A stretch of DNA of 64,000 nucleotides, from contig NZ_CP062006.1 in NCBI RefSeq assembly GCF_017487345.1, positions 2,982,001-3,046,000 on the forward strand. Direction: 5' to 3'. Origin of the DNA: Brevundimonas pondensis (GTDB lineage Bacteria; Pseudomonadota; Alphaproteobacteria; Caulobacterales; Caulobacteraceae). The notes under the pieces were generated by a model. That model did no database searches and had not been told where the DNA came from. It was given only the letters and a program-made list of their open reading frames with translations. How positions within the stretch are numbered: position 1 is the first letter of the stretch; every line of letters starts with the position of its first letter. The position numbers were made by a program, and so were the translations under genes. Positions 1-64,000 of the stretch are shown here, in pieces.

Positions 1-714
1 AAGGTGGTGCGCGCCTTCCTGATCCAGGCTCTGGACCACGGCGTCTTCCACGCCGACCTGCACGAGGGCAATCTGTTCGCCGACGCTCCGGCCCAGATCA
101 CCGCCATCGACTTCGGCATCGTCGGGCGGCTGGGCCCGGCCGAGCGCCGCTATCTGGCCGAGATCCTGTGGGGCTTCATCAGCCGCGACTACGACCGCAT
201 CAGCCGCGTCCATTTCGAGGCCGGATACGTGCCGCCGCACCACTCGGTCGACACCTTCGCCCAGGCCCTGCGTGCGGTCGGCGAGCCGGTGATCGGGCGT
301 CAGGCCAGCCAGGTCTCGATGGGCCGCCTGCTGGGCCAGCTATTCGAAATCACCGCCCTGTTCGATATGCATATGCGGCCCGAACTGGTGCTGCTGCAAA
401 AGACCATGGTCTCGGTCGAAGGCGTGGCGCGCCGCCTCAACCCCGACCACGACCTGTGGGAGGCGGCCAAGCCCGTGGTCGAGCGCTGGATCAAGCGCGA
501 ACTTGGGCCGCAGACCCAGATCAGGCAGACCGTGGAAGAGGCCCTCGCCACGCTGAAGGCCCTGTCGCATCTGGCGCAGAACCCGCCGCAATCTCAGGCG
601 TTTGTGATCGAGAAGGCCGGAACCCGGCCCTGGGTGGTCGCCGCCGTCACCGTCGCCGTCTGTGCGTCGGTCGCCGCCTTGGTCCTGACACTCTGGCCGA
701 TGATCGTCGTCTGA
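1..714 (+). CDS. ubiB: UbiB/ABC1-type kinase-like protein, C-terminal part (5' truncated by window)
   Basis: Reading frame open from the window edge; only the last ~237 residues are present. The fragment begins in the protein-kinase-like core: HADLHEGNLF carries the catalytic-loop Asp and metal-binding Asn, and AIDFGIVGRL is the DFG-like metal motif, both typical of the UbiB/ADCK family needed for ubiquinone biosynthesis. The C-terminus has a hydrophobic stretch (about the last 30 residues), matching the family's membrane anchor. The role in aerobic ubiquinone synthesis is known for the family. The N-terminal KxGQ motif lies outside the window, so completeness cannot be judged. Confidence 0.9.
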   Translation, partial: KVVRAFLIQALDHGVFHADLHEGNLFADAPAQITAIDFGIVGRLGPAERRYLAEILWGFISRDYDRISRVHFEAGYVPPHHSVDTFAQALRAVGEPVIGRQASQVSMGRLLGQLFEITALFDMHMRPELVLLQKTMVSVEGVARRLNPDHDLWEAAKPVVERWIKRELGPQTQIRQTVEEALATLKALSHLAQNPPQSQAFVIEKAGTRPWVVAAVTVAVCASVAALVLTLWPMIVV

Positions 715-737
715 CGTTTCTTCGGAGCCTGCCGCCT

Positions 738-1211
738 ATGAAGACCCCGATCATCGCCGCCGCCCTGTTTTTCGGCCTGATGGCCACGGCGGCGACAGCG
801 CAGACCACGCCGCCTCGGGCGAACGGCGCCGCTGCGGCGACCCTTCCCGACGCCTTCGGCGAACCGGAACCCGACCGCACGGCCGCCCTGCCCCCGCGCC
901 CGGCGGCCACGGCCCCTGACATCGTCCGTTCGGAAGAAGCCCTGCGCGCCGTCATCGGCTCCCTGCAGTCGGACGCGATCGATTATTCGATGTTCAGCGA
1001 CGATCTGGCGACCCAGATCCGTGAGCGGGCCGCCGACTTCACCCCCCTGGTCCGCCGTTTCGGGGCCTTGAAGAGCATCGACCACCGCGGCCAGCAGGAC
1101 GGCGCCGACCTGTTCCGCGTGGTGTTCGAAAACCAGGCCACCGATTGGGTCATCGCCTTTAATGACGATGACCGGATCGCAGCCCTGCTGTTCCGCCCCG
1201 CGCAGGACTGA
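738..1211 (+). CDS. Small secreted protein of unknown function
   Basis: 157 residues. Start chosen at the ATG that gives a clear Sec signal peptide (MKTPIIAAALFFGLMATAATAQ, cut predicted after the ATAQ region). A Pro/Ala-rich linker follows, then a compact C-terminal domain of ~90 residues with charged helices and an alternating hydrophobic end (VFENQATDWVIAFNDDDRI), the pattern of a small alpha+beta domain. I do not recognise a family. It lies 23 bases after ubiB in the same direction, so it may be co-transcribed. A periplasmic location is inferred from the signal peptide only. Confidence 0.7.
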   Translation: MKTPIIAAALFFGLMATAATAQTTPPRANGAAAATLPDAFGEPEPDRTAALPPRPAATAPDIVRSEEALRAVIGSLQSDAIDYSMFSDDLATQIRERAADFTPLVRRFGALKSIDHRGQQDGADLFRVVFENQATDWVIAFNDDDRIAALLFRPAQD

Positions 1212-1220
1212 GGCTTACGG

Positions 1221-1622
1221 TCAATCCAGCGAGGGCTTGCCGCGTCCGCTCTTGATGGTCGAGCGGGTCGACTTGGTCTTCAGCCGTCGCTCCTTCGACG
1301 CTCGCGTCGGTCGGGTCGGCACGCGATAGACCGGCCTGATCGAGGCTTCGGCCACCATCTCATCCAGCCGCGCGATGGCGTCCGCCTTGTTGCGCTCCTG
1401 CGTGCGAAAGCGAACGGCGGTGATCAGGATAACCCCGTCCAGCGTCAGTCGGCTGCCCGCCAGCTTCATCAGCCGCGCCTTGACCGGCTCGGTCAGGCTG
1501 GGCGAATTCTTCACGTCGAACCGCATCTGGACGGCGGTCGAGACCTTGTTGACGTTCTGCCCCCCCGGCCCGCCGGCGCGGAAGAAGCGGAACTCCAGCT
1601 CGTCCTCGGGAATGCGGCTCAC
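1221..1622 (-). CDS. arfB: Alternative ribosome-rescue factor, peptidyl-tRNA hydrolase ArfB
   Basis: 133 residues. The N-terminal catalytic domain contains GGQ at residues 20-22 in the context AGGPGGQNVNKVST, which hydrolyses peptidyl-tRNA on stalled ribosomes. It lacks the codon-recognition domains of RF1/RF2. The C-terminal tail is rich in Lys/Arg (KERRLKTKSTRSTIKSGRGK), as in ArfB, where it sits in the empty mRNA channel. Starts with GTG and overlaps the stop of the upstream YaiI-like gene by four bases (GTGA), implying translational coupling. Length and architecture match ArfB (YaeJ). Confidence 0.93.
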   Translation of the reverse strand: MSRIPEDELEFRFFRAGGPGGQNVNKVSTAVQMRFDVKNSPSLTEPVKARLMKLAGSRLTLDGVILITAVRFRTQERNKADAIARLDEMVAEASIRPVYRVPTRPTRASKERRLKTKSTRSTIKSGRGKPSLD

Positions 1623-2077
1623 GGCGTCATCTTCCGTGCACGGACGACCGCCGTATCCAGCGCCTGCAGGAAGCGTGAGCGGTCAGCGTTCGAGAAGGGC
1701 GGCGGGCCGCTGGTGGCCACGCCGATGGAGCGCAAATGCTCGCCCACCATGCGCCCGGCCAGGGCTGAACCGATGGAGTCGGGCGTAAACGGTTGCCCGT
1801 TCGACTTCAGCGCCTGGGCGCCGGATTTCAGGCAGCGGTCGGCCAGAGGAATATCGGCGGTGATGACGATATCGCCCGAAACGGCGCGCTCGGCGATCCA
1901 GTCGTCGGCCACGTCGGGCCCAGCATCGACCACCACCTGCTCGATCAAGGCCTCGCGCGGGACATTGATCCAGGCGTTCGACACCACGAAGACCTTGAGC
2001 CCGTAGCGGCGGGCCACGCGATAGACCTCCTCCTTCACGGGACAGGCGTCAGCGTCAATGTAGAGAACCGTAGGCAT
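1619..2077 (-). CDS. YaiI/YqxD family protein (DUF188)
   Basis: 152 residues, start at the ATG giving MPTVLYIDADACPVKEEVYR, the conserved family opening. A second conserved block, GDIVITADIPLADRCLKSGA, contains a TADxPLA element. The fold is related to PIN/NYN-like nuclease domains and the acidic residues (D8, D10, TAD) are kept, but the biochemical role of the family is not established. It overlaps arfB by four bases and is probably co-transcribed. Reading the frame further upstream would add an unrelated, poorly composed extension, so the shorter start is preferred. Confidence 0.88.
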   Translation of the reverse strand: MPTVLYIDADACPVKEEVYRVARRYGLKVFVVSNAWINVPREALIEQVVVDAGPDVADDWIAERAVSGDIVITADIPLADRCLKSGAQALKSNGQPFTPDSIGSALAGRMVGEHLRSIGVATSGPPPFSNADRSRFLQALDTAVVRARKMTP

Positions 2078-2191
2078 GGGCGTCTTATGGCCGTTCCGGT
2101 CGCCAAGGAGAAGAAGGGCGGCGTCGCCTCCCCTGCCCCGCTTGCCCGGCACGCTCGAAAGACCGAGGCTTCGGCGAAACAGGAGGCCCCG

Positions 2192-2548
2192 ATGAGCGCC
2201 GAGACCCATTACCTGGCCGTCTTCACCAGCGACAAGACCGGCCCCAAGTGGCGGGCCTGGCGCGCCATGAGCGAGGCCGATCAGGCCGAGACCGCCCGCC
2301 TCGGCGTGGCCGCCGTCGCCGACTGGGAGGCGGCGCACCGCGACTCCATCGTCTATCAGGGCGGCCCGCTGGGCCCGACCAAACGCATCGGCGACGACGG
2401 CGCCGTGACGGACATGGTCAACCTTCTGACCGTCTTCATGGTCGTGCGCGCCGACAGCCATGAGGCGGCGGTCCGCCTGTTCGTGAACCACCCGCACATG
2501 AGCATCTTCGTCTGCGACGGGGTGGAGGTGATGCCGGTGCTGGGGTGA
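2192..2548 (+). CDS. YciI-like domain protein
   Basis: 118 residues. The ATG at 2192 has a strong AGGAGG Shine-Dalgarno sequence five bases upstream, which decides it over longer in-frame starts. The sequence shows the ferredoxin-like pattern of YciI/YCII-related proteins: a beta strand at the start (HYLAVFTSD), a helix, then VFMVVRADSHEAAVRLF and a closing strand. Family members are small dimeric proteins, mostly of unknown or putative enzyme function. Converges with the nuclease-like gene at 2560 with only 11 bases between. Confidence 0.75.
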   Translation: MSAETHYLAVFTSDKTGPKWRAWRAMSEADQAETARLGVAAVADWEAAHRDSIVYQGGPLGPTKRIGDDGAVTDMVNLLTVFMVVRADSHEAAVRLFVNHPHMSIFVCDGVEVMPVLG

Positions 2549-2559
2549 GGTGGCCTGCC

Positions 2560-4002
2560 TCAGTGGCGTTTGCTGGCCGATGCCTTCTTCGTAGCATCAA
2601 TGACGATGATGTCGGAGGCTCGAAGACCAGCGGCTCGACGTTGAGCTTGGATCTGAGTGATCTGATCGAGCTTGTCGCCCAAATCCCCGAAATCCATAAC
2701 CACATAGATCGCATACTCTGAGTTTGCCGCCTCGCGATAAAACTCAAGCTGCTTCTCGTAGCCGTGGCGGACAGTCCCGCTCGACCTTTTCATCTCGACA
2801 AGCACCCGGGCGTTGTAGCCGACCGAAAATTTGAAATCGACAGGCCCCCCTCCCATGTTCGCTTCTGGCGAAATGTCGATGCTATTTGCTTTGCAGTAAG
2901 CATCTGCAATTGCGAAATATATCAACTGAGATGCCCGCTCCTTCTTAGGTCGATCTTTAGACCACAATTCTTCCCAGAGATTCCCTCTCTCCACGTGGTG
3001 CTTGAACAGTTCGAGGCTATCGAAAACCGCCCTACGAATTTCTTCCGGCCCCTTACTCACGTCGTACGGATTGGGATGCTTCAAATCACCAAACCCGTCC
3101 GCAAAAATCGACTTCATTTTGAAGTAGGAGAGAGTGTCTAGATTGGGATCGTAGAGCCGAACGTGCTCCTTTACTGCGGCTAGAAACTCCGCAAACGTGG
3201 CCGGAGATTGGAGGGCAAACGCCCTCATTGCCTCTTTTCGATCCGCAACAGTTGGCTTGGCTATCCCCCCGAGCAGCGCGTTTACCCCACGACGGACCCT
3301 GTCGCTTTGCTCAATCGCAGCGGAAATTTCCCCCCAATCGTTCGCAATAGGCAGATCACGCACGATATCCTTAGGCACGAGCACAATCGCTTTAGTCACG
3401 CCCGATTGCGTGAAGGTTGGGAGTCTCCGGCCGGGAAGATGCTCGACCTCGTCTAATGGGACGCCATATTGCTCGCAAAACTGGGCAGTTATCTCGGCCA
3501 ATTGGTCGATAATCACTCGTGTCGTAAAATCGCTGATTGTATCCGGGCCGACGTTTTCCTCGAAGAAGCCCATTAGCGAAATCATTTCTGGGTCATTCGC
3601 CCCGAGGGTAATCACCTCTTTCGAAGTTCGCATGATGGCCTCGCGCACTTCGTCGGGCCGCGAACTGCCAGACCTGCCGCTTCCGCCATAGCCCAAGCCA
3701 TTTTCTGCAGGCTCTCGCAAATCCAACAACTGACGTGCGGCTCGCCAAGGCGCATCCCCTTCCGCCTGAGAGATCGTCAGAAGTCTTATGAAGTTGCTGA
3801 AATGGGTGCGAAAAGCTCCATAGGCTACCTCCGATATCTCCTGGCGAGATGAGGTCGCCAGAAGCACCGGATCTATAAACAGCGGAGTATCGACGTCGAT
3901 AAAGGGATCGATCAAGCCGGCAGCGTCTAGGGCACTCGCAGGCACGGCGAAGTGACGCGAGAAAAGTGTCGGGTTCTGAACTGTAGCCACTTGTAGCCCC
4001 AA
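2560..4002 (-). CDS. Probable PD-(D/E)xK nuclease of unrecognised family, low-GC acquired gene
   Basis: 480 residues from a TTG at 4002; a GTG at 3990 preceded by GGGG is an equally possible start. The C-terminal third carries a convincing nuclease core: PVDFKFS (D389), then VLVEMKRSS (E403-x-K405), then QLEFY (Q418xxxY422), the QxxxY arrangement seen in RecB/Cas4-type nucleases. The first ~300 residues are not recognised. They contain LFIDPVLLAT, a Gly/Ser-rich LGYGGSGRSGSS segment and VGPDTISDFTTR. Base composition is visibly low: 60-base samples at 3541 and 3121 have 31 and 32 G/C against 43 at 4081 in clpB. It sits 45 bases downstream of clpB on the same strand. A defence or restriction role is inferred from the nuclease motif and transfer signature only. 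Confidence 0.8.
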   Translation of the reverse strand: MGLQVATVQNPTLFSRHFAVPASALDAAGLIDPFIDVDTPLFIDPVLLATSSRQEISEVAYGAFRTHFSNFIRLLTISQAEGDAPWRAARQLLDLREPAENGLGYGGSGRSGSSRPDEVREAIMRTSKEVITLGANDPEMISLMGFFEENVGPDTISDFTTRVIIDQLAEITAQFCEQYGVPLDEVEHLPGRRLPTFTQSGVTKAIVLVPKDIVRDLPIANDWGEISAAIEQSDRVRRGVNALLGGIAKPTVADRKEAMRAFALQSPATFAEFLAAVKEHVRLYDPNLDTLSYFKMKSIFADGFGDLKHPNPYDVSKGPEEIRRAVFDSLELFKHHVERGNLWEELWSKDRPKKERASQLIYFAIADAYCKANSIDISPEANMGGGPVDFKFSVGYNARVLVEMKRSSGTVRHGYEKQLEFYREAANSEYAIYVVMDFGDLGDKLDQITQIQAQRRAAGLRASDIIVIDATKKASASKRH

Positions 4003-4047
4003 GAATCGATCTACCGACTCAAGAATAACACAGTTCTTTTTAGTGTC

Positions 4048-6636
<2,589 letters not shown>

Positions 6637-6683
6637 TTCGGTGCAGTCCCCTCGGAAGGCGGAAAACCAACAACGCGCCCTTC

Positions 6684-6711
6684 GATGAAGCGACGCCTTG
6701 AGTTGTGTCAA
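6684..6711 (-). promoter_or_regulatory. Candidate clpB promoter
   Basis: Reading leftward, TTGACA (6711-6706), a 16-base spacer and TTCATC (6689-6684) lie 48 bases before the clpB start. The -35 is exact for a housekeeping promoter while the -10 is poor. A heat-shock promoter would be expected for clpB, and I do not see a convincing CTTGAA / CCCCAT pair. Confidence 0.3.
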
Positions 6712-6806
6712 ACCGAGGTGGGTGTGACCTATCGGACACGCAAGACCCGCTCCCTGCGATTGATGCGGGCCGGCGTCCCGGCCTAGCGTGGCCGCAGGAG
6801 GCCCCT

Positions 6807-7451
6807 ATGGATTTTCTGACGTACGGCCCGGTCGATCCGACGGTCGTCCTGCCGTTTCTGGCGGCGGTGGCGCTGATGGAGCTGACGCCGGGGCCGAACA
6901 TGGGCTGGCTGGCGATCGTCTCGCTGTCGCAGGGACGGACGGCGGGGCTGGCCGCGGTGGCCGGGATCACCCTGGGCCTGACGCTGTGGATGGTCGCCGC
7001 CGCCTTCGGCCTGACCGAGGTGGTGCTGCTATGGCCCGCCCTCTACCAGACCATCCGCTGGGCCGGGGTGGGCTTCCTGCTGTGGCTGGCCTGGGACGCC
7101 TGGCGCAGCACTGGCGACGGGGCGACCGCGGCGCCGGTCGAGATGCGGCGGCGCGCCCTGTTCCGGCGCGGCCTGATCGGCAACCTGCTGAACCCCAAGG
7201 CGGCCCTGCTCTATGTGGTCCTGCTGCCCGGCTTCATCCGCCCGGCCCACGGCTCGACGCTGACGCAGGCCCTGACGCTGGGAAGCCTGCACGTCGTCGT
7301 CAGCGTGATCGTGCACTCGGTGATCGTGCTGACCGCGGCGCGGGCGGGCGGCGCCCTGCTGACCCGCGCCCAGGGGCCGGCGATGCGCGCCGCCATGGCC
7401 CTGGGCCTGGTCGCCATCGCCGTCTGGACCGCCTGGGAGACGCGAACCTGA
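6807..7451 (+). CDS. LysE/RhtB family amino-acid exporter
   Basis: 214 residues, six hydrophobic segments. ATG at 6807 has AGGAGG five bases upstream. The family signature LTPGPNMGWLAIVSLSQGRTAGLAAVAGI near residues 25-55 and GNLLNPKAALLYVVLLPGFI in the middle are diagnostic of LysE/RhtB inner-membrane exporters, which expel amino acids or homoserine lactone-like compounds. The substrate cannot be told from sequence. Converges with the TonB receptor gene, with 7 bases between stops. Confidence 0.9.
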   Translation: MDFLTYGPVDPTVVLPFLAAVALMELTPGPNMGWLAIVSLSQGRTAGLAAVAGITLGLTLWMVAAAFGLTEVVLLWPALYQTIRWAGVGFLLWLAWDAWRSTGDGATAAPVEMRRRALFRRGLIGNLLNPKAALLYVVLLPGFIRPAHGSTLTQALTLGSLHVVVSVIVHSVIVLTAARAGGALLTRAQGPAMRAAMALGLVAIAVWTAWETRT

Positions 7452-7458
7452 GCCTTCG

Positions 7459-9735
7459 TCAGCCGCCGGTCGGGGCGGTCGAGAAGTCGAACTGTTCGGG
7501 CTGGCGACGCGGGCCGCCGCCGAAGGACCAGGTCAGACCCAGATAGAAGGCGCGCAGATTGATGTCCTGATCGCTTCGGTCACGGAACAGGGGCGTGTCA
7601 TAGGTGGTGGCCCCGCCGAAGGAGTTGAGGATGTCGCGGGCCGTGAACTGCAACGACAGGCTGTCGTTCAGCTTGCGGCGATAGCCCAGATTGACCATCC
7701 CGCCGCTCTCGCGCTCGCCCTGGGCCAACAGTTGGTCACCCTGCCAGAAGCCCATGATCTGAACGAAGTCCTTGGGCGTGGCCTGCCAGTTCAGGCTGAG
7801 ACGGCCCGTCAGCATCTCGCCCTCGCGGTCGCGGGCGCCGGGGATGCCGGACGCATCGATCTCCTGACGGAAGGCGTTGACGCTGGCGTTGTAGCGCAAG
7901 GTGGGGTGCAGGCGACCACTGGCGGTCAGTTCGACGCCGAGGTCACGACGGGCGCCGAGATTCTCGGGGCGGGTCAGCAGGACCCCGCCGCCGACATCGG
8001 TCGCTACCTCGGTGAACGCCTTGGTCGTATCGCGGTAATAGGCCGTGGCCTGATAGAAGCTCTGTCCCTGGCGCATCTGCCACATGGCTTCGAAGCTGTC
8101 CGTCTCCTGGGGCTCCAGGTCAGGGTTGCCCGAGCGCAGGTTCAGCGGATCGCCGTAGGTGATGAAGGGATTGAGCTGCGCCGGCTGCGGCCGCTGGATA
8201 CGCCGCGAATAGCTGGCCCGCAGCGTCTGGGTTTCGGTCAGCTGATATTGCAGGTGGCCCGTTGGATAGGCGCGGAAATAGTCCTGGGAAGCGCGCACAC
8301 CGTTGGTGACGTCTTCGACCTCGATGTCGGCCTGTTCCAGGCGCAGGCCGAACTGGGCCGACAGCTTTTCGCCGAAGGGGCGTTCATAGGTGGCGTAGAG
8401 GGCGTGGACCGTCTGCTCGGCGGTAAAACGGTTGCTCTGGCCCGGCACAGGCGTCAGGGTGGCCTCCGACGGCCCCCGTCGCAGCACATTGTCCTGATCC
8501 GGCCGGGTCAGATTCAGCTCATAGCCCGCACGCAACTTGGCGCCGTCGCTGGTCGGACGGGTGTAGGCGCTGGTGAACCCGATCATCTCCTGCTCGTTCA
8601 GCCAGCGCGCGCCTTCATAAAGCGTAGGCGCGACCGGCGTCTGGAAGACATTGGCGTTCAGCGAGGTGTTCTCGTGCTCGTTGCGATCATATCGCAGCTC
8701 GTTCGACCATTCATGTCCCGAGGTGTCGAACTGGTGCAGCACGCGGGCGGTGGCGCCCCAGCCGTCCATGCTGAAGCCCCCGACGCCGTCGCGGGTATAG
8801 GCGCTGGTCAAGGCGCCGGAAGCGTTGCGGGTTTCAAATACGCTGCCGGCCTCGGCGTCGGCCTCAAAACGATTGGCGCGCAATTCGCCCGTCAACAGCG
8901 TCTTGTCGGTCAGGCGGTACTCGGCCGAGACCCGACCAAACGCGCCCTTCTGGACCATGTCGTTCTGCTGGACCGTCGTGGTCGTGGATGTCACGGCGCC
9001 GCTTGTCGGGTCCAGCTGTTCACGCAGCCGGTCAAAGGTGAAGTTCTGATCGTCATAGCGATAGCTGACATCACCGGTCAGCGTCAGCTTGCCACGCTGG
9101 CGCGATCCGCTGGCGCCCGCATTCCAGCGGCCATTGTCACCGATATTGATCCTTACCGAACCGGTCGTGACCGTCGCATCCGGAGCAGAGGCGGCCGCGC
9201 CCCTGGCGGCGGCGGGGATCGGCTTGGTGATCAGGTTGATGACCCCGCCCGAACCCTCGGGGCTGTAGGCGGCGGAGGGATTGGTCATGACTTCGATACG
9301 GGCGTAGCGATCGGCCGGCAGCTGCAGAACTGCGTCGGCGCGATTGGGGCCCGACAGGATGGCTGAAGGGCGACCATCGACCAGGATGGTGACATTGCCG
9401 TCGCCACGCAGGGAGACATTGCCCTGGGGATCGACATCCACCGAAGGCACGTTGCGCAGAGCCTCGGCCAGAGAACCGGTCGCGGCCTGCAGATCGTCGG
9501 CCAGGCTATAGCTGATGGAATCGATCGAGGTCCGCACGTCGTTGGCGCGGGCGGTGACGACGACATCGCCCACGGTCGCGGGCTCGTCCTTGTCCCTGGC
9601 GTCCTGCGAGGCCGGCGTGGTCGCAGGCGCTTGAGTCTGGGTTCCGGTCGCCGGTGGCGGCGTCTGGGCCAGAACAGCGCCGGCGGGCAGGGCCAGAACC
9701 ACGCCGAGCAACGGCGCAAATTTGAGTTTCGACAT
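7459..9735 (-). CDS. TonB-dependent outer-membrane receptor with C-terminal tail
   Basis: 758 residues. Signal peptide (~1-24, ending VLAQ), a Pro/Thr/Gln-rich linker, a plug domain beginning with a TonB-box-like VGDVVVTARA and containing VSLRGDGNVTILVDGRPSAI, then a ~600-residue 22-strand-type barrel. Plug and barrel style resemble the outer-membrane receptor group with an OMP beta-barrel C-domain. The substrate is unknown. Most TonB receptors end in an aromatic residue; here the last strand (YLGLTWSFGGG) is followed by about 18 extra polar residues ending TAPTGG. Divergent from the BCCT transporter gene. Confidence 0.9.
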   Translation of the reverse strand: MSKLKFAPLLGVVLALPAGAVLAQTPPPATGTQTQAPATTPASQDARDKDEPATVGDVVVTARANDVRTSIDSISYSLADDLQAATGSLAEALRNVPSVDVDPQGNVSLRGDGNVTILVDGRPSAILSGPNRADAVLQLPADRYARIEVMTNPSAAYSPEGSGGVINLITKPIPAAARGAAASAPDATVTTGSVRINIGDNGRWNAGASGSRQRGKLTLTGDVSYRYDDQNFTFDRLREQLDPTSGAVTSTTTTVQQNDMVQKGAFGRVSAEYRLTDKTLLTGELRANRFEADAEAGSVFETRNASGALTSAYTRDGVGGFSMDGWGATARVLHQFDTSGHEWSNELRYDRNEHENTSLNANVFQTPVAPTLYEGARWLNEQEMIGFTSAYTRPTSDGAKLRAGYELNLTRPDQDNVLRRGPSEATLTPVPGQSNRFTAEQTVHALYATYERPFGEKLSAQFGLRLEQADIEVEDVTNGVRASQDYFRAYPTGHLQYQLTETQTLRASYSRRIQRPQPAQLNPFITYGDPLNLRSGNPDLEPQETDSFEAMWQMRQGQSFYQATAYYRDTTKAFTEVATDVGGGVLLTRPENLGARRDLGVELTASGRLHPTLRYNASVNAFRQEIDASGIPGARDREGEMLTGRLSLNWQATPKDFVQIMGFWQGDQLLAQGERESGGMVNLGYRRKLNDSLSLQFTARDILNSFGGATTYDTPLFRDRSDQDINLRAFYLGLTWSFGGGPRRQPEQFDFSTAPTGG

Positions 9736-9853
9736 GGTCGCGTCCCTGCGGACGCCCCCTCGACGTCCCCTCAGGAGCGGCGACTATCAGTTGGCCGTCG
9801 CCAACCACAGTTACATCTTTTTCATCCCGACGGCGGGTCTGTGACCATGATCG

Positions 9854-9878
9854 GGAACCTCAAGCGTCGCCGTGCGCT
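9854..9878 (+). promoter_or_regulatory. Near-match to an EcfG promoter before the BCCT gene
   Basis: GGAAC at 9854-9858, a 16-base spacer, then CGCT at 9875-9878, one base off the CGTT consensus. The start codon is at 9887, so a transcript from here would be nearly leaderless. Weak on its own. Confidence 0.25.
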
Positions 9879-9886
9879 AGGGACCC

Positions 9887-11743
9887 ATGCTGACGACCAA
9901 GATGAACCCCCGCGTCTTCTGGGGGGCCAGCGCCATTGCGGGCGCCCTGCTGCTTCTCGCCCTGATCGCGCCCTCCACCTCCGGCCTGATATTCGGCGCC
10001 GCCCAGGCCTGGGTGATCGACACCTTCGGCTGGTTCTACGTGGCCTCGGTGGCGGGCTTCCTGCTGTTCGTGACCGTACTGGCGGTCGGGCCGACCGGAC
10101 GGCTGAAGCTGGGGCCGGACGACGCCGAGCCGGACTTCCCCTATGTCTCGTGGCTGGCGATGCTGTTCGCGGCGGGCATGGGCATCGGCCTGATGTATTT
10201 CGCCGTCGCCGAGCCGGTGCAGCACTACATCGCCCCACCCGAGGCCGAGCCCGGCGCCCTGACGGCCGCGCGCGAGGCCATGGTCATCACCTACACCCAC
10301 TGGGGCGTGCACGCCTGGGCCATCTACGCCGTGGTGGGGCTGAGCCTGGCCTATTTCGCGCACCGCAAGGGCCTGCCCCTGACCATGCGTTCCAGCCTCT
10401 ACCCCCTGCTGGGCAAGCGGGTGAACGGATGGCTGGGCGATGCGGTCGACATCTTCGCCATCTGCGGCACCCTGTTCGGCATCGCCACATCCCTGGGGCT
10501 GGGCGTGGCCCAGATGAACTCGGGCCTGCACTATGTCTTCGGCCTGCCGAGCAGCGTCATCATGCAGGTCGGCCTGATCGCCGTGGTCATGGGGGCCGCG
10601 ACGATCTCGGTCCTGACGGGCGTGGACAAGGGGGTGCGGCGACTGTCCGAGCTGAACCTCGTCATCGCCGTCTGTCTGATGCTCTTCGTCCTGATCGCGG
10701 GGCCGACCCTGGTCCGCACCTTCACCCTCTACGCCTATGAACCGCGCGCCTGGATGGCGGACTGGACCCTGTTCTACTGGGCCTGGTGGATCGCCTGGTC
10801 GCCGTTCGTGGGGATGTTCATCGCCCGCATCTCGCGCGGGCGGACGGTGCGGGAATTTCTGATCGGCGTGCTGCTGGTCCCCTCAGCCTTCACCTTCCTG
10901 TGGATGACGGTCTTCGGCAATTCGGCCATGAGCCTGGACCTCGGCGTGGCGGCGGGCGCCATTTCAGAGGCGGTGCAGACCGACCTGTCGACGGCCCTGT
11001 TCCGCTTCTTCGAATACCTGCCGGGCACGGCGATCACCTCGACCTTGGCCATCGCCCTGGTGGCGGTCTTCTTCGTCACCTCTGCGGATTCCGGGTCACT
11101 GGTCATCGACACCCTGGCCTCGGGCGGGGCCGAGGAGACGCCACGCTGGCAGAGAATCTACTGGTGCGTCCTGCAAGGTCTGGCGGCGGCCCTGCTGCTG
11201 CTCGCGGGCGGCCTGGGGGCGCTGCAGGCGGCGACCCTGGTGGCGGCGCTTCCCTTCGCTGTCATCATGATCCTGGCCTGTTTCGGTCTGGCGCGGCAGA
11301 TGAACGCCGACCTCAGGGGCGAAGCGGTCGAGACCGAGGCCCCGCCGATCGGGGAACGGCTGAAGCGCATCTTCTCGCCCGCCAGTCGCAAGGACATCGC
11401 GCGGCAGATCGAGCGGCAGGCCGCCCCCGCCCTGGTCGAGGTTCGCGACGCCCTGTCCAACGAAGGCGTGGACCACAGCCGCGTCGAGGCGGACGAGAAC
11501 GGGGTCTGGCTGGTGGTCGAGCACGCCAACGGCCGCGACTTCCTCTATCGCATCGGCGCGCGCTCGCGCCCCCTGCCGGCCCTGACCGCACTGGAGGCGC
11601 CCGAGGGCCGCCGCGCCCTGGAATGGCGGATGACGGCCCAGACCGGCGACGGCACGCGGCCCCGCGACGTGACCGGCTTTACGCGAGCGCAGATCGTCGC
11701 TGACGTGCTGGAGCATCTGCAAAGGTGGCGGCTGGCGGCCTGA
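9887..11743 (+). CDS. BCCT family transporter (choline/glycine betaine/carnitine type, BetT-like)
   Basis: 618 residues with twelve predicted membrane segments. Conserved blocks are GMGIGLMYFAVAEP (segment 3) and the signature WTLFYWAWWIAWSPFVGMFI followed by ARISRGRTVREF. A ~120-residue cytoplasmic C-terminal domain follows the last segment (from about residue 475), as in BetT-type choline transporters where it senses osmotic state. Imports quaternary-ammonium osmoprotectants with H+ or Na+; substrate choice is not decided here. An ATG five codons downstream is an alternative start. Confidence 0.93.
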   Translation: MLTTKMNPRVFWGASAIAGALLLLALIAPSTSGLIFGAAQAWVIDTFGWFYVASVAGFLLFVTVLAVGPTGRLKLGPDDAEPDFPYVSWLAMLFAAGMGIGLMYFAVAEPVQHYIAPPEAEPGALTAAREAMVITYTHWGVHAWAIYAVVGLSLAYFAHRKGLPLTMRSSLYPLLGKRVNGWLGDAVDIFAICGTLFGIATSLGLGVAQMNSGLHYVFGLPSSVIMQVGLIAVVMGAATISVLTGVDKGVRRLSELNLVIAVCLMLFVLIAGPTLVRTFTLYAYEPRAWMADWTLFYWAWWIAWSPFVGMFIARISRGRTVREFLIGVLLVPSAFTFLWMTVFGNSAMSLDLGVAAGAISEAVQTDLSTALFRFFEYLPGTAITSTLAIALVAVFFVTSADSGSLVIDTLASGGAEETPRWQRIYWCVLQGLAAALLLLAGGLGALQAATLVAALPFAVIMILACFGLARQMNADLRGEAVETEAPPIGERLKRIFSPASRKDIARQIERQAAPALVEVRDALSNEGVDHSRVEADENGVWLVVEHANGRDFLYRIGARSRPLPALTALEAPEGRRALEWRMTAQTGDGTRPRDVTGFTRAQIVADVLEHLQRWRLAA

Positions 11744-11802
11744 CGGCTTGGCCTCGGCGATCAGCGGCGTTAGCGTCGCCGCTCATGTCGGGAGCTTCGC
11801 TT

Positions 11803-13455
11803 ATGTCCATCCGCCTGTCGCGCCGCGCCGCGCTGATCTCCTCCGCCGTCGCCGCTGGCGGCGCGGCCCTGCCCGCGACGGGCTGGACCCAGACCAGCGC
11901 CGACACGCGTTCAGATGAAGAGATCGCCGCCGCCGCCGACGCCTGGGTGCAGCGCTGCATGGCCGCCTGGCCGGAACAGCCCGCCGTCTCCCTGGCTCTG
12001 GTGCGCGACGGCAAGACGGTGCTGGCCAAGGGCTATGGCGTGCGCCGTCAGGGCAAGAATGAACCGGCCGACGAGCACACCCTGTTCGCCATCGCGTCGA
12101 ATTCCAAGAACGTCACCGCCGCCTGCCTGGCCATTCTGGTCGACGAGGGCAAGGTGAAGTGGGACGAGCCGGTCCGCACCTATCTGCCCGACTTCACCCT
12201 GTCGGACCCGATGGTGGGCGAGCGCATCACCGTGCGAGACACCCTGAGCCACCGCGCCGGTTTCGGTCTGGGCGCCGGCGACCTGCTGTTCTGGCCCAAC
12301 AGCGACCGGACGCGCGCCGAGGTCCTGGCCCAGGCCGCCTTCGTGCCGATCGAAGACGGCTTCCGCGAGGACTACCACTACTGCAACCTGATGTTCGTGG
12401 TGGCGGGCGCGGTGATCGAGAAGGTGTCCGGCCTGTCGTGGGAGGACTTCGTCCAGACCCGCATCTTCGACCGCGTGGGCATGAGCGAGAGCGTGCCGCT
12501 GGCGCGTCTGGCCGATCCGAAGAAGAGCGCCCTGCCCCACGGCCGCGTCGGCCCGCCCCTGCGCTATCAGGGGGCGATGACCCAGATCGCCGAGTCCATC
12601 GTCGAGGTCTGGAACTGGGATTCGGCGGCGGCGGCGGGCGGCATCTGCGCCAGCGCGACCGACTGGGCCAAATGGATCGCCGTACGTCTGAACAACGGCC
12701 AGTTGGCCGACGGTTCGCGCCTGTTCTCCGAAGCCGCCGCGCGCGAGATGTACAAGCCCAACATCATCGTCTCGTCCTCGAACGGGCCGACGGCGGAACT
12801 TCCCAACCGGGCCGTGGCCTCGACCTACGCCATGGGTCTGCAGGTGCAGGACTATCGCGGCGAACGGCTGGCGACCCACGGCGGCGGCTCGCCCGGCGGC
12901 ATCTCGGCCACGGTGCTGATCCCCGGCCGCAAGATCGGCTTCAGCGTCTTCACCAACGCGGAGGAGAGCTTCCTCTTACGCGCCCTGCGCTCGGGCCTGT
13001 CGGACATCGCCATGAACAAGGTCGACGTCGACTGGATCGCCGACTCCAGGAAGCGCGAGGCCGAAGGCACCGAGAAGTCGCTGAAAGCCGCCGTCGAGAT
13101 CGACGCCAAGCAGGCGGCGGGCGCGCCGCCGTCGATGCCGCTTGACGCCTATGTCGGGACCTGGCGCGATCCCTGGTACGGCGACATCGTCATCGAGCCA
13201 AAGACCGAGGGGCGCGGGCGCAACCGCAAGTCCGGCCTGTGGCTGCGCTTCACCCATACCCCGGCGCTGCAGGGCTGGCTGGAGCCCTATGAGGGCGAGA
13301 CCTTCCGCACCCGCTTCCCCGACAAGCGCGAGGAAGACGCCTTCATCACCTTCAGCATCGCCACGGCCAAGCCCGCCACGGCGACGGTCAAGGGCGTCTC
13401 GCCCGACATCGACTTCTCTTACGATTATCAGGACCTGCGGCTGACGCGGGTGTGA
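11803..13455 (+). CDS. Beta-lactamase-fold serine hydrolase (class C-like) with C-terminal DUF3471-type domain
   Basis: 550 residues. Of two in-frame ATGs, 11803 has GGGAG eight bases upstream. The N-terminus LSRRAALISSAVAAGGAAL looks like an export signal with a twin-arginine pair. The catalytic triad of the penicillin-binding fold is complete: SxxK at 99-102 (ASNSKN), YxN at 193-195 (HYCNLM) and HGG at 359-361. The C-terminal ~110 residues (LDAYVGTWRDPWYGD onwards) match the small barrel domain often attached to such hydrolases. Likely a periplasmic peptidase or esterase; a true beta-lactamase activity is not implied. Confidence 0.9.
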   Translation: MSIRLSRRAALISSAVAAGGAALPATGWTQTSADTRSDEEIAAAADAWVQRCMAAWPEQPAVSLALVRDGKTVLAKGYGVRRQGKNEPADEHTLFAIASNSKNVTAACLAILVDEGKVKWDEPVRTYLPDFTLSDPMVGERITVRDTLSHRAGFGLGAGDLLFWPNSDRTRAEVLAQAAFVPIEDGFREDYHYCNLMFVVAGAVIEKVSGLSWEDFVQTRIFDRVGMSESVPLARLADPKKSALPHGRVGPPLRYQGAMTQIAESIVEVWNWDSAAAAGGICASATDWAKWIAVRLNNGQLADGSRLFSEAAAREMYKPNIIVSSSNGPTAELPNRAVASTYAMGLQVQDYRGERLATHGGGSPGGISATVLIPGRKIGFSVFTNAEESFLLRALRSGLSDIAMNKVDVDWIADSRKREAEGTEKSLKAAVEIDAKQAAGAPPSMPLDAYVGTWRDPWYGDIVIEPKTEGRGRNRKSGLWLRFTHTPALQGWLEPYEGETFRTRFPDKREEDAFITFSIATAKPATATVKGVSPDIDFSYDYQDLRLTRV

Positions 13456-13462
13456 GGCCAGC

Positions 13463-13496
13463 AAAAAGGGGCGGTCCCGACGGGCCGCCCCTTCTT
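13463..13496. terminator. Intrinsic terminator between convergent genes
   Basis: GGGGCGG (13468-13474) pairs with CCGCCCC (13485-13491), flanked by AAAAA on the left and TTCTTCGTTT on the right. It lies between the stops of the serine hydrolase gene and the leftward membrane-protein gene and can serve both directions. Confidence 0.8.
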
Positions 13497-13515
13497 CGTT
13501 TCGCAGGTTTGAGGC

Positions 13516-13920
13516 CTAGCGCGCCGCCGGACGCTGACCGGCTTCCAGGATGGGCATCCCCGCCTCGGTCGGGATGTAGATGGTCTGGCGGCCTTCCTTG
13601 CCGGCCGTTTCCTGCAGCATGTTGATGTAGGACCAGCGCAGATAGGCCTCGGGGCCGCCCAGGGCCTCGGCCATGATGCGGTTGGCCTCATTGGCGCCCT
13701 TGGCGCGCTCGATCTCGGCGGCGGCGGTCAGCTTGGCCGAGTCCAGCGCGGCCTGGGCCTCCAGCACGCGGATACGACGGTTCTGCACCGCCTCTTCATA
13801 GGCCGCCTTGCCCGCCATCTGCTTGGAATAGACGTTGTAGGTCGGGAAGCCGACCAGGACGATCGCGATCAATATGCCGATGGCGACGACCGAACCGAGT
13901 GTAAAACCAATGCCGCGCAT
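13516..13920 (-). CDS. Membrane-anchored coiled-coil protein resembling the end of an SPFH/prohibitin-type protein
   Basis: 134 residues. An N-terminal membrane helix (LGSVVAIGILIAIVLVGF, ~8-26) is followed by an Ala/Glu/Arg-rich coiled coil (~40-85: AAYEEAVQNRRIRVLEAQAA, LTAAAEIERAKGANEANRI) and a C-terminal segment YLRWSYINMLQE. That coiled coil plus terminal segment looks like the C-terminal half of SPFH/Band 7 proteins such as HflC, but the Band 7 domain itself is absent. Either a standalone short form or a reduced remnant with an intact frame. Function unknown. Confidence 0.7.
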   Translation of the reverse strand: MRGIGFTLGSVVAIGILIAIVLVGFPTYNVYSKQMAGKAAYEEAVQNRRIRVLEAQAALDSAKLTAAAEIERAKGANEANRIMAEALGGPEAYLRWSYINMLQETAGKEGRQTIYIPTEAGMPILEAGQRPAAR

Positions 13921-14053
13921 GTGCGCCCCCCCTGAAATCTGAATGACGCTCAGGGTGGAGGCCGCAACCGGCCGCGGTCAAGCGCGCTCCAGCGACATCG
14001 CGCCGCAGGCCTGTTCGATTTACCGCACAGCTTGAGCGGCCTAGTCAGCCGCA

Positions 14054-15355
14054 ATGATCAACGAACACTGTTCTCAATCAACTTCCCTGCGCGTCCTGCT
14101 GGTCGGTGACGCGCGCATGGCCTTTCCGGTGGCCAAGGCGCTGAACCAGGCGGGCCACTGGGTCTTCGCGGGCGTCTCGACGTCCAGCAACTATCTGGAA
14201 TGGTCGCGCCACGTGGCGGCTTCGTTCCGCCATTCGCCGCTGGAGCCGGGCACCGACGAAGCCCTGCCGGTCATTCTGGACTGGCTGGACCGAACCCCCG
14301 TTGACGTCATCCAGCCGGTCAGCGAGGCGGGCTCGCGCTTCATCACCCGCCATCGAGCCGCGTTTGAGGCGCGGGCGCGGCTGATCATGCCCGAGGCCGA
14401 AACGGTCGAGACCTGCATGAACAAGACCCGGATGTTCGAGCTGTGCGAAACCCTGGGGGTGGCCCTGGCGCCCCATCGGCGGGTGCGGGACATGACAGGC
14501 CTGCACGCCGCGGCCGCCGCCATAGGCTACCCCTTGATCGTCAAGCCGGCGGTGGTCGACGCCGAACTGTTCGAGCGCAAGGCCCTGATCATCGCCGACG
14601 CGGGTCAGCTGGCCGTCGCCATGCCCAGCTGGCCTGAAATCCATCCCGAGCTGATCGTCCAGAAATACGTCGCCGGCCCGCGCCACAGCGTCATCTTCAG
14701 TGCGGATCAGGGTCGCCTGCTGGGCGCGGTCGAGATCAAGGCGGCGCGCACCCACGAATACGACGGCACCGGCTACACCACCTATGGCGTGACGGTGGAG
14801 CCGACTCATCTGGTGCGCGAGGGCGTGGAAAAGCTGGTCGCGCACCTGGCCTATTCATCAACCGGCTGCGCCCAGTTCATCGTCTGCCCGACAAGCGGCG
14901 AGGTGACCTTCATGGAGATCAATCCGCGTGTCAGCCTGGGCCGGATTTCGGAATGCGCGGGCCTGCCGCACAGCGTCTGGGGACTGAAGCTGGCGACCAA
15001 CCAGGCGATCACGGCGCCGGCGGATCCCTGGGCCGTCTATCGACGCGGGGTGCGATACGTCTGGACCAAGGGCGACCTGACTTTGCTGGGCAAGCAGGTC
15101 AAGCGCGGCCAGGTGAGGCCGGGCGAGGCCCTGCGGCGGCTGACGCAGATCGGAGTCGACGCCGCCCAGTGCGTTCACGCCATTTTCGATCCCCTCGACC
15201 CTCTGCCGGCGCTGGGCGCCTACAGCAACATCCTGATCAAGCGCTGGCGGCGGCGCCCGGAGTATCGGCCGGACTGGACGCCGGTCAGCCGCGTCCCGAC
15301 GCCGGAACCAGTTCGATCAGATCCAGATTGGACTCATTCATCGGCCAGGGGATGA
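14054..15355 (+). CDS. ATP-grasp enzyme of unknown substrate
   Basis: 433 residues. A pre-ATP-grasp Rossmann-like domain (LRVLLVGDARMAFPVAKAL) is followed by the ATP-grasp fold: YPLIVKPAVVDAE supplies the ATP-binding Lys, ELIVQKYVAGP the adenine-contact strand, and VTFMEINPRVSLG the metal-binding Glu and Asn. Such enzymes join a carboxylate to an amine or other nucleophile through an acyl phosphate. There is no neighbouring biosynthetic gene to indicate a product. Its 3' end overlaps the convergent DUF4893 gene by 71 bases. No clear Shine-Dalgarno precedes the ATG. Confidence 0.85.
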   Translation: MINEHCSQSTSLRVLLVGDARMAFPVAKALNQAGHWVFAGVSTSSNYLEWSRHVAASFRHSPLEPGTDEALPVILDWLDRTPVDVIQPVSEAGSRFITRHRAAFEARARLIMPEAETVETCMNKTRMFELCETLGVALAPHRRVRDMTGLHAAAAAIGYPLIVKPAVVDAELFERKALIIADAGQLAVAMPSWPEIHPELIVQKYVAGPRHSVIFSADQGRLLGAVEIKAARTHEYDGTGYTTYGVTVEPTHLVREGVEKLVAHLAYSSTGCAQFIVCPTSGEVTFMEINPRVSLGRISECAGLPHSVWGLKLATNQAITAPADPWAVYRRGVRYVWTKGDLTLLGKQVKRGQVRPGEALRRLTQIGVDAAQCVHAIFDPLDPLPALGAYSNILIKRWRRRPEYRPDWTPVSRVPTPEPVRSDPDWTHSSARG

Positions 15356-15980
15356 CCAGGCGCCAGCGACGCTCGCCTATGCGCTCGACCGCCCCAACCA
15401 TGTCTCGCTCAGGCCTCTGACCATAGGCGCGAATCACCGGCTCGGAAGCCAGGGCCATCGAGCCGAGGAAGACCATTTGCCGATCGTTCTCGGGATAAAA
15501 CAGCCCGCCGGGCCTTTGCGACCCGGTCAACTTGGTGAACTTCAGGCCATCGGACGTCTGTTCGATGCGGCAGGCGAACCAACCGTAGACGACATAGCCC
15601 AATCCCTGCTCGCCGCCTTGCGAACCCAGCTTGACAGTACGGCAGCGGTAATTTCCGGCAGGCGGCGCGACTGAAGGCCGCGCGGCGCCGGGCTCGATCA
15701 GTTCACCCAGGGACGTCAGGTCGCCCGACCCGGGCTGCCGCTTCGCCTGTTGCAGGGCCAGGGTCCAGGCGGCGTCGCGACGTTGATAACGGTCACGGTC
15801 GGCGGCCGAAACGAGGGCGCGCCAATCGCTGAGCACCGCGCCTCCGGTAGCGCCAGGGGTGCCCGGCGGAGGAGGAGGCGGCGGTGTGCTGGCGCACGCC
15901 GCCAGCGTCGCCGCCATGCTCGGGACCAGAAGAAAGTTCAGGCCCGACCTGATGCGCGAAACGGCCGACGAACGTGACAT
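15285..15980 (-). CDS. DUF4893-type lipoprotein
   Basis: 231 residues, start at the ATG preceded by GGGAG. The signal sequence ends with lipobox LAAC (MAATLAACAS), so a membrane-anchored lipoprotein is expected, followed by a run of seven prolines and then the conserved domain (LSDWRALVSAADRDRYQRRD to the end). The domain appears to match DUF4893, found in alphaproteobacteria and without known function. The frame could be read upstream to 16115, but that part overlaps the kinase gene and lacks a signal peptide. Confidence 0.8.
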   Translation of the reverse strand: MSRSSAVSRIRSGLNFLLVPSMAATLAACASTPPPPPPPGTPGATGGAVLSDWRALVSAADRDRYQRRDAAWTLALQQAKRQPGSGDLTSLGELIEPGAARPSVAPPAGNYRCRTVKLGSQGGEQGLGYVVYGWFACRIEQTSDGLKFTKLTGSQRPGGLFYPENDRQMVFLGSMALASEPVIRAYGQRPERDMVGAVERIGERRWRLVIPWPMNESNLDLIELVPASGRG

Positions 15981-16077
15981 GGGCTCTCCCTGACTCAGGG
16001 TCGACAAGCCCCCGTTTCCTAGGAAGCCCGCTCGGCGCGCCGCGTCAAGCCCGACACGGACAGGGCCCGGCGTCGCT

Positions 16078-17421
16078 TCAGGCGGCGTCCGCTCCTGGCG
16101 CGGGCGTTTCAACACCTGATGTCAAAGCCCGCGAGAGCGCCTCGATCAAGGCCGGAATCTGCAACGGCTTGGTCAGGTACTCGAGAAAGCCTGCCGCGCG
16201 CCCTCGCCGGATGTCGGAGAAGGCGGCATTGGCGGAGAGGGCGATCACCGGCACAGCACGCGTCAGGGGCTCCTCGGCCAGCCGCGCCTTGAGGGCGAAA
16301 CCATCCATGCCCGGCAGGTTGATATCGAGGATGACCACGTCCGGTCGCAGATCGCGGGCCAGGGCCAGGCCTTCCGGCCCTGTCTCGGCCACGTGAAGGC
16401 GGATACCGCCCAGGGCCGTGATCACATGGCGCATCAGGGCGACGTTGGACGGATTGTCCTCGACATAGAGCAAGGTGGCCTCAGGCAGGGACAGACGAGG
16501 CACGGGCGAGGCCATGACGGCGCGCGGCATATCGACGGCGGGCGGCAGACGAACGGTGAAGACCGCCCCCTCGCCTTCCCGGCTTTCAGCTTCCAGACGT
16601 CCGCCCATGGCCTCGATCAGACGCCGCGCCACGGCCAGGCCCAGGCCCGCGCCCGGGACCTCGGAGGCTTCGCGTCCCAGGCGATTGAAGGGCTGAAACA
16701 GGTCGTTCATGCGGGCCGCAGGCAGGCCAGGCCCGGTGTCATGGACCGCAAGGTCGACCCCGTCGAGCGACTGACGCGCCTCGATCAGGACGGCCCCGCC
16801 GGGGCGGTTGTACTTGACGGCGTTGGCGATCAGGGCGGTCAGAACCTGACGCAGGCGTTCCCGATCCGCACGGGCGGCCAGACCGGCGACCGGCGACGGC
16901 TCACGCAGTTCGACCCCGGCCGCCTCGGCCATGGCGCGCAGGCCTTCACAGACCTGATGCGCGATCAGCAGCGGATCGACCCGCTCGACAGTCAGGGCCA
17001 GCCGCCCCCCCTCGATATCGGCCAGGTTCAGCACCTCGTCGACCAAGGTCAGCAGCCGGGCGCCGGCGGCGCGAATCTGCTCGACGGCCTGATGCTGTCG
17101 GTGGCTGAGCGGCTCCTGCGCTTCGTTCATCCGCAACAGGTCGGAAAAGCCGATGACAGCGTTAAGCGGAGTGCGCAGCTCATGGCTCATGCTGGCCAGG
17201 AACTCGGTCTTGGCGCGGTGGACGGCCTTGATCTGATCGGCCTGCCCCTCAGCGGCGGCCAAAGCCGCCTGCAACTCACGCGCGCACTGTTCGGCGCGCG
17301 CCTCCAGGGTGGCGTTGATCCGTCGCAAGGTCGTCGCTTCGCGCCGCGCTCTTGCCGCAAGCCGCAATCCCGCCCAGCAGCCGGACAGCGCCAGGGCGAC
17401 CACCACCAGAACGAGTTCCAT
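16078..17421 (-). CDS. Membrane-anchored hybrid histidine kinase with C-terminal receiver
   Basis: 447 residues. One N-terminal membrane helix (~1-20), a short coiled coil, dimerisation domain with phosphoacceptor in SMSHELRTPLN (His ~79), ATPase domain with N-box LTALIANAVKYN, G1 DTGPGLP and G2 GAGLGLAVARRL, then a receiver domain (~315-430) with DINLPGMDG (Asp ~365) and Lys in YLTKPL. No separate sensor domain is present. A strong GGGAGG precedes the ATG. No cognate regulator is adjacent, so it probably feeds a phosphorelay encoded elsewhere. Confidence 0.92.
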   Translation of the reverse strand: MELVLVVVALALSGCWAGLRLAARARREATTLRRINATLEARAEQCARELQAALAAAEGQADQIKAVHRAKTEFLASMSHELRTPLNAVIGFSDLLRMNEAQEPLSHRQHQAVEQIRAAGARLLTLVDEVLNLADIEGGRLALTVERVDPLLIAHQVCEGLRAMAEAAGVELREPSPVAGLAARADRERLRQVLTALIANAVKYNRPGGAVLIEARQSLDGVDLAVHDTGPGLPAARMNDLFQPFNRLGREASEVPGAGLGLAVARRLIEAMGGRLEAESREGEGAVFTVRLPPAVDMPRAVMASPVPRLSLPEATLLYVEDNPSNVALMRHVITALGGIRLHVAETGPEGLALARDLRPDVVILDINLPGMDGFALKARLAEEPLTRAVPVIALSANAAFSDIRRGRAAGFLEYLTKPLQIPALIEALSRALTSGVETPAPGADAA

Positions 17422-17503
17422 CGCACGTCCTCCCGATGCCTCGAGAATGACGCCTATAGATTGCTGTTATGTAAAAATGCGCGCTAAAGTTGCACGCACC
17501 CGA

Positions 17504-18451
17504 TCAGCCTTCGTCAGCCGCCGGTTCGACCTTGCGACGCGGGGCGCGTCGCTTGGGCGCGGGGGCCTCTTCGGCCGCGTCCCCCTCGTCCGACGACGAG
17601 GCCGTCGAACGGGTCAGGAAGCCGGGCAGGCCCATGCCGTCGCTCGACTCGCCGTCACCGGGCTCACTGACCGGAGCGCGTTCGGCGCGAGGGCGGCGGG
17701 GCGCACGGGCCGGACGGGCATCTTCGGCCTCGACAACGGGCGTGACGACCGTTTCGTCCGAAGCGACTTCAGGGACGTAGTCGGCCTCGGCCGCAGCCCG
17801 GGCTTCATCCTCGGGCGTGGCTTCGCCGGCTTCAAAACGACGGTTGCGTTCCTCGCGGCGCCGCTCCCAACGCTCGCGACGGGTTTCGCGTCGACCGCCT
17901 TCACGAGCCTCACCCTCGGCACGAGGTTCGCGGTCATTGTCGCGCGGTTCACGATCCCGGTCGCGATCCCGATTGTAGTCGCGATCCCGATCACGATTGT
18001 TATCGCGATTGGCGTCCCGTTCAGCGCGCTCCGCCTGGCGACGGGCCTCGTCCTCGACCTTCTGCTGCTCGGCGGCGGCGGCGGCGATGATGGCGGCGGC
18101 CTGGGCGCCCGACTCGTCTTCGAAGTCGATGTCGAAGCCCTGGCCGGCCAGCTCGCGCTGGGCGATCTCGCTGACCGGACGTTGCGGCTGCAGGGCGCGC
18201 AGGACGCGGAAATAGTGTTCGGCGTGCTGGGTGTAGTTCTCGGCCAGCACCCGGTCGCCGGCGGCCGAGGCGTCGCGCGCCAGCTGCATGTAGCGCTCAT
18301 AGACGGTCTGTGCGTTGCCGCGGACCTTGATGTTCTCGGGGCCTTGCGAGTCCCACGACCGGTTCGGGTTGGTCGCATTGGCGTTGTTGCCGCCGCCGCC
18401 GGGCTTCCGGTTGCGTCCGCGCTGACGCTTCATGCCCTTGAAATCTCTCAT
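17504..18451 (-). CDS. DUF4167 domain protein, highly charged
   Basis: 315 residues. The conserved part is N-terminal (~1-110): KRQRGRNRKP, then NIKVRGNAQTVYERYMQLARDA and HAEHYFRVLRALQP, typical of alphaproteobacterial DUF4167. A long disordered region follows with Arg/Asp repeats (NRDRDRDYNRDRDRDREP), then acidic and Ala/Pro-rich stretches. Basic, repeat-rich composition suggests nucleic-acid association, but no function is established. Downstream of prmC on the same strand, with a 281-base gap that must hold its leader. ATG at 18433 is an alternative start. Confidence 0.85.
   Translation of the reverse strand: MRDFKGMKRQRGRNRKPGGGGNNANATNPNRSWDSQGPENIKVRGNAQTVYERYMQLARDASAAGDRVLAENYTQHAEHYFRVLRALQPQRPVSEIAQRELAGQGFDIDFEDESGAQAAAIIAAAAAEQQKVEDEARRQAERAERDANRDNNRDRDRDYNRDRDRDREPRDNDREPRAEGEAREGGRRETRRERWERRREERNRRFEAGEATPEDEARAAAEADYVPEVASDETVVTPVVEAEDARPARAPRRPRAERAPVSEPGDGESSDGMGLPGFLTRSTASSSDEGDAAEEAPAPKRRAPRRKVEPAADEG
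17927..18020. repeat. Short tandem Arg-Asp codon repeat inside the DUF4167 gene
   Basis: Repeated units resembling CGATCCCGATC/CGCGATC encode alternating Arg and Asp. This is coding low-complexity sequence, not a mobile repeat. Confidence 0.6.
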
Positions 18452-18732
18452 CGGAGCTTACCGTGCTGGTGCGGGCCGCCGTCGGTTCAGGACGGGCAGG
18501 ACCCAGTTCGTCGTTCCGTTCGGTCGGGGCCAATCCCCGTATCGATGTGCTCGGAAAACCGTTCGCCGCCCTGTGGTCCGCCGAACCGACCGGCCCGACC
18601 GTCACTGGCCCAGACGCGCTTGAGCGAGCAAACCGGCTCGAAAAGACTGCGTTTGAGTGGGAGACAAGAAACGACTTAGCGCGCGATGGCGTCGTTTCCA
18701 AGGCTTTTGTTGCGCGGACCCTGCAGCCCCGA

Positions 18733-19629
18733 TCAAGCCTCGGAGATCGGATCGACGCGCGGGTCCGGGCCGTTGGTTACGACACGGTCGCGGTCGCCCA
18801 GATCCTTGACCACCTTGACGTCGGTGAAGCCCGCGGCCTCGAACAGGGCCTTGACCGCCGCGCCCTGATCCCAGCCGATCTCCACGGCGAAGACGCCTTC
18901 AGGACGCAGGATGCGGGCGATCTCGGGGGCCAGGTCACGATAGGGCTGCAGGCCATCCGGGCCGCCGTCCAGGGCCAGATGCGGGTCGTGCTCGCGCACC
19001 TCGGGGTCCAGGCCGGGAATATCGCCCGTCGGGATATAGGGCGGATTGGACACCACCAGGTCGAAGCTGTCGTCGGCGAAGCCCGCGGCCCAGTCAGTGC
19101 GGATGAAGGTGCAGCGCCCGTCCAGATCCAGGTTGGCGGCGTTTTCACGCGCCACGGCGATCGCCTCGGTCGAGATGTCGGTGCCGACGCCGCGCGCCCC
19201 GGCGCGCTCCATCAGGGTCGCCAGCAAGATGGCCCCCGAGCCGGTGCCCAGATCGACCATCTCGAAGGCGCGGTGCGGCGGGAAGGCGCGGACGATGACG
19301 TCCAGCAGGGTCTCGGTGTCCGGGCGCGGGCTGAGCACGTCGGGGGTGACGTTCAGCATAATCTTCCAGAAGCCCTTCTTGCCCAGGATGCGCGACACCG
19401 GTTCGCGCTTCAGACGCCGCTCGATCATGGCGTCCAGGACGGCGATCTTGTCGGCGTCGACGACGCGATAGGGATCGGTCAGGATGTCCACGCGCCCCGC
19501 GCCGGTCGAGGCCTCCAGCAGCAGGCGGGCGTCGATCGACGGGCTGTCGATGCCGGCTGCTTTCAGTCGGGCCTGAGCGCCTTTCCAGGCGGTCAGCAGG
19601 GTCGGGGCGGCGGGGACATTTTCGGACAT
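18733..19629 (-). CDS. prmC: Release-factor glutamine N5-methyltransferase PrmC
   Basis: 298 residues, start at MSENVPAAP. N-terminal helical domain, then a class I methyltransferase with SAM motif VDLGTGSGAILLA and the catalytic NPPY (VVSNPPYIP) that orients the Gln amide. Methylates the GGQ glutamine of RF1 and RF2. In relatives the gene follows prfA directly. Here an opposing BrkB-family gene lies between them, so prmC needs its own promoter in the 84 bases before its start or within that gene. Confidence 0.95.
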   Translation of the reverse strand: MSENVPAAPTLLTAWKGAQARLKAAGIDSPSIDARLLLEASTGAGRVDILTDPYRVVDADKIAVLDAMIERRLKREPVSRILGKKGFWKIMLNVTPDVLSPRPDTETLLDVIVRAFPPHRAFEMVDLGTGSGAILLATLMERAGARGVGTDISTEAIAVARENAANLDLDGRCTFIRTDWAAGFADDSFDLVVSNPPYIPTGDIPGLDPEVREHDPHLALDGGPDGLQPYRDLAPEIARILRPEGVFAVEIGWDQGAAVKALFEAAGFTDVKVVKDLGDRDRVVTNGPDPRVDPISEA

Positions 19630-19713
19630 GAAGGCTGATTGGCGATTGCCGCGCGGGAATTCAAGACGCAAGCGAACCGGGAACGGGCGGCGAGCGTGGC
19701 CGTTGTGGGACGG

Positions 19714-20955
19714 ATGGGGATGCAGAACCTTCTGAAACGGCCAACGCGACGGCGTGGAAACGGCGGCGCGCTCTGGCGCTATCTGGGCGCGGCGGCGGGC
19801 GGTCTGGCGGCCGGAGCCACGGCGGCGCACCTGCTCTATACTCAGGGCCATAAGTACGGCGTCGAACTGCGGCCCAAGCGGCCCGAGCCCCTGCCGCCGC
19901 GCGATCCCACGCCCGAGGACTATGAAGCCGAGGAGCCTGGCCGCGGACGGCTGGCGCAGCACCCGACCCATATCCCGCGCAAAGGCTGGATCGACATCGC
20001 CTGGCGCACCGGCATGGGTTATTTCGGCGACCGGGTCGGCTTCGTCGCCGGAGGCGTGACCTTCTTCATGCTGCTGGCCCTGTTCCCGACGCTCGGCGCC
20101 TTCGTCACCATCTACGGCCTGTTCGCCGACCCGGCCGACGCCTGGAACCAGCTCAGCTTCCTCTACGAGGTCCTGCCTTCGAACGTGGCCCAGTTCCTGG
20201 GGGCCGAGATGACCCGACTGGCGGGGGGTTCGACCGGCCAACTGACCTTCACCCTGGCCTGGACCCTGGCCCTGTCGCTGATGGCGGCCAACGGCGGGGT
20301 GAAGACCCTCTTCTACGGGCTGAACCTCGCCTATCACGAGGTCGAGCGGCGCAACATCCTCACCTACAACCTGCTGTGCATGGGGATCACCGTCTCGGGC
20401 CTTCTGGCGGTGCTGCTCAGTTCCGCCCTGGTGGTCGGCGTGCCGGTCGTCCTGTCCGTGTTCGGGCTGGAAGAGGAATGGGCCCATCTGGCGCCGCTGC
20501 GCTGGCCCCTGCTCTATCTCGGCTATGTCGCGGCCCTGGCCCTGATCTATCGCATCGGGCCGTGTCGGGCGCGGGCGCGCTGGCGCTGGCTGACGCCGGG
20601 CGCCCTGTTCGCCGCGGCCCTCAGCCTGCTGGTCTCCTTCCTGTTCAGCTGGTTCCTGAGCAATTTCGTCCGCACCGATTCCTACGGCCCGCTGGCGGCG
20701 GCCATGGGCTTCCTGCTGTGGACCTGGTTCTCGGTGCAGGTGATCCTGATGGGCGCGCGCCTTAACGCCGAGATCGAGCATCAGACCGCGATCGACACCA
20801 CCACTGGCGCGCCCCTGCCGATCGGCAAACGCGGCGCGGTGATGGCGGATTCTGTCGGCCCGCGCCGAGGCAATCCAGCGGCCCTGGCCTTCACCCTGAA
20901 ATACGCCGAGGCCCTGGGGGACCGGGTGCTGAAGCGGCGCGTCAGGCGGCGCTAG
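19714..20955 (+). CDS. YihY/BrkB family inner-membrane protein
   Basis: 413 residues. A ~100-residue hydrophilic N-terminal part with one possible membrane helix precedes the YihY/BrkB core of six membrane segments. Conserved motifs include DRVGFVAGGVTFFMLLALFPTLGAF and SYGPLAAAMGFLLWTWFSVQVILMGARLNAE, which are strongly typical. The family was once called RNase BN; the current view is an integral membrane protein of unclear transport role. The start is uncertain: ATGs at 19714 and 19720 both lack a good Shine-Dalgarno. Stops four bases before the end of prfA on the other strand. Confidence 0.9.
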   Translation: MGMQNLLKRPTRRRGNGGALWRYLGAAAGGLAAGATAAHLLYTQGHKYGVELRPKRPEPLPPRDPTPEDYEAEEPGRGRLAQHPTHIPRKGWIDIAWRTGMGYFGDRVGFVAGGVTFFMLLALFPTLGAFVTIYGLFADPADAWNQLSFLYEVLPSNVAQFLGAEMTRLAGGSTGQLTFTLAWTLALSLMAANGGVKTLFYGLNLAYHEVERRNILTYNLLCMGITVSGLLAVLLSSALVVGVPVVLSVFGLEEEWAHLAPLRWPLLYLGYVAALALIYRIGPCRARARWRWLTPGALFAAALSLLVSFLFSWFLSNFVRTDSYGPLAAAMGFLLWTWFSVQVILMGARLNAEIEHQTAIDTTTGAPLPIGKRGAVMADSVGPRRGNPAALAFTLKYAEALGDRVLKRRVRRR

Positions 20956-20959
20956 CCCC

Positions 20960-22027
20960 TCAGCCGAACTCGGCTTCCAGATCAGCCAGGCGGGCGGCCT
21001 GATCCTCGGCGATCAGGGCGTTCAGCAGGGGATCGATGTCGCCTTCCATGATCTGCGGCAGGCTGTGCAGGGTCAGGTTGATGCGGTGATCGCTGACCCG
21101 GCCTTGCGGATAGTTATAGGTGCGTATGCGCTCCGATCTGTCGCCAGAACCGACCTGCGACTTGCGCGCGTCGGAACGGGCCGCGTCCTTCATCTGACGC
21201 TGCATGTCATAGAGACGCACGCGCAGGTTCTTCATCGCCTTGTCGCGGTTGACGTGCTGCGACTTCTCCGACGAGGTCACCACGATCCCCGTCGGGAAGT
21301 GGGTGATGCGCACCGCCGAATCGGTCTTGTTGACGTGCTGCCCACCCGAGCCCGAGGCGCGGAAGGTGTCGATGCGGATGTCCTTGTCATGGATCTCGAT
21401 CTCGACGTCCTCGACCTCGGGCAGGACGGCGACGGTTGCCGCCGAGGTGTGGATGCGGCCCTGGGTCTCGGTCGCCGGGACGCGCTGGACGCGGTGGACG
21501 CCGCTCTCGAACTTCAGACGCCCGAACACGCCCTCGCCGGTGACGGTGGCGATGATTTCCTTGTAACCGCCGGCCTCGCCCTCGGTGGCGCTGTCAACCT
21601 CGACCCGCCAGCCGCGCGAGGAGGCGTAACGCGAATACATGCGGAACAGGTCGCCAGCGAAGATGGCGGCCTCGTCCCCGCCGGTGCCGGCGCGCACTTC
21701 CAGCACGGCCGAGGCGTTTTCATCGGCGTCGCGCGGCGCCAGCAGCAGGGCGACCTCGCGCTCCAGCTCCGGCAGGCGTGCGTTCAGGGTCTCCAGCTCA
21801 TCGGCGGCCATGGCGGCCATTTCGGGATCCGAGGCCATGGCCTGCAGGTCCTCGACCTCGGCGCGGGCGCGGGCCAGGGTCTGCACGGCGTCGGCCACCG
21901 GCTTCATCTCGGCGTGTTCCTTGGACAGGCGCACGATCTCGGCGCCGTCCGAAGCCGCGCCCATGCGGGCCTCCACCTGATGGAAGCGGTCGAGCACCTG
22001 ATCGAGCCGGGCCTGAGGCAGTCGCAA
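20960..22027 (-). CDS. prfA: Peptide chain release factor 1
   Basis: 355 residues. Contains the stop-codon recognition element PAT ([17 protein letters not shown]) that defines RF1, reading UAA and UAG, and the catalytic GGQ in [16 protein letters not shown] near residue 227. Starts with TTG ([12 protein letters not shown]), supported by AAAGGAC seven bases upstream and by the expected protein length; no ATG fits. Its Gln is the substrate of PrmC encoded nearby on the same strand. Confidence 0.96.
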
Positions 22028-22214
22028 GGGAGCGTCCTTTGAAGGAAAAATCGAGCGCGGAGCCTTACCCGCCGGGCCGCCTCCTGTCGATGAAAAGGCC
22101 CGAACACGCGCAGATGGAGCGATTGTGAACAGTCGTCACAAGCCCGTCAGGGCGGTTTCTTCGCACCTGCAAACACCCTAGCTCCACCTGGGCTGAAACT
22201 GACAGGAGACAGGC

Positions 22215-22823
22215 ATGTTCGATGGAAACGCGGATTCGACCGGAAGCGCAGACGCCAATGTGGCGCGGCTGTGCGCCCTCTACGACGGGCTGCTGGAGGC
22301 CCCGGACGCGACCGTTTCCGCCGAGGCCGAGACCGAGCTGAAGGCCCTGGCCAAGATATTTGACCTGGACGCCGAACGCCCCGCCGCGGAGCTGTGGCCC
22401 TATCTGCGCGCCGTCCTGGTGCGTCAGGCGCCGACTGAAACCTCGGCCGTCGCGACACAGGTCGAGCCCCTGACCGTGCTGCTGGTCGAGGACGACGCCG
22501 AGGCCGCCGCCGCCCTGACCGAGGCGCTGGACGCCGCCGGACACCGGATCGTCGGCCCCTTCCACAGCGCCGAAGCGGCCGAAGCGGCGACCGCCCTGCA
22601 TCCCATCGACGCGGCCCTGCTGGATATCAACCTGTCGGGCGACGCCACTGGCGTCGATCTGGCCCGCAGCCTGAAGGCGCGTTGGGGGACCCCGGTCATC
22701 TTCCTGTCGGGCGACGTCAGCGCCGCCGCCGCCAACGCCGAACTGGCCGCCGCCATGGTGATCAAACCCTATACCGGCCGCGACGTGCTGGACGCCCTGG
22801 CGCGGCTCGAGCCGGCCGTCTGA
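22215..22823 (+). CDS. Single-domain response regulator with uncharacterised N-terminal region
   Basis: 202 residues. The C-terminal ~120 residues form a receiver: acidic pair in LLVEDDAEA, phosphoacceptor Asp ~136 in LLDINLSG, Ser in FLSGD and Lys in VIKPYTG. The N-terminal ~85 residues are Ala/Glu-rich and helical (ANVARLCALYDGLLEAPD) and not recognised. No DNA-binding or enzymatic output domain follows. AGGAGAC lies just before the ATG. It may be a phosphotransfer or scaffold component of a larger relay. Confidence 0.85.
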   Translation: MFDGNADSTGSADANVARLCALYDGLLEAPDATVSAEAETELKALAKIFDLDAERPAAELWPYLRAVLVRQAPTETSAVATQVEPLTVLLVEDDAEAAAALTEALDAAGHRIVGPFHSAEAAEAATALHPIDAALLDINLSGDATGVDLARSLKARWGTPVIFLSGDVSAAAANAELAAAMVIKPYTGRDVLDALARLEPAV

Positions 22824-22882
22824 TCCGCCATTGCCAAGTCAGTCGCGCAGTGCGCCTGATGCAGGGCGAGGCTGAGGGCTGA

Positions 22883-23665
22883 ATGGACACTTTTCTCCTG
22901 TTCCTGCTGGTGGGCGTCCTGGCCCAGGCGGTCGATGGCGCCCTGGGCATGGCCTATGGCGTCATCTCGTCCTCGGTGCTGCTGGCCTTCGGCGTGCCGC
23001 CGGCCACGGCCTCGGCCAGCGTCCACGCGGCCGAGGTCTTCACCACCGCCGCCTCGGCCGGCAGCCATGCCTGGCACAGGAATGTCGAGTGGCGGCTGTT
23101 CCTGCCCCTGGCCATTGCGGGCGTGATCGGCGGGGTTCTGGGCGCCTATGTCCTGACGGGGATCGACGGGGCGATGATCAAGCCCTTCATCGTCGGCTAT
23201 CTGGCCCTGATCGGCGTATGGATCCTGTGGCGGGCCGGGCATGACATCCCGCATCGCCACCTCCCCGCCTGGATCACCGCCCCCATCGGTGTGGTCGGCG
23301 GCTTCCTCGACGCTGTCGGCGGCGGCGGCTGGGGGCCGACCGTATCCTCGACCATGGTCGGCGCCGGCCATGACCCGCGCAAGGCCATCGGCACGGTCAA
23401 CACGGCGGAGTTCTTCCTGACGGTCGCCATTTCAGCCACCTTCGTCTGGGCCCTGGTGACAGGGCACTGGGAAGAGGCCGGGGCGCTGGAGAACCACTTC
23501 GCCGCCGTCGCCGGACTGGTGGTCGGCGGCCTGATCGCCGCGCCCTTCGCCGGACTGATCGTCAAGAAGGTGCCGCGCAAGGTTCTGGCCTATGCCGTCG
23601 GCTTCCTGCTGCTGTTCCTGGCGGCCTTCCAGGGCGCACAACTGGCCGGGCTGATCGGCAGATAG
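22883..23665 (+). CDS. TauE/SafE (TSUP) family membrane exporter
   Basis: 260 residues with about eight hydrophobic segments arranged as two related halves: VDGALGMAYGVISSSVLLAFGV in the first and GFLDAVGGGGWGPTVSSTMVG in the second, the paired Gly-rich motifs of the TSUP family. Members move sulfite, sulfonates or other organic anions across the inner membrane. No sulfur-metabolism gene is adjacent, so the substrate is open. Converges with the GST gene six bases away. Confidence 0.9.
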   Translation: MDTFLLFLLVGVLAQAVDGALGMAYGVISSSVLLAFGVPPATASASVHAAEVFTTAASAGSHAWHRNVEWRLFLPLAIAGVIGGVLGAYVLTGIDGAMIKPFIVGYLALIGVWILWRAGHDIPHRHLPAWITAPIGVVGGFLDAVGGGGWGPTVSSTMVGAGHDPRKAIGTVNTAEFFLTVAISATFVWALVTGHWEEAGALENHFAAVAGLVVGGLIAAPFAGLIVKKVPRKVLAYAVGFLLLFLAAFQGAQLAGLIGR

Positions 23666-23671
23666 CCTCCG

Positions 23672-24268
23672 TCAGACCGGCGCGGTGGCCTGGAAGCTGG
23701 GCCGCTGTTCCAGCACGGCCTGCAGGGCGGCCAGGTTCGGACGACCCGCCTTCCAGTCATAGTCGGGGTGGCGGAAGCTGATCCAGCTGACCGCGATCCC
23801 GGCGCTCAACACGCCCATGTTGAAATCCTCGGCGTCGGGCGCGGCGGCCTCCAGAGCGTCCAGCGCACGGCCCATGTTGAAGGTCCAGCGCTCCATCCAG
23901 GACGGCGAGCGTTCCTGCTCAGGGCGGCGCTTCTCGAGCACCAGCTTAACCCCCATCTCCAGCGTGGCGTTGGCCAGGGTTTCCAGACGTTTGACGCGCA
24001 GGCGCTCTGGCCCCTCGGCGGGCAGCAGGCGCGGGCCGGAGCCGATGACGTCGAGATACTCGGCGATGACCGGGCTGTCGGTCAGCGGCAGGCCGTCCTC
24101 CGCGATCAGGGTCGGCACCTGGACCACCGGATTGGTGGCCAGCAGTTCCGGCGCATTGGCGTAGGGATCGACCGCGATCTCCTCGATACGATCGGACAGC
24201 CCCTTCTCGCGGGCGACGATGCGAACCTTGCGCGCGAAGGGCGACGGGGTGGTGATGTAGAGTTTCAT
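23672..24268 (-). CDS. Glutathione S-transferase family protein
   Basis: 198 residues. N-terminal thioredoxin-like domain with KLYITTPSPFARKVRIVAREKG (the Ser/Thr near residue 7-9 would contact glutathione) and the cis-Pro/ESxxI-like block VPTLIAEDGLPLTDSPVIAEYLD. An all-helical C-terminal domain follows. Starts at ATG 24268, two bases after the stop of ispG; a GTG at 24274 overlapping that stop is possible. Likely translationally coupled to ispG. The specific substrate is unknown. Confidence 0.9.
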   Translation of the reverse strand: MKLYITTPSPFARKVRIVAREKGLSDRIEEIAVDPYANAPELLATNPVVQVPTLIAEDGLPLTDSPVIAEYLDVIGSGPRLLPAEGPERLRVKRLETLANATLEMGVKLVLEKRRPEQERSPSWMERWTFNMGRALDALEAAAPDAEDFNMGVLSAGIAVSWISFRHPDYDWKAGRPNLAALQAVLEQRPSFQATAPV

Positions 24269-24270
24269 GT

Positions 24271-25404
24271 TCACTCAGCGGCCTTGCGGGCGGCGTCCAG
24301 TTCGGCGGCCTTGGCTTCGACCTGGGCGACGATCTCGTCGATCATGCCGTCATTGGCCTGCTTGTGGGCGATCTTGCCGTTCAGATACAGCATGCCCGAA
24401 CCCGCCCCGCCGCCGGTGAAGCCGACGTCGGTATAGAGGGCCTCCCCCGGTCCGTTGACGACGCAGCCGATGATCGACAGCGACATGGCCGTCGAGACGT
24501 GGGCCAGCTTCTCTTCCAGGATCGCCACCGTCTCGATGACGTTGAAGCCCTGACGCGCACAGGACGGGCAGGCGATGATGTTCACCCCCCGGTGACGCAG
24601 GCCCAGCGACTTCAGGATGTCGAAGCCGACCTTGATCTCTTCCACCGGGTCGGCGGCCAGGGAGACGCGGATGGTGTCGCCGATGCCCGCCCACAGCATG
24701 TTGCCCATGCCGATGGCCGACTTGATGGTGCCGGTGCGCAGGGGACCGGCCTCGGTCACGCCCAGGTGCAGCGGGCAGTCGATGGCCTCGGCCAGTTGCT
24801 GATAGGCGGCGACCGTCAGGAAGGGGTCGGACGCCTTCACCGAGATCTTGAACTCGTGGAAGTCCAGGTCCTGCAGGATGCGGGCGTGGTTCAGCGCGCT
24901 CTCGACCATGGCGTCGGGACAGGGCTCGCCATATTTTTCCAACAATTCCTTCTCCAGCGACCCGGCGTTGACGCCGATGCGCATGGAGCAGCCGTAGTCG
25001 CGGGCGGCCTGAACGACCTCCTTCACCCGGTCCATCGAGCCGATGTTGCCGGGGTTGATGCGCAGGCAGGCGGCGCCCGCCTGGGCCGCCTCGATGCCGC
25101 GCTTGTAGTGGAAGTGGATGTCGGCCACGAGCGGCACGCGGGCCTCGCGCGCGATGGTCTTGAAGGCGGCCGTAGACTCCACGTCCGGGCAGGAGACGCG
25201 GACGATGTCGGCCCCCGCCTCTTCCAGCTGACGGATCTGCTCCAGCGTCGCCGCCGCGTCGGTCGTCGGCGTATTGGTCATCGACTGGACGCTGATCGGG
25301 GCGTCGCCGCCGACCGGCACGGAACCGACCATGATCTGGCGGCTCTTGCGGCGCTCGATGTGGCGCCAGGGACGAATGTGGCCGAGTTCGGAATGGTCGC
25401 TCAT
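24271..25404 (-). CDS. ispG: 4-hydroxy-3-methylbut-2-en-1-yl diphosphate synthase IspG
   Basis: 377 residues. N-terminal TIM-barrel ([32 protein letters not shown]) and C-terminal iron-sulfur domain whose cluster ligands are visible: CPSC near residue 280, a third Cys in [12 protein letters not shown] near 313, and the adjacent Glu. Performs the reductive ring-opening of the cyclic diphosphate in the non-mevalonate isoprenoid pathway. Follows rodZ by about 65 bases on the same strand. Confidence 0.97.
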
Positions 25405-25468
25405 GTCGCGCGGAACATAGGCGAGGAACGACGGCAAAACCACGACATCAGTCGCGAACCACGACGAT

Positions 25469-26533
25469 TCATCCCGTGGGAGGGGTCGCTGGGACTACGG
25501 CGGCGGGCGGCGGCGCGGCGGCAAGGGCGGCCGCGGCCTGGGCGGCGCGGGCGCGGGCCTGGGCTTCCGCAGCAGCGGCGGCGCGGGCCTCGGACTGACG
25601 GGCTTCGGCCTGGGCCCGATTGTTGAGCGTCCCGAGCGGGGACTGCGGTGCAGGCAGGGCGCCGCTGTGCTCGCCGTTCAGATAGACGTCGAAGGCCGTC
25701 GGGTCCGAGACATCGATGGTAGCGGCGAGGCCGGGCGGCGCGCGCCAGGCCTCGCCCGCCGCCAGCTGGCGCGCGAACAGAATACGGCCGTCGCCCTGAC
25801 GAACCACCAGGGTGGCGGGCTTTCTGGCCTGCAGGATAACCTGAGAGGCCGTGGCCGAGGCGCCATAGACGGCGCCGCGCGGGTTGAAGGCGGCCTGGAC
25901 CGGCGGCGCGGGCGACGCCGCCACTGCATTGGGATCGTCGGGATCGATCCCTGTGAGCTGTGTTTCCAGACCCGGCGTGATGTAGAGGGCCGGGGTCGTC
26001 TGATCCGGCGGCGCGGCGCGCGGCGCCCCGAGATAGAGGGCGCGCTCGACCTCGGAATCCGCCTCCTTGGCCCAGTTCTTGGGCACGGCGACCAGATCGG
26101 AAGGGTGCGGCGGCTCGATGCGGACCACGCGCTGGAAAACATTCCAACCGACCACGGCCACGATCAACACGCCTAGCGCCGCCAGGATCTTGGGCGAGGC
26201 GCGCCAGCTCTGTTGCTCCTGAACCTCGGTCCCCGTCGGCGCCTGGAGCGGCACCGCCGCCTCGGGAAACTCCTGCTTGAACCGTTCGACGGCGGTGAGT
26301 TCGTCCAGACCGAGCGCGCCGGCATAGGCGCGGACATAGCCCATGGAGAAGATGCGCGACGGCAGGACGGCATATTCCCCCTGCTCCAGGGCCGTCAGAT
26401 AGCGCGGATGCACCCGCGTCATGGTCGACAGCTGAGCCATGGAGCGCCCCGAGGCGAGACGGGCCGCGCGCAGGGCCTCGCCCAGCGTCTCGGCGTCCTC
26501 GAGGGACGGCGCGTCCTGCCGATCCTGATCCAT
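25469..26533 (-). CDS. rodZ: RodZ-like cell-shape protein (HTH, membrane helix, DUF4115)
   Basis: 354 residues. Cytoplasmic Cro-type helix-turn-helix (~17-85: [31 protein letters not shown]), one membrane helix (~116-133), a Pro-rich periplasmic linker, a DUF4115-type beta domain (~225-300: [18 protein letters not shown]), and a low-complexity Ala-rich tail of ~65 residues. In rod-shaped bacteria RodZ couples MreB filaments to the wall-synthesis complex. The rodZ-ispG order is common. The Ala-rich tail probably varies between strains. Confidence 0.9.
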
Positions 26534-26636
26534 GCGGGGTTCCGTTGGTGCGGACGCGAAGGCGCCCCGCCCCTCGCTTAGACGACGCGCTTGATGCGGG
26601 CAACGCGGGAAAAGCGGCCTCGCTTCAGTCTGTGGC

Positions 26637-28904
26637 TCAGACGATGACGTTCAGCTTGCGCGCCAGGGACTCGATCTCGCCGCGCACCGATCCGGCCGAG
26701 GAGCCGAGCAGGACCGCCATGCCGCGCCGGGCGGCCGACAGGTCTGCCGACAGGATCATCCGCTTGACCGGCCCTACCCCGCCCGCCGGGGCCGACAAGC
26801 GAGTATAACCCAGGGTGATCAGGGCGAAGGCCTCCAGCGGACGACCGGCCAGTTCGCCGCAGACCGAGACCGGGGTGGCGCTGTCGGCGCACTTCTGCTG
26901 GATCTCGGCCAGGGCGCGCAAAGCCGGCGGCGACAGGGGGTCGTAACGGTCCGAGACCAGGGGATTGGTCCGGTCGGCGGCGAACATGTACTGCAACAGA
27001 TCGTTGGTGCCGATCGAAACGAAATCGGTCAGGGGCAGTAGGGCGTCGAGGTGCCACAGCAGGCTGGGGCACTCGATCATCGCCCCGACGCGCAGCAGGG
27101 ACGGCAAGGGCCGCCCGCGCCGCCGCGCCCAGTCGCACTCGACATCGACCATTTCGCGGGCGGCGCGGAACTCGTCCACCGTGGCGATCATGGGGAACAT
27201 GACGCGCAGCTCGCGCCCGGCGGCGGCGGCCAGAAGCGCGCGCACCTGCATCCGCAGCAGGGCCGGTCGGTCCAGACCCAGACGGATGGCGCGACGCCCC
27301 AGGGCCGGGTTCTCTTCGCGCTCGTTGTCCAGATAGGGCAGAACCTTGTCGCCGCCGATATCAAGGGTGCGGAAGGTGACGGGCCGATCGCCCGCCGCGT
27401 CCAGCACCAGCTTGTAGAGCGCCGTCTGGGCGTCCAGACGCGGCAGCTCGTCCGAGACCATGAACTGGAACTCGGTGCGGAACAGGCCGATGCCCTCAGC
27501 CCCCGTCGCGTCCAGGTTTTCCAGATCGACGGCCAGCCCGGCGTTGGTCAGGACCGTGATGCGGGCGCCGTCCTTCGTGACCGCAGGCGTGTCGCGCAGC
27601 AGGTCGAACTCAGCCCGGCGCTGCTCGCGCACGGCCATGCGGGTCTGGACCGCCGCCAGCATGTCGGGACGGGGGCGCAGGTAGGCTTCGCCCGTCTCGC
27701 CGTCGACGATGACCTGATCACCTTCGGACAGGCGGTCGCGCAGCCCCTGCAGACGGCCGACGCAGGGAATTTGCAGGGCGCGGGCGACGATGGCGGCGTG
27801 GCTGGCGGCCGAGCCTTCTTCCAGCAGCAGGCCCCGCAGCTTGTGGCGCGGATATTCCAGCAGGTCGGCGGGGCCGAGGTTTCTGGCCACCAGAATGGCG
27901 TCGTCAGGCAGATCGCGCTGGCCGGGATTGTCCCCCGCCAGCACCCGCAGCAGGCGGTTGGCCAGGTCCTCGAAGTCGTGCAGCCGCTCGCGGATATAGG
28001 GGTCGCGGGCCTTGGCGAAGCGGGCGCGGTGCTCGTTGCGCACCCGATCCACGGCGGCCTCGGCGGTCAGGCCCGAGCGCACCGCCTCCTCCAGCGACCG
28101 GTTCCAGCCCCGGTCGTCGGCGAACATGCGATAGGTTTCCAGAACCTCGAACGAGGCGCCGCCCAGCTTGCTCTGGCCGCCTTCCAGCATGTCGTCGATG
28201 CCGGCCTTCAGCGCCGCCAGGGCCGCGGCCAGACGCTTTTCCTCGGCGACCGGGTCGTCGGACAGCAGTTGCTCGGGGGCCAGGGGCGCCTCGTGCTGGA
28301 CCACCACACCATAGGCCAGGCCTTCGGCGAACTTCTGCCCCTTCAGCCGTTCCGGGCGATGAGGAGCGACCTCGACGTCGCGCAGCTCGTCCTGGGCCAG
28401 AAGCTCGCCCGAGGCGACCGTCTCGGCCAGGACCATGGCGATGGTCTGGATGTCCTCGACCTCTTCCTCGTCATAGCGACGGGCGGCGCGGTTCTGGACG
28501 ACCAGAACCCCGATGGCCCGGCCGCCGCGCAGCAGGGGCGCGCCGAGGAAGGCGTGGAAAGGGTCTTCGCCTGTTTCCGGACGATAGGAGAAGCTGGGGT
28601 GGGACGGGGCGTCCGACAGGCTGATCGGCTGGGCCAGCCGGGCCACCTCGCCGACCAGACCCTCGCCAGGGCGCAGACGGGTGTTGTGAACGGCCTCAGG
28701 ATTCAGGCCCTGGGTGGCGAACAGCTCCAGCTCGCCCGAGGCGCGGCGCAGATAGATGGAGCAGACCTCGGCGACCATCGACTGGGCGATGGTGCGCACC
28801 ACCATGTCCAGCCGATCCTGCGCCGGGCCGCCGCCGGCCATGGCTTCGCGGATCTGGCGCAGGAGGTTGCGAGGCCCCCTCGTCGTCAATCCGCCCTTCA
28901 CCAT
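26637..28904 (-). CDS. ptsP: Phosphoenolpyruvate-protein phosphotransferase PtsP (nitrogen PTS enzyme I)
   Basis: 755 residues. N-terminal GAF domain (~20-165), then enzyme I modules: HPr-interacting helical region, swivelling phosphohistidine domain with ASHAAIVARAL (active His ~368), and PEP-binding TIM barrel with TGAEGIGLFRTEFQFM, GTNDLLQYMFAADRTN and the active-site Cys in VCGELAGRP (~680). The GAF domain separates it from sugar-PTS enzyme I. It starts the phosphate relay to HPr(Ntr) and EIIA(Ntr), which senses glutamine/nitrogen state and influences (p)ppGpp in Caulobacter. Follows lysC on the same strand. Confidence 0.96.
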   Translation of the reverse strand: MVKGGLTTRGPRNLLRQIREAMAGGGPAQDRLDMVVRTIAQSMVAEVCSIYLRRASGELELFATQGLNPEAVHNTRLRPGEGLVGEVARLAQPISLSDAPSHPSFSYRPETGEDPFHAFLGAPLLRGGRAIGVLVVQNRAARRYDEEEVEDIQTIAMVLAETVASGELLAQDELRDVEVAPHRPERLKGQKFAEGLAYGVVVQHEAPLAPEQLLSDDPVAEEKRLAAALAALKAGIDDMLEGGQSKLGGASFEVLETYRMFADDRGWNRSLEEAVRSGLTAEAAVDRVRNEHRARFAKARDPYIRERLHDFEDLANRLLRVLAGDNPGQRDLPDDAILVARNLGPADLLEYPRHKLRGLLLEEGSAASHAAIVARALQIPCVGRLQGLRDRLSEGDQVIVDGETGEAYLRPRPDMLAAVQTRMAVREQRRAEFDLLRDTPAVTKDGARITVLTNAGLAVDLENLDATGAEGIGLFRTEFQFMVSDELPRLDAQTALYKLVLDAAGDRPVTFRTLDIGGDKVLPYLDNEREENPALGRRAIRLGLDRPALLRMQVRALLAAAAGRELRVMFPMIATVDEFRAAREMVDVECDWARRRGRPLPSLLRVGAMIECPSLLWHLDALLPLTDFVSIGTNDLLQYMFAADRTNPLVSDRYDPLSPPALRALAEIQQKCADSATPVSVCGELAGRPLEAFALITLGYTRLSAPAGGVGPVKRMILSADLSAARRGMAVLLGSSAGSVRGEIESLARKLNVIV

Positions 28905-28957
28905 GTCGCCTCCCGCCTTGCCGCCCTTCGATCAGATAGGGCGGCGTTGCTGTTTTC

Positions 28958-30232
28958 CTATAGGGCGTCCAGTCCGTAGGCCGCATGCAGCGCGCGCACG
29001 GCCAGTTCGGAATAGGCGTCCTCGATCAACACGCTGATCTTGATTTCCGAGGTCGAGATAGCCTGGAACTTGACGCCCTTGTCGGCCAGGGCGCGGAACA
29101 TGGTCTGGGCCACCCCCGCGTGACTGCGCATGCCCACGCCAATGACCGAGATCTTGGCCACGTCGGCGTCGATGCGCAGTTCCTCAAAGCCCAGTTCGGC
29201 CTTGGCGGCGGTCATCATCTCGGCGGCGCGCTGGGCGTCGCGGCGTCCCGTGGTGAAGGTCAGATTGACCGCGCCCTCGGTGCGGGCCTGGCTCTGCACG
29301 ATCATGTCCACATTGACGTTGGCCTCGGCCAGACGCGTGAAGACGTCGGCGGGGGCGTCGGTGCGGTCCGCCAGACCCAGCAGCGTGATCCGGGCTTCGT
29401 CCCGGCTCATGGTCACGCCGGAAACGATGCGCTTTTCCACGATCTCATCCTCGTCACAAATCAGGGTGCCGGCGTTTTCCGGCAGATTTCCATTCTCATC
29501 CGGCTCGATGAAGCTGGACAGGACCCGCACGGGGACCTGCTTGGCCATGGCCAGTTCAACCGAGCGCGTCTGCAGCACCTTGGCCCCCAGCGAGGCCATT
29601 TCCAGCATCTCCTCGTAGGAGACCTTTTCCAGGCGCCGCGCGCGGCTCTCGATACGGGGGTCGGTCGTATAGACGCCGTCCACGTCGGTGTAGATGTCGC
29701 AAGGCGCGCCCAGCGCCGCCGCCACCGCGACCGCCGAGGTGTCGGAGCCGCCGCGGCCAAGCGTGGTGATGCGGCCGTCGCGGGTGACGCCCTGGAAGCC
29801 GGGCACGATGGCGATCTGGCCGCTGTCGACGGCGGCGCCCAGGACGTCGCCGGGCACGTCCTCGATACGGGCGCGGCCATGGGCGTCGTCGGTGATGATC
29901 GGAATCTGCCAACCCATCCAGCTGCGCGCGTTCAGGCCCATGTTGCGCAACGTCAACGCCAGAAGGCCCGACGTCACCTGCTCGCCCGAGGCGACCACCA
30001 CGTCGTATTCGTCGTCCGACAGGGGCAGGCCCGCAGCCGCCGGTCCGGCGCCGTCGGTCCAGGCCACCAGCTCATTGGTCTTGCCGGCCATGGCGGACAC
30101 CACCACGGCGATCTGTTTGCCCTTGGCGGCCTCGGCGGCGATAATTCGCGCCGCACGACGAATACGTTCGAGATCCCCCATGGAGGTCCCCCCGAACTTC
30201 ATCACCAGTCGTGTCGTTTCGGGCCGCGTCAT
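28958..30232 (-). CDS. lysC: Aspartate kinase
   Basis: 424 residues, ATG giving [18 protein letters not shown]. Kinase domain (~1-250) with [24 protein letters not shown] and the substrate-binding [11 protein letters not shown]. Two C-terminal ACT regulatory domains (~265-424) bind lysine and/or threonine for feedback inhibition. First step of the Lys/Thr/Met/diaminopimelate pathway. Transcribed towards ptsP with a 53-base gap, divergent from ubiG. Full length. Confidence 0.97.
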
Positions 30233-30276
30233 CGTGGCGTTTCGTCCCCTGCTTGCATGGGCGGCCAAGGCGGTTC

Positions 30277-31107
30277 ATGCCTGCGGCCATGTCCGCTTCT
30301 AACGACAGCCTTGAGCCGCGCAAACCCCAAAGCGAAGAGGGTTTTTCACCCTTTGCAACCGATCGTGCGGAAGGGCCGAGCATCGACCCCGCCGATGTGG
30401 CCCGCTTCTCGGCCCAGGCGGCCGAGTGGTGGGACCCGAAAGGGCCGTTCGCCCCCCTGCACCGCTTCAATCCGGCGCGACTGAAATTCGTCCGCGACCG
30501 CACCGCCGCGCATTTCGGGCGCGACGTTCGGACGCGCGCGCCCTTCAACGGTCTCAGCCTGATCGACATCGGCTGCGGCGGCGGCCTGATCGCCGAGCCG
30601 ATGCGGCGCATGGGCTTTGAGGTCACGGCCCTGGACGCCTCGTCCGAAAATATCGGCACGGCCCGCGCCCACGCCGAACAGATGGGCCTGGACATCGCCT
30701 ATCGCGCCGCCACCGTCGAGCAGATGGTGGAGGCGGGCGCCGGGCCCTTCGACGTGGTCCTGACCATGGAAGTGATCGAGCACGTCGCCGATCCCGAGGC
30801 CTTCGTCCGCGCCTGCTCGAAACTGATCAAGCCCGGCGGCCTGATGATCGTCGCCACCCTGAACCGCACCTTGAAGGGCCTGCTGCTGGGCAAGGTCGCG
30901 GCCGAATACGTGCTGCGCTGGGTGCCTGCTGGAACCCACGACTGGCGCCAGTTCCTCAAGCCCGAGGAGCTGCGCGCCATGCTGGATGGCGAGCCCCTGA
31001 CCGTCACCGGCCCCTATGGCCTGGCCTATGACCCGCTGAACGACCGCTGGAGCGAGGGCGACGACGTAGGGATCAACTATATGATGATGGCGACGCGGGA
31101 CGCCTGA
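30277..31107 (+). CDS. ubiG: Ubiquinone biosynthesis O-methyltransferase UbiG
   Basis: 276 residues from ATG 30277 (AAGG six bases upstream); ATG 30289 is an alternative. The signature [27 protein letters not shown] is typical of UbiG, followed by the SAM motif [19 protein letters not shown] and [13 protein letters not shown]. Carries out both O-methylations in ubiquinone synthesis at the membrane. The disordered N-terminal ~30 residues are unusual but harmless. Divergent from lysC with a 44-base gap. Confidence 0.95.
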
Positions 31108-31110
31108 TCG

Positions 31111-31644
31111 CTAAAGCGGCCTGATCATGTAGCGGGCGTCGTCGCCGTAGCTGGCCAGCTTCTCGGCCATGCCGGGCGGGTTCTGGACGACGAAGCCGTT
31201 ACGTTCCCAGAAGGCGGTCGCCTCATTGACCGCGACCAGGGCGATCTCGGGCCAGCCCGCCGCCCTGGCCTGTTCGGCCAGACGCTCGACGATGGTCCGG
31301 GTATGGCCGCCGCCGCGCGTGTCGGGGTGAACGGCCAGGTCGTGCAGATAGACGACCTCGGCGTCGGCGGGGATGGCGCCGATCAGGCTGTCCAGCGGCG
31401 GAGCCGCGTTGCGCGTCCACGGATAGGCCATCAGGTAGCCCATGACGGTTCCGGCGGCGTCGGACAGAACGAAGCAGCCCTCGGGCGCCAGGGCCTGACG
31501 CTCGGCGAAGCACTCGCGCGCTTCGAAATGGTCGGGGAAGGACAGACGGGCGACGGCGACGACGCCGTCGATGTCATCGGGCGTCATGGGCCGCCAGACT
31601 AGCTGGGGCAGCGGGCGTTCAGCTCTGCCTTGTTGAAGGTCCAT
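31111..31644 (-). CDS. GNAT family N-acetyltransferase
   Basis: 177 residues. Start at 31644 is chosen because it has GGAG six bases upstream and because the first beta strand of the fold (LVWRPMTPDDIDGVVAVA) would be lost with the ATG at 31587. This start overlaps the preceding DUF6265-type gene by 46 bases. The acetyl-CoA-binding region is degenerate but visible (YLHDLAVHPDTRGGGHTRTIVERL). The C-terminal part fits the fold (ATAFWERNGF). Substrate unknown. Confidence 0.85.
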   Translation of the reverse strand: MDLQQGRAERPLPQLVWRPMTPDDIDGVVAVARLSFPDHFEARECFAERQALAPEGCFVLSDAAGTVMGYLMAYPWTRNAAPPLDSLIGAIPADAEVVYLHDLAVHPDTRGGGHTRTIVERLAEQARAAGWPEIALVAVNEATAFWERNGFVVQNPPGMAEKLASYGDDARYMIRPL

Positions 31645-32060
31645 TCCGCACTCCGGGTCTCGTCGTCATCCGCCCCCTCGATGCGGGCGGTCAGCACATC
31701 CCCCTCGCGTTGATAGAGGATGCGGTGCGGAAAGTCGTTGGCGGGGTTGGCGAAAACCACCCGCTGCGGCCCGCTTTCGATCAGGCGGAAGGGGGTCGGC
31801 GCGGCCCCGCCCGGCTGCGCCACATAGGCCAGGACGCCGTCCTGCAAGGGAGCGATGCGGGCGAACTCGAAGCCGCTGCGGCCATTGCGCACGGTCACAG
31901 TATGGCCGACCAGAAGGCCCGCCCGCGGGTCGCTCCAGGTCTCGGACGCCTCGCGCCCGCCGGAGCAGTCCAGCCAATAGCCCGCCATCCACGACAGGTC
32001 GGGCGCCGACGTTGGCGCCTGCATCAGAGCGGCGGCCATCAGGGCGGTCAGCAGCGACAT
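31599..32060 (-). CDS. Secreted DUF6265-type protein
   Basis: 153 residues. Short signal peptide (MSLLTALMAAALMQA), then a beta-rich lipocalin-like domain opening with LSWMAGYWLDCSGGREASETW and containing GLLVGHTVTVRNGR, VFANPANDFPHRILYQREGD. This pattern is found in DUF6265-type proteins of unknown function. GAGGAGGGAG lies upstream of the ATG. Part of the leftward gene run that begins at comF. Confidence 0.8.
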   Translation of the reverse strand: MSLLTALMAAALMQAPTSAPDLSWMAGYWLDCSGGREASETWSDPRAGLLVGHTVTVRNGRSGFEFARIAPLQDGVLAYVAQPGGAAPTPFRLIESGPQRVVFANPANDFPHRILYQREGDVLTARIEGADDDETRSAEWTFNKAELNARCPS

Positions 32061-32096
32061 CAAGGTCTCCCTCCTCGGTTCGGAAAGCAGCCTAGA

Positions 32097-32912
32097 TCAG
32101 TCCCGTCTGTCCCGCTTGTAGGATTGCGACGCCAGCTGACGCGCCAGCTCCATCTGCTCGCGCGCCCATTCCGTGGCCGTGCAGCCGAGGAAACGGCGGA
32201 AGTCGCGGGCCATCTGGGGCTGGTCGAAATATCCTGCGGCGAGGCCGGCCTCCAGCCAGGAAGCCGCGTCGGCGTCCGGGCCCGTCGCATGGTCGAAGAT
32301 GCGGCGGAAACGGAAGACCGAACGCAGGGTGCGCGGGGCCACGCCGACCCGGTCGCGAAAACGGCGTTGCAGGGCGCGGCGATCGGCAGAGGACAGGAAG
32401 GGCCCGTCATCCTCGCGTTCAGCGGCGGAGACCTCGGCGCGGACGGCGGCGTCCAGACGCCAGTCCCCGGCGCGGCGCTGGCCTTCCAGCCAGTCGGCCA
32501 GCACTGCGACCTGGCCCACCGGATCGCCCGACGGAGCGCTGAAGCCGCTCAGGCGCTCGACCAGATCCAGACGCCGGTCGGTCGCGTCGATCAGGGGAAG
32601 ACCGAGGAAGTCGCGCGCCCCGTCCGGCTCGAACCGGGCGGCGACGATTTCGACCGGGCCGACGGGGCGGATGGCCATGGGCCGGGTCATTTGGCCCGCA
32701 AGGATGACCGGCGGCTGGGGCCGAAAGACGCCGTCGTCGCCCTCTTCCTCATAGGGATCAGCCAGGTCGATCACCAGTTCGGGGCAGCCGTCGGGGGCGA
32801 TGCGCTGCACCCCACCGGTCGGCTTGGGCGCCGCATAGGTCCACAGCACGCGGATGAAGGGACGCAGGGACGGCGGCGGCGCGAACTCTTCGTATCTCTC
32901 CCCCTCCCCCAT
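32097..32912 (-). CDS. AraC-family transcriptional regulator
   Basis: 271 residues. N-terminal ligand/effector-type domain (PSLRPFIRVLWTYAAP, GGVQRIAPDGCPELVIDL) and C-terminal AraC/XylS DNA-binding domain (~170-260) with two helix-turn-helix units: LQRRFRDRVGVAPRTLRSVFRFRR and AAGYFDQPQMARDFRRFLGCT. Follows the DUF1178 gene by six bases, so probably read from the comF promoter. Target and inducer unknown. Confidence 0.92.
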   Translation of the reverse strand: MGEGERYEEFAPPPSLRPFIRVLWTYAAPKPTGGVQRIAPDGCPELVIDLADPYEEEGDDGVFRPQPPVILAGQMTRPMAIRPVGPVEIVAARFEPDGARDFLGLPLIDATDRRLDLVERLSGFSAPSGDPVGQVAVLADWLEGQRRAGDWRLDAAVRAEVSAAEREDDGPFLSSADRRALQRRFRDRVGVAPRTLRSVFRFRRIFDHATGPDADAASWLEAGLAAGYFDQPQMARDFRRFLGCTATEWAREQMELARQLASQSYKRDRRD

Positions 32913-32918
32913 GCGGCC

Positions 32919-33353
32919 TCAGTTCGCCTTCTTCGGGTCCGGGGGCAGGCTGGGCAGGGGCGCGCAGGGCACGCCGTCGTCCTTCAGCTTCTTCACCTCG
33001 GCGGGGGTGGCCTCGCCGTAGATTTCGCGTTTCTCGGAGCGGCCTTCGTGGATGTCGCGGGCCTCGCGGGCGAAGGAGTCGCCGACGTAGTCGAAATTCT
33101 GCTCGACGTGATCGCGCACCTCGCGCGCCGCCTGCATCATCATGGAATGCATCTGCTTCGCCACATCGGGCGAAGAGGCGGCCTTCTTCGTGCCGGACAC
33201 CGCCGGGGCCATGATCTGTTTGCGGATGACCGTCGAGGCGCAGAAGGGGCATTCGACCAGACCGCGCGCGGCCTGATCGTCATAGTCGCCGGATGAAGCG
33301 AACCAGGCTTCGAAGCCGTGATCGTGGTCGCAGGACAGGGCGTAGCGGATCAT
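32919..33353 (-). CDS. DUF1178 family protein
   Basis: 144 residues. Starts MIRYALSCDHDHGFEAWFASS and contains VECPFCASTVIRKQIMAPAV, giving Cys residues spaced as in a small zinc-ribbon (one Cys near residue 8, CxxC at ~37-40). The second half is helical, with GDSFAREARDIHEG, conserved in the family. Function unknown. Overlaps the nitrilase gene by four bases (ATGA). Confidence 0.9.
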   Translation of the reverse strand: MIRYALSCDHDHGFEAWFASSGDYDDQAARGLVECPFCASTVIRKQIMAPAVSGTKKAASSPDVAKQMHSMMMQAAREVRDHVEQNFDYVGDSFAREARDIHEGRSEKREIYGEATPAEVKKLKDDGVPCAPLPSLPPDPKKAN

Positions 33354-34189
33354 TGCGGCGGGTCGAATTCGCGGCCGTGGCGCAGGGCCGGGATCGAGGC
33401 GCGGGCGCGATCCACGGCGCTCAGGTCCAGCGAGGCGTGCAGGACGCCGGGTTCGTCGTGATCGGCCCGGGCGATGATCTCGCCCCACGGCCCGACGATC
33501 AGGGAGCGGCCCCAGGTCTGTCGGCCGTCCTCGTGCGTCCCGCCCTGAGCCGGGGCCAGGACGAAGGCGCCCGTCTCGATGGCTCGCGCCCGCAGCAGGG
33601 TCTCCCAGTGCGCCTCGCCGGTCGGGCGGGTGAAGGCGGCAGGCACGGCGATCATGGCCGCCCCGGCCTGGGCCAGCTGGCGGTGCAGATGCGGGAAGCG
33701 CACGTCGTAGCAGATGGTCAGACCCAGACCGCCCCAAGGGGTGTTGGCCAGACGCGCCGCTTCGCCGGGCCGCACCGAGGCGCTCTCGCGATAGGTCTCG
33801 CCATTGGCCAGATCGACATCGAAGACGTGCAGCTTGTCATAGCGGGCGGTGACGGCGCCGCTTGGGTCGATCAGCAGGGAGCGGTTGGCGGCGCGGGCGT
33901 CGCCGGGCGCGTCAGACCGCACGATGGCCGAGCCGATCAGCAGCCAGACGCCCAGTTCCGCCGCCAGAGCCCGCAGGCCGAGGACGGCGGCGTCCGCCTC
34001 CTCAGACGACAGGGCGGCGTCGCGGAAGGCCCGGCGCTGCTCGAGGAAGTTGGTGCCCTCGGGCGTCAGGATCAGCTGAGCGCCGCCCGCCGCCGCCTGG
34101 CGGATCAGCGGCTCGACATGGGCCAGCCCCGCAGCCGCCGTCGCCGGCGTCCGCGTTTGAATCAGGGCGATGTCGAGCCGGTCGTCCAT
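33350..34189 (-). CDS. Carbon-nitrogen hydrolase (Nit/omega-amidase family)
   Basis: 279 residues. The nitrilase-fold triad is complete: Glu44 in LTPEGTNF, Lys ~119 in YDKLHVFD, and Cys160 in ICYDVRFP. KLHVFDVDLANGETYRES matches Nit1-type proteins, which in other organisms remove deaminated glutathione or act as omega-amidases. Being one base from grxC (shared base in TGATG) fits a glutathione-linked repair role, though this is inference. Confidence 0.92.
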   Translation of the reverse strand: MDDRLDIALIQTRTPATAAAGLAHVEPLIRQAAAGGAQLILTPEGTNFLEQRRAFRDAALSSEEADAAVLGLRALAAELGVWLLIGSAIVRSDAPGDARAANRSLLIDPSGAVTARYDKLHVFDVDLANGETYRESASVRPGEAARLANTPWGGLGLTICYDVRFPHLHRQLAQAGAAMIAVPAAFTRPTGEAHWETLLRARAIETGAFVLAPAQGGTHEDGRQTWGRSLIVGPWGEIIARADHDEPGVLHASLDLSAVDRARASIPALRHGREFDPPQ

Positions 34190-34446
34190 CAGGCCGCCAG
34201 CAGGGGGTCCAGACCGCCCTTGCGGTCCAGGGCGTGGATGTCGTCCGAGCCGCCGACGTGCTGACCGTTGATGAAGATCTGCGGGAAGGTGGCCTTGCCG
34301 CCCGAACGCGCGACCATTTCGGCCTTCTTTTCCGGGTCGTTCGAGGCGACGATCTCGGTGAACTCGGCGCCCTTGCGGGTCAGCAGGCCCATGGCGGCGA
34401 CGCAATAGGGGCAACCGGGCTTGGTATAGATGACGACTTCGGCCAA
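34189..34446 (-). CDS. grxC: Glutaredoxin 3
   Basis: 85 residues, dithiol active site CPYC at 12-15 (YTKPGCPYCVAAMGLL), cis-Pro in TFPQIFINGQHVGG and a C-terminal GGSDDIHAL that binds glutathione. Reduces protein disulfides and glutathionylated proteins in the cytoplasm. Starts with TTG, supported by AAGGAG eight bases upstream. Its stop shares one base with the start of the nitrilase gene. Confidence 0.96.
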   Translation of the reverse strand: MAEVVIYTKPGCPYCVAAMGLLTRKGAEFTEIVASNDPEKKAEMVARSGGKATFPQIFINGQHVGGSDDIHALDRKGGLDPLLAA

Positions 34447-34478
34447 CTCAGGAACTCCTTGAACTGCAGGCTAGCCCC

Positions 34479-35285
34479 CTACTTAGGCGGTTCGCGCGCG
34501 GTTCGCACCCTCGCGATCACCGCCAGGTCCACGGCGCGGGCCCCGGCCTCCATCAGAACGCGGGCGCAGGCCTCGGCCGTGGCCCCGGTCGTCAGCACGT
34601 CGTCGATCAAAAGGAGACGCCGCCCCTTGATCCGACGACGCCCGGCCTCGGTGACGGCGAAGGCCTTCTTCACGTTCAGCCGCCGCCCGCGCGCCGACTT
34701 GCCGCCCTGGCTGTCGGTCGGGGCGCTGCGGATCAGGGCGTCAGGCAGGTAGTCGAGCCCGGCGGTGCGAGCCAAAGGGCGGGCGATCTCGGCGGCCTGA
34801 TTGAAGCGCCGCGCCAGAAGCCGGGAACGGTGCAGGGGCACGGGGACCACGGCGTCGGCCTCGGCCACCACGTCGGCGCCCGACCGGGCGATCCAGCGGG
34901 CGAACAGGGGGGCGAACTGCTGCTGGTCGCCATGCTTGAACTTGAGGATCAGGCCGCGCGAGGCCTCGTCATAAACACAGGCTGCGCGGGCGCGGGCGAA
35001 GGCGTAGGGTTGGACCTGACAGGCCAGGCAGCGGTCGGAGGCGAAGTCGCCGCCGTCGTATTCAAACGCCGCGCCGCAGCCGTCGCAGACGGGCGCCTCG
35101 AGGAAGACCACCCGGCTCCAGGCGTCGGGCGTCAGACCGGCCGAGGCCGTGGCCTCGCGGCTGTCGTGGGCCATGGGCGGCAGCAGAATATCCAGCAGAC
35201 CGCGCCCCGCATCGCGCGCGCCGGATGCTATAGGCGCGCTCACGCCTTTTAATCGACCTCGCCAGCCCCCATCCTGATCCGACAT
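34479..35285 (-). CDS. ComF family phosphoribosyltransferase-like protein
   Basis: 268 residues from ATG 35285, which has GGAGGAGG about eight bases upstream. N-terminal zinc-binding part with Cys pairs (CDGCGAAF, CLACQ), then a phosphoribosyltransferase-type domain: LKFKHGDQQQFAPLFAR, VVPVPLHRSRLLARRFNQA and the PRPP loop LLLIDDVLTTGATAEA. ComF proteins are linked to DNA uptake in naturally competent bacteria but are widespread otherwise. The start codon overlaps that of the divergent methyltransferase gene. Confidence 0.93.
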   Translation of the reverse strand: MSDQDGGWRGRLKGVSAPIASGARDAGRGLLDILLPPMAHDSREATASAGLTPDAWSRVVFLEAPVCDGCGAAFEYDGGDFASDRCLACQVQPYAFARARAACVYDEASRGLILKFKHGDQQQFAPLFARWIARSGADVVAEADAVVPVPLHRSRLLARRFNQAAEIARPLARTAGLDYLPDALIRSAPTDSQGGKSARGRRLNVKKAFAVTEAGRRRIKGRRLLLIDDVLTTGATAEACARVLMEAGARAVDLAVIARVRTAREPPK

Positions 35286-35286
35286 G
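35283..35286. other. Shared CATG holding two divergent start codons
   Basis: The rightward ATG (35284-35286) and the leftward ATG (35285-35283) interlock in one CATG. Any promoter for either gene must lie inside the coding region of the other. Confidence 0.7.
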
Positions 35287-36171
35287 AGCGCCCCCTCCTC
35301 CGGTCCCCCGATCATCTTCGACGCCGCCCGCCGCGCCGCGCGCCTGAGCCGCGCCGCCCGACGTTTCCCCGACGCCGACTTCCTGCACCTGCGCGCCGCC
35401 GAGAATGCGGTGAACAGTCTGGAGGTGATCCTGCGCGAGTTTCAGGCCCCCGTCGACCTGTCGCCCCATCCCGGCGTCTTCGCCCGCGCCGTCGCCGACA
35501 GTTCAGCGCGCGAGCGGGTGGCCGAGGTGCGGGCCGTGGGGTCGATTTCCGAGCGCGCCGCGCCGGGGGCCGGGCCTCTGGGGCTGGAAGACCAGTCGGC
35601 GGACCTGATCGTCAACCTGCTGGGCCTGCACTGGGCCAACGACCTGCCGGGCGCTCTCAGCCAGATCCGGCGCGCCCTGAGGCCCGACGGCCTGTTTGTC
35701 GCCAGCCTGTTCGGGGCGGCGACGCTGAAGGAGCTGCGCGGGGTGCTGACCGAGGCCGAACTGGAGGTCAACGGCGGGGCCCAGGCCCGCGTCTCGCCCT
35801 TCGCCGACGGCTTCGACGGGGCGGGCCTGCTGCAGCGGGCGGGTTTCGCCCTGCCGGTCAGCGACGTGGACCGGGTGACGGTGCGCTATGGCGACCCCTT
35901 CGCCCTGATGCGCGACCTGCGCGCCATGGGCGAAACCAATGTCCTGGCCGGCCCGATCAAGCCACTGAGCCGCGAAGTACTGGCGCGCGCCGCACAGCTC
36001 TACGCCGAACGTCACGCCGAGGCGGACGGCCGCATCCCTGCAACCTTCGAAATGGTGCACCTGGCCGGCTGGGCGCCGCATGAAAGCCAGCAGAAGCCTG
36101 CCCGACGCGGCTCGGCCAAAAGCCGATTGGCGGATGCGCTCGGCGTCAGGGAACAGACCGGGGAAACCTAG
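35284..36171 (+). CDS. Class I SAM-dependent methyltransferase, BioC/NDUFAF5-like
   Basis: 295 residues. Opening PPIIFDAARRAARLSRAARRFPDADFLHLRAAENAVNSLEVI resembles the start of BioC-like and NDUFAF5-type proteins. A central methyltransferase fold contains DLIVNLLGLHWANDLPGAL and QIRRALRPDGLFVASLFG. The glycine-rich SAM loop is poorly conserved, so either methyl transfer or, as in NDUFAF5, hydroxylation is possible. No Shine-Dalgarno is visible before the ATG, so a leaderless or very short-leader mRNA is possible. Confidence 0.87.
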   Translation: MSAPSSGPPIIFDAARRAARLSRAARRFPDADFLHLRAAENAVNSLEVILREFQAPVDLSPHPGVFARAVADSSARERVAEVRAVGSISERAAPGAGPLGLEDQSADLIVNLLGLHWANDLPGALSQIRRALRPDGLFVASLFGAATLKELRGVLTEAELEVNGGAQARVSPFADGFDGAGLLQRAGFALPVSDVDRVTVRYGDPFALMRDLRAMGETNVLAGPIKPLSREVLARAAQLYAERHAEADGRIPATFEMVHLAGWAPHESQQKPARRGSAKSRLADALGVREQTGET

Positions 36172-36176
36172 TCGGC

Positions 36177-36359
36177 TCAGCTCCCGCCGACGGCGCCCAT
36201 CATGGCGGAACGTATCCGCTCATACATGGCGCCCGAAGCATCGGTGAAGGCCGTCACGGCGACCACAATGCCGACGAAGATCAGGCCGCAGATCAGGCCG
36301 TATTCAATGGCGGTGGCGCCGCTGTCGTCGCGGTAGAGACGGCCGATGAAACGTCGCAT
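36177..36359 (-). CDS. Flp family type IVb pilin
   Basis: 60 residues. Basic leader MRRFIGRLYRDDSG followed by ATAIEYGLICGLIFVGIVVAVT: prepilin peptidase would cut after Gly14, leaving Glu and Tyr at positions 5 and 6 of the mature pilin, the Flp hallmark. One hydrophobic assembly helix and a short Gly/Ser end. No tad/cpa secretion genes are in this window, so this is a solitary pilin gene, placed at the end of the parvulin-argJ-mutT run. Confidence 0.93.
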   Translation of the reverse strand: MRRFIGRLYRDDSGATAIEYGLICGLIFVGIVVAVTAFTDASGAMYERIRSAMMGAVGGS

Positions 36360-36386
36360 CCCGGCCCCTCCCGCGGCGCCTGTCCT

Positions 36387-36806
36387 TCAGAGCAGGTCGC
36401 GCAACCAGGCGACCAGGGGTTCGTCGGCCGGCGGCATGGGATAGTCCGAAAGCTTGTTCGGCTTCACCCAGGCCAGACCCGCATGTTCACGCGCCGTGAC
36501 CACGCCGGACCAGCGCCGACACAGGTACAATGGCATCAAGAGGTGAAAGGAATCGTAAGCGTGACTGGTAAACACGAAGGGGGCCAGGCAGGCCTCGTTG
36601 ACGTCGATGCCCAGTTCTTCCTTCAGCTCACGGATCAGGGCCGCTTCCGGCCGCTCGCCCGGCTCGACCTTGCCGCCGGGGAATTCCCAAAGCCCGGCCA
36701 GCTGCTTGCCCTCGGGCCGTTTGGCGATCAGCACCCGGCCGTCGGGGTCGACTAGGGCGACGGCGACGACGAGAACGGTGGGGACGGCCTCAGCAGCCTC
36801 ACTCAC
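36387..36806 (-). CDS. mutT: 8-oxo-dGTP diphosphatase MutT (Nudix hydrolase)
   Basis: 139 residues. The Nudix box is complete: GGKVEPGERPEAALIREL followed by KEELGI. KRPEGKQLAGLWEFPGGK is typical of MutT, which removes oxidised dGTP before it is built into DNA. Begins with GTG that overlaps the argJ stop by four bases (GTGA); a longer reading to 36860 would run inside argJ. Likely coupled to argJ. Confidence 0.92.
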   Translation of the reverse strand: MSEAAEAVPTVLVVAVALVDPDGRVLIAKRPEGKQLAGLWEFPGGKVEPGERPEAALIRELKEELGIDVNEACLAPFVFTSHAYDSFHLLMPLYLCRRWSGVVTAREHAGLAWVKPNKLSDYPMPPADEPLVAWLRDLL

Positions 36807-38182
36807 GAGCGATAGTCCCCGTTGATCTCGATGTAGCGCTTGGTCAGATCGCAGGTCCACACCGTGGCCGAGGCGCGGCCCGAGGCGACGTTCACCGTAA
36901 TGTCGATCTCGGCGTTCTTCATATAGGCGCTCATTTTCGCCTCGTCGTAGGTCGGCGAGGGGGCGCCGTCGACAGCGGCGACATGGGGGCCGAAGTGGAT
37001 GGCCAGACGGTCGCGGTCGACGGCTTCCTCGGTCTTGCCCACGGCCATGACGATACGACCCCAGTTCGCGTCCTCGCCGGCGATGGCGGTCTTGACCAGG
37101 GGGCTGTCGGCGATCGACTTGGCCAGCTTGCGGGCCGAGGCGGGGCTGGCGGCGCCGTCCACGGTGACCCGGACGAACTTGGTCGCGCCCTCGCCGTCCT
37201 TGACCAGCTGGTGGGCCAGGTCGAGCATGACCCGGTCCAGAGCCGCCGAGAAGTCCTTGAGCCGGCGGTCGCCGACCCGACCGATACGCGGTGCGCCCGA
37301 GGCGCCCGTGGCGAACAGCAGGGCCGTGTCATTGGTCGAGGTGTCGCCGTCCACCGTCACGCTATTGAAGGTGGTGCGGACGTGCAGGTTCAGCAGGGCC
37401 TTCAGCACCGGCGGAGCGATGTTCGCGTCGGTGACGATGAAGGCCAGCATGGTGGCCATGTCCGGCGCGATCATGCCCGAGCCCTTGGCGATGCCGGCGA
37501 TCTTCACCTTGACGCCTTCGATCTCGCACTCGGCGTAGGAGCCCTTGGGGAAGGTGTCCGTGGTCATGATGCCGAGACCCGCCTGGGCCCAGGCGTCGGC
37601 CCTCAGACCGGCCTTGATGTCGGGCAGACGGGCGGTGATCTTGGTCTCGTCCAGCACCACGCCGATGACCCCGGTCGAGGCCAGCATGACGTCGCGCTGG
37701 CGACAGTCGAAGCGTTTGGCGACCTCGGAGGCGGTGCGGCGGGCCGCGTCGGCCCCGGCCTTGCCGGTGAAGGCGTTGGCGCAACCGGCGTTGACGACCA
37801 GGGCCTTGACCCCCTCGCCGCCCTTGTCGGCGTCCAGATGGCGTTTGCACCAGTCGACCGGCGCCGAGCCCACCTTGTGCCGGGTGAAAACCCCGGCGCA
37901 GGACGCGCCTTCAGGGAAGTGGAAGATCACCAGATCGTCGCGCTCGTGCTTGTAGAAGCCGGCGCGGGCGGTGGCGATCTCGACCCCGCCGATGGGCGGT
38001 ATGGTCGGGAAGGGCACGGCCAGCGGCGAGATCATCAGGCCCGGCTTGCCTGGCGCAGCCTTGGCCGCCGCCGGTTGGGTGGCGCGCTTCAGGGCCGAAG
38101 CCAGCGGGTCCAGCGCCTTTTCAATGGCGGATTCGATCATCTGGCCGGTCGAACCGGACTTGGAAGCAGGCGGACGGTTCAT
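36803..38182 (-). CDS. argJ: Bifunctional ornithine acetyltransferase/N-acetylglutamate synthase ArgJ
   Basis: 459 residues. The self-cleavage motif KGSGMIAPDMATML is intact; cutting before the Thr (about residue 244) gives alpha and beta chains and exposes the nucleophile. Also NAGCANAFTGKAG and GEDANWGRIVMAVGKT, both family blocks. Transfers acetyl from N-acetylornithine to glutamate in arginine synthesis. The ~45-residue N-terminal extension before LAVPFPTIPPIGG is longer than in many homologues. Overlaps the parvulin gene by four bases. Confidence 0.96.
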   Translation of the reverse strand: MNRPPASKSGSTGQMIESAIEKALDPLASALKRATQPAAAKAAPGKPGLMISPLAVPFPTIPPIGGVEIATARAGFYKHERDDLVIFHFPEGASCAGVFTRHKVGSAPVDWCKRHLDADKGGEGVKALVVNAGCANAFTGKAGADAARRTASEVAKRFDCRQRDVMLASTGVIGVVLDETKITARLPDIKAGLRADAWAQAGLGIMTTDTFPKGSYAECEIEGVKVKIAGIAKGSGMIAPDMATMLAFIVTDANIAPPVLKALLNLHVRTTFNSVTVDGDTSTNDTALLFATGASGAPRIGRVGDRRLKDFSAALDRVMLDLAHQLVKDGEGATKFVRVTVDGAASPASARKLAKSIADSPLVKTAIAGEDANWGRIVMAVGKTEEAVDRDRLAIHFGPHVAAVDGAPSPTYDEAKMSAYMKNAEIDITVNVASGRASATVWTCDLTKRYIEINGDYRS

Positions 38183-39123
38183 GAGGCGACAGTTCCGGCG
38201 GAAACAGCAGGTGCGGCGGGAGCAGCGGCGACGGGAGGGGCGACCGGCTTTTTCGCCGGTTTTGCGGGATTGAGGAAGACTTCGACCGAAGCCTTGCCGC
38301 GAAGTTGCTCCAGCAGCTGACGCACGCCTTCGTAGGTCAGGTAGCGGACGATCAGGGGGCGGGCCTGGTCCAGGGTCGGCGGCGTCTCCAGACGGCGATC
38401 CTCGATGCGCAGCACGGCCCAGCCGCTTTCAGCCTGAACCGGACCGACCACAGCGCCGGGAGCCTGGCCGCGCAGGGCGGCGGCGTAGGCGTCGGGCAGG
38501 ACGTCGAGCGTCGAATAGCCCAGGTCGCCGCCGGAATAGCGGGTGGCGTCGTCGATCGAGCGCTGGGCGGCGACGGCCTCGAAAGCGGCGCCCTGGCCCA
38601 GAACCCCGACCACGGCGTCGGCCTGTTCCCTGGTGTGGGACAGGATCAGACGGACGCGGACCTCCTCGGTCGTCTGGGCGCGGCGCTGCTGTTCCTGATA
38701 GAGGCGCTCGACCGCCTGGTCGGACACCGCGCCGCTGACCACGGACTCCACCAGAAGGTCGCCGAGGATGCGCTCATGCACGGCCTCAAGCCGACGTTGA
38801 GCGGCGGCGCTCTTGTCCAGGCCGCGACGGCGGGCCTCGGCGGCCAGAAGTTTCTGATCGACCACCTCGTCCAGCACGCGTCGGAACAGCTCGGACTTGA
38901 CGTCCAGCGGCTCGCCTTCGCCGACCAGCCCTTGCGCCACCGCCTCGCGACGAACGTCAGAGGCCCAGACAGAACGGTCCAGAACCCGAGCCACGACCAG
39001 ATCATCCTTTTCCGGCGGGGTTTCGGCGTCGCCGCGCCCGCAGGCGGCCGTCAGGGTCAGGGCCAGAAGAGCCGACGCCAGAACAGGCCGCAGGGTTCGA
39101 AATGAGGGGCGCGAAAGACGCAT
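38179..39123 (-). CDS. Parvulin-type peptidyl-prolyl isomerase, lipoprotein
   Basis: 314 residues. Signal ends with lipobox LTAAC (Cys ~28), so a membrane-anchored periplasmic protein is expected. N-terminal SurA/PrsA-like helical chaperone part (~45-145: VDQKLLAAEARRRGLD), then a rotamase domain (~150-265: VRVRLILSHTREQADAVV, YSGGDLGYSTLDVLPD, GPVQAESGWAVLRIED) and a Pro/Ala-rich tail. Assists folding of exported proteins, fitting its place divergent from secA. Confidence 0.92.
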   Translation of the reverse strand: MRLSRPSFRTLRPVLASALLALTLTAACGRGDAETPPEKDDLVVARVLDRSVWASDVRREAVAQGLVGEGEPLDVKSELFRRVLDEVVDQKLLAAEARRRGLDKSAAAQRRLEAVHERILGDLLVESVVSGAVSDQAVERLYQEQQRRAQTTEEVRVRLILSHTREQADAVVGVLGQGAAFEAVAAQRSIDDATRYSGGDLGYSTLDVLPDAYAAALRGQAPGAVVGPVQAESGWAVLRIEDRRLETPPTLDQARPLIVRYLTYEGVRQLLEQLRGKASVEVFLNPAKPAKKPVAPPVAAAPAAPAVSAGTVAS

Positions 39124-39398
39124 CAGGCGCTCCGGCCAAAAGGCGCGAAAGAAGCGAAAAACAGGAACCGGAAGGCCGGTCGCGACAAGCCGTTGAAAGC
39201 CCCTCGCGTTGACAGGGGTTAGGGCGGTGCTTAAGTCCCGGCTGCGCCCAAGTCGAGGGGTTTTCGATCGTCTGCGCGGCCCCTGCGCACGCCTCGTATT
39301 TCGGGGATCGCTGGGACCGACGTCGATCCGGGCCTTCAGATCACGGCGCTTCCTGTTTCAGAGCCTTCAGCCGCTCGACCGCCTTTACCGGATCGCCC

Positions 39399-42251
39399 AT
39401 GCTCGGCTTCGCCAAGAAAATCCTCGGCTCCTCCAACGACCGCAAGGTCAAGGCCTTCCAGGCCCAGGCGCAAAAGATCAACGCCCTGGAAGCCAGGTTC
39501 GAGGCCTTCTCGGACGACGAACTGCGCATGATGACGCAGACCTTCCGGGATCGCATCGAGGCCGGCGAAAGCCTGGACAAGCTGCAGAACGAAGCCTTCG
39601 CCGTGGCGCGTGAGGCCTCCAAGCGCGTTCTGGGTCAGCGTCAGTACGACGTGCAGCTGGCCGGCGGCATGATCCTGCACGAAGGCGGCATCGCCGAAAT
39701 GCGGACCGGCGAAGGCAAGACCCTGGTCGCCGTGGCCCCTGTCTATCTTAACGCCCTGTCGGGCAAGGGCGTCCACGTCGTCACCGTCAACGACTACCTG
39801 GCCCGCCGCGACGCCGAGACCATGGGTCGCGTCTATCGCTTCCTGGGCCTGGAAGTCGGCGTCATCGTCAACGGGCTGTCGCAGGGCCAGCGTCAAACGG
39901 CCTACAACGCCGACATCACCTACGGCACCAACAACGAATTCGGCTTCGACTATCTGCGCGACAACCTGGTCTATGACCGGCGCGAGATGGTGCAGCGCAC
40001 CCACCACTTCGCCATCGTCGACGAAGTCGACTCCATCCTGATCGACGAAGCCCGCACCCCTCTGATCATCTCGGGTCCGACCGAGGACCGTTCGGACCTC
40101 TACAAGATCGTCGATGCGATCGTGAAAGAGCTGATCAAGGACAAGGCCACCTATGACCTCGACGAGAAGCAACGCCAGGCCTTGCTGACCGAGCTGGGTT
40201 CGGAGCGCATCGAGGAGATGCTGGAAGCCGGCGGGCACTTCGCCGAGGACACCACCGACCTCTACGACCCGGGCAACGTCAGCCTGGTCCACCACGTCAA
40301 TCAGGCCCTGCGCGCCAACACCCTGTACACCCGCGACAAGGACTACATCATCAAGGGCGGCGAGATCGTCCTGATCGACGAATACACCGGCCGCATGATG
40401 ACGGGCCGGCGCCTGTCCGAAGGTCTTCACCAGGCCATCGAGGCCAAGGAAGACGTCAAGATCATGCCCGAGAACCAGACCCTGGCCTCGGTGACCATCC
40501 AGAACTATTTCCGCCTCTACGAAAAGCTCTCCGGCATGACCGGCACGGCGGCGACCGAGGCCCAGGAATTCCTCGACATCTACAAGATGGACGTCCTGGA
40601 AGTGCCGACCAACCGTCCGATCCAGCGCAAGGATTACGACGACGAGGTCTATCGCACCTTCAAGGAAAAGAACGCCGCCATCGCCGCCCAGATCGCCGAG
40701 TGCCACGTCAAGGGTCAGCCGATCCTGGTCGGCACCGTCTCGATCGAGAACTCCGAAGAGCTGTCCGAAGTCCTCAAGAACTACGACTACAAGGTCGAGA
40801 CCGCCCGCACCCTCAAGGCCGAATACGCCGGCCGCGAGAAGGAAGCGAACAAGGTCGGCGACGAAGCCTGGGACATCACCTGGGCCACCGGCCACGGCAT
40901 TCCCCACAACGTCCTGAACGCGCGCCAGCACGAGCAGGAAGCCTATATCGTCGCTGACGCCGGCCTGCCGGGCGCGGTGACCATCGCCACCAACATGGCC
41001 GGTCGCGGCACCGACATCCAGCTGGGCGGCAACCTGGAAATGCGCCTGCAGCGCTGGACCCAGGAACAGCGCAACATGGCCATCGAGGTCACGCCCGAGG
41101 CGCTGGAAGCCAAGGAAGCCGAGTTCAAGGCCGAGATCGCCGTTCACCGCGAGGCGGCCCTGGCCGCCGGCGGCCTGTTCGTCCTCGGCACCGAGCGACA
41201 TGAGAGCCGCCGCATCGACAACCAGCTGCGCGGCCGCACCGGTCGTCAGGGCGACCCCGGCACCTCGAAATTCTACCTGTCGTGCGAAGACGACCTGCTG
41301 CGCATCTTTGCGGGCGACCGTCTGGACGGCATCATGAAGTCCTTCGGCGTGGCCGAGGGCGAGGCCATCAGCCACCCCTGGCTGAACCGCGCCGTCGAAA
41401 CCGCTCAGAAGCGCGTCGAAGCCCGCAACTACGACATGCGCAAGAACGTGCTGAAGTACGACGACGTCGTGAATGACCAGCGCAAGGCCGTGTTCGAGCA
41501 ACGTCAGGAGTTCATGGACTCCCAGGACCTGTCGGAACTGGTCACCGACTTCCGCCTCGACGTCGTGTCCGACCTGGTCGAACGCTACATGCCGCCCAAG
41601 GCCTACGCCGAGCAGTGGGACATCGAAGGTCTGGACGAGAAGGTCCGCTCGACCCTGGGCCTGGAACTGCCGCTCAAGGACTGGGCCGCCGAAGAAGGCG
41701 TCTCCAACGAAGAGATCGAGGAGCGCATCAACGCCGCCGCCGACGCCCGCGCCGCCGAGCGTCTGGAGCAGATCGGCGCCGACCAGACCCGCGGTCTGGA
41801 AAAGCAGTTCATGCTGCAGATGATCGACATGCAGTGGCGCGAGCACCTGGTCCACCTGGACCACCTGCGCGGCGTCATCGGCCTGCGCGGTTACGGCCAA
41901 CGCGACCCGCTGAACGAATACAAGACCGAAGCCTTCAACCTCTTCGAGACGCTGCTGCACGACCTGCGCCACAACGTCACCCGCTGGCTGATGACGGTCG
42001 AGTTCCGCTTTGAAGCGCCGCCCGCGATGGAAATGCCCGAGTTCCAGGAAATCCACCTGAACCCCGGCACCGGCGAGAACGAGATGGCCAATCCGATGGC
42101 CCAGAACCCGGAAGGCATGCTGACCGGCGACGATCGTTCGAAACTGCCGGTCGAGGCCCTGCCGGTCGGCTGGGAGCGCACCAGCCGCAACGCCGACTGC
42201 CCCTGTGGCTCGGGCCGCAAGTTCAAGCACTGCCACGGTAGTTTGATTTAA
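39399..42251 (+). CDS. secA: Preprotein translocase ATPase SecA
   Basis: 950 residues. DEAD-type motor with Walker [11 protein letters not shown] near residue 105, [34 protein letters not shown], and second nucleotide domain with [15 protein letters not shown] and [18 protein letters not shown]. The C-terminal zinc-binding SecB/lipid contact motif [13 protein letters not shown] is present. Drives export through SecYEG. The 275 bases before it hold no recognisable leader gene; no strong Shine-Dalgarno precedes the ATG. Confidence 0.98.
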
Positions 42252-42321
42252 GGCGCTGCCGCGCGGCGCTATGCTCGCGACGCGGTCGCTCGCGGCTTGA
42301 GCGCCGAAAGACTGAGTTGAG

Positions 42322-42358
42322 AGAGGCGGGTTTGCGAATGCAGACCCGCCTCTTTTCT
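42322..42358 (+). terminator. Intrinsic terminator after secA
   Basis: AGAGGCGGGT (42322-42331) pairs with ACCCGCCTCT (42344-42353), 12-base loop, followed by TTTCTGTT. It lies 71 bases after the secA stop and before the PLP-enzyme gene. Confidence 0.85.
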
Positions 42359-42393
42359 GTTGGGCCGACCGTCGATCCGGGTAAGGTCGCGCC

Positions 42394-43557
42394 ATGAGCT
42401 ACAAGCCCCTCTTCTCGCGCGCCCTGGGTCTCGATCCAGAACGGCTGCATTTCGCCGCTCACAGCCATCACCTGTGGCCTGACGCCAGCTTCGACGCCCA
42501 GGTCCAGGCCTGGGCCGAGGCCAACCGCTTCGCCGACCGCAAGTGGGAGCTGGTCTTCGGCGAGGTCATCCCCGAGGCGCAGAAACATGTGGCGAAGGAG
42601 CTGAACCTGCCCTCGCCCGACAGCCTGATCTTCACCTCCAACACCCATGACCTGCTGATCCGTCTGGTCTCGGGCGTCGAGAAGAAGCCGGTGCGCATCC
42701 TGTCCACCGACGGCGAGTTCCACTCGTTCCGCCGCCAGTCCGAGCGCTGGGAGGAAGCTGGCGAGGCCGTGGTCACCCGCGTGCCGCTGCAACCCTTCGC
42801 CAGCTTCGCCCAGCGCTTCGTCGCGGCGGCGCGGGCGGGCGGGCATGACATGATCCTGGTCAGCCAGGTCTTCTTCCGCACCGGACAGCTATTCGACGCC
42901 ATTCCCGAACTGGCGGCTCTCGCCGATCCGGCAGGGCCCTGGGTGGTGATCGACGGCTATCACGGCTTCATGGCGACCCCGACCGACCTGTCGGCGGTGG
43001 CGGACAAGGTCTTCTATCTGGCGGGCGGCTACAAATACGCCATGGCGGGCGAAGGCGCCTGTTTCCTGCATTCCCCGCCCGGCTTCTGCCCGCGCCCGGT
43101 CATCACCGGCTGGTTCGCCGAGTTCGGCCATCTGGAAGGCCCGCCCGGCGGGGTCCAGTACCGCACCGACGGCGGCCGCTTCTGGGGCGCCACCTTCGAC
43201 GTCAGCGCCCTTTATCGCCTCAACGCCGTGCGCCGTATGCTGGACGAACAGGGCCTGACCACCGCCGACATCGCCGCCCATGCGCGGGGGCTGCAAGCCC
43301 GGTTCCAGGCGGCGGTGCAGAACGGCGAGGCCGGCGCCCTGTCGCAGGCCGAAATCCTCAACCCGGTCGAGGGCGACGCCCCGCGCGCCCGCTTCCTGGC
43401 CCTGCGTTCGGACGAGGCCGCGCGCTGGAAGGCCGATCTGCAACACATGAACGTGGTCACCGACGTGCGTGACGACGTCATCCGCTTCGGCTTCAGCCTG
43501 TATCAGTCCGAAGAGGACGTGGAGCGGCTCATCCACGCCTGCGCCCGCCTGACCTAG
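42394..43557 (+). CDS. PLP-dependent class V aminotransferase/kynureninase-like enzyme
   Basis: 387 residues. Fold type I PLP enzyme: aldimine Lys214 in YLAGGYKYAMAGEGACFL and the cofactor-phosphate Asp in WVVIDGYHGFMA. The N-terminal FAAHSHHLWPDASFDAQ and WFAEFGHLEG resemble kynureninase-like and PvdN-type members more than cysteine desulfurases. Substrate not assignable. Its TAG stop shares the palindromic CTAG with the stop of the opposing gene. Confidence 0.87.
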   Translation: MSYKPLFSRALGLDPERLHFAAHSHHLWPDASFDAQVQAWAEANRFADRKWELVFGEVIPEAQKHVAKELNLPSPDSLIFTSNTHDLLIRLVSGVEKKPVRILSTDGEFHSFRRQSERWEEAGEAVVTRVPLQPFASFAQRFVAAARAGGHDMILVSQVFFRTGQLFDAIPELAALADPAGPWVVIDGYHGFMATPTDLSAVADKVFYLAGGYKYAMAGEGACFLHSPPGFCPRPVITGWFAEFGHLEGPPGGVQYRTDGGRFWGATFDVSALYRLNAVRRMLDEQGLTTADIAAHARGLQARFQAAVQNGEAGALSQAEILNPVEGDAPRARFLALRSDEAARWKADLQHMNVVTDVRDDVIRFGFSLYQSEEDVERLIHACARLT

Positions 43558-44033
43558 AAGAAGAGGCTGTCGTCCTGACGCTGCGCCTCGGGCGGGCGAC
43601 GGGGCGTGGCGGGCCGGCTTGGGACGGGTCGAACAGGCGCCCGCTGGGCCGCAGGACGCGGTGGCGTGACGGCCGGCGGCGACGCGGGCTGCGGAGCAGG
43701 CGCGACCGCCCTCTCCTCCTTGTCGTCAAAGATGGAGCGCCAGACCGAGGTCGCCGCCTGTGGCGGCGCTTCGGGTTCGGGCGCGGCCGGAACCCCCGCG
43801 GCGCCGGGCGCCACCTTGGGATAGGGCATGGGCGAGCCAGCGGCCTCGCTCGTCGACGCCGTCGGCGCGGATGAAGGCGGGAGCGAGGGCGCCGGAGCCC
43901 CCGCCATCCTCTGGTCGGCCGCGTTCCACAGAATGGCCACGCCCAGGGCCAGCAGGATCAGGCCGATCACGGCGCCGATCAGCGACCCGATCAGGATGCG
44001 CGACAGACTGGACGGGGCGGCGGACGACGTCAT
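43554..44033 (-). CDS. Single-pass membrane protein with Pro/Ala-rich tail, unknown
   Basis: 159 residues. One membrane helix (~12-38: ILIGSLIGAVIGLILLALGVAILWN), then a disordered Pro/Ala-rich region ending in RQDDSLFF. A short conserved-looking patch SVWRSIFDDKEERA sits at ~95. No known domain. Upstream in the same direction are the GNAT and hydrolase genes, 48 bases away. The start at 44033 has GAGGG just before it; 44069 would add an implausible 12-residue extension. Confidence 0.65.
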   Translation of the reverse strand: MTSSAAPSSLSRILIGSLIGAVIGLILLALGVAILWNAADQRMAGAPAPSLPPSSAPTASTSEAAGSPMPYPKVAPGAAGVPAAPEPEAPPQAATSVWRSIFDDKEERAVAPAPQPASPPAVTPPRPAAQRAPVRPVPSRPATPRRPPEAQRQDDSLFF

Positions 44034-44081
44034 GGCCCTCAGGCCTAGCACCGAACGGCGCGACGGCAACCCCGCTTCAGA

Positions 44082-44552
44082 TCAGAAGGCGGTCCGCATG
44101 GCGTCCCGCGCCCAACGCACCACCACCTTTTCCTCCTGATCGGCGCCCAGACGGTCATAGAAGCGCCGCGCCCCGTGGTTGTCCGTCCGCACTTCCCAAC
44201 GCGCGCCCAACCCCTCAACGGCGGCTTCGGTTGCGAAGGCCCGCATCAGGGCCTCGCCGACCCCCGCGCCGCGCGCCGCCTCGACAACGAACAGGTCGTC
44301 GAGGTTGAAATAGTCCTCGCCGCGCCAGATGCCGTAGACCCGCGTCCAGGAGACAAAGCCCACCGGCCGACCGGCCATCTCGGCCAGCAGAAAGGCGGCG
44401 CGGGGCGGCTGGACCGCCAGGGCCTCCGTCAGACCGTCCGGCGTGGCGGCCAGATAGGGCGTCAGCCCTTCATAGGCGGCCAGGGCCTGCATCAGGTCAT
44501 GAAGATCAGACGCGTCCGCCGCCATCGCGCGCCGGATCACCAGACCCGCCAT
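44082..44552 (-). CDS. GNAT family N-acetyltransferase
   Basis: 156 residues. Full fold visible: LVIRRAMAADASDLHDLM, DYFNLDDLFVVEAARGAGVGEALMRAFA (acetyl-CoA binding RGAGVG) and DNHGARRFYDRLGA. Resembles diamine or phosphinothricin acetyltransferase-like members, but the substrate is unknown. Its ATG shares one base with the stop of the alpha/beta hydrolase gene, so translation is probably coupled. Confidence 0.92.
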   Translation of the reverse strand: MAGLVIRRAMAADASDLHDLMQALAAYEGLTPYLAATPDGLTEALAVQPPRAAFLLAEMAGRPVGFVSWTRVYGIWRGEDYFNLDDLFVVEAARGAGVGEALMRAFATEAAVEGLGARWEVRTDNHGARRFYDRLGADQEEKVVVRWARDAMRTAF

Positions 44553-45442
44553 CAGACCGCCAGATCAAACAGGGCGTCACGCACGACCTCGGGATGGGTC
44601 ATGGGGAACAGGTGACCGCCCCCGGCGACGGCGTTCACTCGCAGCGGCGCGGCGTACGGCCTCGTAACCGGCGTGGCGCACAGGCTGCCGTTCTCCGCCT
44701 TCAGGACATGGATCCCGCCCGGATAGCGCCGCAGGGCGCGCCAGGGATCATGCGCCTGCGCGGCATAGTTGGAGGCCTCCCAGGCGGGGTCGCAGGTCAG
44801 GACGAAGCCCTGGTCAGTCTCGGTCAAACCGTCGACCAGATAGTCGGCCAGCATCATGTCGGACCAGCCCTTGAAGGCTCCGCGCCCCCGATAGGCCTTG
44901 AGCGCCTGCTCTCGGCTGTCGAACCGGGCCCGGCGTTTCAAGGTGCCCTGGACGATCGGAAAACGCTGGGCCAGCCGCCCGACCAGGGGCAGGTTCATGG
45001 CCAGGACCATCTCGCGTCGCCAGATCACCGGATCGAGCAGCAGCAGCCGCGACACCCGCTCGGGCCGCTGGGCCGCCGCCAGCAGGCCGCTGGTCCCGCC
45101 GATGGAGTGACCGGCCAAAGCCACGGGCGGGCCATCCACGGCGTCCAGAAGCCCGATCAGGTCGTCCCGGTGATCCTTCCAGCTGCGCCGTCCCTGCGGC
45201 TGCGCCGGAAGCCGGGTGCGGCCATGCCCCCTCAGATCGGGAGCCCAGATGCGCAAGGCGCCCGCAAGGGGCTGCAACAGGGAACGATAGGTATAGGCGT
45301 TGAATCCATTGGCGTGGACAAAGATCAGATCCACCGGCCGCGCCGGATCACCAAAGTCCAGCACCGCCATCTCGCCCCCGCCCCAGCGGTTGTCGATGGG
45401 AATAGTCAGGCGCCGCGGCGCCGAAAGGGCCAGGGCGTCCAT
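44552..45442 (-). CDS. Alpha/beta hydrolase
   Basis: 296 residues. Oxyanion region HANGFNAYTYRSLL, nucleophile elbow AGHSIGGTSG (Ser ~108), and catalytic His in AGGGHLFPMTHPE near the end. Family includes esterases, lipases and haloperoxidase-like enzymes; nothing specific can be assigned. Ends three bases before... the next gene on this strand is the GNAT gene, sharing one base; upstream lies zur, with a three-base gap (zur ends at 45446). Probably one transcript zur-hydrolase-GNAT. Confidence 0.9.
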   Translation of the reverse strand: MDALALSAPRRLTIPIDNRWGGGEMAVLDFGDPARPVDLIFVHANGFNAYTYRSLLQPLAGALRIWAPDLRGHGRTRLPAQPQGRRSWKDHRDDLIGLLDAVDGPPVALAGHSIGGTSGLLAAAQRPERVSRLLLLDPVIWRREMVLAMNLPLVGRLAQRFPIVQGTLKRRARFDSREQALKAYRGRGAFKGWSDMMLADYLVDGLTETDQGFVLTCDPAWEASNYAAQAHDPWRALRRYPGGIHVLKAENGSLCATPVTRPYAAPLRVNAVAGGGHLFPMTHPEVVRDALFDLAV

Positions 45443-45445
45443 GCG

Positions 45446-45940
45446 TCAGGCCGCCACGCGGCAGGCGGGGCAACGGCCATGACCCTCGATGGTGGTGCGC
45501 TCGATGGCATAGCCTGCCAGGGACGCCGCTTCCGCAAAGGCGTCGCCTCCGGCCACCGCGACCTCTTCGGTAGCCCCGCAGCAGTCGCAGATCAGAAAGG
45601 CGGCGGCGTGGGCGCGGCTGTCATCCGCGTCCGCCGTACAGGCGACATAGGCGCTGATGGAGGCGATGCGATGCACCACGCCCCGACGCTCCAGAAACTC
45701 CAGCGCGCGATAGACGGTCGGCGGCTTGGCGGCCTGGCCGTCGACGCCGTAACGGGCGATCAGGTCATAGGCCTTGACCGGCTCGCCCGCCGCCAGCAGC
45801 AGCTCCAGCACGCGGCGACGCGGCGGCGTCATGCGTTCGCCCTCGGCGGCGCAACGCGCCTCGACCGAGACAAGGGCCTGCTCGACCTCGGCAGGGCCAG
45901 GTCGATGGTCGGAATGATCGTGATCGCAAGCGGCGCCCAT
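45446..45940 (-). CDS. zur: Zinc-responsive Fur-family repressor Zur
   Basis: 164 residues. Winged-helix domain (MTPPRRRVLELLLAAGEPVKAYDLI, PPTVYRALEFLERRGVVHRI) and metal/dimerisation domain with the two Cys pairs of the structural zinc site (CDCC, CPAC) near residues 115-118 and 158-161. The missing HHDH-type Fur signature (HAAAFLICDCC instead) fits Zur rather than Fur. N-terminal CDHDHSDH could also bind metal. I see no clear Zur box in the 154 bases before it. Confidence 0.88.
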   Translation of the reverse strand: MGAACDHDHSDHRPGPAEVEQALVSVEARCAAEGERMTPPRRRVLELLLAAGEPVKAYDLIARYGVDGQAAKPPTVYRALEFLERRGVVHRIASISAYVACTADADDSRAHAAAFLICDCCGATEEVAVAGGDAFAEAASLAGYAIERTTIEGHGRCPACRVAA

Positions 45941-46094
45941 GCCCCACAGCTAAGGGGTCCGCCCCCGCATCGCAACCATCGCCGAGGCCCAGCTTCGCCC
46001 ACAGTTCGATGTTCACCGAACCAACGCGTTTGCGGCGCGCCCGACCATGGGCTAGAAGGCCCGACCTTTCTGTTCAGAACCGATCCGACACATC

Positions 46095-46883
46095 ATGACC
46101 GACACCACGATCCAAGCGTCCGGCGCCCTGTCCGGCAACGTCCTGTTCTACACGCAGCCGGAGCCGATCTCCTTCGAGGTTCACGGCAAGCTGGGCGTCA
46201 CGCCGACTGACAAGCCCTACGCCTTTGTGGCGCAGACCAATGTCGTGCCGCTGACCGTGACCGAGTTCGCGCCGGCCGCCCTGACCTATCCGATCATCTT
46301 CGTCGGCGACCAGAAGCAGCCGGTCGTGGCCATGGGTCTGCGTCAGAACGAAAACCTTTTCGTCGACGCGACCGGTGAATTCCGCGCCGACGCCTACCTG
46401 CCGGCCTACGTCCGCCGCTATCCCTTCGTCTTCGCCAACGACGACAGCCAGCAGCGCATGATCCTGTGCATCGACCGCGCCGCCTCCTTCCTCGGCGAAG
46501 GCGGTGAAGTGCCGCTCTTCGAGAGCGGCGAACCCAGCGCCTACGTCAATAACGCGATGGAGTTCTGCAACAACTTCGAGACCGAGCGCCTGCGCACGGA
46601 GGCCTTCGTCCAGATGCTGACGGAACTGGACCTGTTCGAAGTCCGCGAAGCCAACTTCACCCCGCGCAACGCCGACGGCAGCGCCGGCCAGCCGCAAAAG
46701 CTCGCCGAGTACTTCGCCATCTCGGAAGACAAGCTGAAGGCCCTGCCGATCGAAAAGCTGGCCGAACTGCGCGACAACGGCGCTCTGGGCCAGATCTACG
46801 CTCATCTGATCTCGCTGCTCGCCTGGGATCGCCTGATCGCGGTCGCCCTGCAGCGCGCCAACCAGGCCACCGGTAACGCCTGA
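46095..46883 (+). CDS. SapC family protein
   Basis: 262 residues, no signal peptide. Contains the conserved sequence YAFVAQTNVVPLTVTEFAPAALTYPIIFVG, YLPAYVRRYPFVFAND and ESGEPSAYVNNAMEFCNNFE, all typical of SapC proteins, which were named after an S-layer secretion gene in Campylobacter and are common in Caulobacterales. Biochemical function unknown. Ends before a strong terminator, so it is a single-gene unit, divergent from zur. Confidence 0.92.
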   Translation: MTDTTIQASGALSGNVLFYTQPEPISFEVHGKLGVTPTDKPYAFVAQTNVVPLTVTEFAPAALTYPIIFVGDQKQPVVAMGLRQNENLFVDATGEFRADAYLPAYVRRYPFVFANDDSQQRMILCIDRAASFLGEGGEVPLFESGEPSAYVNNAMEFCNNFETERLRTEAFVQMLTELDLFEVREANFTPRNADGSAGQPQKLAEYFAISEDKLKALPIEKLAELRDNGALGQIYAHLISLLAWDRLIAVALQRANQATGNA

Positions 46884-46943
46884 TGATGCTTCCAGCGACC
46901 GGCAGCGCCTGCGCCGCCTGATGTGGCTGGAGATGAAAACAAG

Positions 46944-46977
46944 AACGCCCCGCCAGGAACCGGCGGGGCGTTTTTCT
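46944..46977. terminator. Intrinsic terminator after sapC
   Basis: AACGCCCCGCC (46944-46954) pairs with GGCGGGGCGTT (46962-46972), 7-base loop, followed by TTTCT. On the opposite strand the stem is followed by CTTGTTTTC, so it may also end the convergent MaoC-like transcript. Confidence 0.88.
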
Positions 46978-46991
46978 GTATGGGAACGACC

Positions 46992-47399
46992 TTACCGCCG
47001 CGCCACCAGAGCGCGTGTCAGGCAGGAGAAGACCAGCCGACCGGCCTCATCCAGCAGGTCCTGCTGAGCGATGACGATGCCTTTCTCGTCGCCGACAGGG
47101 TCCTTGCCCATGACCGTCAGGCGCCCTCGCAGCAATTCACCGGCAGGAGGGTTGCGCATGAAGCGCAGACCATCGACCGCCAGGGTCTTGGCCCCGGCCC
47201 AGCCGCCCGCCTTCTCTACCGACAACCGGCTCCACAGGGCGTAGACCAGGGCGTCCGGCGCCCCGTAGGCGACATCCCATCCTGGCGCGAAGCGTTCGGC
47301 GAAGACGTTCAGCGCCTCGGCGTCCACGGCGCAGGCGCCCAGGGGGATGACCTGACCGATCTCGAGATCCTCGAAATGGACGTGCAGGGGTTCGGTCAT
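46992..47399 (-). CDS. MaoC-like hot-dog fold protein
   Basis: 135 residues. Begins FEDLEIGQVIPLGACAVDAEALNVFAERFAPG, which matches the opening strand and helix of MaoC-like dehydratases. The catalytic Asp/His pair of hydratases is not clearly present (DALVYALW where the hydratase helix would be), so it may be a non-catalytic or thioesterase-like member. Downstream of the oxidoreductase gene with a 13-base gap, same strand. Confidence 0.75.
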   Translation of the reverse strand: MTEPLHVHFEDLEIGQVIPLGACAVDAEALNVFAERFAPGWDVAYGAPDALVYALWSRLSVEKAGGWAGAKTLAVDGLRFMRNPPAGELLRGRLTVMGKDPVGDEKGIVIAQQDLLDEAGRLVFSCLTRALVARR

Positions 47400-47412
47400 C
47401 CCGTCAGGCTCC

Positions 47413-48435
47413 TCAGGCGGCGGGTTCTTCCGACACCCGGACCAACAGCTTGCCGTCATGGTCGCCGGTGAACAAGCGGTTCAACGAAGTCACGGCCCCT
47501 TCCAGACCGTCGTCCACGTGAACCTTCCACTGGACCCGGCCGTCGGCCAGCCACGGCCCCATCTCCTCGACCATTTCCCGGGCGCGGTGGGCGTAGTCCA
47601 GCACCAGGAAGCCCTGGACGTTCAGGCGATGGGTGATGATCCGGCTGAAGTTCGGCGACGGCGGCATCCGTGTGGCGTTGTAGCTTGAGATCAAGCCGCA
47701 GACGGCCATGCGGGCATGAACGTTCAGCCGGTTCCACACCGCGATCATGATGTCGCCGCCGACGTTCTCGAAATTCAGGTCGATCCCGTTCGGAGCCAGA
47801 CGATCCAGCGCCTCGCCCACGTCCTCGTTCTTGTAGTCGACGGCGGCGTCGAAGCCGAGTTCCTCGGTCAGCCAGCGGCACTTGTCCGGACCGCCGGCGA
47901 TGCCGATGACATGCGCGCCGCGCTGCTTGGCCACCTGACCGGCGATGGAGCCGACGGCGCCCGCCGCCGCCGAGATCACCAGGGTCTCGCCCGCCTTGGC
48001 CTTCAGCACGTCGGTGACGCCGAAATAGGCGGTCAGGCCGGTCATCCCCAGCACCGACAGGTTGGCCGTCAGCGGCATGCCCGGCGCGCGGTGCACCGGA
48101 CGAAGGCCCTGCTCGTGCACCACGGCGTAGTCGGCCCAGCCGCCGGACAGAGGCGTGACGATGTCGCCCGCCTTGAACCGTTCGGACTTGGACGCCTCGA
48201 CCACGCCCAGGGTCAGGCCGCGCATGACCTCGCCCAGACCGACCGGCGGCAGATAGCCCTGACTGTCGTTCATCCAGGTGCGGTTGGTGGGGTCCAGCGA
48301 CAGGTAGATGGTGCGAACCAGAACCTCGGCGTCCTTCAGGTCCGGAACCGGGGTCTCGATCAGCTCCAGATCACCGTCCTGGATCAGTCCCTGGGGCCTC
48401 TGGCGAAGAACCCACTGACGATTGCGAAGGCTCAT
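47413..48435 (-). CDS. NADP-dependent oxidoreductase, CurA/leukotriene B4 dehydrogenase type
   Basis: 340 residues from MSLRNRQWVL. Zinc-free MDR enzyme: YLSLDPTNRTWMND, NLSVLGMTGLTAYFGV and the nucleotide motif VISAAAGAVGSIAGQVAKQRGA, followed by GGPDKCRWLTEELGFDAAVDYK, all typical of double-bond reductases acting on enones. Candidates include curcumin/prostaglandin-reductase-like activities. Extending the frame to 48648 crosses the candidate small RNA and its terminator, so the short start is used. Confidence 0.93.
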   Translation of the reverse strand: MSLRNRQWVLRQRPQGLIQDGDLELIETPVPDLKDAEVLVRTIYLSLDPTNRTWMNDSQGYLPPVGLGEVMRGLTLGVVEASKSERFKAGDIVTPLSGGWADYAVVHEQGLRPVHRAPGMPLTANLSVLGMTGLTAYFGVTDVLKAKAGETLVISAAAGAVGSIAGQVAKQRGAHVIGIAGGPDKCRWLTEELGFDAAVDYKNEDVGEALDRLAPNGIDLNFENVGGDIMIAVWNRLNVHARMAVCGLISSYNATRMPPSPNFSRIITHRLNVQGFLVLDYAHRAREMVEEMGPWLADGRVQWKVHVDDGLEGAVTSLNRLFTGDHDGKLLVRVSEEPAA

Positions 48436-48506
48436 GGCGCATCTCCAATGCGTTTTCTTTGAGAACTCATTAGGCGTGGATGCCGCAGCTCTGTCGAGAG
48501 GCTTCC

Positions 48507-48535
48507 AAAGAAAAAGCGGACCGTTTCGGGCCCGC
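48507..48535 (-). terminator. Intrinsic terminator of the candidate small RNA
   Basis: Leftward, GCGGGCC (48535-48529) pairs with GGTCCGC (48522-48516) with one G-U pair and a short CGAAAC loop, then TTTTTCTTT (48515-48507). It separates the EcfG promoter from the oxidoreductase gene at 48435. Confidence 0.8.
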
Positions 48536-48615
48536 CTTGAGGTGGCATCATCGAGAATGAGGTGCGGAGGCGGACCGGCGAACCGGTCAAGTCGGGGGCG
48601 TCTTTGCCTCCGCTT
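48507..48615 (-). ncRNA. Candidate stress-induced small RNA (GsrN-like), about 109 nt
   Basis: Reading leftward from about 48615, an exact EcfG promoter is followed by a compact RNA. A 5' stem GCGGAGGC (48613-48606) pairs perfectly with GCCUCCGC (48571-48564). It encloses an unpaired C-rich segment (AAAGACGCCCCCGACUU, 48605-48589) and an inner hairpin GACCGG-UUCG-CCGGUC (48588-48573). A linker leads to a terminator hairpin (48535-48516) with TTTTTCTTT ending at 48507. In Caulobacter crescentus the sigma-T dependent GsrN RNA is of similar size and uses a C-rich 5' loop to bind target mRNA such as katG. Homology to GsrN is inferred from promoter, size and architecture; the ends are predicted. 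Confidence 0.7.
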
Positions 48616-48621
48616 GCGTCT

Positions 48622-48646
48622 AACGGCCCGGATTGAGGACGGTTCC
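48622..48646 (-). promoter_or_regulatory. EcfG promoter of the candidate small RNA
   Basis: Leftward GGAAC (48646-48642), 16-base spacer, CGTT (48625-48622): exact match to the general stress sigma factor consensus. Expected transcription start is around 48615. It diverges from the rightward EcfG promoter at 48669, the two -35 elements being 22 bases apart. Confidence 0.85.
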
Positions 48647-48668
48647 ATAGACGTCGACGCGGCGAGCC

Positions 48669-48693
48669 GGAACGTCGCCGTCCTCCTTGCGTT
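48669..48693 (+). promoter_or_regulatory. EcfG promoter of the small membrane protein gene
   Basis: GGAAC (48669-48673), 16-base spacer, CGTT (48690-48693). The AAGGAG ribosome site is at 48705-48710 and the ATG at 48717, so the predicted leader is short and well placed. Confidence 0.85.
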
Positions 48694-48716
48694 GCTGGAG
48701 CATGAAGGAGACCGCG

Positions 48717-48980
48717 ATGACTCATCAGGATCCCCATTCCCATTCGGCCGACGCCGTGGCCGACCACACCCCCATCGAGGCCCAGTATGTCCGGCAGGGT
48801 CGAGGCGGCGTCCGCATCCTGTGGCTGCTGATCGTCTCGGCGGGGACGGCGGCCGTCCTGTTGCTGGGTATGTGGCTGCTCAGCAATGGCGGCTTCCAGA
48901 GGGTTAATCCCGACGCCGGCGGACGCCCCGCCGACACCGCCGCCTATGACGGCGCAGCGCCGCCCTTGCCGCCGGCCTGA
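48717..48980 (+). CDS. Small single-pass membrane protein, predicted stress-response target
   Basis: 87 residues. His/Asp-rich N-terminus (MTHQDPHSHSADAVADH), one membrane helix (~33-55: VRILWLLIVSAGTAAVLLLGMWLL) and a ~30-residue polar tail rich in Pro, Gly and Ala. AAGGAG six bases before the ATG decides the start over 48687 and 48702. No known family. Preceded by an exact EcfG promoter and next to phyR, so induction in the general stress response is inferred. The function is unknown; the histidines could bind metal. Confidence 0.8.
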   Translation: MTHQDPHSHSADAVADHTPIEAQYVRQGRGGVRILWLLIVSAGTAAVLLLGMWLLSNGGFQRVNPDAGGRPADTAAYDGAAPPLPPA

Positions 48981-48984
48981 ATTG

Positions 48985-49014
48985 AAAAGACCCCGACGGC
49001 GAACCATCGGGGTC
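48985..49014 (-). terminator. Intrinsic terminator after phyR
   Basis: GACCCCGA (48989-48996) and TCGGGGTC (49007-49014) form an 8-base-pair stem. The T-rich tail (TTTTCAATT) is on the leftward strand, so it mainly ends phyR transcription, and may also serve the convergent small membrane protein gene. Confidence 0.75.
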
Positions 49015-49038
49015 GAAGCCACAGCGACGCGGGAGGGG

Positions 49039-49833
49039 TCAGGCCGCCTGTTTCTGGCGCGAGGGGTGGAAGAAAAGCGCCTGGCTGATCGCCGCCTTCA
49101 CCGTCTCGGGCTGGAAGGGCTTGGTGATCAGGAAGGTCGGCTCCGGCCGCTCGCCGGTCAGCAGACGCTCGGGGAAGGCGGTGATGAAGATAACCGGCAC
49201 GTCGAAGCGTTTCAGGATGTCCTTGACCGCATCAATGCCCGACGATCCGTCTGCCAGCTGAATGTCAGCCAGAACGAGCCCCGGACGGTGGCGGGTCACG
49301 GCGTCCACAGCCTCGCCATGGGTGGTGGCCGTGCCAGTGACATTGTGGCCCAGCTCGCGCACCAGGCTTTCGATGTCCGCCGAGATAATGGCCTCATCCT
49401 CAATGATGAGGACATCAGTCGCCAGTTCAGCGTCGATATCGGACTGCGCCTCAGCGATCAGGCGCTCGACCGAGCGCGGATCCACCCCGAGGATCTGCGC
49501 CGCCTCGGAGGGCGTGAATCCTTCCAGGGCCGTCAGCAGAAAGGCCTGGCGCGAACGCGGCGAGATCCGCATCAGCCGCCGCGAGGCGTCGTCGCCGGCT
49601 TCCAGACCGCTGACATCCTCAAGTTGGGCTCCGGTCGATGACCAGATGGCGTGGAAGACATGATACAGGGCCACACGCGGCGTCATGTCTGTCGGCAACT
49701 GGCGTTCACCGGCCGCGAGCGCTTCAAGCGCAACGCGCACATAGTTGTCGCCCGTGACCTGATCGCCCGTCAGCGCCCGCGCATAGCGACGGACATAGGG
49801 CAGATGCGGCGCAAGCCTGGCCAGTAGACTCAT
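49039..49833 (-). CDS. phyR: General stress response regulator PhyR (anti-anti-sigma factor)
   Basis: 264 residues. N-terminal sigma-factor-like domain (~1-130: MSLLARLAPHLPYVRRYARALTG, SPRSRQAFLLTALEGFTPSEAAQIL) that mimics EcfG, joined to a receiver domain with VLIIEDEAIISAD, phosphoacceptor Asp ~190 in ADIQLADGSSG and Lys in LITKPFQ. On phosphorylation it binds NepR and frees EcfG. Divergent from nepR-ecfG, with its own exact EcfG promoter, giving positive feedback. Followed by a terminator. Confidence 0.98.
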   Translation of the reverse strand: MSLLARLAPHLPYVRRYARALTGDQVTGDNYVRVALEALAAGERQLPTDMTPRVALYHVFHAIWSSTGAQLEDVSGLEAGDDASRRLMRISPRSRQAFLLTALEGFTPSEAAQILGVDPRSVERLIAEAQSDIDAELATDVLIIEDEAIISADIESLVRELGHNVTGTATTHGEAVDAVTRHRPGLVLADIQLADGSSGIDAVKDILKRFDVPVIFITAFPERLLTGERPEPTFLITKPFQPETVKAAISQALFFHPSRQKQAA

Positions 49834-49886
49834 ACATATTCCCCGACTGTCAGCGTCCTCGAACTGAAGACGCGCCAAACTGTCAC

Positions 49887-49911
49887 AACGTGTCGGGCGC
49901 GCAACGGTTCC
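49887..49911 (-). promoter_or_regulatory. EcfG promoter of phyR
   Basis: Leftward GGAAC (49911-49907), 16-base spacer, CGTT (49890-49887), 54 bases from -10 to the phyR ATG. Exact consensus, implying autoregulation. Confidence 0.9.
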
Positions 49912-49953
49912 CCTTCGGCGCGACAAGCTTGAGCATAAAAACGCGACGCCCTA

Positions 49954-49978
49954 GGAACTCTTGCAGGGAAGCAGCGTT
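49954..49978 (+). promoter_or_regulatory. EcfG promoter of nepR-ecfG
   Basis: GGAAC (49954-49958), 16-base spacer, CGTT (49975-49978), 51 bases before the nepR ATG. Exact consensus. Confidence 0.9.
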
Positions 49979-50028
49979 TTCGGCTTCCATGAACTCCAAA
50001 TTCAGGCTTGGGCGGCGGCCGCGACTCC

Positions 50029-50235
50029 ATGATCAATCCTAAGGAAACCACCCCGCGTCCCGACACGCCGACGGCCAGGGACCACGGGCTGGAAGAAGTA
50101 CGTCTGCGCCAACAGGCCATCGGCGTGAAGCTGCGCCACATGTTCGACCAGGTGGTCAACGAGCCGGTTCCGGACGAATTCCTGGACATCCTGCGACGCG
50201 CCGACGAGCGCTCGTCGACCAAGGAGGGCCAGTGA
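50029..50235 (+). CDS. nepR: Anti-sigma factor NepR
   Basis: 68 residues from ATG 50029. Two amphipathic helices typical of NepR are seen: EEVRLRQQAIGVKLRHMFDQVVNEPVPDEFLDILRRAD (~26-62), with the conserved IGxxLRxxFDxVVxEPVPDEF core. It holds EcfG inactive until phosphorylated PhyR takes it away. The stop overlaps the ecfG GTG by four bases, keeping anti-sigma and sigma synthesis in step. AAGGAGG for ecfG lies inside its last codons. No clear Shine-Dalgarno for nepR itself. Confidence 0.96.
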   Translation: MINPKETTPRPDTPTARDHGLEEVRLRQQAIGVKLRHMFDQVVNEPVPDEFLDILRRADERSSTKEGQ

Positions 50236-50840
50236 GCAGCAACGGCGCACCGCCTAAACCGCCCTCCGCCGACGACGCCGGTTTCAAAAAGGAACTGGTG
50301 ACGCTCATTCCCCACCTGCGCGCTTTCGCCCGTACCCTGACCGGCGACCCGACGGCGGCCGACGATCTGGCCCAGGAAGCCATGATGAAGGCCTGGGATG
50401 CACGGGCCAGTTACCAGATGGGCACCAACATGAAGGCCTGGACCTTCATGATCCTGCGCAACCAGTTCTATTCGGAAAAACGCCGCTCCTGGCGCCAGAC
50501 ACAGCTGGACCAGGAAGCCGCCGAACGCACCCTGGTGGCGGTCGATGACCCCGAGGCGCCGGTCGCCCTGGACGAACTGCGTCAGGCCCTGAAGACTCTG
50601 CCGGAGGAACAGCGCGAGGCCCTGATTCTGGTCGGCGCCGGCGGCTTCGCCTACGAGGAAGCCGCCGAGATCTGCCAGTGCGCGGTCGGTACGGTGAAAA
50701 GCCGTGTTTCACGCGCCCGCAAGGCCCTGCAGGCCACGCTTGAGCGTGGCGGCTATGGCCGCGACGGTCAGGCCGCCGGCGACGCCATGCGCTCGATTCT
50801 GGCCGACGCCGACAGGCTGAGCGGCGCCGGGCGGGACTGA
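50232..50840 (+). CDS. ecfG: General stress response ECF sigma factor EcfG (SigT)
   Basis: 202 residues. Region 2 (~20-90: LIPHLRAFARTLTGDPTAADDLAQEAMMKAW, NMKAWTFMILRNQFYSEKRR) and region 4 (~125-180: LDELRQALKTLPEEQREALILVGAGGFAYEEAAEICQCAVGTVKSRVSRARKAL). Clear EcfG-type ECF factor. Reads GGAAC-N16-CGTT promoters, five of which occur in this island. GTG start with AAGGAGG five bases upstream, overlapping nepR. Confidence 0.97.
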   Translation: MSSNGAPPKPPSADDAGFKKELVTLIPHLRAFARTLTGDPTAADDLAQEAMMKAWDARASYQMGTNMKAWTFMILRNQFYSEKRRSWRQTQLDQEAAERTLVAVDDPEAPVALDELRQALKTLPEEQREALILVGAGGFAYEEAAEICQCAVGTVKSRVSRARKALQATLERGGYGRDGQAAGDAMRSILADADRLSGAGRD

Positions 50841-50843
50841 CGC

Positions 50844-52610
50844 GTGCTGCGGTTCGGCCGCGCGTGGGGGCGCAAGCTGGGCCGCCCGAGCGTCCAGGGC
50901 ATTCGCTTTCGCATGGGTCTGGCCATGGCCGTGGCCCTGCTTCCGATCCTGATCCTCAGCGCGATCCAGACCCAGGGCGGCTTCCGCCGCCAGGCCGAGG
51001 ATCAGCGCATTGATCTTCAGCTCGCGGCCGAGCGCAGCGCCGCCGACGCCAAGGCCCGGATCGACAGCACGGTCGTCTTGCTGCAAGCCCTGGCGCCTGA
51101 GGCGGGCGGCTTCTACTGCGAACCCCGCCTGACCGCCCTGGTGGGGCGGCTGGACAGCCTGTCGGCCCTGCACCGTTACAGCGCGACCGGCGAGTCCGTC
51201 TGCGCTTCTCGACCCCGTGACGCCGCCTCACCCCCAGCTTCGGGCGACATCCGCGCCCAGGACTGGTACCAGAGACTGCGCAACGGCGAGGACGTGGTCA
51301 TGGCCCGCGCGCCCGACGCGCCGGGCTCGCTGATCGTCGCCGTGCGCTCCGAACGGCCCCTGGGGGCCTTCCAGGGCGTAATGGCGGCCGTCATTCCCCT
51401 GACGGCCCTGCAACCCGACATTCGCGACCCGGCCCTCCCGACAGGCGCGCAATCGGCCGTGATCGACGCTGAAGGCCGCATCCTGGTCTCGACCGACGCC
51501 GCGGCGTTCGCCATTCGAGGTCCCACCAATGTGAACGGCTGGGCCCACAACGCCGTAAGAGGCGAGACCCCCCTGTTCGAGGGGCGCGACCCGCGCGGCC
51601 GCCGCCACGTCTACGCCGGCGCCCCCCTGGCGGGGCGGGATCTGTTCGTCCTGCTTTCAGCGCCTGCGTCAGGCCTGCTGTCCTGGGCGCGCCTGAATCC
51701 CATTGGCTCTTTCCTGCTGCCTCTGGCGGCCTGGCTGACCGCCTTTCTCGCCGTCATGCTGCTTTCAGAGCGGATCGTCATCCGCTGGCTGTCCTACCTG
51801 GAACGCGTCGCCGCCATCTACACGCGAGGCCGTTTCTCGGTGCGCCCGGTGCAGGCCGAGCACGCCCCCGCCGAAATTCGCGCCCTGGCGCGCACCCTGG
51901 GATCACTGGGCGACACGATCACGCGACGCGACAAGGCCTTGCTGGACTCCCTGGACGAGAAGGACGCGCTGATGCGCGAGATCCATCACCGGGTGAAGAA
52001 CAACCTGCAGATCATCTCGTCTCTGCTGTCGATGCAGCAACGGGCGGTGGCCGACCCGGCGGCGCGCGCGGCGCTCGGCGACACCCGCCAGCGGATCACG
52101 GCGCTCGCCCTGATCTATCGCACCCTCTACCAGAGCGAGGACATCCGCGAGGCCGATTCGCACACCTTCCTGACCGAACTGGTCGGGCAGCTGGTGGCGG
52201 GCGAAGCCATGCGCGGCCCGCTGGTCACCAGTTCGGTGGACGCCGACTACCTGATCATCGATCCCGACCGGCTCGCGCCCGTCGCCCTGTGGCTGGTCGA
52301 GGCCGTGTCCAACGCCCAGAAGCACGCCTTCGCGGGACGCGGCGGCGACCTTCAGGTCCGGTTCCGCGTCCTGGGCGACACCAGCGTTCTGGAGGTCCAG
52401 GACGACGGGCCCGGCATGTATGACGCCGACGCCACCGGCGTGGGGCGCACCCTGATGAACGCCTTCGCCAAGCAGTTGCGCGGCCACGCGGAAATGATCG
52501 CGGCGCCCGACGGCGGCTCTATCGCCCGCCTGACTTTCGCCACGCCGGAAGCCCCCGCGCCCGCTGCAAGCGGCAGCTTGACAGGAACCGCGCCACATCC
52601 CCCGCGTTGA
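50844..52610 (+). CDS. phyK: Stress sensor histidine kinase of the HisKA_2/HWE type, PhyK-like
   Basis: 588 residues. Membrane helix ~27-45, periplasmic sensor domain (~46-283, CHASE/dCache-like), second helix ~284-306, HAMP-like linker, then HisKA_2 with EIHHRVKNNLQIISSLLSMQ at residues 379-398 and ATPase domain with LVEAVSNAQKHAF and VQDDGPGM. GTG start three bases after the ecfG stop. Its place in the phyR-nepR-ecfG cluster indicates it phosphorylates PhyR. The 3' end contains the entericidin promoter. Confidence 0.93.
   Translation: MLRFGRAWGRKLGRPSVQGIRFRMGLAMAVALLPILILSAIQTQGGFRRQAEDQRIDLQLAAERSAADAKARIDSTVVLLQALAPEAGGFYCEPRLTALVGRLDSLSALHRYSATGESVCASRPRDAASPPASGDIRAQDWYQRLRNGEDVVMARAPDAPGSLIVAVRSERPLGAFQGVMAAVIPLTALQPDIRDPALPTGAQSAVIDAEGRILVSTDAAAFAIRGPTNVNGWAHNAVRGETPLFEGRDPRGRRHVYAGAPLAGRDLFVLLSAPASGLLSWARLNPIGSFLLPLAAWLTAFLAVMLLSERIVIRWLSYLERVAAIYTRGRFSVRPVQAEHAPAEIRALARTLGSLGDTITRRDKALLDSLDEKDALMREIHHRVKNNLQIISSLLSMQQRAVADPAARAALGDTRQRITALALIYRTLYQSEDIREADSHTFLTELVGQLVAGEAMRGPLVTSSVDADYLIIDPDRLAPVALWLVEAVSNAQKHAFAGRGGDLQVRFRVLGDTSVLEVQDDGPGMYDADATGVGRTLMNAFAKQLRGHAEMIAAPDGGSIARLTFATPEAPAPAASGSLTGTAPHPPR
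52584..52608 (+). promoter_or_regulatory. EcfG promoter of the entericidin-type gene
   Basis: GGAAC (52584-52588), 16-base spacer, CGTT (52605-52608), lying in the last codons of phyK and touching its stop. 47 bases before the small lipoprotein ATG. Exact consensus. Confidence 0.85.
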
Positions 52611-52654
52611 TCTGGTGATGGGCCTTCCCGGTCCCCGCCATTCAGGAGACGATC

Positions 52655-52792
52655 ATGCGCAAACTGTTCGTACTTGCCGCCGCCGCCGCCCTGCTGACCA
52701 CCGCCGCCTGCAACACCATCGCCGGCGTCGGCAAGGACACCCAGGCCGCCGGTTCAGCGGTCGAAGGCGCCGCCCGCGACGCCAAGAACTAG
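52655..52792 (+). CDS. Entericidin A/B-type small lipoprotein
   Basis: 45 residues. Signal peptide MRKLFVLAAAAALLTTAAC with lipobox TAAC (Cys19), then a short mature part NTIAGVGKDTQAAGSAVEGA followed by ARDAKN, the standard entericidin pattern (TxxGxGkDxxxaG). AGGAG six bases before the ATG. Entericidins are small envelope lipoproteins; a bacteriolysis role is described for EcnB in Escherichia coli, while in alphaproteobacteria such genes are common stress-regulon members. The upstream EcfG promoter fits that. Confidence 0.92.
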   Translation: MRKLFVLAAAAALLTTAACNTIAGVGKDTQAAGSAVEGAARDAKN

Positions 52793-52812
52793 ATTCCGAA
52801 CACCATCCCCAG

Positions 52813-52850
52813 GGCCCCTTCGTCTCCCGACGTCGGGGCCTTGTCATGTT
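52813..52850 (+). terminator. Possible terminator after the entericidin-type gene
   Basis: GGCCCC (52813-52818) and GGGGCC (52835-52840) flank an inner CCCGACGTCGGG palindrome, followed by TTGTCATGTTTT. Stem pairing is ambiguous and the T-tract broken. Confidence 0.45.
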
Positions 52851-52942
52851 TTGAGCGTCGATAGCCTAGCCGTCCTCCCGACGCGGGTTTAGCCTCCCCG
52901 CCAAGCCTCGCGGAAAGAGGCGCGAACTCAGGGACGGAAACC

Positions 52943-54061
52943 ATGCGTGTCGGCGTGCCCCGCGAGATCAAGACCAACGAACACCGGGTCGGCCTGACCC
53001 CGACCGCCGCGCGCGAATATGTCGCCCACGGCCATGAGGTGCGCATCGAAACCGGCGCCGGGCTGGGCGCGGGCTTCAGCGACGCCGACTACAGGAAGGC
53101 GGGCGCCGCCATCGTCGCCGACGCCGAGACGGTCTTCGCCGACAGCGACATGATCGTGAAGGTCAAGGAGCCCCAGGCCGTCGAGTGGGCGCGGCTGCGG
53201 CCGGACCATATCCTGTTCACGTATCTGCACCTGGCCCCCGATCCCGAACAGACCAAGGGCCTTCTGGCCTCGAAATGCGCCGCCATCGCCTATGAGACGG
53301 TGACCGACAGAAACGGCGGCCTGCCCCTGCTGGCGCCCATGTCCGAGGTGGCGGGGCGGATCGCCGTCTTCTCGGCCGCCGAGACCCTGTTGAAGCACAA
53401 TGGCGGCATGGGTCTGCTGTTCTGCGGCGTGCCGGGCGTGGCCCCTGCCAGGGTGCTGGTCCTGGGCGGCGGGGTCGTGGGGCTGAACGCCGCGCGCATG
53501 GCCATGGGTCTGGGCGCCGAGGTGGTGGTGCTGGAGCGCTCCATCCCCCGCATGCGCGAGATCGACGAACTGACCGGCGGCCGGGTCATCACCCGCTACT
53601 CCTCGATCGGCGCCATTGAAGAGGAACTGGTCAAGGCCGACGTGGTCATCGGCGCCGTCCTGGTCCCCGGCGCCGAGGCCCCCACCCTGGTCCGCCGCGA
53701 CCAGCTGAAGTCGATGAAGCCGGGCAGCGTCCTGATCGACGTGGCCATCGACCAGGGCGGCTGTTTCGAAACCTCGAAGCCGACCACCCACGAAGACCCG
53801 ACCTATGTCGTCGACGGCGTGGTTCACTACTGCGTCGCCAATATGCCGGGCGCCGCGCCGCGCACCAGTTCAGAAGCCCTGAACAACGCCACCCTGCCCT
53901 TCGGCCTGGCCCTGGCGGACAAGGGGCTGGAGGCGCTGAAGAAGGACCCGCACCTGGCGCGCGGCCTGAACGTGCTGAAGGGCGAGATCACCTACCCCGC
54001 CGTGGCCGAGGCGCTGGGCCTGTCATGGAGCGACCCGTTCGGCGTCTGGGCGCGGGGCTAG
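52943..54061 (+). CDS. ald: Alanine dehydrogenase
   Basis: 372 residues. N-terminal catalytic block [20 protein letters not shown], substrate-binding Lys in MIVKVKEPQ, catalytic His in [10 protein letters not shown], and the NAD-binding Rossmann motif [22 protein letters not shown] (~171-192). RSSSE-type end: [21 protein letters not shown] is family-typical. Interconverts alanine and pyruvate with NAD in the cytoplasm. Full length, single gene. Confidence 0.97.
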
Positions 54062-54124
54062 AAGCCTCTTGCCCAAAGCCAGCGCATCCAGGACTGTCTG
54101 ACTTCGCCATCGACAGGAATCCAG

Positions 54125-54463
54125 ATGCTTCTGATTGCGCTTATCTCAACCTTGGCCGCCCAAGACGTGGCGAGCCATGGGGCGACGTCCGTGGCTGCCG
54201 CATCGGCTGACGAAGCGCCCATCACCTGGGTAAGGTCCCCGGGCCTTGAGATGCCTGCCAAGGCGCTCCAGGCCAATGTGAGCGGCAGCGCCACGCTTCG
54301 CTGCGACTTCGCCGCCGGCGCTCCGACGGGTTGCGTCATCATCGCGGAAGCCCCCGCCGGCTACGGCTTCGGCATGCAGGCCCTGCGCGCCATGCGCACG
54401 GCCCGCGCAGAAGCGAGCACAAACGGTCGTCGCACGTTCAGCTTCGCCTTTGAAAATCGCTGA
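54125..54463 (+). CDS. Small exported protein with a TonB C-terminal-like domain
   Basis: 112 residues. N-terminal hydrophobic segment (MLLIALISTLAAQ) likely a signal peptide, then a domain resembling the TonB C-terminal fold: SGSATLRCDFAAGAPTGCVIIAEAPAGYGFGMQALRAM, with the two Cys placed on neighbouring strands as in many alphaproteobacterial TonB-C proteins. It lacks the Pro-rich spacer and anchor of a true energy transducer. Function unknown. Confidence 0.7.
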   Translation: MLLIALISTLAAQDVASHGATSVAAASADEAPITWVRSPGLEMPAKALQANVSGSATLRCDFAAGAPTGCVIIAEAPAGYGFGMQALRAMRTARAEASTNGRRTFSFAFENR

Positions 54464-54482
54464 TCGAGGGGGTGGCCTGTAA

Positions 54483-55568
<1,086 letters not shown>

Positions 55569-55589
55569 TCGATCACATGGCCGGATGAC

Positions 55590-55607
55590 GGGGGGCTTCG
55601 GTCCCCC
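55590..55607 (+). other. Stable cUUCGg hairpin just before polA
   Basis: GGGGGGC (55590-55596), TTCG loop (55597-55600) and GTCCCCC (55601-55607) form a seven-pair stem including one G-U, closed by C-G around UUCG. It ends 12 bases before the polA ATG, where a ribosome site would lie; no T-tract follows. Confidence 0.7.
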
Positions 55608-55619
55608 TATGTTCGCGCC

Positions 55620-58535
55620 ATGACCGACGCGCCCGCCGACACCACCGCCCGCCCCCTCACTCAGGACGGACCGCCGCCCCGGCTGTGGCTGATCGACGCC
55701 TCGGCCTATATCTTCCGCGCCTATCACGCCCTGCCGCCCCTGACGCGCAAGTCGGACGGCCTGCCCGTCGGCGCGGTCCAGGGCTACTGCAACATGTTGT
55801 GGAAGCTGATCCGCGACATGAAGGGCGAGGACGGGCCGACCCATCTGGTCGCCGTCTTCGACCACTCGGAAAAGACTTTCCGCAATACCCTGTACGATCA
55901 GTACAAGGCCCACCGCCCGCCCGCGCCCGAGGATCTGGTGCCGCAATTCCCGCTGGTGCGCGAGGCCACCGCCGCCTTCGGCGTGCACGGCATAGAACTG
56001 CCCGGCTATGAGGCCGACGACCTGATCGCCACCTATGCCTGCAAGGTGCGTGATCTGGGCGGCGAGGCGGTCATCGTCTCGTCCGACAAGGACCTGATGC
56101 AGCTGATCGGGAACGGCGTCGTCATGTACGATCCGATGAAGGATCGCCGCCTGGACGAAGAGGCCGTGTTCGAGAAGTTCGGCGTCACGCCGGACAAGGT
56201 GGTCGAGGTTCAGGCCCTGATCGGCGACAGCGTCGACAACGTCCCCGGCGCCCCCGGCATCGGCCCCAAGACGGCGGCCCAGCTGATCCACGAATACGGC
56301 GACCTCGACACGCTTCTGGCCCGCGCCGGCGAGATCAAGCAGCCCAAGCGGCGCGAGACCCTGATCAACTTCGCCGACCAGATCCGCCTGTCGCGCGAGC
56401 TGGTGAAACTGACCTGCGACGCCCCGGCCCCCGAGCCGGTCGACGACTTCCTGATCCGCGATCCCGACCCGGCCGCGCTGTCCGAGTTCCTGGAGCGGAT
56501 GGAGTTCCGCTCCCTGCTGCGCCGCGTCGGCGACGGCAAGGCCCCGGCCAAGGAAGGCTCGGCCTTCGCCCGCCAGCCCTCGGCCCCTGTCGCCACGCCG
56601 CGCTACGGCCAGACCGAGGTCGCGACGCCGGACGCCGTCCACGCCTTCGACCGCGACAAATACGAGTGCGTGCAGACGCTGGATGATCTGGATCGCTGGA
56701 TCGCCCGCGCCCGCGCCGCCGGGGTCATCGGCTTCGACACCGAGACCGACGCCCTGTCGGCCACCCACGCCGGGCTGTGCGGCGTCTCCCTCGCCGTCGG
56801 GCCGAATGAGGCCTGCTACATCCCCCTGACCCACGACCATGAGCCGAGCGGCGACGCCTCGCTGAGCGGAGGCTTCGACTTCGGTCTGGAACCGACCCAG
56901 GGCGAGACGCGCGAGCCGCTGACGCAGATCCACAAGCCCACCGCTCTGGAACGGCTCAAGACCCTGCTGGAAGACCCGGCGGTGCTGAAGGTCGGTCAGA
57001 ACATCAAATACGACCTCGCCGTCATGGCCCGACGCGGCATCCGCGTGGCCCCGATCGAGGACACCATGCTGATCTCTTACGTCCTCGAAGGCGGGCTTCA
57101 CGGCCATGGCATGGACGAACTGGCGCGCCTGCACCTCGGCCACGAGCCCATCCCGTTCAAGAGCGTGGCGGGCACGGGCAAGAGCCAGAAGAGCTTCAAG
57201 CACGTCGAGTTGCAACCGGCGACCTGCTACGCCGCCGAGGACGCGGACGTGACCCTGCGCCTCTACAAGCTGCTGAAGCCGCGCCTGGCCGCCGAGCGCC
57301 TAACCACCGTCTATGAGACCCTGGAGCGCGGCATGCCCGCTGTTCTGGCCGACATGGAGCTGAACGGGGTGCGGGTCGATCCCGACCGTCTGCGCTCCCT
57401 GTCCTCGACCTTCGGCCAGCGCATGGCCGAACTGGAAGAGCAGGCGCACAAGCTGGCGGGCCGTCCCTTCAACGTCGGCAGCCCGCGCCAGATCGGCGAG
57501 ATTCTGTTCGGCGAAATGAACCTGCCCGGCGGCAAGAAGACCGCCAGCGGCCAATGGGGCACCGAGGCCAGCGTACTGGAAGACCTGGCCCTGACCCACG
57601 ACCTGCCGCGCACCATTCTGGACTGGCGCCAGCTGTCCAAGCTGAAAGGCACCTATACCGACGCCCTGGTGGCGGCGGCCGATCCGGCGACGCACCGGGT
57701 GCACACCTCCTATCAGCTGGCGGCGGCGACGACGGGGCGTCTGGCCTCGTCCGATCCCAACCTGCAGAACATCCCGATCCGCACCGAGACCGGCCGCCTG
57801 ATCCGTCAGGCCTTCATCGCCTCGCCGGGCCATGTGCTGATCAGCGCCGACTACAGCCAGATCGAGCTGCGCCTTCTGGCCCATATCGGCGACATCCCCG
57901 AGCTGAAGCGCGCCTTCAAGGCCGGCCTCGACATTCACGCCGCCACGGCGTCCGAGATGTTCGGCGTCCCCGTCGAGGGCATGCCGTCCGAGACGCGCCG
58001 CCGGGCCAAGGCCATCAACTTCGGCATCGTCTACGGCATTTCGGCCTTCGGCCTGGCGGCCCAGCTGGGCATCGATCAGGGCGAGGCCGGGGCCTATATC
58101 AAGACCTATTTCGAGCGCTTCCCCGGCATCCGCGCCTACATGGACCGCACCAAGACCTTCGTGAAGGAGCACGGCTTCGTCACCACCGTCTTCGGGCGTC
58201 GCATCCACATCCCGGCCATCCATTCCAAGTCGGGGGCCGAGCGGCAGTTCGGCGAGCGCGCCGCCATCAACGCCCCGATCCAGGGCGCCGCCGCCGACAT
58301 CATCCGCCGCGCCATGATCCGCATGCCGAGCGCATTGGCCGAGGCGGGTCTGAAGACCCGCATGCTGCTGCAGGTCCACGATGAACTGATCTTCGAGGCC
58401 CCCGAGGCCGAGGCCGAGCGCGCCCTGGCCCTGGTTCGCAAGGTCATGGAAGGCGCCGCCGACCCCGCCGTCGCCCTCAGCGTGCCCCTGGTGGTCGAGG
58501 CCAAGGCCGCCGCCAACTGGGACGACGCCCACTGA
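55620..58535 (+). CDS. polA: DNA polymerase I
   Basis: 971 residues, all three domains. 5'-3' exonuclease (~1-310: LIDASAYIFRAYHAL, GYEADDLIATYA, SSDKDLMQL). 3'-5' proofreading exonuclease with FDTETDA and the later YAAEDADVT, so probably active. Polymerase with motif A DYSQIELRLLAHIG (~744), motif B RRAKAINFGIVYG (~795) and motif C QVHDELIFE (~919). Fills gaps, removes RNA primers. No Shine-Dalgarno is visible before the ATG; a stable hairpin occupies that region. Confidence 0.98.
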   Translation: MTDAPADTTARPLTQDGPPPRLWLIDASAYIFRAYHALPPLTRKSDGLPVGAVQGYCNMLWKLIRDMKGEDGPTHLVAVFDHSEKTFRNTLYDQYKAHRPPAPEDLVPQFPLVREATAAFGVHGIELPGYEADDLIATYACKVRDLGGEAVIVSSDKDLMQLIGNGVVMYDPMKDRRLDEEAVFEKFGVTPDKVVEVQALIGDSVDNVPGAPGIGPKTAAQLIHEYGDLDTLLARAGEIKQPKRRETLINFADQIRLSRELVKLTCDAPAPEPVDDFLIRDPDPAALSEFLERMEFRSLLRRVGDGKAPAKEGSAFARQPSAPVATPRYGQTEVATPDAVHAFDRDKYECVQTLDDLDRWIARARAAGVIGFDTETDALSATHAGLCGVSLAVGPNEACYIPLTHDHEPSGDASLSGGFDFGLEPTQGETREPLTQIHKPTALERLKTLLEDPAVLKVGQNIKYDLAVMARRGIRVAPIEDTMLISYVLEGGLHGHGMDELARLHLGHEPIPFKSVAGTGKSQKSFKHVELQPATCYAAEDADVTLRLYKLLKPRLAAERLTTVYETLERGMPAVLADMELNGVRVDPDRLRSLSSTFGQRMAELEEQAHKLAGRPFNVGSPRQIGEILFGEMNLPGGKKTASGQWGTEASVLEDLALTHDLPRTILDWRQLSKLKGTYTDALVAAADPATHRVHTSYQLAAATTGRLASSDPNLQNIPIRTETGRLIRQAFIASPGHVLISADYSQIELRLLAHIGDIPELKRAFKAGLDIHAATASEMFGVPVEGMPSETRRRAKAINFGIVYGISAFGLAAQLGIDQGEAGAYIKTYFERFPGIRAYMDRTKTFVKEHGFVTTVFGRRIHIPAIHSKSGAERQFGERAAINAPIQGAAADIIRRAMIRMPSALAEAGLKTRMLLQVHDELIFEAPEAEAERALALVRKVMEGAADPAVALSVPLVVEAKAAANWDDAH

Positions 58536-58668
58536 CCGGCGGTTGAGGATTTCTCTCTGATCGCTGCAAACTTCTAAATGAAACGCGCAGCGATCGTGGC
58601 TGTTCGGGGTGAAAATTTCGCCTAAACCTTGCCTCATTGGAACATCACTCCAAGAACAAGGTTCAGTT

Positions 58669-61395
58669 GTGAAAAAGAGTCTGCTGCGACTGTCGGTCGC
58701 CGCCATCGCCCTGACGGCGGCCGCCCCCGCCTTCGCCCAATCCGCCCCGGCGCCGGTTCAGGCCGGAACGCCCGAACCCGAGGCCGCCGCCACGGTCGAC
58801 GAGGTCGTCGTCACCGGCTCGCGCATCCGCCGCGTCGATCTGGAGGGCGTCGCCCCCGTCTCGGTCATCACCGGCGAGGCCATCGACACGCGCGGCTTCC
58901 GCAGCGTCTTCGACGCCCTGAGCCAGGCGACCCAGAACACGGGTTCGGTCCAGGGCGAGGACTTCGGCGCCACCTTCACCCCGGCGGCCAATGTCATCTC
59001 CCTGCGCGGGCTGGGACCCAACCACACCCTGGTCCTGCTGAACGGGCGGCGGGTGGCGGAATATCCCTCGGCCTATAACGGCTCGGTCAACGCCGTGAAC
59101 CTGGCCAACCTGCCCAACGCCGTGGTCGACCGGATCGAGGTCCTGACCGGGGGCGCCGGCGCCATCTATGGTTCGGACGCCATCGCCGGGGTGGTCAACA
59201 TCAAGCTGAAGCAGAAGACCGACGGCTTCGACGCCTCGCTGCGCTATGGCGGGACCGAACAGGGCGGCGGCGAGAACTGGCGCGCCCAGTTGTCGGGCGG
59301 CCGCAGCTGGGACCGCCTGGATGTGGTCGGCAGCCTGGAATACAGCCAGCGCGACGCCATCTTCTGGGGCGACCGCGAGATCAGCCAATCCTATACCCGC
59401 TACGCCGAACCGGGGACGGTTCCGCCGGCCATGTTCTCGAACCGCAACCCGATCACCCGCGCCTACTACGACCCGCCCGCCGGTCTGTGCGAGGGCCTGG
59501 CCTCCCTGCAGGGCGGCACGGTCGAGCGCGTCGTCGCGGCCAGCGGCGGCTCCTATTGCGGTAGCGACGCCTTCTACAGCACCCGCACGATCCAGACGCA
59601 GAAGGAGTCGGGCAACGCCTACCTGGGCCTGACCTATCACCTGAACAACGATACCGAGGTCTTCGGCGAGTTCCTGTACGGCAAGACCCAGGTCGACAAC
59701 GTCGTCCGCTCGCTGAGCTGGAACAAGACCTTCTGGAACGACACGGCCGGGCGGCTGGAGACCTGGAACCGGGTGCTGACGCCGGAAGAGACGGGGGGTG
59801 CCTTCGGCGTCGGCAACCGCTATGACGAAGAGAACTGGAACGCGGTCCTGGGCGTGCGCGGCCACGTGGGCGACTGGCGCTATGAGGCCGCCTTCAACCG
59901 CTCGGAATATGTCAGCGACCAGAGCCGCGTGCGGCTTCTGACCGGGATCGACGCCTTCTTCCTCGGCGCCCAGCAGGGGACGCGGGACGTGTCCGGCACG
60001 ACCCAGCCGGTCTATGCGCCCGCCGCCAACCGCCTCTACACGCCGCTGACGCCGGGCGAGTTCGGCACGGTGGCCGACCGCTTCACCGACCACAACACCT
60101 CCTGGCTACAGGACTTCACCGTTTCGGTGGACGGCGACCTGTGGCAGCTTCCCGCCGGCCCTCTGCAGGCCGCCGCCGTGGTCGAGATCGGCGAACAGGG
60201 CTACAAGAACCAGCCCGACGCGCGCCTGAACACCGGGATCGCCTGGAACACCAGCGGCTCCCAGCCCTCGGGCGGCGAACGCAAGCGTCAGGCCGCGGGT
60301 CTGGAACTGCGCGTGCCGATCCTGGATCAACTGACCGCCACGGTGGCCGGCCGCTACGACCGCTACGAATACCGCGGCGAGTCGGTCGACAGCCCGACCT
60401 ACAGCCTGGGCCTGCAGTATCGCCCGATCCCCAGCCTGATGCTGCGCTCCAGCTATTCGACCAGCTTCCGCGCCCCGGACATGAACTACATCTTCGCCAC
60501 CGAGACGCGCGGCTACTACCCCGGCGTGACGGACTATTATCAGTGCCGCCTGGAGGGGCAGGACTATTCCAGCTGCGACATCCAGTACAACATGGACTTC
60601 ACGCGCGGCGGCAACGCCGAGTTGCAGCCGGAGAAGGGCAAGTCCTTCACCGCCGGTTTCGTCTGGACGCCCAGCAAGGCCTTCGACATCCAGTTCGACT
60701 ACTATGATCTGGAGATCAGCCAGCAGGTGACCTCGCTGAGCGAGGACATCATCCTGCGCACCGAGGCGGACTGCCGCATCGGCCGCACGCCCAGCGGCGG
60801 GACGGTCGATTCCAACTCGGCCCTGTGCCTGGACTATGTCGGGCGGGTGGCGCGCAATCCGGCCAGCGCGGCGATCAACCCGAACCAGGTCACGCGCATC
60901 ACGGTCAATCCGATCAATGCGGCCAGCGAGACGACGCGCGGCTTCGACGCCACCGTCAACGCCCGCCACGATTTCGACCGTTACGGCCGACTGAGCGGCA
61001 GCCTGACCTACACCAAGGTTCTGGAGCACGAATACCAGCAGTTCGAGGGCGACCCGACCTTCGACTATCTGCGCGACCTGTCGCGTCAGTCGGACTGGCG
61101 CGACCGCATGTCGGGCAGTGTCACCTGGGACGTCGGACCCTGGACGACCACCCTCTACGGTGTCCGCTACGGGACCATTCCGACCAATGACTATGCGTCC
61201 GAGCGCGATCCCTATGCCGTGTTCAACGCCAGCGTCCGCTATCGCGTGAACGACAAGGCCTCGGTCTCGGTGATCATGAACAACATCGCCGACCGCTATC
61301 CCGAGGACCGCACCGGCGGTTGGCCGAACTATTCGATCGGCTGGTACGACATCTACGGCCGTCAGACCTGGGTCCAGCTGGACTACAGCTTCTGA
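58669..61395 (+). CDS. TonB-dependent outer-membrane receptor
   Basis: 908 residues from GTG 58669 with AAGG seven bases upstream; this start gives a clean signal peptide (KKSLLRLSVAAIALTAAAPAFAQ), whereas 58609 would add 20 unrelated residues. TonB box-like VDEVVVTGSRI, plug domain with VISLRGLGPNHTLVLLNGRR and GAGAIYGSDAIAGVVNI, then a large barrel ending in the aromatic LDYSF. The style matches the large receptors common in Caulobacterales and Sphingomonadales; the substrate is unknown. Followed by a perfect terminator. Confidence 0.95.
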   Translation: MKKSLLRLSVAAIALTAAAPAFAQSAPAPVQAGTPEPEAAATVDEVVVTGSRIRRVDLEGVAPVSVITGEAIDTRGFRSVFDALSQATQNTGSVQGEDFGATFTPAANVISLRGLGPNHTLVLLNGRRVAEYPSAYNGSVNAVNLANLPNAVVDRIEVLTGGAGAIYGSDAIAGVVNIKLKQKTDGFDASLRYGGTEQGGGENWRAQLSGGRSWDRLDVVGSLEYSQRDAIFWGDREISQSYTRYAEPGTVPPAMFSNRNPITRAYYDPPAGLCEGLASLQGGTVERVVAASGGSYCGSDAFYSTRTIQTQKESGNAYLGLTYHLNNDTEVFGEFLYGKTQVDNVVRSLSWNKTFWNDTAGRLETWNRVLTPEETGGAFGVGNRYDEENWNAVLGVRGHVGDWRYEAAFNRSEYVSDQSRVRLLTGIDAFFLGAQQGTRDVSGTTQPVYAPAANRLYTPLTPGEFGTVADRFTDHNTSWLQDFTVSVDGDLWQLPAGPLQAAAVVEIGEQGYKNQPDARLNTGIAWNTSGSQPSGGERKRQAAGLELRVPILDQLTATVAGRYDRYEYRGESVDSPTYSLGLQYRPIPSLMLRSSYSTSFRAPDMNYIFATETRGYYPGVTDYYQCRLEGQDYSSCDIQYNMDFTRGGNAELQPEKGKSFTAGFVWTPSKAFDIQFDYYDLEISQQVTSLSEDIILRTEADCRIGRTPSGGTVDSNSALCLDYVGRVARNPASAAINPNQVTRITVNPINAASETTRGFDATVNARHDFDRYGRLSGSLTYTKVLEHEYQQFEGDPTFDYLRDLSRQSDWRDRMSGSVTWDVGPWTTTLYGVRYGTIPTNDYASERDPYAVFNASVRYRVNDKASVSVIMNNIADRYPEDRTGGWPNYSIGWYDIYGRQTWVQLDYSF

Positions 61396-61400
61396 TGCCT

Positions 61401-61431
61401 GGAGGGGGCGACGACGCCCCCTCCCCTTTTT
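61401..61431 (+). terminator. Intrinsic terminator after the TonB receptor gene
   Basis: GGAGGGGGCG (61401-61410), loop ACGA, CGCCCCCTCC (61415-61424), then CCTTTTT. Perfect ten-base-pair stem six bases after the stop. Confidence 0.92.
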
Positions 61432-61476
61432 CCGACGACAAGGCTAGGCTGGTCGGCCTTGTTGCAGGAGCCAAGC

Positions 61477-61785
61477 ATGAGCCTCGATCCCGAAATCCGC
61501 GACAACGCCGAAGCCAAGCGCTACGAGTTGACGGTGGACGGCCAGACCGCCGTGGTCATCTACAACCCGGTCGCGGGCGGCCTGCTGATCACCGAAACCA
61601 TCGTGCCGATCCCGCTGGAGGGGCGCGGCATCGCCAGCCGCATGGCCAAGCACGTCCTGGCCGATCTGAAGGAACGCGACCTGCTGATCCTTCCCACCTG
61701 CCCCTTCTTCGCCGGCTACCTGAAGAAGCACCCGGAATACGCCGACCTGGTGCATCCGGGCTATCGGGCGGCCCTCGGTCTCTAA
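61477..61785 (+). CDS. GNAT-like N-acetyltransferase (YjdJ type)
   Basis: 102 residues from ATG 61477 with AGGAG six bases before it. Small single-domain GNAT-like protein: AKRYELTVDGQTAVVIYNPVAGGLLITETIVP, then PLEGRGIASRMAKHVLADLKE (acetyl-CoA loop), ILPTCPFFAGYLKKHPEYADL. This arrangement is typical of the YjdJ/NATD1 family, whose substrate is unknown. Confidence 0.9.
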   Translation: MSLDPEIRDNAEAKRYELTVDGQTAVVIYNPVAGGLLITETIVPIPLEGRGIASRMAKHVLADLKERDLLILPTCPFFAGYLKKHPEYADLVHPGYRAALGL

Positions 61786-61822
61786 GGTCGCGTCAGCCGC
61801 CTGCGCCTGCTAGGGCGGGGCG

Positions 61823-63043
61823 ATGAAGTCTTCAGATCTCGACGTCCTGATCGTCGGCGCCGGCGCGGCCGGCATGATGTGCGCCATCGAGGCGGGCAAG
61901 CGCGGCCGCCGGGTGCGAGTGATCGACCACGCCCGCGCGCCCGGTGAAAAGATCCGCATCTCGGGCGGCGGACGCTGCAACTTCACCAATCTGGGAACCA
62001 GCGGCGCCAATTTCCTGAGCGAGAACCCACGCTTCGCCCTGTCGGCGCTGAAGCGGTTCACCCAGCACGACTTCCTCAAGATGGTCGAGCGCCACGGCAT
62101 CGCCTGGCACGAAAAGACCCTGGGCCAGCTGTTCTGCGACGACAGCGCCAAGCAGATCATTCGCATGCTGACGGACGAGATGAAGGCGGCGGGCGTGGTC
62201 CTGTCGCTGGGCCTCGGCGTCAAGACGATCGCCCGCGACGGCGAGCGCTTCACCGTCGATCTGGACGACGGCACCCGCGTCTCGGCGGCCTCGCTGGTGG
62301 TGGCCACCGGCGGCAAGTCCATCCCCAAGATGGGCGCCACCGGCTGGGGCTATGAGGTGGCGCGGCAGTTCGACCTGCGGGTGACGGAGACGCGCCCCGC
62401 CCTCGTCCCCCTGACCTTCGAACCCGGCCTGCTGGAACAGCTCAAACCGCTAGCGGGCGTAGCCGTGGACGCCGTGGTCAAGACGGCCGCCAACTCGGCC
62501 TCAAGCAGCCCGAAGGGCGATAGGCCCCAGTTTAAGGAAGCGATGCTGTTCACGCACAGGGGGCTGTCGGGGCCGTCGATCCTGCAGATCAGCTCCTACT
62601 GGCGCGAGGGCGAGGCCATTACGGTCAACATGGCGCCGGGCGAAGACGTGGCCGCACGCCTGCTGGCCGCCAAGACCGAAAACGGCAAGCAGGCGGTGCA
62701 CACGGCGCTCGGCCATATCATCCCCCGCCGTCTGGCCGAGGTGATCTGCGCCCGCGAAGGCCTGTCGGGCAAGCTGGCCGAGGTCGGCGACAAGAAGCTG
62801 CGGGCCATGGCCGAGACGGTCAACGCCTGGACCGTCAAGCCGGTCGGGTCCGAGGGCTATCGCACCGCCGAGGTGACCTTGGGCGGGGTCGACACCGCCG
62901 CCCTGGATCAGCAGACCATGGAGGCGAAGTCCGTCCCCGGCCTCTTCTTCATCGGCGAGGTGGTCGACGTCACCGGCTGGCTGGGCGGCTACAACTTCCA
63001 ATGGGCCTGGTCGTCCGGCTGGGCGGCGGGGCAGACCTGCTAG
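61823..63043 (+). CDS. FAD-dependent oxidoreductase, YhiN/HI0933 (BaiN) family
   Basis: 406 residues. FAD-binding dinucleotide motif DVLIVGAGAAGMMCAIEAGKRGRRV at the start, followed by the family mark KIRISGGGRCNFTN and, later, VATGGKSIPKMGATGWGYEVA. The C-terminal GYRTAEVTLGGVDTAALDQQTMEAKSVPGLFFIGEVVDVTGWLGGYNFQWAW is strongly conserved in the family. One member (BaiN) acts in bile-acid dehydroxylation; most have no assigned substrate. Confidence 0.94.
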   Translation: MKSSDLDVLIVGAGAAGMMCAIEAGKRGRRVRVIDHARAPGEKIRISGGGRCNFTNLGTSGANFLSENPRFALSALKRFTQHDFLKMVERHGIAWHEKTLGQLFCDDSAKQIIRMLTDEMKAAGVVLSLGLGVKTIARDGERFTVDLDDGTRVSAASLVVATGGKSIPKMGATGWGYEVARQFDLRVTETRPALVPLTFEPGLLEQLKPLAGVAVDAVVKTAANSASSSPKGDRPQFKEAMLFTHRGLSGPSILQISSYWREGEAITVNMAPGEDVAARLLAAKTENGKQAVHTALGHIIPRRLAEVICAREGLSGKLAEVGDKKLRAMAETVNAWTVKPVGSEGYRTAEVTLGGVDTAALDQQTMEAKSVPGLFFIGEVVDVTGWLGGYNFQWAWSSGWAAGQTC

Positions 63044-63173
63044 ACCCTGCGGCGTCTGCGCACGTTGTCGGCGGATCGAGGCGACCCTAACTCTATCCTC
63101 AGCGGGACGGGCCCCTCTGGCGGCGCTTCGGCGACGTGATGTCGGACCGCATCATTCGATGACGAGGACCCCC

Positions 63174-63509
63174 ATGCCCCTGTTGATGTGCCCCAACGAC
63201 AACGCCGCCATGCAGACCCTGGACCGCAACGGCGTCCAGTTCGACATGTGCCCGACCTGCCGCGGCGTCTGGCTGGATCGCGGCGAACTGGAGAAGCTGA
63301 TGGCCAGCGCCGCCGAGGAGGGCCGCGCCACCGCCCCGCAGGCCGCGCCGCAGCCGACCTATCAGCAGCCGGCGCAACAGCAACCCTGGGGCGGCCAGCC
63401 GCAGGGCTATCGTGAACCGCCGCGCTACAAGGACGACCGTCACCGCGACGACGACTACCACTACCGCAAGAAGAAGAAGCGGATGGACATCTTCGACATC
63501 TTCGACTGA
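63174..63509 (+). CDS. TFIIB-type zinc-ribbon protein
   Basis: 111 residues; ATG 63174 has GAGG seven bases upstream and gives the usual MPLLMCPNDNAAM start (ATG 63159 is possible). N-terminal zinc ribbon with MCPND and MCPTCRGVWLDRGELEKLM, then a Gln/Pro-rich linker and a highly charged tail (YKDDRHRDDDYHYRKKKKRMD) ending in IFDIFD. Such proteins are widespread and of unknown role. Confidence 0.88.
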   Translation: MPLLMCPNDNAAMQTLDRNGVQFDMCPTCRGVWLDRGELEKLMASAAEEGRATAPQAAPQPTYQQPAQQQPWGGQPQGYREPPRYKDDRHRDDDYHYRKKKKRMDIFDIFD

Positions 63510-63513
63510 AGCG

Positions 63514-64000
63514 TCAGGCGGCCAGACCAACGGCCTGCATCAGCGGTCGCAGGACCTGGACGGTCTCGGGCGCAGACGAAAGGGCTGCCCGAACCTCGGG
63601 CGCGCGGAACAGCTTGACGGCTTCCGCCCTGGCGCGGTCCGCCACGGGACCGGTTGGACCGGTTTCGCCCGCCGCCAGTCTCAGCAAGGCCGCCAGCTTC
63701 TGCGGCGCGGGGACCGGCGCACGAACGATCTGAGCCGTCAGCCGGGCATCCGCTTCGACGGCGCCTCCGACCACGCCCAGGGCGTCCACGACGGAGTCAC
63801 GGTCACGCTCGGACAGACCGGCGTTGCCCACGGCCCGCTGCAGGCCCGACAGGGCCGACAGCTTCTGCCCCGGCGTCTGGCCCGACGCCCGCATCTCGGT
63901 CTCGAATCGCAAGGAGGTGACGCAAGCATCCAGCCATCGCGCCGCCGAACGCTTGTTGCCTCCGCCGGTGACGTTTTCACACAGACGCGTCAGGCGCTCG
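63514..64000 (-). CDS. Unknown protein, 5' end outside the window
   Basis: The frame is open from the window edge to the stop at 63514, giving at least 162 residues. Visible sequence is Ala/Arg/Leu-rich and helical, with no Cys- or Gly-rich motif, signal or membrane segment (for example GNKRSAARWLDACVTSLRFE, SGLQRAVGNAGLSERDRDSV). The TTG at 63912 is not needed because the frame continues upstream. Family not recognised. Converges with the zinc-ribbon gene five bases away. Confidence 0.65.
   Translation of the reverse strand, partial: ERLTRLCENVTGGGNKRSAARWLDACVTSLRFETEMRASGQTPGQKLSALSGLQRAVGNAGLSERDRDSVVDALGVVGGAVEADARLTAQIVRAPVPAPQKLAALLRLAAGETGPTGPVADRARAEAVKLFRAPEVRAALSSAPETVQVLRPLMQAVGLAA

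Follow-up and report, generated by a model that had tools for sequence, protein, structure and literature searches.

A GsrN homologue beside the stress locus of Brevundimonas pondensis and a candidate pairing site before phyR

The closest described relative of the RNA considered here is GsrN of Caulobacter crescentus (ccna_R0081; Rfam family RF01529, CC3552), an RNA of 106 nt which, according to PMC5869019, is cleaved near nt 53-54 to give a stable 5' isoform, and whose first 58 nt are enough for peroxide survival. Pairing of its C-rich loop with G-rich mRNA sites has been shown: 7 nt of katG, given as GUCGGGG, pair with seven loop nucleotides including four of the six C (C-rich small RNAs of other bacteria cited in that paper are alike in setting a C tract on a G tract). 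The nepR and sigT mRNAs co-purified with GsrN in Caulobacter, and gsrN was without effect on a reporter of the general stress response (GSR), i.e. no feedback was seen. BLASTn predicted homologues in Caulobacter, Brevundimonas and Phenylobacterium, as a rule next to the stress locus (PMC5869019). As Brevundimonas homologues near this locus are in print, the kind of RNA described below is already known.

We analysed a stretch of 64,000 nucleotides of the B. pondensis genome (NZ_CP062006.1, positions 2,982,001 to 3,046,000; hereafter the window, whose numbering is used for all coordinates). A first-pass annotation made from the letters alone had proposed a GsrN-type RNA on its minus strand, with an EcfG-type promoter, an 8-bp 5' stem, an inner UUCG hairpin and an intrinsic terminator, and all four were found where it had placed them, the stem with perfect pairing (Table 1). 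One RNA of about 100 nt in the window combines 5' stem, C-rich loop, inner hairpin and terminator. C. crescentus GsrN shares the EcfG-type promoter and the same layout, linker included (∼106-108 nt in both), but has six C in its loop where the window RNA has five. Both the family and the usual place by ecfG, nepR and phyR agree with the homologues predicted for Brevundimonas and Phenylobacterium, whereas gsrN is distal to the stress locus in C. crescentus (PMC5869019).

Table 1. Features of the gsrN locus (window coordinates)
Feature	Position	Strand	Basis or remark
gsrN EcfG-type promoter GGAAC-N16-CGTT	48622..48646	-	exact motif; GGAAC 48646-48642, 16-nt spacer, CGTT 48625-48622
gsrN (RF01529 CC3552 homologue), ~108 nt, inferred start 48613	48506..48613	-	Rfam, genus model
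Stem P1, 5' side GCGGAGGC	48606..48613	-	fold and covariation
C-rich loop part CCCCGACT, complement of phyR leader site	48590..48597	-	
Inner hairpin P2, GACCGG-TTCG-CCGGTC	48573..48588	-	fold and covariation
Stem P1, 3' side GCCTCCGC	48564..48571	-	fold and covariation
Conserved 3' linker CCTCATTCTCGATGATGC	48545..48562	-	mean identity 0.952
Intrinsic terminator hairpin, then T-rich tail	48513..48538	-	fold; tail in 98/99 copies
Dehydrogenase gene	47413..48435	-	downstream of gsrN on the same strand
Small membrane-protein gene	48669..48980	+	divergent from gsrN; ~92 aa, one hydrophobic stretch, no Pfam match
phyR (response regulator, sigma-like domain)	49039..49833	-	Pfam PF22029, PF22233, PF00072
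AGTCGGGG at phyR ribosome-binding position, proposed GsrN site	49841..49848	-	sequence complementarity
EcfG-type promoter before phyR	49887..49911	-	motif search
EcfG-type promoter before nepR-ecfG	49954..49978	+	motif search
nepR	50026..50235	+	ORF, named from sequence, start codon assumed; conserved between phyR and ecfG
ecfG (ECF sigma factor)	50232..50840	+	Pfam PF04542, PF08281

RF01529 matches positions 48611-48514 with 57 bits (cut-off 50, E 1.8e-6), and a search of the whole genome gives this match only. The homology, which the first-pass annotation had inferred and proposed to check by a covariance search with the Caulobacter RNA, is shown by this score above the curated cut-off. Against a covariance model that we built from 49 sequences of its own genus the copy scores 93.9 bits; the C. 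vibrioides RNA scores 113 bits against RF01529, and the window gsrN is a rather divergent copy of the family. A pattern search of named genomes returned 10 loci, one of them in C. vibrioides DSM 9893, where the loop has six C and the katG leader contains GTCGGGG, the complement of CCCCGAC. The published length of 106 nt equals the model length of RF01529, and the mapped residues C53, T54 and T64 (PMC5869019) fall on the same letters when the 5' end is set 2 nt ahead of the model. Judged by sequence, RF01529 is GsrN: in C. vibrioides the RNA agrees with the published one in its loop and mapped ends, and the site described in print is present in the katG leader. The window RNA is almost certainly a GsrN homologue. 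By the same offset of 2 nt, the window RNA most likely has its 5' end at 48613, where the 5' stem begins, rather than near 48615 as had been suggested. Among rejected candidates, the Rfam L20 leader model reaches 17.7 bits in the window against a cut-off of 58.7, which is chance. Five weak second RF01529 matches (35-37 bits) were seen as possible second gsrN copies; they are probably chance, as both of the two that were read (L145 and L146) are without the GGAAC promoter. A second match to the genus model in genome G315 (L290) has neither the promoter nor the neighbours.

The window contains six copies of the motif GGAAC-N15-17-CGTT, where 1.26 are expected on average, and no shuffle out of 100 reaches six. 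Four of the six lie within 48622-49978, before gsrN, the small membrane-protein gene, phyR and nepR-ecfG. Two more exact GGAAC-N16-CGTT motifs outside the gsrN-nepR stretch (52584-52608 and 19680-19704, both on the plus strand) may be chance. We read 99 gsrN copies, namely the window's and 98 of 109 further primary copies. In 98 of the 99, GGAAC precedes the model start by 35-36 nt, compared with 237 of 19645 control positions, and the strict GGAAC-N15-17-CGTT is present in 71 (88 of 19645 control positions). The promoter suggests that gsrN is EcfG-dependent.

The window RNA (108 nt) is predicted to fold with -44.2 kcal/mol (z -3.5; two of 200 shuffles are equally stable), and its nt 1-58 give z -4.0, with none of 200 shuffles as stable. 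The first-pass annotation had also described a C-rich segment exposed as a single strand; the C tract is there, but a fully open state is not what the predicted fold gives, in which short helices can close round it. Stem P1 has eight pairs in the window and up to 12 in other members of the genus. In the 49-sequence alignment, 94.9% of the cells of the two 5' helices are paired and 16 of 19 pairs show double changes; slid versions, a control that preserves relatedness, are 35-59% paired, and in 500 shuffles the observed value was not reached on any of five measures, although kinship alone can beat such shuffles without any structure. The comparison across relatives that had been proposed for the 8-bp stem therefore gives compensatory changes in both 5' helices, and conservation extends to GGAAC and the T-rich tail, each in 98 of 99 copies.

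RF01529 matches 208 of 299 sampled genomes of the family and 110 of 131 in the window's genus, where the genus model matches 121. The copies closest to the window's are L130, L126, L129, L132 and L141 (88 to 84% identity). In the genus, no other 18-nt stretch of the RNA is as well conserved as the 3' linker CCUCAUUCUCGAUGAUGC: while the 5' C-rich loop is the most conserved part according to PMC5869019, here the linker (0.952) is about as conserved, compared with 0.968 for the 8 nt of the C tract with its flanks and 0.905 for the 13-nt loop. Ten copies (L279-L284, L286, L287, L142 and L144) have a cut-down 5' domain, with a run of four or five C and no GACTTG; they retain linker, promoter and neighbours, and RF01529 misses them or scores them low. 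At the gsrN place beside phyR in genome G180, a copy with a different 5' domain without the usual C run (L289) retains the linker as CACCTCATTTCTCGATGATGC.

The RNA had been placed upstream of the stress locus; gsrN instead lies 3' of phyR and in the same orientation. In 86 of the 91 loci with at least 2.5 kb of upstream sequence, phyR, nepR and ecfG all lie upstream of gsrN, and in five all three are missing. A relative of the small membrane-protein gene, which has its own GGAAC-N-CGTT promoter, is found in 73 of 99 loci, with the strict promoter on its side in 73 of 73. Five loci (L085, L106, L107, L111 and L139) have gsrN with the small membrane-protein gene and the dehydrogenase gene and without adjoining phyR, nepR and ecfG. 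In genome G192, phyR lies elsewhere in the genome, and GTCGGGG still stands before its ATG.

Among the neighbouring genes, phyR is the one with a conserved match to the loop. AGTCGGGG in the window (49848-49841) forms eight perfect pairs with loop positions 48597-48590 (duplex of -16.5 kcal/mol). We scanned six neighbouring genes, from -60 to +120 of the start, for the complement of the loop of the same genome: at least 7 nt complementary to the own loop were found near the phyR start in 75 of 88 loci (control 11.8%), against seven of 88 for nepR (23.4%), 13 of 87 for ecfG (9.7%), eight of 73 for the small membrane-protein gene (17.5%), one of 89 for the dehydrogenase (23.8%) and 18 of 81 for a kinase (30.4%), and these five show no clear 7-mer excess against either loop or linker. 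By energy, the starts of nepR, ecfG and phyR pair with the loop 3-4 kcal/mol more stably than control, a difference within about one s.d. GTCGGGG lies at most 40 nt from the phyR ATG in 80 of 88 loci, and at -12 to -18, the ribosome-binding position, in 78; its flanking bases are conserved to 0.74 at most, except for the A that follows (0.99). A single GTCGGGG near an ATG is not rare (four in the window against 2.1 expected); its conservation before one gene stands out. In the own genome as a whole, AGTCGGGGGC occurs nine times forward and zero times reverse (control 9 and 14), which is no excess. Outside the genus, GTCGGGG is at this position in none of 28 phyR leaders (16 from the genus Caulobacter and 12 from genus g6), which mostly have a GGGAGG-type site; it occurs once elsewhere among them (L344), and two Caulobacter loci (L331 and L332) have GTCGGGAGGGG at the ribosome-binding position. 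Nine genomes from yet other genera were compared; GTCGGGG is at the phyR position in those of g3, g7 and g9. The sections of PMC5869019 seen do not name phyR as a GsrN target, and we found no report of it as such in the parts of the open-licence literature covered.

The weightiest alternative is that the RNA is GsrN and its loop acts on other G-rich mRNAs, GTCGGGG being just the ribosome-binding site of phyR and its match with the loop incidental; we judge this reading to be evenly balanced between true and false. GGGGA before phyR could alone serve as a ribosome-binding site, and in the Caulobacter and g6 leaders this place is likewise taken by a purine-rich site. GTC ahead of the G run is unnecessary for ribosome binding, yet it is present in 78 of 88 phyR leaders, and the five other tested genes have no such site before their starts. 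Covariation between the two partners was looked for as well. In L131 both sides have changed (loop CCCCAAC, leader GUUGGGG), which speaks for pairing: this loop has -14.7 with its own leader, compared with a mean of -9.9 over all leaders, although the leader of L131 binds other loops well too (-14.2). Over all loci, however, permuting the leaders gave -15.20 against the observed -15.31, with 109 of 1000 permutations giving a value no higher than that observed, so that coevolution is not significant; and GTCGGGG is found in 71 of 80 leaders with a CCCCGAC loop and in seven of eight without, i.e. loop and leader variants are not associated. It is for these two reasons that an ordinary ribosome-binding site is possible. 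GTCGGGG is retained in loci where the loop is only partly complementary to it, although in four of the seven such leaders G-U pairs make pairing possible. It is also retained before phyR in eight more loci, whose loop is cut down, and in genome G186, which has no match to the genus model. ATCGGGG stands before phyR in L054 and L285, where the loop is intact; all these cases count against the phyR step. It also stands there in G107 and G207 (no genus-model match) and in G180 (L289, 5' domain replaced); in these three genomes no C-rich-loop GsrN was seen, and their ATCGGGG was counted for the phyR step.

Two other readings bear on what the RNA acts on or belongs to. The first-pass annotation had mentioned pairing of Caulobacter GsrN with katG; the site is present in the C. 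vibrioides leader and missing from the 71 tested leaders of the window's genus, so that katG was rejected as a target through the published site. We compared katG leaders of 160 nt: for the genus Caulobacter the 30 best-scoring places (46 of 61 searched genomes matched), and for the window's genus 71 (116 of 131 genomes matched). GTCGGG is found in 12 of the 30 Caulobacter leaders (control mean 2.2), which means that the site is not universal there, and the full GTCGGGG in seven; in the 71 leaders of the window's genus, GTCGGG (control mean 3.6), TCGGGG and GTCGGGG are each found in none, and GGGGCG in five, not above the control mean of 6.8. katG is present in the window genome, and GUCGGGG was not found in its leader. 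GsrN could still regulate katG in this species through another site: the leader has GGGCGT, the complement of ACGCCC in the loop, and GGGCGTAGGCT is common to the katG leaders of the window's five closest relatives by gsrN. A lone 6-mer match is about what chance gives, and with the genus counts above we hold such regulation to be unlikely. That the RNA is the terminated leader (attenuator) of the dehydrogenase gene is far less probable still. In 89 of 99 loci this gene follows gsrN in the same orientation, but 10 show none after gsrN (some on short contigs), it was not found in nearly 8 kb after gsrN in C. vibrioides DSM 9893 (L035), and the Caulobacter RNA was shown to work as an RNA of its own when placed at an ectopic site (PMC5869019).

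Taken together, the best explanation is very likely that of a gsrN gene with an EcfG-type promoter and a C-rich loop. EcfG would transcribe gsrN leftward from 48613 to the terminator, and the 5' stem would present the C-rich loop for pairing with G-rich mRNA sites; that the window GsrN acts through this loop is probable. The best-supported partner found is the adjacent phyR mRNA with GUCGGGG (AGUCGGGG in the window), and compared with Caulobacter GsrN the window RNA is without the katG site and with the phyR site. GsrN at the ribosome-binding position would hinder translation of PhyR, which frees EcfG from NepR, so that less PhyR would damp the response that made GsrN. We suggest repression and not activation because of the position of the site alone. 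That phyR is a direct target seems to us possible and slightly less probable than its opposite; equally tentative is the broader proposal that, in the window's genus, the main target of GsrN has moved, with loss of the katG site, to the phyR ribosome-binding position as negative feedback.

The window RNA confirms and widens the published GsrN family. Should the phyR step be true, related genera would differ in the wiring of a core small RNA of the general stress response of alphaproteobacteria, its role having shifted from helping catalase to restraining the stress response, and gsrN and phyR would make up a compact feedback circuit of two genes separated by 1.2 kb. The reporter test in Caulobacter did not find such a feedback loop (PMC5869019), which counts against the phyR step.

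A pairing of the 3' linker with the phyR coding region was considered as well and is not supported. In the window, the linker can form 17 contiguous pairs (two of them G-U) with the codons of the I-I-E-D-E receiver motif, and with wobble allowed its exact matches in the genome are its own opposite strand, the phyR site and one G-rich, mostly wobble site. Over 85 loci the observed mean of -25.0 compares with -22.8 for synonymous shuffles, and only seven of the 85 reach three or fewer of 60; the Asp codon that favours pairing (GAT) is used in nine of 76 cases at the linker site against 298 of 1617 in phyR overall. Of five genes compared, phyR gave the best pairing with the linker in 64 of 83 loci, a preference for which the protein motif can account. 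Elsewhere in the window, a terC RNA (Rfam RF03067) lies at 63099-63154 on the plus strand, with 50.3 bits (cut-off 39.9).
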